A stretch of DNA of 36,568 bases from Lachnospiraceae bacterium (GTDB lineage Bacteria; Bacillota; Clostridia; Lachnospirales; Lachnospiraceae). The position numbers and the translations under genes were made by a program. The stretch spans positions 1-36,568 of the forward strand of contig JAFSLV010000001.1 in the NCBI GenBank assembly GCA_017448245.1, read 5' to 3'. The notes beneath the pieces are model-generated. The model had not been told where the DNA came from. It saw only the letters and a list, made by a program, of their open reading frames with translations, and searched no databases. Each line of letters starts with the position of its first letter. Position 1 is the stretch's first letter. Positions 1 to 36,568 of the stretch are shown here, piece by piece.

Positions 1-2
1 AA

Positions 3-101
3 CGAAGCCGGAACAAGAGCGGAATGCTGCATGTCAGGGGCGCGAGAGGTATAACACTGATTCTTGATAATACAAGCGTCGCAGACTGGATTCAAAGATA
101 A
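3..101 (+). CDS. Possible 3' end of a plus-strand gene (partial, unidentified)
   Basis: Frame 3 is open from the window edge for 32 codons and ends with TAA at 99-101, immediately before two hairpins. The tail ends in ITLILDNTSVADWIQR, a plausible mix of hydrophobic and polar residues for a protein C-terminus. Frame 1 is also open for a shorter distance (TAA at 52-54), so the choice of frame rests on length and on closeness to the hairpins. I recognise no family. It would be the only plus-strand protein gene in the window. Confidence 0.3.
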   Translation, partial: RSRNKSGMLHVRGARGITLILDNTSVADWIQR

Positions 102-127
102 AGTCCGAGGTGCTTTTCCTCGGACTT
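101..127. other. Perfect 10-bp hairpin
   Basis: AAGTCCGAGG and CCTCGGACTT form a 10-bp stem around a 7-nt loop. It lies between the possible gene tail and the next hairpin. No clean T-run follows on either strand, so alone it is not a canonical terminator; it may work together with the hairpin at 141-168. Confidence 0.5.
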
Positions 128-140
128 TGTCTTCAGTCTG

Positions 141-172
141 AGGTGTGACGCGCATTTGCGTCACACCTTTTC
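141..172 (+). terminator. Rho-independent terminator
   Basis: AGGTGTGACGC pairs with GCGTCACACCT (11 bp, 6-nt loop) and is followed by TTTT on the plus strand. It would end transcription entering from the left edge. On the minus strand, 10 nt past the tRNA-Gln 3' end, the same stem could block read-through but has no T-run after it. Confidence 0.6.
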
Positions 173-178
173 CTTTCC

Positions 179-249
179 TGGGGTAGAAGGATTCGAACCT
201 TCGGATGACGGAGTCAGAGTCCGTTGCCTTACCGCTTGGCGATACCCCA
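179..249 (-). tRNA. tRNA-Gln (anticodon CUG)
   Basis: This is a complete 71-nt cloverleaf. The acceptor arms TGGGGTA/TACCCCA pair perfectly, the T-arm carries TTCGAAT between GAAGG and CCTTC, and the anticodon stem ACGGA/TCCGT encloses CTCTGAC, giving anticodon CUG, which reads CAG. The U1-A72 end pair is typical of bacterial tRNA-Gln. CCA is not encoded as part of the arm. A promoter lies about 36 nt upstream. Confidence 0.97.
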
Positions 250-284
250 ATGATGCCGGCCTGATACAGCTGCATCAATTAAAG

Positions 285-313
285 AGTATACTACGCTTCC
301 GCCAAAAAAGCAA
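285..313 (-). promoter_or_regulatory. Sigma-A promoter for tRNA-Gln
   Basis: TTGCTT (308-313) and TATACT (285-290) are separated by 17 bp on the minus strand. Transcription should start near 278, giving a leader of roughly 28 nt before the tRNA. The position fits no other gene. Confidence 0.6.
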
Positions 314-322
314 ACGCTTTCT
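304..322 (-). terminator. Weak terminator after the AgcS-type symporter
   Basis: AGAAAGC-GTTT-GCTTTTTT forms a short A/T-rich stem ending in a T-run, about 50 nt past the symporter stop codon. It overlaps the -35 box of the tRNA-Gln promoter. The stem is weak, so read-through into the tRNA is possible. Confidence 0.35.
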
Positions 323-373
323 CCGTCCTTTTGGATACGCCCCTGCCGACTCCCCGATGTCCGGTACAGGTGC

Positions 374-1765
374 CTATTCCTGCTTTTTATGTATCGCAGA
401 CACCACCATCCCCGTCAGCGCAAAGAGCGCGATCGCGTTGGGGAGAACCATCAGCTGGTTAAACATGTCGGAGAGTTCCCATACCAGGTCGTTGGAGGCC
501 AGTGTCCCGAGGAAGATAAACACCAGTGCCACTACCTGATAAATGAGGACGCTCTTTTGTCCGAACAGGTAGATCATGTTGATCTTGCCAAACATATTCC
601 AGGACAGGACCGTGGAAAACGCAAAGAAGAAGAGGCAGATCGCGACAAAGGCATTGCCGAAGCCCGTACCGAACACCGTACTGAAGGCGGTCTGGGCAAG
701 ATTGCTCTTGACGATCGCCTCGCCCGCCGCATTGACGCTCGCGTCGCTGTACCCGGCGCTTAAGGGGCCGTCCGGCGTATAGAGCGTCGAGATAATCACG
801 AGGGCATTTAAGGTCAGCACGATGAAGGTATCGATAAAGACGCCGATCATAGCCACCACGCCCTGCTCGTGCGGCGTCCCTACATTGGCCTGCGCGTGCG
901 CGTGCGGCGTCGAGCCCATGCCCGCCTCATTGGAGAACAGGCCTCTCTTGGCGCCCTGTGAAATCGCGGTTTTGATCGCCGCGCCGAAGGAGCCGCCGAT
1001 GATGGCCTGCGGCGTAAACGCATAGGAGAAAATCATGCCGAAGGTCGCGGGAATGTAGGAGGCACGCATTACCAGCAGGATGATGCCGCCGACGATGAAG
1101 ATGGCCGCCATCACCGGCACGATCTTTTCCGTCACCCTGGCCAGCCGGTTCATGCCGCCGATAAAGATCACGGCGCAGATGATGACCAGCGCGATACCGA
1201 CGGCCCAGGCCGGGATGCCGAACGCCGTCTGGAAGGTCGATCCGATCGAATTGGACTGCACCATGCATCCGAAAAAGCCGAGCGCCAGGATGATCGCGAT
1301 TCCGAAGAAGCCGGCGAGGAACTTTCCGCCCGCTCCCTTGAAGGCCGTTGTGATATAGTATACGGGACCACCGAGGATATGTCCGTCCTCACCCTTAATC
1401 CTGGTCTTTTGTGCAAGCACCGCCTCCGCGTAGATCGTTGCCATACCGAAGAAGGCGATGATCCACATCCAGAAGATGGCACCGGGTCCGCCGGTCAGGA
1501 TCGCACCGGAAGCGCCGACGATATTGCCGGTACCGACCTGTGCGGCAATGGCGGTCGCAAGCGCCTGAAAGGAACTCATGCCGCTATCATGCTTTTCGCC
1601 GTGCAGGGACAGGTTGCCGAAGACGCGCTTCATGCCCTCTCCGAAAAACCGGATCTGCACAAAGCCGGTGCGGATGGTAAACCAGAGTCCGACCGCGATC
1701 AGGAGGATCACGAGGACATAGTCCGACAGATACGCATTGATGGTTTGAACAAGTGACAGTAACAT
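374..1765 (-). CDS. Alanine/glycine:cation symporter (AgcS family)
   Basis: This 463-residue polytopic membrane protein is a sodium-coupled small amino acid transporter of the AgcS (SSS/APC fold) family, predicted to carry alanine or glycine. Family-typical stretches include QVGTGNIVGAS and GGPGAIFWMW near residues 70-100, GGPVYYI near 130, and GLFSNEAGMGSTPHAHA near 280. Length matches the family. An ATG 18 codons further upstream lies inside the riboswitch expression platform and has no ribosome binding site. The chosen ATG follows AGGGGGAAG and a T-run. The gene stands alone behind a glycine riboswitch, which supports glycine as a substrate or signal. Direction of transport and exact substrate are inferred. 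Confidence 0.93.
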   Translation of the reverse strand: MLLSLVQTINAYLSDYVLVILLIAVGLWFTIRTGFVQIRFFGEGMKRVFGNLSLHGEKHDSGMSSFQALATAIAAQVGTGNIVGASGAILTGGPGAIFWMWIIAFFGMATIYAEAVLAQKTRIKGEDGHILGGPVYYITTAFKGAGGKFLAGFFGIAIILALGFFGCMVQSNSIGSTFQTAFGIPAWAVGIALVIICAVIFIGGMNRLARVTEKIVPVMAAIFIVGGIILLVMRASYIPATFGMIFSYAFTPQAIIGGSFGAAIKTAISQGAKRGLFSNEAGMGSTPHAHAQANVGTPHEQGVVAMIGVFIDTFIVLTLNALVIISTLYTPDGPLSAGYSDASVNAAGEAIVKSNLAQTAFSTVFGTGFGNAFVAICLFFFAFSTVLSWNMFGKINMIYLFGQKSVLIYQVVALVFIFLGTLASNDLVWELSDMFNQLMVLPNAIALFALTGMVVSAIHKKQE

Positions 1766-1799
1766 AAAAAACTTCCCCCTTTTTTCTACCCGGGAGAAG
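1766..1799 (-). promoter_or_regulatory. Riboswitch expression platform: RBS-sequestering or terminator hairpin
   Basis: On the minus strand CTTCTCCC (1792-1799) can pair with GGGGGAAG (1772-1779), which contains the Shine-Dalgarno sequence. Six T residues follow and abut the ATG. The 5' arm is also complementary to GGAGAAGC (1890-1897) inside the aptamer, so the two pairings are mutually exclusive. This fits a switch that either terminates transcription or hides the ribosome binding site. Confidence 0.7.
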
Positions 1800-1814
1800 C
1801 ACGTCAAAGCAATG

Positions 1815-1908
1815 AGCATGCTCTGTCCTTTTACCTGAGAGACCCAGCGCTGCTTTTGCGCCCTCCACCTTCGGTACTCCTGTTACGGAGCTTCTCCAGA
1901 GTCATATC
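1815..1908 (-). promoter_or_regulatory. Glycine riboswitch, single aptamer
   Basis: The minus strand carries the conserved glycine aptamer core: ACTCTGGAGA at the 5' side, ACCGAAGG in the middle, and CTCTCAGGTAAAAGGACAGAG at the 3' side, with CTCTG/CAGAG closing the outer helix. Only one aptamer is visible. Single glycine aptamers upstream of sodium:alanine symporter genes are an established arrangement in Firmicutes. A strong promoter lies directly upstream and a switching hairpin directly downstream. Confidence 0.9.
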
Positions 1909-1915
1909 GTTTGAT

Positions 1916-1944
1916 AGAATACCACCAACAGGATGACCTGTCAA
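1916..1944 (-). promoter_or_regulatory. Sigma-A promoter of the riboswitch-AgcS transcript
   Basis: TTGACA (1939-1944) and TATTCT (1916-1921) are separated by exactly 17 bp. The -35 box contains the TGA stop codon of the preceding gene, so the unit starts as soon as the upstream operon ends. The predicted start near 1909 coincides with the aptamer 5' edge. Confidence 0.75.
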
Positions 1945-2372
1945 TAGTCTTCGCCGGAAACACCCACTTCGGAATTGCCCTCCTGTTCCGCCGTCTCTTC
2001 GCCCGCCACGGTCTTTGCGCTCATCACCGCAAGCATTTCGTCCGGCGTCATGGCCGTCGACAGGTCGTAGGTGCCCGGTGCGATCTTTCCGTGATAATCG
2101 GAAAACATCTCCTGCAGCCGGAATAAAAGATCATCCCGGATCAGTCCTTTTTCCTCCAGATTCCTGGCCACATCCCCTACGGAATCCTCTTCTCCGACAG
2201 TCACCGTCACAATATAGCCCGTACCTGACGATACGGGTGTCTGCGCAAAGATCTCATAGCCGTAGCCGTACGCGATCTTTGCGACGCGCACGACCACCAT
2301 TGCCGCGATCCCGAACAGGGCGATACGGATCACGATGCCTATGATTCTGAGTGCCGTATTCTCTGCCTTCAT
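1941..2372 (-). CDS. Small membrane-anchored YceG/MltG-like protein without catalytic domain
   Basis: This 143-residue protein has one N-terminal membrane segment (about residues 9-31), then an extracytoplasmic part. The part around VGEEDSVGDVARNLEEKGLIRD and GTYDLSTAMTPDEMLAVM resembles the LysM-like N-terminal half of endolytic transglycosylase MltG/YceG. Full MltG is about 350 residues with a catalytic glutamate domain, and that domain is absent here. Enzyme activity is therefore unlikely; a role in recognising or regulating wall synthesis is inference. It ends the ireB operon: the RNase J stop TGA and this ATG are one base apart (TGATATG), suggesting translational coupling. Confidence 0.7.
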   Translation of the reverse strand: MKAENTALRIIGIVIRIALFGIAAMVVVRVAKIAYGYGYEIFAQTPVSSGTGYIVTVTVGEEDSVGDVARNLEEKGLIRDDLLFRLQEMFSDYHGKIAPGTYDLSTAMTPDEMLAVMSAKTVAGEETAEQEGNSEVGVSGEDY

Positions 2373-2373
2373 A

Positions 2374-4053
2374 TCAGTCTTCTTCCTCCAGAATGATCGG
2401 AAGGATCATCGGTCTGCGCTTGTTTTTCTTCCAGATATAGTCAGAGAGCGCATCCTTGATACCGTTTTTGAGTTTGTTCCAGTCACGCGTTCCCTTGTCA
2501 AGCGCATTCTGCAGCACTTCTTCCACGATCTGCGTCGATTCGTCGATCACCTCGTCGGATTCCTTGACATAGACAAAGCCTCTCGACACGACCACCGGGC
2601 CTGCCGTTATGCAGCCGTTTTCCCTGTCCACGCCGGCAACGATGATCACGATGCCCGCGGCACCGAGCCTTTGCCTGTCTCGCAACACGACATTGCCGAT
2701 ATCGCCGACCCCCAGTCCGTCGACAAGAATCGCCCCCGTATGCACGTTTCCGCCCACCTTTGCGCCGTCCTGGCCAATCTCCAGAATGTCTCCCGTCTCC
2801 AGGATAAAGATGTTTTCTTTGGGTACGCCGAGATCCCTGGCAATCCGTCCCTGTGCGATCAGATGCTTGTATTCGCCATGAACGGGTATCGCATATTTGG
2901 GCCTGACGAGCGTATAGATCAGCTTGATATCCTCCTGACAGGCGTGACCCGAGACATGCACATCCTGGAAGATCACATCTGCACCCTTCATCAACAGCTC
3001 ATTGATGACATTGGTCACCGCTTTCTCGTTGCCGGGAATCGGATTGGAGGAAAAGATGACCGTGTCGTTCGGCCCGATCGTGATCTTTTTGTGCTGTCCG
3101 CTGGCCATACGGGAAAGTGCGGCCATGCTTTCTCCCTGCGATCCCGTGGTAATGATCGCCGTTTTATTATCCGGATAGTTCTTCAGTTCCTCGATATCGA
3201 TCAGCGTGTTATCCGGCACGTTGATATAGCCGAGACGTCCCGCTATGTCGATCGTCGTCACCATGCTGCGTCCCTGTACGACCACCTTCCTGCCAAATTT
3301 ATAGGCGGAATTGATGATCTGCTGCACGCGGTCAACATTGGACGCAAACGTCGCGATGATGATGCGCGTATTCAGATGTTCTTCAAAAATGGTATCGATC
3401 GCCCGTCCGACCGTCCGCTCCGAGGCGGTAAATCCGGGACGCTCCGCATTGGTCGAGTCGCAAAGCAGCGCAAGCACGCCCTTTTTGCCGATCTCCCCGA
3501 AGCGTTGCAGGTCAATCGGATCCCCGTAAACAGGTGTGTAGTCCACCTTGAAATCACCCGTATGCACGATGATGCCGGCGGGTGTGTATATGGCGAGCGC
3601 CGCGGCATCCGCAATGGAGTGGTTGGTTCTGATAAACTCAACATGAAAATCGCCGAGCGTAATGGTCGAACCAAAATTGACCACCTTGCGTTTTGTCGTC
3701 TCGAGCATACCGTGTTCCTCCAGCTTATGCTCGATCAGCCCCATCGTCAGCCTTGTGCCGTACAGAGGCACGTTGACCTCCCTGAGGACATACGGCAAAG
3801 AACCGATATGGTCCTCATGGCCGTGTGTGATGACAAAACCCTTGACCTTGTCGATATTTTCCTTCAGGTAAGAGACATCCGGAATCACCAGATCGATGCC
3901 CAGCATGTCATCCTCCGGAAAGGCCAGTCCGCAGTCCACGACGATGATGGAATCGCCGTAACAAAAAGCGGTGATATTCATCCCGATCTGCTCCAGTCCT
4001 CCGAGCGGGATGATCTGCACGCGTTCCGTGCCGTTCGTTGTATTCTGACTCAA
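2374..4053 (-). CDS. rnj: Ribonuclease J
   Basis: RNase J is a metallo-beta-lactamase/beta-CASP ribonuclease with 5'-3' exonuclease and endonuclease activity in mRNA decay and rRNA maturation. The 559-residue protein shows the zinc motif HGHEDHIG (about residue 77), later metal ligands in ...RTNHSIADAA... and ...IVHTGDFKVDY..., the beta-CASP part with ...HVSGHACQEDIKL... and ...PVHGEYKHL, and the C-terminal dimerisation domain. Length matches RNase J1/J2. The start is chosen as TTG at 4051-4053 because AGGAGG lies 7 nt upstream; a second TTG two codons earlier sits too close to it. The gene follows DUF1292 by 27 bp. Confidence 0.95.
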   Translation of the reverse strand: MSQNTTNGTERVQIIPLGGLEQIGMNITAFCYGDSIIVVDCGLAFPEDDMLGIDLVIPDVSYLKENIDKVKGFVITHGHEDHIGSLPYVLREVNVPLYGTRLTMGLIEHKLEEHGMLETTKRKVVNFGSTITLGDFHVEFIRTNHSIADAAALAIYTPAGIIVHTGDFKVDYTPVYGDPIDLQRFGEIGKKGVLALLCDSTNAERPGFTASERTVGRAIDTIFEEHLNTRIIIATFASNVDRVQQIINSAYKFGRKVVVQGRSMVTTIDIAGRLGYINVPDNTLIDIEELKNYPDNKTAIITTGSQGESMAALSRMASGQHKKITIGPNDTVIFSSNPIPGNEKAVTNVINELLMKGADVIFQDVHVSGHACQEDIKLIYTLVRPKYAIPVHGEYKHLIAQGRIARDLGVPKENIFILETGDILEIGQDGAKVGGNVHTGAILVDGLGVGDIGNVVLRDRQRLGAAGIVIIVAGVDRENGCITAGPVVVSRGFVYVKESDEVIDESTQIVEEVLQNALDKGTRDWNKLKNGIKDALSDYIWKKNKRRPMILPIILEEED

Positions 4054-4080
4054 AACCAAACCTCCTGTGAGCCCTGCTCT

Positions 4081-4344
4081 CTATGTTTCCAGTAAAATAT
4101 CCTCGTCATCGAGCTGCTCGGAGAAAATCCGCGACAGCGCGGCAAATTCCCGATCGTCCGTAACGGTGCTGTAGAGCGCCTCTTCGTCCTCCTGCGCGGA
4201 ATCATCGCGCAGAATCATCGCGTCGGCATCCCCCGCATCCGCCTCCGACACAAGGATGTAGGATTTGCCCTCATAGACCGTCTGCGCGATAATATAAAAA
4301 TCCACCGGCCCCGCTTCGTCCGGCGTAAACGTAATCTTTTTCAT
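4081..4344 (-). CDS. DUF1292 family protein (YrzB-like)
   Basis: This is an 87-residue acidic protein with the family pattern: an N-terminal beta stretch, FYIIAQTVYEGKSYILVSE in the middle, and an acidic tail. The molecular function of DUF1292 is unknown. It overlaps the ruvX stop by 4 bp (ATGA), so it is probably translated by coupling. Genes of this family commonly follow ireB and ruvX in Firmicutes, and that order is kept here. Confidence 0.85.
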   Translation of the reverse strand: MKKITFTPDEAGPVDFYIIAQTVYEGKSYILVSEADAGDADAMILRDDSAQEDEEALYSTVTDDREFAALSRIFSEQLDDEDILLET

Positions 4345-4772
4345 CGTCCCTCTCCGCCCAGTGTGCCAAGGTAGGACTCCAGTATCACCTTGGCTGCAAC
4401 CATGTCGATATACTCTTTTTCATCCTCCTTCCGGATGCCGTTCATCCGGAGGATTTCGGACGCCTCCACGCTGCTGAGCCGCTCATCCCACATCGTGACG
4501 GGCAGCGACGTGCGCCGCATCAGCAGCTCCCGGAAACCGATCGCTTCTTTTGCTGTTTCGGAAACACTCAGATCCATGTGCAGGGGAAGTCCCAGAACAA
4601 TCTCAGATACATTGTATTGCGCAATCAATTCTTCGATGCGGGCAAGCGTTCTGCGCAACTTGCCGCTTTCTTTTCTGCGGATGATTTCAAGCGCACGCGC
4701 GGTCATCTGCAGTTCGTCGCTGATCGCGACGCCCACTGTCCGCGTGCCGTAATCCAAACCCATGATCCGCAT
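4341..4772 (-). CDS. ruvX: Holliday junction resolvase-like nuclease RuvX/YqgF
   Basis: This 143-residue RNase H-fold nuclease is implicated in pre-16S rRNA 5' processing and annotated as a putative Holliday junction resolvase. Conserved acidic motifs are visible: GLDYGTRTVGVAISDE near the start (Asp7), EIVLGLPLHMDLS, MWDERLSSVEA and EYIDMVAAKVILE. An open frame extends upstream, but the ATG at 4770-4772 gives the standard family length and N-terminus (MRIMGLDYG). It lies 22 bp after ireB and overlaps DUF1292 by 4 bp. Confidence 0.95.
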   Translation of the reverse strand: MRIMGLDYGTRTVGVAISDELQMTARALEIIRRKESGKLRRTLARIEELIAQYNVSEIVLGLPLHMDLSVSETAKEAIGFRELLMRRTSLPVTMWDERLSSVEASEILRMNGIRKEDEKEYIDMVAAKVILESYLGTLGGEGR

Positions 4773-4794
4773 GTCCGCCGTACGCGTTTCGCCC

Positions 4795-5088
4795 TCAGTC
4801 GTCCAAGTCCGCTCCCGGCCAGTTGTTGGCACGGATGTAGGTCTTGAGCATCTCCTCCACGAGTTCGTCACGCTCCACCTTCATGATCAGGCTGCGTGCG
4901 CCCTTATGGCTCGTGATGTACGTCGGATCCCCGGACATGATGTAACCGACGATCTGGTTGACCGGGTTGTAGCCGCGTTCCAGAAGCGCTTCGTAGATCA
5001 CCTCCAGAACCGTCCGCGCGGTATCCTCGTTGTCGATCTCGACTTTAAAATATTGTGTGTTTCCTAAATCCTGTTCCTTTGCTTGCAT
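4795..5088 (-). CDS. ireB: IreB family regulatory phosphoprotein (DUF965)
   Basis: This 97-residue protein matches the IreB/YrzL family: N-terminal TQYFKVE, then [42 protein letters not shown] and a C-terminal helix. In Enterococcus faecalis IreB is a substrate of the PASTA kinase IreK and affects cephalosporin resistance; transfer of that role here is inference. Two adjacent ATGs are present; the second is chosen because it is better spaced from GGAGGG. It is the first gene of its operon. alaS, its usual neighbour upstream, is not present. Confidence 0.93.
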
Positions 5089-5119
5089 CATACCCTCCGG
5101 GACGACATAGTTATTTATT

Positions 5120-5148
5120 ATTTTACATCATCCTTTCCGCTTTTGCAA
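5120..5148 (-). promoter_or_regulatory. Sigma-A promoter of the ireB operon
   Basis: TTGCAA (5143-5148) and TAAAAT (5120-5125) are 17 bp apart on the minus strand, followed by an A/T-rich start region and the ireB ribosome binding site about 25 nt downstream. A 6-bp inverted repeat CCGCTT/AAGCGG overlaps the -35 region. Confidence 0.6.
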
Positions 5149-5180
5149 TCAAGCGGTTCATGGAAACGGGCCTTTTTCTC

Positions 5181-6752
5181 CTATTGCTGGGGATCGAGGA
5201 CCTGACAGCCGATGATGTCAAATCCGAAGCTGTTGTCGCAACGCTTGAGCGTGACATAGATCCGCCCGTTTTCCTCTCCGGTCTCATAACGGATATCAAA
5301 TACCGCAATATCGGTCGTCGAGCGGTAATCCGCATATCCGTTGAATACCGGTCCGTAAGCATCGTTGCGCGGTGCGGAATACGCGGACATCCGGCTTTCG
5401 TGACACAGGATGCCGGATCCGCCGATGATCATGTCATGCGGCAGCTGCGTAAAATCGTAACGCAGACCGAAGAGATCATAGAGCAGTCTGTCCGCCTCTT
5501 CATACGCAATATCGCTGAAATGGTACACAACGCCGCCGCCTTCCCCGTCATATTCCGCATAGCCGTATCCATAGTAGACATACCACAGGAAGCGCTCCAT
5601 CCTCGCCGGATCCGATGCCAGCTGCTCCCTGATCTGCGCCGGTGAAAAATACTGTCGCTTCGGCAATGCCTGGTACAGGGCATAACTGACACGCATCATC
5701 AACTGCTGCTGCTCTTCGGACAGGCGGATCGGCTCCATGGAAAAAGTCGACGGATCGTTTTTGTCATACATTGCCCACTCATACTGGGTACGGTCATATA
5801 CATAGCGCTGGGGCTCCTCGACACGCCCCTGATACAGGTACCCCGGGCTCCAGAGTGCCGCGGACTCAAAAGCAAACGCCGTACAGCGAAAGATCCTGCC
5901 CTCCGCGGTATAGACACTGACATGCACGCCGTCCTCTTCCATCCGGCTGCCTTCGCTTTCAACCGCATCCGCCGAATGACCCTCGACGGCCACGGGCCTG
6001 AGATCCTCGCCGTCCCGCACAAAAATCGTCAGCGCATCTGCGCTTACCGCGTTGGCGATCCGTATCACCTCACAGCGTACGGGCACGGCATTGTCCGCAT
6101 AGAGGAAATTGCCGTGATCATCCGTCGGCGAGATGATGCTGACATACTGTCCCGTTGTCGTGTTAAAAAGACACAGGTCCAGATCGTCCTCTCCCTGCCA
6201 TTCCAGCACCACATAAGCCTCCTGACCCGTGATGAGAGGTACCAGATTCTGATGCAGCTCGGCTTTTCCGTCCTGTACCATGATATCTGCGGACCCGTCA
6301 TAATATCCTTCGGCGCTCCAGGTAACGGTATACGGACCGTCCTTCAGTGCCTTTGTGATCCGCCCGTTTTCGTCGAGACTGACCCGGTCTCCTTCTTCAC
6401 GGCTTTCCTGTCCGTGTCCCTCCCTTATAAATACCTCGACCTGATCGACTCTGGTGCCAAAGCGCACTTCGTGAAAGGTGACCGATCCTTCCGTCGTCAC
6501 GTCTTCCCATCCGGGAGCATCGCTTTCCTGCCGCGCTTCATCCGGAAGCACAATATCCGGCAGGGAGGGGGTCTGTTCTTCCTCCGTCGTATCCGTCACC
6601 GTTCCGGTATCGGAAAGTGCCGTCTGTGTGCCCGCATTTCTCTCCCACGGAATCACCCACCAGATAAAATACACGCCGATGCCTGCGGCGATGATCAGCG
6701 CCGCAAGAAGCGTCATGATAAGATCAAGTGTCTGTGACTGCCTTTCTTTCAT
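5181..6752 (-). CDS. Membrane-anchored extracytoplasmic protein with YfaP/DUF2135-like motif, function unknown
   Basis: This 523-residue protein has one N-terminal membrane segment (about residues 10-35) and a long extracytoplasmic part. After an acidic linker, residues about 80-175 read like beta-sandwich repeats (carboxypeptidase-regulatory or PEGA-like). Residues about 185-215 contain VVLEWQGEDDLDLCLFN, which resembles the DLDL signature of YfaP/DUF2135-type domains. The rest, rich in Tyr, Trp and acidic residues, matches nothing I recognise. The start at 6752 leaves 17 bp after the GH3 gene, and an upstream extension would overlap that gene. It is the last gene of the cell-wall and carbohydrate run. 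Membership in that operon suggests envelope work, but no enzymatic motif is visible. Confidence 0.8.
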   Translation of the reverse strand: MKERQSQTLDLIMTLLAALIIAAGIGVYFIWWVIPWERNAGTQTALSDTGTVTDTTEEEQTPSLPDIVLPDEARQESDAPGWEDVTTEGSVTFHEVRFGTRVDQVEVFIREGHGQESREEGDRVSLDENGRITKALKDGPYTVTWSAEGYYDGSADIMVQDGKAELHQNLVPLITGQEAYVVLEWQGEDDLDLCLFNTTTGQYVSIISPTDDHGNFLYADNAVPVRCEVIRIANAVSADALTIFVRDGEDLRPVAVEGHSADAVESEGSRMEEDGVHVSVYTAEGRIFRCTAFAFESAALWSPGYLYQGRVEEPQRYVYDRTQYEWAMYDKNDPSTFSMEPIRLSEEQQQLMMRVSYALYQALPKRQYFSPAQIREQLASDPARMERFLWYVYYGYGYAEYDGEGGGVVYHFSDIAYEEADRLLYDLFGLRYDFTQLPHDMIIGGSGILCHESRMSAYSAPRNDAYGPVFNGYADYRSTTDIAVFDIRYETGEENGRIYVTLKRCDNSFGFDIIGCQVLDPQQ

Positions 6753-6769
6753 ATCTCTATCATACCATA

Positions 6770-8125
6770 TCAGAGGAGGTTTCGTTTGCATTCGATGATC
6801 CGTAAAACAGAAGCGTCGATCCTCTCCTCGGTGATCTCTCCGTTTCTGACCGCATCAAGTACCGCACGATAGCAGGTTTCAAAATGATTCTCCATCAGCA
6901 GCATGTCGCAACCGGCCTGTATGGCGAGAACGCATGCCTCCTCCGGTGAAAAGTGATTGCTGACGGCGCCCATATCGAGCGCATCCGTCATGATCACGCC
7001 TTCATATCCGATCTCTTCGCGCAAAAGTCCCGTGACGATGTCATAAGAAAGCGTGGCCGGCACGTTGCCGCCCGTAATCTCCGGCAGGGAGATATGCGCG
7101 ATCATAAATACCGGAATCTGCTTTTGAGCTCCGTCCAGAAAAGGAATCAGTTCCGCCTCATACAGTTCGTCCAGCGTTTTGTAGGAATACGCATAATCGT
7201 CGTGGCTGTCCTCCATCGTATCCCCGTGTCCCGGAAAGTGCTTGTAAACAGGTAAAATACCGTTCTGTGAAAGCGCATTGGCATATTCCGCGGCAAGGCG
7301 CGCCACCTCTTCGGCGTCCGAAGAAAAGGCACGGTCCCCGATGACCTGATTGTCGGGATTGGTCAGCACGTCCGCCACCGGCGCAAGATCCATATTGAAT
7401 CCGAGGTCCTGCAGATAGATGCCGATCTGAAACGCCGCCTCAAACACCGCCGCCTCTCCGCCCTGTGCCACCTCTTCCATGGCGGGGGTTCTTGTCACGC
7501 CAAACGCATCGTTGGAGCCGATCCGCATGACCCTGCCGCCCTCCTCGTCCAGCGCCAGAAATACCGGGAGGCCGCCGTTTGTCGTCACATGCCGTGTAAT
7601 CCCCGTAAGCATCTCCCTTGTCTGCTCCGGATCCTCAAGATTTTTTGCAAGGAATATCAGCCCTCCCACGGGTGTGGCATCCAGCGCCGCCCTCGTCACA
7701 TCGCCGCATTGCGTCACGAGCTGATATCCCGTCAGCGCTTCCGGCGTGATAAAAAAGAGCTGTGCCACCTTTTCCTCCAGCGACATCTCCGAAACGATCC
7801 GTATCGTTTCTTCACTGTAGGGCAGGGATTGCCGCGTTTCCTCTTCCTCTTCATCTTCCCCGGCCCCGGGTCCTTCGGACACTTCTTCCTGCGGCTGTGT
7901 CATGGCCCAGGCAGGTAACGGCTCCGTCGCCTGTGCCGCGTCCTCCAATGTCACGGACTGTGCCGCAACCGGCACCTCCTCCCCGGTTTGGCGCATCAGA
8001 TACATCATCAAAAAGACGCCCGCTCCCAGGACCGCAAGCAGCACGATCACCACCGCAATCACGGGAAAAGACGGTTCTTCCCGGTGTCTTTTTGCGTTTC
8101 TTTTGTGATAATGTCCGGATGCCAT
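6770..8125 (-). CDS. Membrane-anchored glycoside hydrolase family 3 (NagZ-type beta-N-acetylhexosaminidase)
   Basis: This 451-residue protein has an N-terminal membrane anchor (about residues 19-46), an acidic linker, then a single GH3 barrel. NagZ-type features are the substrate loop KHFPGH (295-300) with the D306-S-H308 acid/base dyad, and nucleophile Asp381 in VIMTDALDMGAV. The (DE)EEGGRVMR motif sits near 193-201. GH3 NagZ enzymes remove GlcNAc from muropeptides; the anchor predicts action outside the membrane on peptidoglycan fragments. GGGGAG precedes the ATG. The gene follows the Mur ligase by 36 bp, supporting a wall turnover role. Confidence 0.92.
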   Translation of the reverse strand: MASGHYHKRNAKRHREEPSFPVIAVVIVLLAVLGAGVFLMMYLMRQTGEEVPVAAQSVTLEDAAQATEPLPAWAMTQPQEEVSEGPGAGEDEEEEETRQSLPYSEETIRIVSEMSLEEKVAQLFFITPEALTGYQLVTQCGDVTRAALDATPVGGLIFLAKNLEDPEQTREMLTGITRHVTTNGGLPVFLALDEEGGRVMRIGSNDAFGVTRTPAMEEVAQGGEAAVFEAAFQIGIYLQDLGFNMDLAPVADVLTNPDNQVIGDRAFSSDAEEVARLAAEYANALSQNGILPVYKHFPGHGDTMEDSHDDYAYSYKTLDELYEAELIPFLDGAQKQIPVFMIAHISLPEITGGNVPATLSYDIVTGLLREEIGYEGVIMTDALDMGAVSNHFSPEEACVLAIQAGCDMLLMENHFETCYRAVLDAVRNGEITEERIDASVLRIIECKRNLL

Positions 8126-8161
8126 AACACTCCCCGTCTGCCGATGTCCGGTATGATTCCC

Positions 8162-9946
8162 TTAGTAATTATCCGGAAGATCGTTTTCCAGAAGAATCAC
8201 TTTTTCCTTTCCCGCATCGATCTCGTACATCAGGGCCGCCGCTTCGTCAAAGGTCTTTTTGATAAAAAGGCGGGCTTCGTCAAAGCCCTTGCCGCGTATT
8301 CCTTCGGCGATCGGTGCCGTGCGTTTTTCGCCGACCAGGATGATGTAATCACAGACTTCTGCCGCCTGTGCGCCAAAGGCCTCGTTATACTCTTTTTCCC
8401 TTGCACCCAGTTCCACCATGCCGGGTGTCACAAGGATCTTTGTCTGATCACGGAAATACCCGAGCGTCTCCAGTGCCGTCTTAGCACCCGCCGGATTGGC
8501 ATTGTACGCATCATCGAGAATCGTAACATTGCCGTGGCGCTTGAGTTCGAGCCGGTGCGGCACGCCTTCGATGCGCCGGACTGCCCTGCGTAATTTGGAG
8601 GCCGGGACACCGTACAGCGTGGCAAGAGCAATCGCGCCCATGATGTTTTGCACATTGTGTGCACCGACAAGCGAGGTAGTAAATTCGATCCCCGCGGAGG
8701 ATATATCCCCCTCTCCTTTTGCGCTCACTTCACCGCCGGATGAAGGGCGGTGTGTGCTGTCGATCACGGGAAGCGCCAACTGCCTCGCGGCGCGCTCAGA
8801 CAGTTGTACCTTAAAGACGGTGCCTGCGGGCGTCACCCTGAGGTCCATCGCACGGAAGTCGTTGCCTTCCTTCAGGCCATAGGTAAGCGCATCGGGGTAT
8901 TTCATGTGGGCGCGGATGTTTTCGTCGTCGCCGTTGACGATTTTTCGTCCTTCCGGAGACAGCGCTTCACCTGCCGGATGTTTCTCCTCCACGGCATCGA
9001 GGAGCTCGTACTTGGTTGCGATGATATTGTCAAGCGTATGAAAGGTCTCCAGGTGCTGCTCACCGATCGCGGTGAGGATGCCGTCGTCGGGATGCACAAA
9101 GTCCGTGATTTCCCTGATGTCGTGCACATGCCGCGCGCCCATCTCGCAGACAAAGATCTCGTGGGTCGGCTTCATCTGTTCGCGGATCGTACGCACGATT
9201 CCCATCGGTGTGTTGTAGCTCTCCGGCGTCATCAGGACATTGTACTGTTCGGAAAGGAGTGTGGTCAGATAGTATTTCACGCTCGTCTTTCCGAAGGATC
9301 CCGTCACGCCGATGATGCGCAGGCGCGGCTGCTCCCCTAAAATACGTTGGGCGTCGCGGATGAATCCGTCATTGATCCTCTTTTCGAGCGGACCGTTGAT
9401 GAGACTTGCTGCCGCCGTAAGGAGCGGCGCAAAGATCAGTACAAAGATCCAGACCCGTGCCCCGAGGAGGTGTAGTCCCCATCCGGCGAAGGGTGCAAGC
9501 GCATAGCCTGTCCCCGCAAGCATCTGCACGTCAAATCCGAAGTGCACCAGTCCCGTCAAAAGTGCCCACAAGGCAATCATGGCGATGATCGTGAAGATCA
9601 GGCGCCGGATTCGCGGTGTTACGACAAACGGTTTCTTTTCCTTGCGGGGCCGGTAGTGTATAAGCGTTGCAACCATCAGCACAACAAAACCGGCCATGGC
9701 ATATATCTGCAAGTAAGCGGCCGCAAGGGAAAAAAGCAAAAACAGCGCGAACTGCAGCAGGGGTATCAGACACTCCCTCAAAAAGTTTTGCCGCAGGGAG
9801 CGAAAATAACCCTGCAACTGATAAGACGACAGCTGCAAAAGATGCAGCATCCGCCGCAACAAAAAGACGGCGGCAAGAATCCACAATGCACGCAGACAAA
9901 TATACAGAAAGATCAGGTAACCGTCCGGGGTTGTCTGCTGAAACAT
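8162..9946 (-). CDS. MurF-like Mur ligase with N-terminal membrane domain
   Basis: This 594-residue fusion has membrane segments around 8-31, 60-98, 115-135 and 163-183, then a complete Mur ligase. The P-loop is GVTGSFGKTS (213-222), followed by CEMGARHVHDI, GEQHLETF, the central NGDDENI and the C-terminal domain with DDAYNANPAG and ENDLPDNY. This matches MurF, which adds D-Ala-D-Ala (or a related dipeptide) to the UDP-MurNAc-peptide. The soluble enzyme is about 450 residues, so about 190 are extra and membrane-embedded. Whether this is the housekeeping MurF or a paralogue with another substrate cannot be decided here. The start overlaps the hydrolase stop by one base (TGATG). Confidence 0.88.
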   Translation of the reverse strand: MFQQTTPDGYLIFLYICLRALWILAAVFLLRRMLHLLQLSSYQLQGYFRSLRQNFLRECLIPLLQFALFLLFSLAAAYLQIYAMAGFVVLMVATLIHYRPRKEKKPFVVTPRIRRLIFTIIAMIALWALLTGLVHFGFDVQMLAGTGYALAPFAGWGLHLLGARVWIFVLIFAPLLTAAASLINGPLEKRINDGFIRDAQRILGEQPRLRIIGVTGSFGKTSVKYYLTTLLSEQYNVLMTPESYNTPMGIVRTIREQMKPTHEIFVCEMGARHVHDIREITDFVHPDDGILTAIGEQHLETFHTLDNIIATKYELLDAVEEKHPAGEALSPEGRKIVNGDDENIRAHMKYPDALTYGLKEGNDFRAMDLRVTPAGTVFKVQLSERAARQLALPVIDSTHRPSSGGEVSAKGEGDISSAGIEFTTSLVGAHNVQNIMGAIALATLYGVPASKLRRAVRRIEGVPHRLELKRHGNVTILDDAYNANPAGAKTALETLGYFRDQTKILVTPGMVELGAREKEYNEAFGAQAAEVCDYIILVGEKRTAPIAEGIRGKGFDEARLFIKKTFDEAAALMYEIDAGKEKVILLENDLPDNY

Positions 9947-10770
9947 CAGTCACCTCCGATCCCTAAAAAACTGCCAAGGATACGGTTATACAGCACGGGA
10001 TTGTCCAGGAAACTGTAGTGTCCGGCGCCCGCAATCACCGCCAGGCCCGCCTCCGGCATCAGCTCCTCCATCCGTTTGCCGTCCGAAAGCGGCGTTGCCG
10101 TATCGGCATCGCCCCAGATCAAAAGAACCGGGATTTTGATGCGTGGCATCTCCTTTTGCAGGTCCGTGTTGACGACCTTGACCATCGACTGTCGCATCAC
10201 GGGGGATGCCGCCGCATAGTCCGCACTGCCGTATTTTTTTTGTAGCGCATCGAGCGCGCCGGGCGCCAGTTTTGTCACGCCCGTTTTTGTAAGGAGATTT
10301 TTGTACAGCTTGTAGCGCTGCGTGCGCTTTTGCTGTTCCGCCGTACGCACCGGAACGATCCCTGCACTGTCGGTGAGAATCGCCTTTGATACGTAAAAAC
10401 CGAAATTCTCCGGGGAAATCCCTTCTTCCGGGGATCCCGCCATCCGGGAGAGCAGGCGCAGAATGATGCGTCCTCCGTGGGAGTGGCCCAGCAGTACACA
10501 TTCGTGTGTTTCCTGCCTCACCGCAGTAACAAATTCCGCTACAAAATCCACATAATCATCGAGATCATACGCCTGCGCCGGCTCACCGGAGCCGCCAAAT
10601 CCCGGGAGATCCGGGGATACCACGGTATATTTTGTGGCGGCATACTGCTCGATACCCGCAAAGAGATCCGCATTGGCTCCCCAGCCGTGCAGAAGAAAAA
10701 GCAAAGGGCCTTCCCCCGCCATCCGGTAACGGATATGACATTCCTTGTACTTCCACGTCTTTTCCTGCAT
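9946..10770 (-). CDS. Alpha/beta hydrolase
   Basis: This 274-residue alpha/beta hydrolase has the oxyanion region LLFLLHGWGAN (23-33), nucleophile elbow GHSHGG with Ser97, probable acid Asp223 in WGDADTATPL, and His251 in GAGHYSFLDN. The triad is intact, so it should be an active esterase, peptidase or amidase; the substrate is unknown. No signal peptide is seen, so it is cytoplasmic. It is coupled to the downstream Mur ligase (overlap) and follows the GH9-like gene by 12 bp. Tight linkage to a MurF homologue suggests acting on a wall precursor or on an ester or amide near it; this is inference. Confidence 0.88.
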   Translation of the reverse strand: MQEKTWKYKECHIRYRMAGEGPLLFLLHGWGANADLFAGIEQYAATKYTVVSPDLPGFGGSGEPAQAYDLDDYVDFVAEFVTAVRQETHECVLLGHSHGGRIILRLLSRMAGSPEEGISPENFGFYVSKAILTDSAGIVPVRTAEQQKRTQRYKLYKNLLTKTGVTKLAPGALDALQKKYGSADYAAASPVMRQSMVKVVNTDLQKEMPRIKIPVLLIWGDADTATPLSDGKRMEELMPEAGLAVIAGAGHYSFLDNPVLYNRILGSFLGIGGD

Positions 10771-10782
10771 CAGACTTCCTTT

Positions 10783-12252
10783 TCAGAGCACCGCATACAT
10801 GATCAGCAATACGGACGCGCAACTCTCCGGGTACAGTACGGGCGCTCCCGCTCCTTCGTAGCCGAAGGCCGCATCATCCGGCTCCTGCATATAATTGATC
10901 CGCTCTTCGTTTCGGCCGCCCAGAAAATGCAGATGGTTTTCCATCACGGTCACATAGGAATACCGGTAGGCCATATGATTGGCATACGCCAGCCTCCTCA
11001 TGTCATCCAGGATTTCCTCCGGTTGCGCATCCGTCACCAGATAGGCCGCATCCTGTGCCCTGTTTGCCATGCGTTCCGCATGAGTGGTCAGCGTGTTCCT
11101 GATGGTCTGCCGCACCGTGACATTGACCGGCTGTGTCGTCACCAGATAGGTCGCCGAACCGAAAAAAATCTCCGTGTTGTTTTCCAGCAGATCGCTGAAA
11201 TCCTCCCTGTTAAAAAAAGCGCTCAGCACGGTCTCGTATCTTCTGTCGCCCGTGATCCTGTACAGCTCCGCTGCCGCCGCAAACGCGGCCGGCTCGAGTC
11301 TCGGCGTCGCCATCCGTCCGTATGCGTTCCATGCGTCGACCGCCGATGAAAAAACGGACGCACCGGCGCCGGCATCGAACGGTTCATACAAATAAGAAAA
11401 ACGCGCGCAAACATCCGTAAAGGCAGCCGTTGCCGCCGCGGAGGATGCAAGCAGCGTCAGACTGCCGTCTTCTTGCACTTCAACCCCCGCTGACACCGAA
11501 CCGTCATCGCTTTGCATCTTCAACAGCCAGGTGATTTCAAACAGAGCCTCGTCAAGCACGTCCGGCACGCCGTTTCCGCTGTACGGAAGGGACGCGGCAT
11601 CATCATGCGCTTCCGGCGAGATCTCATAGGACAATAAAAGGTCCCGTAACGCGTGGCAGGAGGCCACCACATCCCGGTTTCCCGCCCCATCCGTATGCCA
11701 TCCGCCGCTTACATCCGTGACGGCCGTCGGGTCGGACGCAATCGTCGCCCTTTCCCCGTGACATGCCTGTTGTGCGACACCTCCCGCACCATCCCGCATC
11801 ATCCCGCAACGATGCGCATACAGGCTGCGCAACGCGCGATGTGCCTCGTTTGTTGCCACATCCGCACCGATCCGGAACGGATATGAGGCGCCGGTGACAT
11901 CCGTATAGATGTAATAGGTCCCTTCTGTCTGAAAAGAGGAAAACTGTCCGTAGTACATGCCGCTGTCCGCATGACGGATGTTGCCGGTATAGACGGTCGC
12001 CCCGTCGGCTTCGCTTCGTACTTCAAACGAATCCCCGGCATCTTCACACAGAAAAAAGACAATCTTTTCCGCACCCGTGCCGTAACCGTTCCGGTCGATC
12101 AGTGCCCGCGGCAGATAGGCCGGCGTTTCCACGGACAACGGGGCTCTTTCCTCCCCCGTAACATCCGTTTCTTCCGCTCCTTTGGCGCATCCCGAAAGCG
12201 CCGTCATGCAGAGAACCGTTCCTATGACAAAAAGAATCCGTCTAAGCCGCAT
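10783..12252 (-). CDS. GH9-like lipoprotein with altered catalytic Asp motif
   Basis: This 489-residue lipoprotein has a lipobox LSGC (Cys22). An Ig-like cellulase N-terminal domain spans about residues 50-130 ([27 protein letters not shown]), then an (alpha/alpha)6 region typical of GH9. The GH9 base-bearing motif, normally GGWxDAGD, reads GGWHTDGAG (183-191), so the two catalytic aspartates are not in place. A Glu persists near the end in [16 protein letters not shown], where the GH9 acid is expected. Cellulase activity is doubtful; a binding role or altered chemistry is possible. The ATG at 12252 has GGGGA upstream and overlaps the hydratase by 11 bp; an ATG four codons earlier lacks a binding site. 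Confidence 0.75.
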
Positions 12253-14563
12253 GCGTCCCCGCATTATAATTGATGAGACATCCGTCCAGAATGATCTGTC
12301 TTTCGTGACCGGTCAATTCGCCGAGCGTCATGGTAAAATGCTTCATCTCTCCCCCGTGCACCGCATAGGCGTCGATCGTTTTCTTATCTTCCTCCACCGC
12401 CTTGCGGATGTCCGGCAGAAACAGATAATCCAGTTTTTGAAACGGAAGCTCTCCTTCTCCGATCACAAAGGGAAGCATCCCCCAGTTGATCAGGTTGGAA
12501 CGGTAACGCTTGGTCGCATATTCATATGCCACGTTGGCCCAGCCGCCCAGCACCTTCTGGCAACTTGCCGCCTGTTCCCTGGCGCTTCCGTCGCCCGGCT
12601 TTCTTGCAAAAATGGTCGATCCGAATCCGATACTGCCTTCGTCCGACGCAGGGTGCTCCCTGTGGATCACCTGCAATATCTCTTTGAGCTCACTCCATGC
12701 GGCGACCGGATCCTTTCCTTCCATCAGCGCCCATTGTGCGGCGCGGATTTCTTTGGCATAGCCGACATACGAGGGATCCTTTCTGGACAGGGCAAACTCC
12801 GCGAGTTTTTCCGGATTGGAACGGTAAGAGCTGGTTTCTCCGGAAGGGATCAGCTCGTCGGTTGTCGTAACGGGATCGTGGATCTCGGAAACCACGCGCA
12901 GCACCAGATGATCCGGCAGCGCACTCATCCTGGGCCAGTCCTTGATGTTGGGACCAAACTGTATCTGTGCCGAGGTGTCGGGCGTCCCCTTTGCGTCAAA
13001 AACGCGGTTGGCATAGATATTGGCGTCGTAATGATACCGCGGGTGCGTATACGTAACGTCGATCTCCGTGGCGGGGGTAAGAATTCCCTGCCGGACGGCC
13101 GTCGCCGCAATCGAGCGCGCATCCATCAGCGCAACCGAGGCGATCTGTCCGGACTGCAGCTTGCTGCCCTCCCTGTTCGGGAAATTCCGTGTATTGTGCC
13201 GGATCGAGAGCGCACCGTTGGCCGGTGTGTCGCCGGCACCGAAGCACGGCCCGCAAAACGCCGTCTTGATCACCGCACCCGTTTCCAGAATGTCCGCCGC
13301 CACGCCGTTCTTTAACAGTTCCATATAGATCGGCGTGCTCGACGGATAGACGCTCATCGTAAATCTGTCCGCACCGATGTAGTGACCGCGCAGAATATCC
13401 GCGGCATCCACGATGTTTTCGTACGTTCCTCCCGCACAGCCCGCAATCAGCCCCTGGTCGACAAGGATCTTTCCGTCCCTGATTTTATCCTGCAGGGAAT
13501 ACCCGATCTCCTCCCCGAGGCTGACTTTGGCCTTTTCCTCCACTTCATGCAGCACATCCTGCGGATGGGCGTTGACAAAATCGATCTCATAGACATTGGA
13601 CGGATGAAAGGGCATCGCGATCATCGGCCTGACAGAGGACAAATCCACCTCGACCACGCCGTCATAATAGGCGATCTGTGCGGGATTCAGCTCCCTGTAT
13701 GCTTCGCCGCGTTGGTGGATATCATAATACTCCTTCACCGCGTCGTCGGTCCTCCAGACCGAGGACAGGCAGGTCGTTTCCGTCGTCATGACGTCGATGC
13801 CGATCCGGAATTCCGCGGACAGCGTCGATACGCCGGGCCCCACAAACTCCATGACCTTGTTTTTGACATATCCCTTGTCAAAGACCGCGCCGATGATCGC
13901 CAGCGCCACATCCTGAGGTCCCACGCCGCTGACGGGGGCACCCGTCATATAGATGGCGACCACCTCCGGATAGTTGATATCATAGGTCTGCCGCAAAAGC
14001 TGCTTGACGAGCTCCGGTCCGCCCTCTCCCATCGCCATGGTGCCGAGCGCACCGTATCTTGTATGGGAGTCGCTGCCGAGGATCATGCCGCCGCCCTGTG
14101 CCATCTGTTCGCGCGCGTACTGATGGATGACCGCCTGGTGCGGAGGCACATAGATCCCGCCGTATTTCTTGGCGGCACTCAGGCCGTACATGTGGTCATC
14201 CTCATTGATCGTGCCGCCCACCGCACAGAGTGAATTATGGCAGTTGGTCAGCACATACGGCACCGGAAAAGAGGTCAGCCCCGAGGCGCGCGCCGTCTGG
14301 ATGATGCCGACATAGGTGATGTCATGACTGATGAGGCTGTCAAACCGGATGTTGAGTGCGCGCCGCGAAGGATTGCTGCCCCTTTTGTCCTTTGCTGTAT
14401 CATGCGCGTCCAGAATCGAGTAGGTGATCGTTCCCTTCCTCGCCTCTTCCTTATCCGTCTCTATTCCCGTCTGCTTCCGTATCCCGGATACGGCATCCGC
14501 ACCGTCTGCGACCAGCTCTGTTCCGCCAACCAGATACGCGCCACCCTCATATAACCTGATCAT
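12242..14563 (-). CDS. Aconitase-family hydratase (YbhJ-like)
   Basis: This 773-residue protein of the aconitase superfamily retains the [4Fe-4S] ligands: one Cys in [12 protein letters not shown] and two in [10 protein letters not shown]. Also present are the DSHTR motif of the active site and the swivel-domain stretch [21 protein letters not shown]. Overall order and N-terminus resemble the putative hydratases related to E. coli YbhJ rather than AcnA or AcnB. Citrate/isocitrate as substrate is possible but not shown. A purine-rich AAAGGAAAAG precedes the ATG. It lies 30 bp after glgP with no terminator, so the two are probably co-transcribed. Confidence 0.88.
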
Positions 14564-14593
14564 ATCTTTTCCTTTCCCTGAAAGCCCTGTTTC

Positions 14594-17068
14594 TTACTTC
14601 ATCTGCACCTTGTCGAGATGCCAGATTTCGTCCACGTACTGCCGGATCGTACGGTCCGAGGAAAACTTGCCGGAGCACGCGGTGTTGCGCATGGCCATCG
14701 CGGCCCATCTGCGCTTGTCCTGATAGGCGTCGCGCACGCGCTGCTGTGCCTCGGTGTACGATTCAAAATCCTTGAGAATAAAATACATGTCCGCCTTGGT
14801 GGTATCCTTGGTATTGAGCAGGGAGTTGTACAGCGGACGGAACAGCTCCTTGTCGTCGGAAAACGAGCCGTCGACGAGATGATCCACGACCTTTCTGACG
14901 TTGGGATTGTTGTTATAGATCTCCATCGGGTCATAGCCGCCGTCACGCTCATAGGCAATGACCTGGTCGGAGGTCAGGCCAAAGATAAAGGCATTGTCTT
15001 CGCCGACCTCTTCCACGATCTCCACATTGGCGCCGTCCATCGTTCCGATCGTCACCGCACCGTTGAGCATCATCTTCATGCAGCCGGTGCCGGATGCCTC
15101 CCTCGAGGCCGTGGAGATCTGCTCCGACACGTCCGCCGCCGCAAAAAGCAGCTCCGCGTTGGATACCCGGTAGTCCTCGATAAATACCACCTTCAGTTTG
15201 TCCTTGATCGAGGCATCGTTGTTGATGACGTCCGCAACCGAATTGATCAGCTTGATCGTGAGCTTGGCATTCCGGTAGCCTGCTGCCGCCTTCGCTCCGA
15301 AAATAAAGGTCTCCGGATAGAAATCCATCTTCGGATGCTCCTTGATCATATAATAGAGATGGATTACGTGCAGGATGTTGAGAAACTGCCGTTTATACTC
15401 GTGCAGGCGCTTGACCTGGATATCAAAGATCGAGTCGGGATCGATCCTGACGCCGTTATGCTTGCGGATATAGGCCGCCAGGCGTTCCTTGTTTTTCTTT
15501 TTGATCGCCATAAACTCCTGCTGCGGCTTTACCTGGTCCGTATACTTTTTGAGTTTGGCGATCTGTGACAGATCCGTGATCCAGTCGTCGCCGATCTTTT
15601 TGGTGATCCACTTTGCCAGCTCCGGATTGGCATGCAACAGGAATCTGCGCTGCGTGATGCCGTTGGTTTTATTGTTAAACTTGTCCGGCATCATCTCATA
15701 AAACTCTTTGAGCTCGCGTTTCTTTAAGATCTCCGTATGCAGCGCCGCCACGCCGTTGACGGAGCGTCCGCCGACGATCGCAAGATGCGCCATCTTGACC
15801 TGATTGTCGTAGATGATCGCCATGGAGCGGATCTTTTCCTGCACATCCATGGCCGGCAGCGCGGCATACTGCCGCTGGATCCTCTCGATAAAGCGGCGGT
15901 TGATCTCCTCGATGATCTGGTAAATGCGGGGAAGCAGGCTCTGGAACAGGTCGATCGGCCATTTTTCCAGCGCCTCCGACATGATCGTGTGATTGGTATA
16001 ACAGCAGGTCTGTGTCGTGACTTCCCATGCCTCGTCCCAGGTCAGGAAATGCTCGTCCATCAGGATCCGCATCAGCTCCGCCACGGCAACCGTCGGATGG
16101 GTGTCATTTAACTGGAAGACGTTTTTCTCATGGAAGCGCCGGATGTCGTCATGGGACTTGAGATATCTCTGGACGGCGGTCTGCACCGACGCGGAGATAA
16201 AGAAGTACTGCTGCTTCAGGCGCAGTTCTTTTCCCGCGTAGTGGTTGTCGTTGGGATAGAGCACCTCGCAGATCTGCTCCGCGAGATTTTCCTGCTCGAC
16301 GGCTCTCTGATAATCGCCCTTGTCAAAGGAATCCAGCTGGAAGACCTGGATCGGCTCCGCGTCCCAGATGCGCAGCGTGTCGATCATGCCGTTGCCGTAT
16401 CCTACCACCGGCAGATCATAAGGCACCGCACGCACGCTCTGGCAGCCCTCCTGCCGGAAATGCATCCGGCCCTCCTCGTCGGTATAGCTCGTCACATACC
16501 CGCCGAAGCGGACCTCCTTGGCGTACTCGGGGCGGCGCAGCTCCAGCGGATTGCCGTGCTCGAGCCAGTTGTCCGGTGTCTCGACCTGGTAGCCGTTTTC
16601 GATTTTCTGCTTGAACATCCCGTATCTGTAGCGGATTCCGCAGCCGTAGGCATAATAATTCTGCGTGGCAAGGGAATCCAGAAAACAGGCCGCCAGTCTT
16701 CCCAGGCCCCCGTTTCCGAGCGCGGGATCCGGCTCCTGGTCCTCTAACAGATTGATATCGACCCCCAGTTCCTTTAAGGCCTTTGCCACCGGCTCATAGG
16801 CGCACAGGTTGATCAGCGAATTGCCGAAAAAGCGTCCCATCAGAAATTCCATGGACATGTAATAGACGGTCTTGGGATCCTGTGCGGCAGCCGCTTTTTG
16901 TGTCGTCATCCAGTGATCGATAATCGCGTCCTTTAAGGCATAACAGGAGGCGTTATAGAGCTGCTGCTGCGTCGCCTCCTCCATGGTGATGCGGTAAAGC
17001 GTTTTGATGTTAAACTCCACACTGCGTTTGAACAGATCCTTGTCAAAAGAAACCATCTTTTTTGCCAT
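14594..17068 (-). CDS. glgP: Glycogen/maltodextrin phosphorylase
   Basis: This 824-residue GT35 phosphorylase releases glucose-1-phosphate from alpha-1,4-glucans using pyridoxal phosphate. Visible family stretches are EDQEPDPALGNGGLGRLAACFLDS near 120, FQLNDTHPTVAVAELMR near 330, and the PLP-lysine region EASGTGCMKMMLNGA around residue 660, where Cys replaces the usual Asn before Met-Lys. Length is standard. The ATG at 17066-17068 follows AAGGAGG; 30 further upstream codons are open but have no ribosome binding site and run into the promoter. First gene of the long run towards 5.18 kb. Confidence 0.96.
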   Translation of the reverse strand: MAKKMVSFDKDLFKRSVEFNIKTLYRITMEEATQQQLYNASCYALKDAIIDHWMTTQKAAAAQDPKTVYYMSMEFLMGRFFGNSLINLCAYEPVAKALKELGVDINLLEDQEPDPALGNGGLGRLAACFLDSLATQNYYAYGCGIRYRYGMFKQKIENGYQVETPDNWLEHGNPLELRRPEYAKEVRFGGYVTSYTDEEGRMHFRQEGCQSVRAVPYDLPVVGYGNGMIDTLRIWDAEPIQVFQLDSFDKGDYQRAVEQENLAEQICEVLYPNDNHYAGKELRLKQQYFFISASVQTAVQRYLKSHDDIRRFHEKNVFQLNDTHPTVAVAELMRILMDEHFLTWDEAWEVTTQTCCYTNHTIMSEALEKWPIDLFQSLLPRIYQIIEEINRRFIERIQRQYAALPAMDVQEKIRSMAIIYDNQVKMAHLAIVGGRSVNGVAALHTEILKKRELKEFYEMMPDKFNNKTNGITQRRFLLHANPELAKWITKKIGDDWITDLSQIAKLKKYTDQVKPQQEFMAIKKKNKERLAAYIRKHNGVRIDPDSIFDIQVKRLHEYKRQFLNILHVIHLYYMIKEHPKMDFYPETFIFGAKAAAGYRNAKLTIKLINSVADVINNDASIKDKLKVVFIEDYRVSNAELLFAAADVSEQISTASREASGTGCMKMMLNGAVTIGTMDGANVEIVEEVGEDNAFIFGLTSDQVIAYERDGGYDPMEIYNNNPNVRKVVDHLVDGSFSDDKELFRPLYNSLLNTKDTTKADMYFILKDFESYTEAQQRVRDAYQDKRRWAAMAMRNTACSGKFSSDRTIRQYVDEIWHLDKVQMK

Positions 17069-17108
17069 GTGCCGTTTCCTCCTTGGATAAAAATGCGCAT
17101 ACACGTCT

Positions 17109-17118
17109 ATTTTATCAT
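17109..17118 (-). promoter_or_regulatory. Extended -10 promoter for glgP
   Basis: TGATAAAAT on the minus strand (TAAAAT at 17109-17114 preceded by TG) forms an extended -10 element. It lies between the upstream terminator and the glgP ribosome binding site. No convincing -35 box was found. Confidence 0.5.
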
Positions 17119-17135
17119 AAAAGAGGAAGATATGG

Positions 17136-17164
17136 AAAAGGAGCGGCGCTTTTCGCACCGCTCC
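17136..17164 (-). terminator. Terminator of the surface-protein gene
   Basis: GGAGCGG and CCGCTCC form the stem (17140-17164, with inner GC/GC pairs), followed by TTTT on the minus strand. It lies about 35 nt after the surface-protein stop codon. Confidence 0.8.
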
Positions 17165-17197
17165 CTCTCCTGTGTGGCAATAGTGGATGATGTCGCA

Positions 17198-20100
17198 TCA
17201 ATAGTCTTTTTTCTTCTTCAACAGCATCAGGTTGATCAGTCCGAAGACCGCCGCGCCGACCAGGACCTTTGCATGATTGCTTCTTTGTTCGCCCGTGATG
17301 CCGCGCCTTGCGCCGAGCACCGCTTCCGAATCCGTACGCCTTGCTCCCAACACCTGCGGTGCCGGCTGCTGCGGCGTCGGAGGGGTCTGCGGAGGGGTCT
17401 GCGGAGGAGTCGGCGGTGTGCCGGGCGGTGTCTGCGGAGGCGTTCTGGGCGGATTGTAGGTATTGCGGAAGACAGGCTCCGCCCCCGTATAACCCGCACC
17501 GTTCCTGGTCCATGTTACGGCCGCCCTGCAGGTAATGTCCCCTCTTTCATCCTTTTCTTCCGTGACGCGTACCGTCGCGGTATAGGTCGTCGCGTCGTAG
17601 GTCACATAGGGTTCGCTCCCTGCCGTTTCCCTTAATACATAGGTATAGACGCCTTCCTTGTCAAAGACCATCTCGTCGAAGGTGATGACGCGTCCCTCGT
17701 TGCTCTTGATCTGCAGCGCCGAGCCGTTGCCGTCCGAGAGGGTAAAGCTGAAGGTACGGTTCGGTGTCGCGTTGTTGAGATATTTCACCGCGGTGAATCG
17801 CACGCGCGCGGGGGTCACGTCCGGATCTTCCCTTGTATTGCGGAAGATCATCTGCTCTGCCGCCGTTTCCGTTCCTCCGCTGATGGCGGTATACGTGGTT
17901 GTCACCGACAATACTCCTTCTTTCTTTTCCGCGGTGATTTCCACGCGGTATACCGTCTCGTCGTAGACGATCTTGTATTGGCCGTCATTGATCTCTCTTA
18001 CATAGAAGGTTTTCTCTCCCTCATCCGCAAAGTGAAGATACTTCGGATCCTTCGGACGAAAGACGATCACGCCGTTTTCGTCATTCTGTGCTGTGGCTAT
18101 CTCTTGGTGATACTCGTCTTCCAGCACAAAGGTGAAGCGTTCCGCACCCGGCGCGATGTTGTTGAGCGTCTTACGCGCCTCAAGCGTTGCGTCGACCGCT
18201 TCGCCAAAGACGACCGTGCCATTGGTGCCGATGCCGCCGCCTCTTGCCGCTTCGTTGCCGCGGATGACGACAGCCGCCACGGCCTGTGCCTTGGCCTTGT
18301 CCACGGAGGAGACCACGGCCTTTGCGGCAAAGGCGTACCCGACCGGCTGGTTCATCGGAAGCGGCGTGCCAAAGGATGCGCCGTTATAGCGGGCGTCCGG
18401 ATCCGTGACCGTACCGAAGGAACTGCCGAACATCCCGCGGTCTTCGCGCCCGCCTGCCACCTTTCCGTCTTCATAGTATGTGACGCTGCCGCTGCCGAGG
18501 ATCGTGCTGTCGAGGCGTGTCGGATGTGCGGAAAAGCTCGCCACGTCCGCACCCGCCAGCTGTGCGTAGTTGTCAAAGATCGCTGCACCGCTTTTTGCGT
18601 GCACGCTGCCGTTACCCGTCGGGCAAAACCACAGACCGCCGCCCGCGCCCTGCGCATCAAGGGTGCTGCCTCCGACCGCACGGTTTCCCGTGATCAGGAC
18701 ATCCGACAGATATACGTTACATTCGGAGTTTGCGACATAGATGCCGCCGCCCGCTACGTGCGCGTGGTTATTCTCGATGAGGCCTCCGGTGATCCGTCCG
18801 TTATCGGTATGGAGGAAGAGTCCCCCGCCGTAGCCGGTGCTGCCCGCCAGACCGTCCGTCGTGCGGTTGCCCGATACGACACCGCCGCTCATGCGGAAGG
18901 CCGCCATTTTCAGAATGGTGATACCGCCGCCGTTTTCGGCGGAGTTATTGCTGACACTGCCGCCGGAGAAGGTAAAGGATGCGTTGCTTCCGCAGACCAT
19001 GATGCCGCCCGCCTGGTAGCCGCCGCGGTTTGCGCTAATCTCGCCGCCCGTCATGACGAGCGTTCCGTCATCGACAAAGACGGCGCCCGCACCGTGCTGG
19101 TTGTCCATGGCACTTGCGTCATTGTCGTGAATCCTTCCGCCGTTCATCGTAAATGTCGCGCCCTTGCCGACATAGACCGGCGCTTTTTCAATGCCTCTCG
19201 TAATGACCGTTCCCGTAATCTCTCCGCCGGTCATCGTGAACGCACCGCCTACCTTGACCGCGCCGGAGGCATTTTCTCTCTGCTCTCCGCCGAGCAGCGT
19301 GCCGCCGGACAGATGGAGCGTGCCCTTTACGTCGAGGAGTACGGTGTTCTTTGCCTGCAGGGTCAGCGCATCGTCCGCGATCGAAAGCGTACCTTCGACC
19401 ACAAAGACGGGGCCTGTCAGATCCTCAGCCGCTTCGATCAGCGAAGGACCCGCAACGGCGGATGCTGCCTGAGCCGTGCCTGCCGCTGCCATCATCGGCT
19501 GCACCGTGTTGCTGTCTGCCGTAACAAAGGTCACCTCCGTACCCGCGGGGATCGTAACCGTATGATCGATGACATAATGTCCCGTGATCTCGACGACGCC
19601 GCCCTTGTCGACCAGCGCCTGCAGGGCATCGGCGTCAAGAATATCCTGCGCGTCGCCGTTATCGTGGAATGTCGCATCCGGTAATATCTCCTGCAGCCTT
19701 GCTTTCAAACGCGCATTGGCAAAATTGACATAGACATCCGTTACGGGAAGAACCTCTGCTCTCTTTTCTTCCTCGGTCAGGGAGCTTTCGTCTCTCTGCG
19801 TTCTTTTGCGGAACGCGGTCAGGTCCACATCGGTCAGCGGTGCTTCGGGATCGATGTCAAGGATACGGAGTGCCGCGCCTTTCGCGGTTGCGAGCGGATG
19901 ATGCGCGATGCGCGCGTCAACGGCGGTCACCGGAGCACCTTCCACCGCCGCGGGGATATGCAGCGTATCGTCCGCAAAGCCGATCGCAACAAGCGTTGCC
20001 GCACCGTCCGTGATCAGATAGGTATTTCCTTCGTCCACGGCGACGGTGACGCCGGGCGCGTTATTGATATATGCGGCATCCGGCAGCATATACATCAGCT

Positions 20101-22489
20101 TGCTCAACAGCTCGAGATTCAGAACGCTGTGCGTCCTCTCCGTTACATCCAGATCCTTAAAGGCACTGAAGGATACCGCCTCGATCTGTGCGTCGGGATC
20201 GATGACGAGACGGACCTCTGTTCCTTCAAAGGTAGTGGAAGGATGCGCCATCAGATGATCCTCGATCGAAACCACTCTGTATTCCTTTTCCCCGACGGTA
20301 ATCGTCGCCGGAATGCGGATCACATTGTCCGGAAGAGCGTCCAGTGCGATCACATGCGCCGTATTTTCCGACAGCCGGTAGATCACGCCGTTTTCTTCGA
20401 TTTCTGCGCGCTCGCTTCCGTTATTGACAAAATCCGCCGAAGGGAACGCTCCTTTCGCCGCCTGATAGATCGCTTCGTGGGCAAAATTACAGGTAACGGA
20501 GACGATATCCAGGTGATCAAAGGCATTTGCCGCCACCTTTTCAAGCTTGTCATCGGGTGCCACAAGAAGCGCCAGCGACACATAGCTCGAGCTGATATCC
20601 GTATACGGATGATCCGCGATCGCTTCACCGATCTGCGTGACAGGAATCGTTTGTCCGTTCACGAGGATGGAGGCGGGGACCTCGATCGTATTGGAATAGA
20701 TGCCGTTCAGCGCAACGAGTCTGGCCTTATTGTCCGAAATAACATAGATGTTGCCGTCGCGCACACTGAGGACTTCACCGCTTTCCTCGAGAACAAAGCG
20801 CTGGCTTCTGCCGGCCGCATTGACCAGGTAACTGTCTTTAGCGGCACTCACGTTGCCCAGATAATAGAATGCGCTGCTCAGCGTATCGGCCGTCGGCGTC
20901 TTTTTGAAGATCACATCATTGACCTGTGTCGAACCAAAGGAATAGACGACCACTTCCGTGTCATTTCCTTCAAATACCACGGAGGAAACCACCGCGGCGT
21001 TTTTCATGAAGCACTGTTCCGGCAGTCTGTATACATTTTCTTTTACAAGAATCTGCTCATAGCTTCCATACGCGAAGGCAAGCGGTCCGATCGCATTGGG
21101 GGTATCCAGACCGTTACCGAGAACAATCGAGGTAAACGGGCATCTGGCAAAGGCCCACTGTCCGATCATCCGGACGCTGTCCGGAATTACGAGCTGACCC
21201 GTCAGAGGCAGATTGTAGAATGCCGTCTGACCGATTTTTTCAAGCCCTTCGGGAAGGATCAGGGTGCGTACCCCGGGGAACTTCGTGCCGTCATCATCAC
21301 GAAACGCACTGTCCGCGATTTCCGTGACACGGTACGTCATGCCCCTCTTTTCCACGGTTGCGGGGATTTCGATGGTGTCTCCGATGAGAGATGCCACGCC
21401 GCCCGTGACGAGCGCCGTTCCGTCATCCCTGAAGGTATAGGTGAGTGCGCTCTGGGATACGGCTCCCTCCCCGGCATCCGGCGTGAGGATCTGATCCGCC
21501 TCGTTCAGATACCGGAATGTATCCAACAGCGCTTCCGGATCATCGCCATACAGGATTGCCTGCGTGAGCTTGCCGTTCGTGATCTGGAACGCATAGGCGC
21601 TGCCGGAGGAAAGGGCCGTGCAATGCATCTCCAGCACATAATCCGTTTGATTCTGGCGGAATGCATATCCGAGCGTCTCAACGCCGCTGCCGATGACGAT
21701 CCTGTCAAACGAGCACAGCGTGAACGCATCGTTGCCGATCGTTCTGACGGAGTCCGGTATCACGATCGTTCCCGTGAGGGAGGATTTTGCAAAGGCCGCA
21801 TCGCCGATGGTTTCAACGCCTTCCGCGATTTCTGCCTTTTGGATCGAAGAAGCCCCATAAAACGCACGCGCGTCAATCGACGTTACGGCGTAGGTATTGC
21901 CGGCCTTCGTAGTGATATGGGAGGGAATCGAAACCGTGCTCCCGAGTACGTCAAAATCACCCGTTTTCACGGATGCTGTCATACGATCTTTATTTAAAGA
22001 ATAGACAATCCCGGAGACGCTCGCCTCATCCCCGTCTTCTTCGACAATCGTCTGCTCCGGCACAACCGCTTCCTTTTGTACCTCCGGATCAACGATCTCT
22101 TCGGGAGAATCTTCCGGGGTACCTTCCTGCTGCCCGGAATTGCTGAATAACTGCACATTCTCCGGCTGTGAATTATCCGGCTGTGTATTCTCCTGTTGCG
22201 TATTTTCCGGCTGTGTATTCTCCGGCTGTGTGTTTTCCGGCTGTTCGACCGGAATCTCCGAAGGTTGTTCCGCGGACTGCTCCTGCGAATCCTGCGGCTG
22301 CGGATCCGGTGTTGCGGTCTCCTGTGCGTTTTCCTGGGGAATGACTTCCTCCACCGTCGTTTCCGACGCGGCGTTTTCCGTCAATTCCCGTGCGTCACTC
22401 TCGCCCGAGGCCAGTGCCGTCGTGGCAAGACCAAAGGCAAGCGAGACAGAAAGAAGTACGGCGAGAATGTCTTTGATTGTCTTCCTCAT
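17198..22489 (-). CDS. Large multidomain cell-surface protein (LRR, beta-helix, pilin-type domains)
   Basis: A 1763-residue protein. The signal peptide ends near ALAS (residue 28). Then comes an acidic Gln/Pro/Glu/Asn/Thr-rich stalk with NTQPE repeats (about 83-113). BspA/LRR5-type leucine-rich repeats follow (about 155-900; IVIPDSVRTIGNDAF, LILPEGLEKIGQTAF). A parallel beta-helix with repeated MTGGEI and NNSAENGGG turns covers about 1060-1270. Two Spy0128/FctA-like domains (about 1435-1675) have a Lys in ARKTLNN/FTAVKYLNN, Glu in VREIND/LRETAG and Asn in FRNT, as expected for intramolecular isopeptide bonds. A TPP-rich spacer, two VLGARR copies, a membrane segment and KKKKDY end it. Likely an adhesin. 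No LPXTG. The ATG at 22489 follows AAGGAGGG; an ATG 11 codons upstream lacks a site. Confidence 0.9.
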   Translation of the reverse strand: MRKTIKDILAVLLSVSLAFGLATTALASGESDARELTENAASETTVEEVIPQENAQETATPDPQPQDSQEQSAEQPSEIPVEQPENTQPENTQPENTQQENTQPDNSQPENVQLFSNSGQQEGTPEDSPEEIVDPEVQKEAVVPEQTIVEEDGDEASVSGIVYSLNKDRMTASVKTGDFDVLGSTVSIPSHITTKAGNTYAVTSIDARAFYGASSIQKAEIAEGVETIGDAAFAKSSLTGTIVIPDSVRTIGNDAFTLCSFDRIVIGSGVETLGYAFRQNQTDYVLEMHCTALSSGSAYAFQITNGKLTQAILYGDDPEALLDTFRYLNEADQILTPDAGEGAVSQSALTYTFRDDGTALVTGGVASLIGDTIEIPATVEKRGMTYRVTEIADSAFRDDDGTKFPGVRTLILPEGLEKIGQTAFYNLPLTGQLVIPDSVRMIGQWAFARCPFTSIVLGNGLDTPNAIGPLAFAYGSYEQILVKENVYRLPEQCFMKNAAVVSSVVFEGNDTEVVVYSFGSTQVNDVIFKKTPTADTLSSAFYYLGNVSAAKDSYLVNAAGRSQRFVLEESGEVLSVRDGNIYVISDNKARLVALNGIYSNTIEVPASILVNGQTIPVTQIGEAIADHPYTDISSSYVSLALLVAPDDKLEKVAANAFDHLDIVSVTCNFAHEAIYQAAKGAFPSADFVNNGSERAEIEENGVIYRLSENTAHVIALDALPDNVIRIPATITVGEKEYRVVSIEDHLMAHPSTTFEGTEVRLVIDPDAQIEAVSFSAFKDLDVTERTHSVLNLELLSKLMYMLPDAAYINNAPGVTVAVDEGNTYLITDGAATLVAIGFADDTLHIPAAVEGAPVTAVDARIAHHPLATAKGAALRILDIDPEAPLTDVDLTAFRKRTQRDESSLTEEEKRAEVLPVTDVYVNFANARLKARLQEILPDATFHDNGDAQDILDADALQALVDKGGVVEITGHYVIDHTVTIPAGTEVTFVTADSNTVQPMMAAAGTAQAASAVAGPSLIEAAEDLTGPVFVVEGTLSIADDALTLQAKNTVLLDVKGTLHLSGGTLLGGEQRENASGAVKVGGAFTMTGGEITGTVITRGIEKAPVYVGKGATFTMNGGRIHDNDASAMDNQHGAGAVFVDDGTLVMTGGEISANRGGYQAGGIMVCGSNASFTFSGGSVSNNSAENGGGITILKMAAFRMSGGVVSGNRTTDGLAGSTGYGGGLFLHTDNGRITGGLIENNHAHVAGGGIYVANSECNVYLSDVLITGNRAVGGSTLDAQGAGGGLWFCPTGNGSVHAKSGAAIFDNYAQLAGADVASFSAHPTRLDSTILGSGSVTYYEDGKVAGGREDRGMFGSSFGTVTDPDARYNGASFGTPLPMNQPVGYAFAAKAVVSSVDKAKAQAVAAVVIRGNEAARGGGIGTNGTVVFGEAVDATLEARKTLNNIAPGAERFTFVLEDEYHQEIATAQNDENGVIVFRPKDPKYLHFADEGEKTFYVREINDGQYKIVYDETVYRVEITAEKKEGVLSVTTTYTAISGGTETAAEQMIFRNTREDPDVTPARVRFTAVKYLNNATPNRTFSFTLSDGNGSALQIKSNEGRVITFDEMVFDKEGVYTYVLRETAGSEPYVTYDATTYTATVRVTEEKDERGDITCRAAVTWTRNGAGYTGAEPVFRNTYNPPRTPPQTPPGTPPTPPQTPPQTPPTPQQPAPQVLGARRTDSEAVLGARRGITGEQRSNHAKVLVGAAVFGLINLMLLKKKKDY
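22155..22244 (-). repeat. 15-bp tandem repeat coding NTQPE units
   Basis: About six imperfect 15-bp units with a shared GTATTCTCCGGCT-like core (plus strand) encode the QPENT stalk repeats of the surface protein. Units differ by single substitutions (e.g. tgtgttttccgg, tgaattatccgg). Being a multiple of three, expansion or loss would keep the frame. Confidence 0.8.
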
Positions 22490-22521
22490 GATGCGACCCT
22501 CCTTGATGCACTCATAATCCA

Positions 22522-22648
22522 TATCATATTTCGGCGTTTTGTCGTGAATAATGAGTTCGGTATGATAATATCACGCAAACTATCATATAACCTATCATAT
22601 TTTCCTGTTTATTTTTATTTAATTTTTGTGGTGGGTCGGATTATGATA
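22522..22648 (-). promoter_or_regulatory. Surface-protein promoter with five TATGATA/TATCATA boxes
   Basis: The 190-bp gap before the surface-protein gene is AT-rich and holds five 7-bp boxes TATGATA or its complement TATCATA at 22522, 22561, 22581, 22593 and 22642. An extended -10 TGATATTAT (TATTAT at 22565-22570) lies among them. The boxes could be operator sites of one regulator, though low complexity makes some copies likely by chance. Confidence 0.45.
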
Positions 22649-22674
22649 AAAAGATATCCCGGACGACCCCGGGA
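22648..22674 (-). terminator. Terminator of the pfk-cvpA operon
   Basis: TCCCGG and CCGGGA form a 6-bp stem with 6-nt loop (22657-22674), followed by ATATCTTTTT on the minus strand. It starts 6 nt after the cvpA stop codon. Confidence 0.75.
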
Positions 22675-22679
22675 ACAGA

Positions 22680-23177
22680 TCAGAGGGCAAGCGGCAGCTT
22701 GTCGATGGTCTCCAGAACGGCTTCCGTGACGGCAATCCCCGTGGCATGCTGAAGGATCAGCACACAGATCACCGCCTTGACACATCCTGCCGCAGCCCCA
22801 AGCACTGCGACAAGCCAGCCTATGACCGGAATTTTGCGGAACATATGTCCGATATGCCTGACAAGAGCCCTGACCAGCATAAATACCAGAAAACAGAATA
22901 ACAGATAGCAGACCGCCCGGGCGAGACGTCCAAAGGACTGTGGAAAAAACGGCAACACATACGGTTTGACAAGGAGCAGACCGACAAAGGATCCGATCAG
23001 TGCGATCATGCCGGACAACTCCACGATTATGCCGCGCTTATAACCGATTGCCATCATCACGATCAAAAAAACCGCCGCAAGCACGGTCGTCAGGGTGCTT
23101 GCGGAGATGCCGGAAAATGAATACTCCGACAGCCGTACTGCCGGAAGCTCTTCGATCAGTTCCTGTATTTCTTCCAT
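22680..23177 (-). CDS. CvpA family membrane protein
   Basis: This 165-residue protein has four predicted membrane segments (about 28-44, 50-70, 84-106 and 120-142). The GYKRGIIVELSGMIALIGSFVGL stretch is the typical CvpA-family N-terminal signature. E. coli CvpA is linked to colicin V production and envelope stress; the biochemical role is unknown. It is the last gene of the pfk-dnaX operon, 8 bp after the DUF5711 gene, and a terminator follows at once. Confidence 0.85.
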   Translation of the reverse strand: MEEIQELIEELPAVRLSEYSFSGISASTLTTVLAAVFLIVMMAIGYKRGIIVELSGMIALIGSFVGLLLVKPYVLPFFPQSFGRLARAVCYLLFCFLVFMLVRALVRHIGHMFRKIPVIGWLVAVLGAAAGCVKAVICVLILQHATGIAVTEAVLETIDKLPLAL

Positions 23178-23185
23178 ACTAATGC

Positions 23186-24358
23186 TTACCTCAATTCCAC
23201 GGTCTCGATCCGGTCCGATGCCACCAGAAGAAACCGGCTGCGGACATCGGTCGGTATCACGGCGCGCACGCTGTAATCAAATGTCCCCTCATAGCGGTCA
23301 CGCCCCTCCATGCTGATTACCCGCCACGCATCGGTGTCATAGAGGATCACGTGATGGTTGGCAAACAGCAGCCCTTCGTATTCGTGGTCAAAAAACCGGG
23401 TAAAACGATGCGTGCCCGTCTTGTCATACACCTGCAGGCGGAAGGCGCCCTCGTCGCTGCCGCCGGAAAACAGTATCCCCACATAGCTGTCCGACTCGTA
23501 GACGGAGCGGATCTCGTCACTGCCAAGCATCACCGCGTTTTTTTCCACCGGAATTTCGTCTCCCTCAAAAAACAGAATGCGGTCCGTTGCGATGGCATAG
23601 GCATGGGAATTGTCCAGGAAACGCACGCGCGGAATCACATTGTCTTCGCAGGCGTAACCGGAGACAAAATTATCCGTACGGTTTTGTCCGACCGCGCCGA
23701 AATTATAGAAAGCAACGGCCGTCTTGGCATGTGCGTCCTCCACCGTCAGAAAGGATACGCATACCAGCTCTCCGTCCGGAGAAATGGATACGGAAAGCGG
23801 ATAGCCGCTGTCCGCCATGGTGGTGCGGAAGGATGCCAGCTCCGTGCCCTGCGGATCGTAGAGATTGATCCAGGTCACTTCGGAATCATCCAGCACCACG
23901 GCGACCACTCCCTGAGAGGCCACGTGAAAAGAGCGGATCGGAAGCGATGTGCTGATCTCCCCGATCGAGGAGGTGGTATCCGCCACATAAATCGTACGTC
24001 CGTTATAATCCCCGATCGCCACAACGTCTCCGCAGATCTCCACAATCGGAGACTGCATCTCGTATGTGCGGTTCCAGATCACCTCACCGTTTTGATCCAT
24101 CAGGCTCATGCCGTCCCTGCTGTACTGCAGGATGTAACCGTCCAGATTGACGCAGGCCGCTTCCACGGCATCGACAATGTTGGCGCGGGAGACGATACGG
24201 CTTTGCGTATAGACTTTGTCCCGCCAGGAATAATAGGAAAGAGCGATCAGCAGCACAACAACAATCAGTACGCTGACCATGCGAAACGCGGGAAGCATGC
24301 TCCTTTGTTCCGCCTTTTTCTTTTTTGCGTATGTATCAAAATCCCTGACTTCAGCCAT
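23186..24358 (-). CDS. DUF5711-like membrane-anchored beta-propeller protein
   Basis: This 390-residue protein has an N-terminal cytoplasmic tail rich in Lys, a membrane segment (about 25-44) and an extracytoplasmic part of repeated beta strands with SISPDGELVCVS- and VVAIGDYNGRTIYVAD-like turns, suggesting a beta-propeller. It agrees with my memory of DUF5711 proteins found between recR and cvpA in Lachnospiraceae; the family assignment is not verified. No catalytic motif is seen. It follows recR by 5 bp. Confidence 0.7.
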   Translation of the reverse strand: MAEVRDFDTYAKKKKAEQRSMLPAFRMVSVLIVVVLLIALSYYSWRDKVYTQSRIVSRANIVDAVEAACVNLDGYILQYSRDGMSLMDQNGEVIWNRTYEMQSPIVEICGDVVAIGDYNGRTIYVADTTSSIGEISTSLPIRSFHVASQGVVAVVLDDSEVTWINLYDPQGTELASFRTTMADSGYPLSVSISPDGELVCVSFLTVEDAHAKTAVAFYNFGAVGQNRTDNFVSGYACEDNVIPRVRFLDNSHAYAIATDRILFFEGDEIPVEKNAVMLGSDEIRSVYESDSYVGILFSGGSDEGAFRLQVYDKTGTHRFTRFFDHEYEGLLFANHHVILYDTDAWRVISMEGRDRYEGTFDYSVRAVIPTDVRSRFLLVASDRIETVELR

Positions 24359-24363
24359 GATTC

Positions 24364-24963
24364 CTACAGTTCCGTGCGGCCTTCAAGCGCACGCAGCAGT
24401 GTGATCTCGTCAATATACTCCAGATCGCCGCCGACCGGCACACCGGACGCGATACGCGTGACCCGGATGCCGGCAGGCTTTAGCAGCTTGCTGATATACA
24501 TCGCCGTGGTTTCTCCCTCCAGCGAAGAGCCCGTCGCAAGAATCACCTCTTTGACATCCTCTTTTCCGACACGCGCGACCAGTTCCTTGATCTTTAAATC
24601 CCCGGGTCCCACACCCGTCATCGGCGAGATTGCGCCGTGGAGCACGTGATAGACCCCCTCGTACCGGCCCGTTTTTTCATAGGCGGCCTGATCGCGGACA
24701 TTTTCCACCACCATCACGGTCTGATGATCGCGCTTTTCACTCCGGCAGACCGCACAGCGCGTATCGTCCGTCAGTGTAAAACAGGTATCGCAATAGTGTA
24801 CTTTTTCTCTTGCGTCCAGAAGCGACTGCGAAAGACGCACCACCCGGTCTTTTGGCAGATTGATGATAAAAAAAGCAAGGCGCTGCGCCGTTTTTTCTCC
24901 CACGCCCGGCAGCGCCGCCAGTTCATCGATTAACTGATTGATCGGACCGCTGTACAGATTCAT
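24364..24963 (-). CDS. recR: Recombination mediator protein RecR
   Basis: RecR acts with RecO/RecF to load RecA on gapped DNA. The 199-residue protein has the N-terminal helix-hairpin-helix (LPGVGEKTAQRLAF), a zinc finger with Cys58, Cys61, Cys70 and Cys73, a Toprim domain (VMVVENVRD...LHGAISPMTGVGPGDL) and the C-terminal Walker-like part ASGVPVGGDLEY. Length is standard. It lies 2 bp after ybaB, the usual order in bacteria. Confidence 0.98.
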   Translation of the reverse strand: MNLYSGPINQLIDELAALPGVGEKTAQRLAFFIINLPKDRVVRLSQSLLDAREKVHYCDTCFTLTDDTRCAVCRSEKRDHQTVMVVENVRDQAAYEKTGRYEGVYHVLHGAISPMTGVGPGDLKIKELVARVGKEDVKEVILATGSSLEGETTAMYISKLLKPAGIRVTRIASGVPVGGDLEYIDEITLLRALEGRTEL

Positions 24964-24965
24964 CG

Positions 24966-25307
24966 TCAGAAAAGACCACTCATGCCGCCCATACCGCCCA
25001 TGGCGGCACCGGCCGCGTCCTCCGCACTCTTCATTGCTTCGTTGACGGCCGCGATAATCATGTCTTGCAGGGTCTCCGCATCCTCCGGGTCGATCGCCTC
25101 CGGACTGATCTTCAGGGAGACTATCCTGTGTGCGCCGGTAACGGTCGCTTCGACCGCGCCGCCGCCCGCACTTGCCTGAAACTCCTTTGTTTCAAGTTCC
25201 TTTTGCGCTTCCTCCATCTGACGCTGCATGCGCTGCGCCTGTTTCATCAGATTGTTCATGTTGCCGGGCATCCCGCCGCCGGGGAAGCCTCCGCCTCTCT
25301 TACTCAT
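24966..25307 (-). CDS. YbaB/EbfC family nucleoid-associated protein
   Basis: This 113-residue DNA-binding protein belongs to the YbaB/EbfC family. A Gly-rich N-terminus leads into [22 protein letters not shown], then the conserved [41 protein letters not shown] Met/Gly-rich tail follows. The ATG at 25305-25307 is chosen because GAGGAGG lies 6 nt upstream; an ATG two codons earlier touches that site. It overlaps the dnaX end by 8 bp, in the common dnaX-ybaB-recR order. Confidence 0.95.
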
Positions 25308-26931
25308 CTTCATCCTCCTCGATACGCATGTGTATGATTTCCGACAAATCCGGATAGGTGCGACCAAACGTACCGGGATCGGACATGTATTCCACGGCGA
25401 CCGGTACCTCCTTTTCGGTATGCGAACGCAAAATTCCCTCTAGCTCTTCCAGAAGTGCGGGATATGAGCCGAATGCATCGGCGTGCTGCTTGTGAAACAA
25501 TACGATTAACAATTTCCTGCCATCCTCCGTCACCGACAGCTTCGGTTGCGGCAAGGCCTGCATGTACGCCTTGAGACGGCCGGACATCGACGGAATATAC
25601 TCCTGCCAGTGTGCGGCAACCTCCCGTATCTCCTCGGGAAGCGCCACCTCCCACTTCTTTTTATCTTCCTCCGACACGGCACTCACGGTCGTCTCTTCCG
25701 TCCTTTTTTTTTCCTGTTGTCCCGTGTTTGCTCCGGGTGTAAACGCGCCGGATTCAATGAGACGCAGCGCAGCGAACACGCGGTTTTCCTGTTCCTCCAA
25801 CGCGGCAACGCGCGCTTCGATCGAAGCTTCCCCGCTGTCCGAGGAAGGCCTGCAGACACGCACCACTGTCATTTCCAGCAGGGTCCTCTTTTGCACGTCA
25901 TAGCGCATCTGCGCCTGTGTTTCGGAAAAAACGCGGATCAGACGCATGATGACCCCGATATCGGTTGATGCCGCCTGCTCCCTGAGTTCCTTCATCTGCT
26001 CGGCGGACAGATCAATGATCCGCTCCGCGCCTTCCGCGGTCTGCGCAAGCATCAGATTGCGCAGATACCAGATAAAGTCGCCGGTAAACTGTGCAAGTTC
26101 CTTTCCCTGATAGACAACCTCGTCGAGCACATCGATGGCTGCTATCACATCTCCCTTTTGCAGTGCTTCAAAAAAAGCGTGAAATACCTCCGTATCCACT
26201 GCGCCAAGAACCTCCAGCACGCGGTCATGCGTCAGCTTTTCTCCCGCATAAAACGCCACGCACTGATCCAAAAGACTCAGGCCGTCACGCAAAGCGCCGT
26301 CCGCTGCACGGGCGATGTATTCGAGCGCCGCCTTTTCGGTATCGATCTTCTCCGCGTCCGCGACCTCCCTGAGCCTCTTTTCGATAACCTTCGCCGTGAT
26401 TCTGTGAAAATCATAGCGTTGGCATCTTGAAAGAATCGTCGGCAGGATCTTCTGCGCCTCGGTGGTTGCGAGAATGAACATCACATACTCCGGCGGATCC
26501 TCGAGCGTCTTCAGGAACGCATTGAAGGCACCGGTGGACAGCATATGTGCCTCATCCACGATGTAGACCTTCTTTTTCCCCTTTACCGGAGAATACGCAA
26601 TCTCATCGATAATCTCACGCACATTGTCCACGCCGTTATTGGATGCGGCATCGATTTCGATAATGTTGAGATTGGTGCCCTCGAGTGCCGTGCGGCAGCT
26701 CTCACAATTGCCGCACGGATTGCCGTTGTCGGGCTGTTCGCAGTTGACGGCGCGCGCAAAGATCTTGGCCACGCTCGTCTTCCCTGTACCGCGTGTACCG
26801 CAAAACAAATACGCATGTCCTACGCGGTCGGAGATGATCTGATTTCGCAACGTCGTGACAATATGATCCTGTCCCTTCACGTCTTCCCAGACGGGAGGGC
26901 GAAATTTTCGATACAGTGCCTGATATGCCAT
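25300..26931 (-). CDS. dnaX: DNA polymerase III subunit gamma/tau
   Basis: This 543-residue clamp-loader ATPase has Walker A GTRGTGKT (45-52), zinc ligands Cys64, Cys73, Cys76 and Cys79, DEAH at 126-129 and sensor region [14 protein letters not shown]. After the ATPase and oligomerisation domains (to about residue 375) comes a Lys/Glu-rich linker and a tau-type C-terminal domain. An A9 run at codons 405-408 could yield a short gamma-like product by slippage. It follows pfk by 11 bp with a weak ribosome binding site (GGAG about 16 nt away), so coupling to pfk translation is likely. Confidence 0.97.
25704..25712 (-). other. A9 slippery run in dnaX
   Basis: The mRNA-sense strand reads GG followed by nine A and GG, within codons GAA AAA AAA AGG. 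Insertion of one A leads to TAA about 15 codons on; loss of one A leads to TGA after about 6 codons. Either slip would give a product of roughly 410-425 residues, containing the ATPase and oligomerisation domains only. Thermus thermophilus dnaX is known to use an A9 run for transcriptional slippage to make gamma. Confidence 0.55.
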
Positions 26932-26942
26932 ATTTTGCTTTG

Positions 26943-28016
26943 TCAGTCTCCAAAAGAAACACCGAGCATCTTGGCTTCCTTGATGATGCCCGCATTTTTC
27001 GGGATGGTCTTGAGCTTGCCGGCAATCTCTTCGAGCGGCATCTTGACGATTTCCCGGTTCTGATACGCTACCATGTAGCCGTATTTTTCTTTCAGGATCA
27101 GCTGGCCCGCTTCCGCACCCAGGCGCGACGCAAAGACACGGTCATACGCATCGGGCGCCCCGCCGCGCTGCATGTGTCCCGGTACCGTGACACGGACTTC
27201 CATGCCGGTCTTTTTGGTGATCTCGTCGGCGACCTCATAGGAAACAGACGTGTATTTGCTCTTCTCCTGCTTTTTGCGCAGTTCCTTTTTGGTCAGCTTG
27301 GCGTCTTCCTTGGAGATTGCACCTTCCGCCACGGCAATAATCGTGAACCGGGAGCCCTTTTTGGCGCGCTCATTGATCTTTTCCACCACCTTCTGGATGT
27401 CGTAAGGAATCTCGGGAAGCAAAATGATGTCAGCGCCTCCCGCCATGCCGGCATTGAGCGCAAGCCACCCTGCCTTGTGTCCCATGATTTCGATGATGAA
27501 GACGCGTCCGTGAGAATCCGCCGTCGTATGAATCAGATCAATGACATTGGTTGCGATATCCACCGCAGACTGGAAGCCAAAGGTCATTTCCGTACCCCAC
27601 AGATCATTATCGATGGTCTTGGGTAGTGATACAATATGCAGCCCCTCCTTGCGCAAGAGATTTGCGGTCTTTTGCGAACCGTTGCCACCCAGGACAACGA
27701 GGCAGTCGAGCTGCAGCTTATGATAGGTCTGCTTCATCGATTCGACCTTGTCCCTGCCTTCTTCATCCGGCTCCCTGATCTGTTTGAAGGGCATCCGGGA
27801 GGAGCCTAAGATCGTGCCGCCGCGCGTCAATATGCCGGAAAACTCCTTTGCTGAAAGAATCCGGAAATCGCCGGCAATCAATCCCTTGTATCCGTTTAAA
27901 AACCCGTAAAACTCAAATTCCTCTCCGCTGTTGGCCAGACATTTGACAACACCGCGCATGGCTGCGTTCAGCGCCTGGCAATCACCGCCACTGGTCAGAA
28001 AACCTACACGTTTCAT
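26943..28016 (-). CDS. pfkA: 6-phosphofructokinase
   Basis: This 357-residue enzyme phosphorylates fructose 6-phosphate in glycolysis. Motifs: TSGGDCQALNAA at the start, GGNGSQK (110-116), PKTIDND (132-138) with the catalytic Asp, and FIIEIMGHKAGWLAL. The residue pair deciding the phosphoryl donor is Gly113 (ATP-like) with Lys133 (PPi-like), a mixed signature, and Asn112 stands where Asp is usual. The ATG at 28016 has AGGAGG upstream; a frame extension of nine codons is rejected. First gene of the operon ending with cvpA; placing it before dnaX links glycolysis and replication genes by transcription. Confidence 0.95.
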   Translation of the reverse strand: MKRVGFLTSGGDCQALNAAMRGVVKCLANSGEEFEFYGFLNGYKGLIAGDFRILSAKEFSGILTRGGTILGSSRMPFKQIREPDEEGRDKVESMKQTYHKLQLDCLVVLGGNGSQKTANLLRKEGLHIVSLPKTIDNDLWGTEMTFGFQSAVDIATNVIDLIHTTADSHGRVFIIEIMGHKAGWLALNAGMAGGADIILLPEIPYDIQKVVEKINERAKKGSRFTIIAVAEGAISKEDAKLTKKELRKKQEKSKYTSVSYEVADEITKKTGMEVRVTVPGHMQRGGAPDAYDRVFASRLGAEAGQLILKEKYGYMVAYQNREIVKMPLEEIAGKLKTIPKNAGIIKEAKMLGVSFGD

Positions 28017-28053
28017 ACACACCTCCTGTGAAATGAAAGACAATGTACCTTAA

Positions 28054-28062
28054 ATTATAGCA
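28054..28062 (-). promoter_or_regulatory. Extended -10 promoter of the pfk operon
   Basis: TGCTATAAT on the minus strand (TATAAT at 28054-28059, TG two bases before) is an exact extended -10 element. No clear -35 box. The start would give a leader of about 30 nt before the pfk ATG. Confidence 0.65.
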
Positions 28063-28159
28063 TGATTTGGCATCCCGTGCTATCCGGCTTTTCCCCCGGA
28101 TTCATGGCGCCTCGCACGGCGCGGCGTATAATCCGACCGTTTCAACGCTTTTAGGATGA

Positions 28160-28188
28160 TTGACAGGGACGAAAGCGCTCATTATAAT
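28160..28188 (+). promoter_or_regulatory. Consensus sigma-A promoter for tRNA-Ser
   Basis: TTGACA (28160-28165), 17 bp, TATAAT (28183-28188): a full consensus promoter on the plus strand. Transcription should begin near 28195, about 30 nt before the tRNA 5' end. Confidence 0.9.
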
Positions 28189-28225
28189 AAGATTTGCCGC
28201 TTTCGATATGAAAGAGCGGATATGT

Positions 28226-28312
28226 GCAGAGGTACTCAAGTGGTCCAAGAGGTGGCACTCGAAATGCTATAGGCCGGTCTCCGGTGCGTGGGTTCGAATC
28301 CCACCCTCTGCG
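28226..28312 (+). tRNA. tRNA-Ser (anticodon CGA)
   Basis: An 87-nt class II tRNA. Acceptor arms GCAGAGG/CCTCTGC pair, discriminator G follows, the T-arm has GTGGG-TTCGAAT-CCCAC, and the anticodon loop CTCGAAA gives CGA, reading UCG. The long variable arm (GGCCGGTCTCCGGTGC region) is typical of serine tRNAs. CCA is not encoded. It is followed at once by a terminator and by the AT-richer accessory region. Confidence 0.96.
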
Positions 28313-28320
28313 TTGAATGC

Positions 28321-28364
28321 AAACAGCGGAAAGCCTTGATTTTAGCGGGATTCCGCTGTTTTTT
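28321..28364 (+). terminator. Terminator of tRNA-Ser
   Basis: AACAGCGGAA (28322-28331) pairs with TTCCGCTGTT (28351-28360) across a 19-nt loop, followed by TTTT. It starts 9 nt after the tRNA. Confidence 0.85.
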
Positions 28365-28417
28365 GTATTAGAGACAACAGGTTTTTGCTGTATCAGATAT
28401 GGCTTTGAAAGTCCCCC

Positions 28418-28439
28418 AATTCTCTCCTAATTCTCTCCT
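28418..28439. repeat. Tandem 11-bp direct repeat
   Basis: AATTCTCTCCT occurs twice head to tail with no gap. It lies 106 nt past the tRNA-Ser gene in a 260-bp stretch without a gene (28313-28573). On the minus strand the stretch shows short open pieces ending near here (a frame ending in RRELGDFQSHI, another in LGENWGTFKAISDTAKTCCL), which may be remnants of an integrated element. Confidence 0.6.
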
Positions 28440-28445
28440 TTCTGC

Positions 28446-28469
28446 AAAAAATCCGGCATTTTATCCGGA
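28446..28469 (-). terminator. Likely terminator of the lipoprotein gene
   Basis: TCCGG-ATAAAATG-CCGGA (28452-28469) followed by TTTTTT on the minus strand, about 105 nt after the lipoprotein stop. The stem is only 5 bp. Confidence 0.5.
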
Positions 28470-28573
28470 GAATGCAAACCTATAGTTGTCCTTGCGGGCG
28501 TATCCGCGCAAAAAGGGTCCGGTTAAAGTGCCGGAGTTGCCATTCTGTATAGTCAAAACTTTCTTTTGCTTTT

Positions 28574-29113
28574 TTAGTTATCATTTAGACCGTCGTTGAT
28601 TTCATCGACAACTTCCCGCGCGCCGTGATAGATACTCTGCAATTCCTCCTTTGTTGCCCAGTTGTTCGTTATATTGTAATAGTACTTTTCAAACTTTGCG
28701 AGCGCATCTCTGCTGTGATTCTGTATATAATCAAACTCATAGTCACAAGTAATAAAGATTTTGCCCGGAAATGTTCTTCCACTGTTTAACGGCGATTCAT
28801 AGTCTAAATACACTTCAATCTCGCTGTTGTTAACAGGCACGATTTGCAAAGTCCCCGTATTCTCTTGATTATCACTCTTCTTTTTTGATATAACTTCTAC
28901 TTTTACAGACTGGAGACTAACTCTGTTTCCACGATTCTCTATTGCTATTTCTGTGTTATCCTTTAATAAAGAGTACCCCCCGTCTCCCTCTTCAACCATA
29001 TAACCGGATTCTGCCGCAATCCTTTCTATCTTTTCTGAAGTATCTTGCTTCGCAGAACATCCAATCAGCAGCATGATAATTGAGATGGGAATGAGAATTC
29101 TACGAACATCCAC
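28574..29113 (-). CDS. Small lipoprotein, function unknown
   Basis: This 179-residue protein has a hydrophobic N-terminus with lipobox LLIGC (Cys19), so it should be lipid-anchored on the outer face of the membrane. The rest is hydrophilic, with an N-terminal domain resembling a YMVEEGDGGYSLLKDN turn and a C-terminal helical part. I recognise no family. The start is GTG at 29111-29113, preceded by GAGGAAT at about 8 nt; this site lies inside the end of the upstream gene fragment. Base composition is richer in A/T than the first 28 kb. Confidence 0.75.
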   Translation of the reverse strand: MDVRRILIPISIIMLLIGCSAKQDTSEKIERIAAESGYMVEEGDGGYSLLKDNTEIAIENRGNRVSLQSVKVEVISKKKSDNQENTGTLQIVPVNNSEIEVYLDYESPLNSGRTFPGKIFITCDYEFDYIQNHSRDALAKFEKYYYNITNNWATKEELQSIYHGAREVVDEINDGLNDN

Positions 29114-29114
29114 C

Positions 29115-29270
29115 TTAGTATTCCTCGTTTACCGCAAGAATAAATGCATCATCCGGTGTAATTATTCTTTCTTCATACTGTAACGCATCAAAATATGCAT
29201 TGATGACATCCATAGATGCAATCAGCAGATCAATTGGTACATTGACGATCTGCGGCCTTGGGCTTTCGCT
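29115..29270 (-). pseudogene. Headless 3' fragment of an unknown gene
   Basis: Between the methyltransferase stop (29271) and the lipoprotein GTG, 51 sense codons are open and end with TAA at 29115-29117. The peptide reads like a real C-terminus (VNVPIDLLIASMDVINAYFD ... DAFILAVNEEY). No ribosome binding site precedes the only ATG in it (32 codons from the end). Its last codons contain the lipoprotein ribosome binding site, as in an intact operon. The 5' part appears to have been lost when the methyltransferase came to lie next to it. Family not recognised. Confidence 0.4.
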
Positions 29271-29888
29271 TTATTTATTGACCGAGATGATACCCGAACA
29301 AAATGACATTTTCTCAAAACTCAGGTTTGGGAACGCTTTCCTTAATTCCTCGGCAACACAATAATATTCCTCATCATCCCAGTCGTCACCACTTTCCATG
29401 CGGCATTTATCTAACTCCTCGCGGGTCTCAAAGGCAACATCTCCTATAAGAATCCTCCCGCCATCATGTAAATGATGGAGTAGTTCCCTCAGTAAAAGAA
29501 TCTTTTGTTCATCGGTTAAGTGATGGATAGAGTAAGTCGCTACAATAAAGTCATATACATGCTCTTTCAATGGTTCAACCAGACCCTGCGCGAAATCGCC
29601 CCGGTAGAGCCGGGCATCGGGCATCTTTTCAGAAGCCAGCTCAATCATTTTTGATGAAAAATCCTGGCCGTAAATTACGCAGCCTTTTTCATAAAGCTTT
29701 GCCGCCAATGTGCCGGTGCCAAAGCCAATATCAAGCACGACAGCATTTGGCTTATACATGATTGTCCTGTAAATGCTCCCTAATATGTTTTTATATCCTG
29801 CAAATGGATATTCATTGTCGTCATCGGTAATATCGACATCTGCATCATATCCGTCCGCCCATAAATCAAAGCCTTTATGATCTAACAA
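29271..29888 (-). CDS. Class I SAM-dependent methyltransferase
   Basis: This 205-residue methyltransferase has motif I VLDIGFGTGTLAAKLYEKG, then an acidic residue after strand beta-2 (IYGQDFS), GDFAQG, and IVATYSIHHL at motif II. An N-terminal FDLWADGYDADV fits the Methyltransf_11/25-type group. The substrate is unknown. The frame opens further upstream, but AGGAGG lies 7 nt before the TTG at 29886-29888, and the extended -10 promoter lies downstream of the upstream ATG, so the TTG start is preferred. It stands alone, downstream of the coiled-coil protein gene. Confidence 0.88.
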   Translation of the reverse strand: MLDHKGFDLWADGYDADVDITDDDNEYPFAGYKNILGSIYRTIMYKPNAVVLDIGFGTGTLAAKLYEKGCVIYGQDFSSKMIELASEKMPDARLYRGDFAQGLVEPLKEHVYDFIVATYSIHHLTDEQKILLLRELLHHLHDGGRILIGDVAFETREELDKCRMESGDDWDDEEYYCVAEELRKAFPNLSFEKMSFCSGIISVNK

Positions 29889-29940
29889 GGTTTCCCTCCT
29901 CAAATTGGTATTTATCTCGGTATGATGTCCGACACCTGGT

Positions 29941-29949
29941 AGTATATCA
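29941..29949 (-). promoter_or_regulatory. Extended -10 promoter of the methyltransferase
   Basis: TGATATACT on the minus strand (TATACT at 29941-29946). Transcription would begin near 29933, so the mRNA excludes the farther upstream ATG and supports the TTG start at 29888. Confidence 0.5.
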
Positions 29950-29955
29950 TAAATC

Positions 29956-29991
29956 AAGGGCTGCCGGATGATATCGCGACAGCCCTTTTTT
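29956..29991. terminator. Hairpin between coiled-coil gene and methyltransferase
   Basis: AAGGGCTG (29956-29963) pairs with CAGCCCTT (29980-29987). The T-run follows on the plus strand; on the minus strand an A-run precedes the stem and TTGATTT follows. Since the neighbouring genes are on the minus strand, it probably acts there, less efficiently, as the end of the coiled-coil gene. Confidence 0.55.
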
Positions 29992-30021
29992 ATATCATGG
30001 CAGTACTACCTTCCATTTGCA

Positions 30022-31092
30022 TTATGTTAAATCATCCACACTGATGCCCTTTATGTCCTCGGAAAGCAGGCTCAGCTTGTTCAGGATATTCTTCACATCA
30101 CCGGCAACCTCGCTCTCTGCTGCGCCGTCCCGGATACTCTGAATATCAAACTGCACCGCGGATTCCGTGATGTCTGTTGACCCGGCGTTTTCCTTCTCCT
30201 GTCTTGCGGCTCTGCCGCGTGCCACAGCTTCGGCGGCCTCCGCTTCTCCGTTTGCGCGGATGCGGGCGTTCAGCTCGTCGATCTTCGCCTGCGCCTCGGC
30301 TTTCTTCGCTTCTTCCTTCTTTGCTTCCTTCTCTTCCTCTGCTTTTTCCTTTGCCTCTTCCCGCTCTTTTTCCGCTTCTTCTTCGATATGCTCCATTGCC
30401 TCCATCGTCAGCATGGACACGGCATCCTTCTCCGCAGCGCTCATGATCTCGTCGGCTTCCTTCTGCGCATCGATCATGCTGTGATCCTTCAGACGCGCCA
30501 TTTCCAGATCGGTCGTCGACTGCACGTTGGCCGCAAGCAGCGCCTCATCCTCCGCGATCGCCCGCTCGTTCGTCATGTTGTCGGCGGCATAGTACAACGC
30601 GCGTTTTTGATATTCCGAAAGCGCTTCAAACTCGTCCGCGCTCATCCCGTCCTTGGAATTTGCCTTCATGGCTGCCTTTTGCAGCCCCTGCTCCTCTTTG
30701 CTGCCTTCCTCGATCCCGTATTCCGCACGGAGCTCCGCCAGCTTTTCGTGGTTGTCATTCACCTTCTGCTTGCGGGTGCCGAGATCCTCATTTAGTCTTT
30801 TGATGGCATCCTGCATTTCCTGACGGTTTTGATCCATGCGCTTTTCATTTTCAAACGCATCACCGACGATTTTCATCGCCTGTTTTTGGGCCTGTTGTTT
30901 TCTGGCTTCGATGCTGTTTTCGCCAAGACGCAGGGAAGACGCAGAAATACTTCCATTCGGGGAATCTGCTGCTTTGGGTGTGCGCAGGCTCTTTTCATGG
31001 TTCTTTGCCCCGGTCGCAACACGAATACCGCTTTCCGGTTCGTTCCCGGAAAGAGCCGTGACGTTGATAACGTTCTGGTTTCTGATCTGCAT
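30022..31092 (-). CDS. Coiled-coil protein without signal peptide, unknown function
   Basis: This 356-residue highly charged protein has no signal peptide or membrane segment. A Ser/Asn-rich N-terminus (about 1-60) leads to long helical parts; the section around 215-275 is almost only Glu, Lys and Ala (EEEAEKEREEAKEKAEEEKE), a strong coiled coil. The region 66-80 (QQAQKQAMKIVGDAFENEKR) looks conserved. The C-terminus is a small mixed part ending in SVDDLT. I recall similar proteins only in Lachnospiraceae; no function is known to me. It sits behind a 275-nt structured leader with a sigma-D-like promoter and a CsrA-like site at its Shine-Dalgarno sequence. Confidence 0.8.
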   Translation of the reverse strand: MQIRNQNVINVTALSGNEPESGIRVATGAKNHEKSLRTPKAADSPNGSISASSLRLGENSIEARKQQAQKQAMKIVGDAFENEKRMDQNRQEMQDAIKRLNEDLGTRKQKVNDNHEKLAELRAEYGIEEGSKEEQGLQKAAMKANSKDGMSADEFEALSEYQKRALYYAADNMTNERAIAEDEALLAANVQSTTDLEMARLKDHSMIDAQKEADEIMSAAEKDAVSMLTMEAMEHIEEEAEKEREEAKEKAEEEKEAKKEEAKKAEAQAKIDELNARIRANGEAEAAEAVARGRAARQEKENAGSTDITESAVQFDIQSIRDGAAESEVAGDVKNILNKLSLLSEDIKGISVDDLT

Positions 31093-31099
31093 GGCGAAA

Positions 31100-31110
31100 A
31101 CCTCCTTGTA
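31100..31110 (-). promoter_or_regulatory. CsrA-like site overlapping the Shine-Dalgarno sequence
   Basis: CTACAAGGAGGT matches 10 of 12 positions of the CsrA SELEX consensus RUACARGGAUGU and contains the ribosome binding site of the coiled-coil gene. A second 10/12 match, GTACAGGGGAGT, lies at 31212-31223. Two sites with one on the Shine-Dalgarno is the pattern of the B. subtilis flagellin leader. AGGAGG inherently scores well, so chance is not excluded. Confidence 0.4.
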
Positions 31111-31158
31111 GCGAAGCGCATCGAGCTTCGGCTCGATTTAAAATGCGCGGAGCGTACA

Positions 31159-31186
31159 GATACGGTCTGCTTTTCAAGACCGTATC
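31159..31186 (-). other. Perfect 10-bp hairpin in leader
   Basis: GATACGGTCT and AGACCGTATC pair without mismatch across an 8-nt loop. No T-run follows on the minus strand, so it is more likely a stability or regulatory element than a terminator. Confidence 0.6.
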
Positions 31187-31372
31187 ATTTCCTTACATAT
31201 TTTGAATCCGGACTCCCCTGTACCGGACTCCTTATCCTGTGACAGCTGTCTTATATCAGTTATCGGAGCATAGCCCTGTCTTCACAACCGAAATGATATG
31301 AAACGACCTTTTTCGGGTGCGAATGGACAGCTCATTTCGATTTTAGCGTTTTAATCCACTTCTTCATATCCT

Positions 31373-31398
31373 ATATCGGCATAAAGTGGTTGTTCTTA
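31373..31398 (-). promoter_or_regulatory. Probable sigma-D (sigma-28) promoter
   Basis: Minus strand TAAG (31395-31398), 14 bp, GCCGATAT (31373-31380). The -10 is the exact sigma-D consensus; the -35 differs from TAAA at one base and spacing is one shorter than optimal. It would start a leader of about 270 nt before the coiled-coil gene. Confidence 0.6.
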
Positions 31399-31491
31399 TA
31401 TGGTTTTTGCAATATTTCATCAAAGTGCGCCCTCTGTGCCTTACAATTTCGATGTCATTCTCCCCGGGCATTTCGATGGAAAGTATGGTAA

Positions 31492-32535
31492 TCAAGCACT
31501 TTCCCAATCAATTGATGTGAGCTGTTTGATCAGATCCTCCTCCGAGGAAGCAGCTATCGTAATACGTTTTGGCTGTTCCTCCTCTGACTCTGCTTTCTTT
31601 TCCTCTGCACGCTTTTCTTCTGTCTTTTTCTCGGCAGCTTTCTTCTCCTCAGCACGCTTTTCCTTCGTCGCCTCAATCCGTTCGCGCTGCTTCTCGGATG
31701 ATTTTTCCAGTTCAGCGAAGATGGATGTACTGCCGTCTTTGTTGAATGAAATAGAAAGATTATTCAGCGTACCATTTGCACCGCTGTTTCTGCCATATCC
31801 ATATTCCTCACAAATCCGGATTGACATATCCACAGCCGTCTGCATCCTGCGCAGTTTTTCATCGGCGTATTTTTCATCATTCGCCATACGCTCCAGTTCT
31901 TCTATGTCAAAGATTACGGAGAATTCCTTCGTCCCTTGCTTTGCCAATGTCTTCCGGTCATCACCTTTTCCTGCAATTACGAAATCGTAATCACCGTATT
32001 GCTTCCGAAGCTTGTCCAGGTACTTCTGTGCATTGGTCGAGAGCTTTGATTCCGCCGTTGTTTCCTTCTCGATCTTTTTGTTAGCGCGGTCTTCCCAACC
32101 AGGATCATTGATTGCCCGGTTGGTCACCCATTTGAGCATATATTTCGCAATTCCTGCCAGATCTTCCTTCGTTCCGCCGGCATAGGCGTCTGCCTTGACC
32201 TTTTGATATTCGTTATACGCATCCGGATCAGTGACACGCATCTGTGCTTCAACCTCGGTTCCGTTGCGTCCTTTTGCCGCACTCAGTTCTTCTTCCGTCA
32301 GCTGCTTCGGTCCCTCCAGCTCTGTGATCATCCCCTCCGGGATTTCCTTATGCTCTTCCGGGAACATACCCTTATGCGCTTCAAGTGCCGCCAGACCATC
32401 TCCCGAAAACTCCACGATCACATTGTCTTCATTCTGAGAAATCGTGTCCTTTGCACCGCTTCCGGAATCGCGGGTCTTGATCGTCTCGGAGCCTATATAA
32501 TACTGACTGTAGTTTGGATGAATCGTTGTTGACAT
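31492..32535 (-). CDS. DUF6033-like protein
   Basis: This 347-residue soluble protein has no signal peptide. A polar N-terminus (MSTTIHPNYSQYY) carries ISQNEDNVIVEFSGDGLAALE. The central domain has LSTNAQKYLDKLRKQYGDYDF and KEFSVIFDIEELERMANDEKYADEKLRRM, then ICEEYGYG and SFNKDGSTSIFAELEKSSEKQ. A Lys/Glu coiled coil follows, then the end EEDLIKQLTSIDWESA. This agrees with my memory of DUF6033, found in Lachnospiraceae, but the name is unverified and function unknown. The ATG at 32535 follows AAAGGAGG; 22 upstream codons are rejected. It lies 52 bp after the Ser/Thr-rich gene, with no terminator between. Confidence 0.8.
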   Translation of the reverse strand: MSTTIHPNYSQYYIGSETIKTRDSGSGAKDTISQNEDNVIVEFSGDGLAALEAHKGMFPEEHKEIPEGMITELEGPKQLTEEELSAAKGRNGTEVEAQMRVTDPDAYNEYQKVKADAYAGGTKEDLAGIAKYMLKWVTNRAINDPGWEDRANKKIEKETTAESKLSTNAQKYLDKLRKQYGDYDFVIAGKGDDRKTLAKQGTKEFSVIFDIEELERMANDEKYADEKLRRMQTAVDMSIRICEEYGYGRNSGANGTLNNLSISFNKDGSTSIFAELEKSSEKQRERIEATKEKRAEEKKAAEKKTEEKRAEEKKAESEEEQPKRITIAASSEEDLIKQLTSIDWESA

Positions 32536-32587
32536 GATGGTTACCTCCTTTGCGTTCTTGCTTGGAACTCTTTTCGGTAATATTTGA

Positions 32588-33250
32588 TTAAACCGTTTCA
32601 TCCACAGCCACCGAGGTATCTGCGGCGGTCTGTACTTTTGCTTCCTGATCGTAACTCTTCAGATGATCATCTAACCAGGAGGACTTCATTCCGGCATATT
32701 TATCGGCTCCTTTTGTGCCGGAACTCGTCTCAACAGTAGTAGTAGCTTGTACGCTTCCATCACCTGTTTCTTCTGCTATTACCGATGTGGTTCCGTCCTC
32801 GTTCAGTTTTCTTCCGGTGACAGTTTCCGCATGCAACTTTGCTTTTGCAACCCCGGTCATTTCCGGTTCTGCTTTCTCCTTCAGATACGTATCAAGATAC
32901 GATTTACCGGAAGCGGTTGCACGCGATGTCTGCGCCTTTCCGATCGAAGAGAGATGATTATCAAGGAAGCTGCTTTTTTGTGGTGTTCTCTTTTTTATAC
33001 TGCTCACAGAGGCTGATTCAGATTCTGTTTTGGATGGGGCAAGATCAGAGGCACTATTGGCCGTTGTACCCGTACTGCGATATGCATTCAGGGCAGTCTT
33101 ATTCCCGACCTTTCTTACATAGGCTTTCATCAGCTTGCCATAGCTGCCATTCTGAATCTGTGACCGCTGTGAAATCACAGACGACATATTTGCCGCAGCA
33201 TTATAAGATCCGTTCAGACTTGAGAATAAAGGTGAAATATTGTTGCCCAT
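32588..33250 (-). CDS. Ser/Thr-rich protein with three S-aromatic-L-D motifs, unknown function
   Basis: This 220-residue protein has no signal peptide and no membrane segment. The N-terminus is polar and rich in Ser/Asn (MGNNISPLFSSLNGSYN), followed by NGSYGKLMKAYVRKVGN (34-50). Three related motifs recur in low-complexity sequence: SSFLDNHL (93-100), KSYLDTYL (116-123) and SSWLDDHL (190-197). I recall NGSYGKLMKAY-type N-termini from flagellated Lachnospiraceae, without a known function. AAAGGAGGG precedes the ATG. It lies 59 bp after the M56 gene with no terminator, so it is probably part of the blaI transcript. Confidence 0.75.
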   Translation of the reverse strand: MGNNISPLFSSLNGSYNAAANMSSVISQRSQIQNGSYGKLMKAYVRKVGNKTALNAYRSTGTTANSASDLAPSKTESESASVSSIKKRTPQKSSFLDNHLSSIGKAQTSRATASGKSYLDTYLKEKAEPEMTGVAKAKLHAETVTGRKLNEDGTTSVIAEETGDGSVQATTTVETSSGTKGADKYAGMKSSWLDDHLKSYDQEAKVQTAADTSVAVDETV

Positions 33251-33309
33251 AACGCCCTCCTTTGCTTTTTATCCAAGCTCCAAATCGCCGTTTTGAATTG
33301 TGCTCATGT

Positions 33310-34431
33310 TCATTCCACCTGCACGTGGAAACCGTCGTTTATCATCATCTCTGCCGTTTTCAGGCTGATCTCTTTCGGTGCTTCTTTTTCCGAGATGATC
33401 ACATATGTACCGTCTGCCCGTCTGAGCAAATAGGTATTGCCCGGATCTATGTAATATGCTCCGTCCTCCAGCTGCGGCGCGTCATACGCCGACTGAAAAA
33501 TAAAGGAGTAGGAGATCACAAGTAGCAGGCATGCAATGGTCAGTGCAGCTGCCGCTCCGGTATGGTCACGCTTGTTCCTGCCAATGTGCTTTGAAAGATA
33601 TTCAAATCGTTCCTTCAGTTCATCTCCGCCGGCTTTTGCGTTTTCGATCACGCCCACGCCGGTCCTTATGTGCTCCCCGGTCGTATTCCTGTATATTTTC
33701 AGAAGCGTTTCCAAATAGTCTGCCGCCTCTGCCGGTGTCATGTCTGCCGTCACCATCTTGTCGCATCTGATTTCAAATATCTGCTCCAGATTGCTCCGGA
33801 AAACATATACAAACGGATTCCACCAATAAATCGCGCAGAGTATATTTGCCAATAGCTGCACGGCCGGATCGCTGTTCTCCAAATGCGCTTTTTCGTGACG
33901 CACGATCAGCTCCGTTTCTTTTTCGCTATACCCTCCATCCGGAATGACAATTCGCTTTTCCTTTATTCCATAACTCAAGGGTACTTCCACTGCCGGTGAC
34001 TGATATATGCGTATTCCGACGTTTTTCTCTATGCCATAACCCGATGCTTCAAGTTCCCTGCCAAGTCCGCAGACGCCTTTCATCCTCGTATAGAAGCTCT
34101 TGTAATTGACAATGATCCGTATCAGAAGGATCAGTGCAATGAGTGCCCAGATGATCAACAGCAGTCTGCCGACTGTGAGCGGTACTCCCGGAATCTGTCT
34201 TCTGATAAATGTATATGCCGGATTAAACACCACCGCTGCCGATACCGCTTTTGTCCAAGGAAACTCAATGGGTATCAGCATTCTGACCGCGCCAAACGCA
34301 TACAGCACGATCATTCCCGGTATACTGCACAAATCGAGCAGCCGGCTGTTCTTTCTGAGCAATGTAAACAGCACCAGCAGGCAGCTGCTCCATACAACGC
34401 TCATCACGATTGAAAAGAAGGTGACCCGCAT
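33310..34431 (-). CDS. M56 family membrane metallopeptidase (BlaR1-like, no penicillin-sensor domain)
   Basis: This 373-residue protein has several N-terminal membrane segments (about 5-24, 38-55, 88-108), a cytosolic zinc protease domain with HEKAH (179-183, HExxH) and the distal ligand region EIRCD near 220, and a last membrane segment (about 305-322). BlaR1/MecR1 proteins cleave their cognate repressor after sensing beta-lactam through a 250-residue extracellular domain. Here only about 50 extracellular residues follow, so the signal must differ. The ATG at 34431 is one base past the blaI stop (TGAAATG), giving coupling. Pairing with the BlaI-type repressor is expected from family knowledge. 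Confidence 0.9.
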   Translation of the reverse strand: MRVTFFSIVMSVVWSSCLLVLFTLLRKNSRLLDLCSIPGMIVLYAFGAVRMLIPIEFPWTKAVSAAVVFNPAYTFIRRQIPGVPLTVGRLLLIIWALIALILLIRIIVNYKSFYTRMKGVCGLGRELEASGYGIEKNVGIRIYQSPAVEVPLSYGIKEKRIVIPDGGYSEKETELIVRHEKAHLENSDPAVQLLANILCAIYWWNPFVYVFRSNLEQIFEIRCDKMVTADMTPAEAADYLETLLKIYRNTTGEHIRTGVGVIENAKAGGDELKERFEYLSKHIGRNKRDHTGAAAALTIACLLLVISYSFIFQSAYDAPQLEDGAYYIDPGNTYLLRRADGTYVIISEKEAPKEISLKTAEMMINDGFHVQVE

Positions 34432-34432
34432 T

Positions 34433-34843
34433 TCAGTCTCCGGATGCCCGCAGCTGTCTGATGATCTGTTCCAAATCAGCAATCAGCGCATCGTTTTCTT
34501 TCCGGGTTCTTTTCTTACCTTTTTCGCCGCCTGTCATTGCCAGCGCGATGTTTGCAAGTTCACTTCGTGTAAACCCCTTTTCTGTCAACAGGCGTGCCAT
34601 ATATTCTTCCTTCGAAACAGCAGCCTCAAATTGTCTGGCATATTGTGTATTGTTACGCTCCAATCCGCTGATCCTGATGCAGCCGCGATCCAACAACGAC
34701 TGAATCGTGTTAAACAGGGTGGATTTGTTCCAGCCCTGCTTTTCCAGCGTTTCCTTCATTTCTGCGGAGGTCATGGGCTGTCCCTGTTCCCACAGCATTT
34801 CCATCATGTCCTCTTCGCGTTGGTTTAGTCTCATAGTCCCCAT
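34433..34843 (-). CDS. BlaI/MecI/CopY family transcriptional repressor
   Basis: This 136-residue winged-helix repressor has the DNA-binding part QREEDMMEMLWEQGQPMTSAEMKETLEKQGWNKSTLFNTIQSLLDRGCI (about 7-56) and a C-terminal dimerisation helix part. It should bind inverted-repeat operators and be inactivated by proteolysis by the adjacent M56 protease. GGAG lies 5 nt before the ATG; a second ATG three codons in is possible. It is the first gene after a perfect sigma-D-type promoter. A TCATAT/ATATGA inverted repeat overlaps that promoter and could be its own operator. Confidence 0.92.
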   Translation of the reverse strand: MGTMRLNQREEDMMEMLWEQGQPMTSAEMKETLEKQGWNKSTLFNTIQSLLDRGCIRISGLERNNTQYARQFEAAVSKEEYMARLLTEKGFTRSELANIALAMTGGEKGKKRTRKENDALIADLEQIIRQLRASGD

Positions 34844-34892
34844 TTATACTCCTGTTGTCCATTATTTTTGGAATAGTTCCACTTCTCTTATA

Positions 34893-34912
34893 TCATATAT
34901 CGGCTGATATGA
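34893..34912. promoter_or_regulatory. Candidate operator, inverted repeat over the -10 box
   Basis: TCATAT and ATATGA are separated by 8 bp and flank the GCCGATAT -10 element. A repressor bound here would block the promoter. It does not match the TACA-TGTA core of staphylococcal BlaI sites, so assignment to this BlaI relative is inference. Confidence 0.35.
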
Positions 34913-34923
34913 GCATATCTTTA
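34897..34923 (-). promoter_or_regulatory. Consensus sigma-D (sigma-28) promoter before blaI
   Basis: Minus strand TAAA (34920-34923), exactly 15 bp, GCCGATAT (34897-34904). Both boxes and spacing equal the B. subtilis sigma-D consensus. The predicted start near 34889 gives a 46-nt leader before blaI. The run blaI-M56-Ser/Thr-rich protein-DUF6033-like gene has no obvious terminator and would be transcribed from here. Confidence 0.75.
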
Positions 34924-34990
34924 GATTGTTTCTATGATTTCCTTCCGTTCATGTGATTATGCAAATATATGTTCTCCTGCCATTGACGTT

Positions 34991-36025
34991 TTATCTGTGC
35001 ATCCCGAGCATATCCCACATGATCTGTGCGTCTGTTTCTGACAGCGGTTCATAAGCGATCCCGTCGAATTCATAAAACATACCGGAAATGGCTGTGTATT
35101 TCAGCCTGTCAATCTCATGATAGGGCGTCACAATCGTCAGATATCTTGTCATGCGCACTTCCTGATGCATGTTCTCCATATTTCCTGATGTATCCGCATC
35201 CTGACTGCCGAGTTGTATTCTGTCCCATTGGTCCCGCCCATAACAGGTCATACTGCCCAGGATACGGTATAACTCATGAAGCGAATGACGGTCCGTTATG
35301 CTGCGGGTTCCGATTTCCTGCTGAATCCGGATGCCCTCGGGCGTATTATCCATATTCCCGGCTGACACAACGAGTTCCGCAAAACCATCTGCGGAGTGAA
35401 TATCATAAATCTGCGTCAATACGTCCCGGTACGGATAACCCTCTGCGTCAAAACACACAAACTTCCACAGAGAGGCCGCATTGTCCTGCACCTGAATCAG
35501 GTATTGCTTATCTGTATGTCCGCTGACATAATAGAGCCCTTCGTTCTCCAGGAAAACGCTCCCCCTTGATGCATAAAGCTCCTCGCGGAATGCTTCTCCG
35601 CCATCATTTCCTACGCCTTCATACACGGCAGTATATGATCCGATGGGAATCTGCATTATTTTCTGCGCAAGTTCTTCCGTGGCAGCTGCCTGTCCGCTGC
35701 CGGCCGCAGCGAGAAGCTCCTTCACATCCACAAAGCGCTCATCCCCGGAAGATGACTCCGTAACCATACCGCCTGTATCCCCTTCCGTTTGCGCCGTAAT
35801 CTCAATCTCAGCAGGTTCCGTCTCAGCTTCCGCTGTTTCCATTTCCATGTTCCGACGCGTTTGCGCCATCTGATATGCTATCCCGGACACGATGAGCAGA
35901 ACAGCGGCAGCGCAGATCGGAACCAGCCATTTCACAGGGTGCCTTGTTCTTGCTGCCGGCATAGATTCGATGATAAACGACTCTGATACATTTCCCAGTG
36001 CATAAAGAATCCGTTCCTGTTTCAT
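34991..36025 (-). CDS. Single-pass membrane protein, probable anti-sigma factor
   Basis: This 344-residue protein has a short cytosolic N-terminus (MKQERILYALGNVSESFI), one membrane segment (about 32-52), an acidic linker and an extracellular domain of about 240 residues without a recognised fold. This layout is typical of the membrane partners of ECF sigma factors in Clostridia, and the start overlaps the sigma factor stop by 4 bp (ATGA), strong evidence of coupling. The frame extends 42 codons upstream into the sigma gene, but that part is antiparallel in no sense a family N-terminus and is rejected. The extracellular signal is unknown. A 147-bp gap separates it from blaI. Confidence 0.8.
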   Translation of the reverse strand: MKQERILYALGNVSESFIIESMPAARTRHPVKWLVPICAAAVLLIVSGIAYQMAQTRRNMEMETAEAETEPAEIEITAQTEGDTGGMVTESSSGDERFVDVKELLAAAGSGQAAATEELAQKIMQIPIGSYTAVYEGVGNDGGEAFREELYASRGSVFLENEGLYYVSGHTDKQYLIQVQDNAASLWKFVCFDAEGYPYRDVLTQIYDIHSADGFAELVVSAGNMDNTPEGIRIQQEIGTRSITDRHSLHELYRILGSMTCYGRDQWDRIQLGSQDADTSGNMENMHQEVRMTRYLTIVTPYHEIDRLKYTAISGMFYEFDGIAYEPLSETDAQIMWDMLGMHR

Positions 36026-36567
36026 AAAACGACCCCTTTCTCCTTCATCAGCTTTTTCAGCCTTTTCCTTGAACGCATCAGCGACATCTTTATGGCGCTT
36101 TCCTTCAGCTTCATTTGTCCTGCGATTTCTTTGATCGAGAGCATATGCCAATACCGCCGCATAAAGATGATCCGGTTTTGCACGGTCAGATCGGACAGGA
36201 ATCCGTTCAGCAATTCTGTCAGCTCCATGTCATTAATGATCCTGTCCGCAAAATCCTCCGACGGTATGCATTCCAGCAGTTCGTCCAAAGCCGCCTCCAT
36301 GTGCCCTCCGCCGCGTTTAGATGCCATCCGCAGCTTCACCCGGTCAAGCGACAGATTGCGTGTGATTCTTCCAAGAAACACAGACAGGATCTCCGGCTTC
36401 TTTGGCGGCATGCTGTCCCATGCACGCAACCATGTATCACTGACGCATTCCTCACTGTCACGGTCATTCCGTAGAATGCGATATGCGATCGCATGACAAT
36501 AGCGACCGTATTTACGGTTTGTCTCGGCAATCGCCGACTCATCCCGCGCATGATATAATTCAACGAT
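36022..36567 (-). CDS. ECF-type RNA polymerase sigma factor (5' end outside window)
   Basis: The frame is open to the window edge: 181 sense codons are present and only the first few residues should be missing. Region 2 is seen as IVELYHARDESAIAET, YGRYCHAIAYRIL and SEECVSDTWLRAWDSMPP; region 4 as NRIIFMRRYWHMLSIKEIAGQMKLKESAIKMSL and RSRKRLKKLM, a helix-turn-helix for the -35 box. An internal ATG at 36427-36429 would drop region 2 and is not the start. The stop overlaps the membrane partner's ATG. This is a two-gene sigma/anti-sigma module. Confidence 0.9.
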   Translation of the reverse strand: MVELYHARDESAIAETNRKYGRYCHAIAYRILRNDRDSEECVSDTWLRAWDSMPPKKPEILSVFLGRITRNLSLDRVKLRMASKRGGGHMEAALDELLECIPSEDFADRIINDMELTELLNGFLSDLTVQNRIIFMRRYWHMLSIKEIAGQMKLKESAIKMSLMRSRKRLKKLMKEKGVVL

Positions 36568-36568
36568 T

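Follow-up and report, generated by a model that had tools for sequence, protein, structure and literature searches.

A putative sigma-28-controlled accessory locus of the late flagellar programme in a Lachnospiraceae bacterium, probably gated by a BlaI-M56 pair

The BlaI-type proteolytic repressor switch is best known from antibiotic resistance, which raises the question of what such a switch regulates when it lies beside promoters of the motility sigma factor and genes for three proteins of obscure role. This arrangement is found in a contig of a Lachnospiraceae bacterium, analysed here as a stretch of 36,568 nucleotides (the window). Taking the evidence below together, we consider it probable that the five genes (Table 1) form a late-flagellar (sigma-28) accessory locus gated by BlaI-M56, with proteins that are associated with the flagellum and probably exported. 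The starts of the M56 and DUF6033 genes were refined from ribosome-binding sites (to 34431 and 32535), and neither the Ser/Thr-rich (STrich) nor the coiled-coil protein of the window gave a Pfam match at E 1.

Table 1. Genes and putative regulatory elements of the locus in the window.
Feature	Position	Strand	Basis
BlaI/MecI-family repressor, 136 aa	34433..34843	-	PF03965, 4.4e-9
M56 membrane metalloprotease, 373 aa, HEKAH	33310..34431	-	PF05569, 7.5e-31; HExxH
Ser/Thr-rich protein (STrich), 220 aa	32588..33250	-	N-terminal motif FSSLNG..NGSYGKLMKAY, FliD_C-related family
DUF6033 protein, 347 aa, extra N-terminal domain	31492..32535	-	PF19498, 5.1e-37
Coiled-coil protein, 356 aa	30022..31092	-	homologues beside DUF6033 in other genomes
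Putative sigma-28 (SigD/FliA) promoter, TAAA-N15-GCCGATAT, BlaI operon	34897..34923	-	matrix score 21.7
Second sigma-28-like promoter, TAAG-N14-GCCGATAT, coiled-coil gene	31373..31398	-	matrix score 18.0
13-bp palindrome TGGAATAGTTCCA, possible BlaI operator	34869..34881	.	sequence, between -10 and BlaI start

The initial annotation had placed two GCCGATAT -10 elements, one with a perfect TAAA-N15 match, in the two real intergenic gaps of the locus and in the correct orientation, and our motif scan bears this out. The -10 of the exact site ends 53 bp before the BlaI start; the second octamer (31373-31380, minus strand) lies about 280 bp before the start of the coiled-coil gene and has a -35 with one mismatch, TAAG as tabulated or TATA-N16. 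With up to one mismatch allowed, the two-part motif occurs on either strand at only these two places in the window, both in the long gaps, and a promoter matching TAAA-N14-16-GCCGATAT is present on the right strand and in the right place. When the BlaI gap was shuffled 1000 times preserving dinucleotides, a perfect site arose in none of the shuffles and one with at most one mismatch in 5; the equivalent figure for the coiled-coil gap was 8 in 1000. The host is equipped to use such promoters: its genome encodes FliA (at C47) and FlhA together with flagellin, FliD, FlgK, FlgN, FlgM and FliW. The exact motif occurs at 11 sites in this genome against 2 for the reversed pattern, and by our reading 8 of the 11 are upstream of a correctly oriented gene, including the fliD region, a flgK-like gene, an MCP gene and a GGDEF-FIST gene.

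The DUF6033 protein had been labelled "DUF6033-like", which named the right family and can now be corrected to true membership, since it scores 128.2 bits against PF19498 (cut-off 25); its extra N-terminal domain is a separate gene in related cassettes. We know of no function for PF19498, and the term "DUF6033" was not found in a search of CC-licensed PMC literature. A sigma-28 site (at most one mismatch, within 300 bp upstream) precedes 40 of 78 DUF6033 homologues, the other 38 being without a near-consensus site, compared with none of 78 when the opposite strand is read, none of 78 with the motif reversed and none of 70 at a distance of three kb upstream; start codons were assigned heuristically in this count, and 2 of 80 loci were dropped as too short. 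Among 150 sampled genomes of the bacterial family, 45 contain DUF6033, and with the window protein as query it was found in 75 of 79 genomes from the genus. FliA over the cut-off accompanies DUF6033 in 44 of the 45 genomes (p=5.6e-15), the remaining one having FlhA, and the STrich profile in 63 of 66 (p=6.2e-23); since other sigma factors give a weak TIGR02479 match in each of the 150 genomes, FliA was scored as present only in the 79 that exceed the cut-off. Of the three FliA exceptions (G042, G006 and G119), the two checked for FlhA, G042 and G006, both have it. In a sample of the phylum, all seven genomes over the DUF6033 cut-off have FlhA, and three of them belong to other bacterial families: DUF6033 is not confined to one family, and the lineage restriction originally proposed does not hold for it. 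The expected co-occurrence with flagellar genes does hold. Homologues common in non-flagellated genomes, which the initial annotation had named as counting against its reading, were not seen above the family cut-off in our samples.

The STrich family is related to the filament cap, since 6 of the 8 members scanned outside the genus exceed the FliD_C cut-off, with similarities in members elsewhere of 1.7e-7 to 2.2e-12; the window protein has [FYW]LDxHL repeats where other members have FliD_C. Using a promoter matrix built from 38 of the 40 DUF6033 sites that deviate at no more than one position (36 for the scan of BlaI-M56 loci), upstream sites scoring at least 10 were obtained for 19/61 STrich family genes, against 1/61 on the opposite strand and 2/61 with the motif reversed. 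Copies from the same genus are often without a site (C38 2.4, G207 -1.5), and a further one, C48, scores 11.9 in a tie with its opposite strand. The order FliD_C-type gene, DUF6033 and coiled-coil gene recurs in six other loci, and a DUF6033 paralogue adjoins flgM in the host genome: together with the FliD relation, this paralogue supports the association with the flagellum that had been suggested for these proteins. For the coiled-coil protein a helical model was obtained, with 10-residue pLDDT means of about 90-97 over residues 61-250. Its family shows no promoter of its own elsewhere, with 0 of 19 having a site of at most one mismatch within 300 bp; the site in the window begins 306 bp out and so escaped this count.

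Do these proteins leave the cell? A Kyte-Doolittle scan agrees with the earlier statement that none carries a signal peptide: no signal-peptide-like stretch was seen in the three, whose best 12-residue means range from -0.13 to 0.45, compared with 2.18 for the M56 protein. Cysteine is absent from 90/109 DUF6033, 27/38 STrich and 12/19 coiled-coil family members as opposed to 14/326 neighbouring ORFs, a background taken from a simple longest-ORF caller that includes some false ORFs. The missing signal peptide and scarce cysteine would be compatible with flagellar export. A possibility that we take seriously, without leaning towards it, is that the three proteins are under sigma-28 control yet stay inside the cell as chaperones or scaffolds of late export, with DUF6033 as the constant component and small proteins as variable partners: several distinct small families recur beside DUF6033, the helical tails are charged, and low cysteine is not specific to export, with none in FlgN and FliW and 6 in one FlgK-like protein. 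Against such a role, the high share of cysteine-free members stands out from the neighbouring ORFs, and the kinship of one family with FliD_C suggests a relative that is axial and exported.

Turning from export, our preferred reading, to the regulators, the window contains a BlaI-family winged-helix repressor and the only M56 match in the host genome. Five other loci (L139, L284, L285, L294 and L200) likewise have BlaI-M56 upstream of genes of the cassette; L164, where the pair sits 3.5 kb past DUF6033, and L150, where BlaI stands alone at a distance of 9.6 kb, were not included among the adjacent cases. L199 (G022) was also left out of the linked count: the gene following M56 there resembled the DUF6033 N-terminal domain, but gave an hhalign probability of 1.2 with A4 and a blastp E of 0.004 over 61 residues with the window protein. 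Because the M56 genes of L139, L284, L285 and L294 match the window M56 profile at only about 1e-13 to 1e-21, repeated recruitment would seem as likely as common descent. The matrix gives no clear sigma-28 site before BlaI in L139 (score 9.0) or L200 (6.0), none scoring at least 12 was found in L284 and L285, and the site in L294 stands before an upstream regulator-like gene. The window has no TACANNTGTA-type operator; BlaI operators vary, so this type is not strictly defining. One TACANNTGTA box is present in L139, overlapping a sigma-A-like promoter before DUF6033. A possible operator in the window is the palindrome TGGAATAGTTCCA: it is the only GGAANNNTTCC in the window, and no resembling dyad was seen before the BlaI genes of relatives. 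Dyads around the BlaI promoter are rich in A and T and find no support in relatives.

It is quite possible, though less likely than not, that BlaI-M56 is a passenger that hitchhikes on a sigma-28 operon or regulates something else, leaving the three genes unaffected. Relatives of the M56 protein are common (122/299 genomes of the family at E 1e-10), and seen from the M56 side the linkage is rare, with 25 of 26 loci unlinked to cassettes and one linked. Against this, the pair is unique in its host in respect of M56, 4 loci identified starting from the cassette again show adjacent linkage, the L139 TTACATTTGTAA box overlaps a sigma-A-like promoter before DUF6033, and one study reports self-regulation of BlaI operons in C. 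thermocellum (PMC8457756). A search of CC-licensed PMC articles gave none judged relevant that ties BlaI, BlaR1 or M56 to flagella in Clostridia. The second input that the initial annotation ascribed to the repressor is thus plausible in view of its recurrence beside such genes and the L139 box, with two reservations: the window has yielded no proven operator, and BlaI elsewhere is mostly without a clear sigma-28 site.

For gating by BlaI-M56, the following sequence of events can be proposed. In flagellated bacteria generally, free SigD appears after completion of the hook and export of FlgM. Starting at 34897, it would then transcribe blaI-M56-STrich-DUF6033, and at 31373 the coiled-coil gene; BlaI, which probably binds close to its own promoter, would keep the operon repressed until some envelope signal prompts the M56 protease to inactivate the repressor. 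Motility and envelope signal would jointly release a shortened FliD_C relative, the DUF6033 protein and the long coiled-coil protein, which most likely exit by way of the flagellar export gate or have their role there. That both GCCGATAT sites are chance non-promoters in a locus unconnected to motility is very improbable: by itself the octamer is no rarity (3 copies in the window against 1.49 expected, a number reached in 19/100 shuffles) and 3 of the 11 exact genome sites have no gene in the right place, but the two-part motif statistics, the promoters of homologues and the flagellar co-occurrence all argue against it. The genome-wide motif, homologue promoters and FliA/FlhA co-occurrence lend strong support to the proposed sigma-D control, and both this control and the flagellar link of the locus are, at the level of sequence, well supported; autorepression by BlaI, the triggering of M56 and export through the flagellum we infer.

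Since the locus carries promoters of the motility-sigma type and has relatives almost only in flagellated genomes, its proteins probably belong to the flagellar gene programme as components that have gone unnoticed. This would place the uncharacterised Pfam family DUF6033 in that programme, with promoters and a link to a FliD-related family, and suggests a proteolytic repressor switch acting on top of sigma-28; if the proteins are exported, annotation has overlooked a flagellum-borne secretome in these bacteria. As a tentative extension, flagellated Lachnospiraceae may possess a large, fast-changing set of FliD_C mini-proteins, DUF6033, coiled-coil proteins and small families, switched by sigma-28 and exported by the flagellum, with some cassettes gated by BlaI-M56 so that release requires motility together with an envelope or niche signal.

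Combined-term searches of CC-licensed PMC literature on FliA or sigma-28 and flagella in Lachnospiraceae gave no papers. Flagellin genes of Lachnospiraceae, the family to which the taxonomy of the named relatives also assigns the host, have sigma-28 promoters of the form TAAA-N15-CCGATAT and a Butyrivibrio variant (Neville et al. 2013, PMC3720852): the promoter type is the same and the distance to the genes comparable, and the accessible part of that paper assigns such promoters to flagellin genes without naming the families described here. With FliD (PF07195, FliD_C), the STrich family shares FliD_C similarity in members elsewhere; it differs in that scanned members, mostly about 220-280 aa long, match FliD_C at most and never FliD_N, one branch has the short N-terminal motif NGSYGKLMKAYY, and the window copy matches neither domain in Pfam. 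With BlaI/BlaR1 (MecI/MecR1), the locus shares an operon in which a Penicillinase_R repressor gene precedes that of an M56 membrane protease with HExxH, and it differs from them in that its M56 protein has no Pfam match to a C-terminal penicillin-binding (beta-lactam) sensor domain and reaches 64.7 bits with NCBIfam blaR1 (cut-off 400), in its putative sigma-28 promoter and in the genes that lie downstream.

The five genes of the locus (BlaI repressor, M56 protease, Ser/Thr-rich or STrich protein, DUF6033 protein and coiled-coil protein) and both GCCGATAT elements were found where the initial annotation had placed them. The octamer alone is unremarkable (3 in the window against 1.49 expected), but the two-part sigma-28 (SigD/FliA) motif TAAA-N14-16-GCCGATAT occurs with at most one mismatch in only two places on either strand of the 36,568 bases, each time on the correct strand with genes downstream. 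Shuffling the gap upstream of BlaI gave a perfect site in 0/1000 cases, and shuffling that between the DUF6033 and coiled-coil genes gave sites with one mismatch or none in 8/1000. In PMC3720852, a consensus matching ours is applied to Lachnospiraceae flagellin genes. The same motif recurs before DUF6033 homologues: at least 422 were found, and among the top 80 of these, 40/78 have the motif with one mismatch or none (perfect in 18) within 300 bp upstream, compared to 0/78 on the opposite strand, 0/78 for the reversed motif and 0/70 three kilobases upstream.

The co-occurrence of DUF6033 with flagellar genes, proposed earlier as a check, was also observed. In 150 sampled genomes of the bacterial family, 45 contain DUF6033 at E 0.001, 44 of them over cut-off, and 79 contain FliA over cut-off, with an overlap of 44 genomes (Fisher p=5.6e-15); the sole DUF6033 genome without FliA over cut-off, G042, has FlhA. 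A phylum sample of 299 genomes gave 10 matches at E 0.001: FlhA is present in 7/7 genomes over the DUF6033 cut-off (the window's own and G207 among them), whilst of the 3 sub-threshold genomes it is present in 1 and absent from 2. Within the genus, 75/79 genomes match the window DUF6033 protein. One DUF6033 paralogue of the window's genome is the immediate upstream neighbour of flgM; a search of 29 further DUF6033 loci, none of them from L101-L180, found no FlgM beside DUF6033. Taken together, the two-part motif, the promoters of DUF6033 homologues and the FliA co-occurrence make the previously suggested sigma-D control of the locus very likely, and a functional link to the flagellum is, slightly less firmly, also likely; these likelihoods, like those for BlaI action and export below, are our own judgement.

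The genome containing the window (2.54 Mb, 48 contigs, the window being contig C11) encodes FliA, FlhA, flagellin, FliD, two FlgK-like proteins, FlgN, FlgM and FliW. It holds 11 exact motifs and 2 of the reversed pattern; on our reading of the sites, 8/11 have a gene in the right orientation downstream, and since the remaining 3 do not, some exact sites are chance. The sites of the FIST-GGDEF, trypsin-PDZ and two surface-type genes (loci L050, L051, L042, L052) suggest that the sigma-28 regulon of this genome is wide.

Features and sites in the window and in related loci
Feature	Location	Strand	Remark
ECF sigma factor gene and possible anti-sigma gene	window 34991-36540	-	latter weakly RskA_C-like, E 0.017
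1774-aa surface-type protein	window 17198-22522	-	C-terminal membrane anchor apparent by eye
Three [FYW]LDxHL repeats	window 32588-33250		in STrich
DUF6033 paralogue upstream of flgM	L048:4353-5620 (G000:C21:92352-93619)		own genome
FlxA-like gene (PF14282, 1.3e-21)	L097:7664-8437		directly upstream of STrich homologue
STrich piece near groEL-like gene	L083:4860-5021
STrich gene near groEL-like gene	L084:8592-9074
Longer BlaI-M56 cassette, with small families from the set A-D	L284:1888-8629		congeneric genome
Longer BlaI-M56 cassette, with small families from the set A-D	L285:7976-13860		congeneric genome
Longer BlaI-M56 cassette, with small families from the set A-D	L294:6880-11416		congeneric genome
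Exact sigma-28 site	BlaI operon of window		own genome
Exact sigma-28 site	fliD		own genome; 613 bp away, small gene perhaps in between
Exact sigma-28 site	flgK-like gene		own genome
Exact sigma-28 site	chemoreceptor-like gene		own genome
Exact sigma-28 site	GGDEF-FIST protein		own genome
Exact sigma-28 site	HtrA-like (trypsin-PDZ) protease		own genome
Exact sigma-28 sites	two large surface-type proteins, by eye		own genome

The window M56 protein contains HEKAH and is the sole M56 match in its genome; Pfam and NCBIfam scans gave no match to a sensor domain in it. A BlaI-M56 pair lies upstream of cassette genes in 1/80 loci on the cassette side (L139), in 0/20 of L081-L100 (three own-genome), in 0/40 of a further set and in 3/19 congeneric loci (L284, L285 and L294, of which the first two represent one type of locus from two genomes); chance adjacency over all these sets amounts to about 0.2 by a rough hand estimate. 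From the M56 side linkage is rare (1/26 loci of M56 relatives, L200): here a lipoprotein-type gene intervenes, and a separate sigma-28 site (score 15.8) stands before the STrich gene. In L139, TTACATTTGTAA lies ahead of a two-mismatch sigma-28 site before DUF6033 and, on our reading of the sequence, overlaps a sigma-A-like promoter. According to PMC5772342, CopY, which is related to MecI/BlaI, has TACAxxTGTA as its operator; as this pattern occurs in 43/204 loci, the L139 box could be chance. No clear sigma-28 site precedes BlaI in L139, L200, L284 or L285, which speaks against a general rule placing BlaI under sigma-28. In L284, L285 and L294 further small families lie between M56 and STrich or coil; one of them, family C, is found downstream of STrich in L139 as well. 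We lean towards BlaI acting on the window operon. The ECF sigma factor gene and the possible anti-sigma gene share the strand of blaI and end 147 bp upstream of it, and read-through into the operon is possible.

The coil profile finds 20 distinct ORFs, counting the window's own and one fragment; a member lies near DUF6033 in 17/80 loci, directly downstream in 12. An own nearby sigma-28 promoter was found for 0/19 of the family, as expected within an operon; the window coil gene lies about 400 bp from DUF6033 and has its own site. Its predicted structure consists mostly of long helices. None of the three proteins has a hydrophobic N-terminus, in agreement with the claimed absence of signal peptides. 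Cysteine is absent from 90/109 DUF6033, 27/38 STrich and 12/19 coil proteins (14/326 neighbouring ORFs of 200-380 aa), which would fit proteins that leave the cell, but is a hint only, as FlgN and FliW lack it too and six cysteines occur in one FlgK-like protein. The chances that the three are exported via the flagellar gate appear evenly balanced.

STrich paralogues are present in the own genome, the pair on C43 repeating the order STrich-DUF6033. Iterated profiles place the window STrich in a family of two branches: branch 1 shares with it an N-terminal motif around NGSYGKLMKAYY, whilst branch 2, starting MR[IV]T..ML, is tied to it through the iterated profile only. The family profile A6 (16 members) matches 66/150 genomes, a number that overstates the family because some matches are FliD itself by frame length; FliA is present in 63 of these (p=6.2e-23), and in 55/57 once hits weaker than 1e-25 are removed with the own genome retained. 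The window STrich aligns at model positions 8-92 only. Upstream sites are weaker than those of DUF6033: at most one mismatch in 7/37 (6 from branch 2) and 3/40 in a second set, with 0 in the opposite-strand and reversed controls of both, and a matrix score of at least 10 in 19/61 versus 1 and 2 in controls. Matrix scoring gave no site before two copies from the same genus, those on C38 and in G207, and the C48 copy scores equal to its opposite strand. In G207 the STrich gene lies beside a groEL-like gene (by eye), where the window's genome has only a 53-codon piece. In E. coli, flxA is among the genes controlled by FliA, and an FlxA-like gene accompanies one STrich homologue.

In L284 and L285 the extra N-terminal domain of the window's DUF6033 protein occurs as a gene of its own. 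FliD_C (PF07195) scores above cut-off in L056, L062, L131, L151, L139 and L200; Pfam scans did not find it above cut-off in L059, L132, the shorter congeneric L084 or the window copy. In contrast to its FliD_C-bearing relatives, the window STrich has the [FYW]LDxHL repeats, also present in its paralogues, in place of FliD_C, and this repeat could be a binding motif. The order FliD_C-type (branch 2), DUF6033, coil is found in L123, L131, L148, L153 (whose first gene was displaced in the neighbour listing by an overlapping longer ORF), L162 and L178: the window's STrich, DUF6033 and coil genes follow the same order as these six loci.
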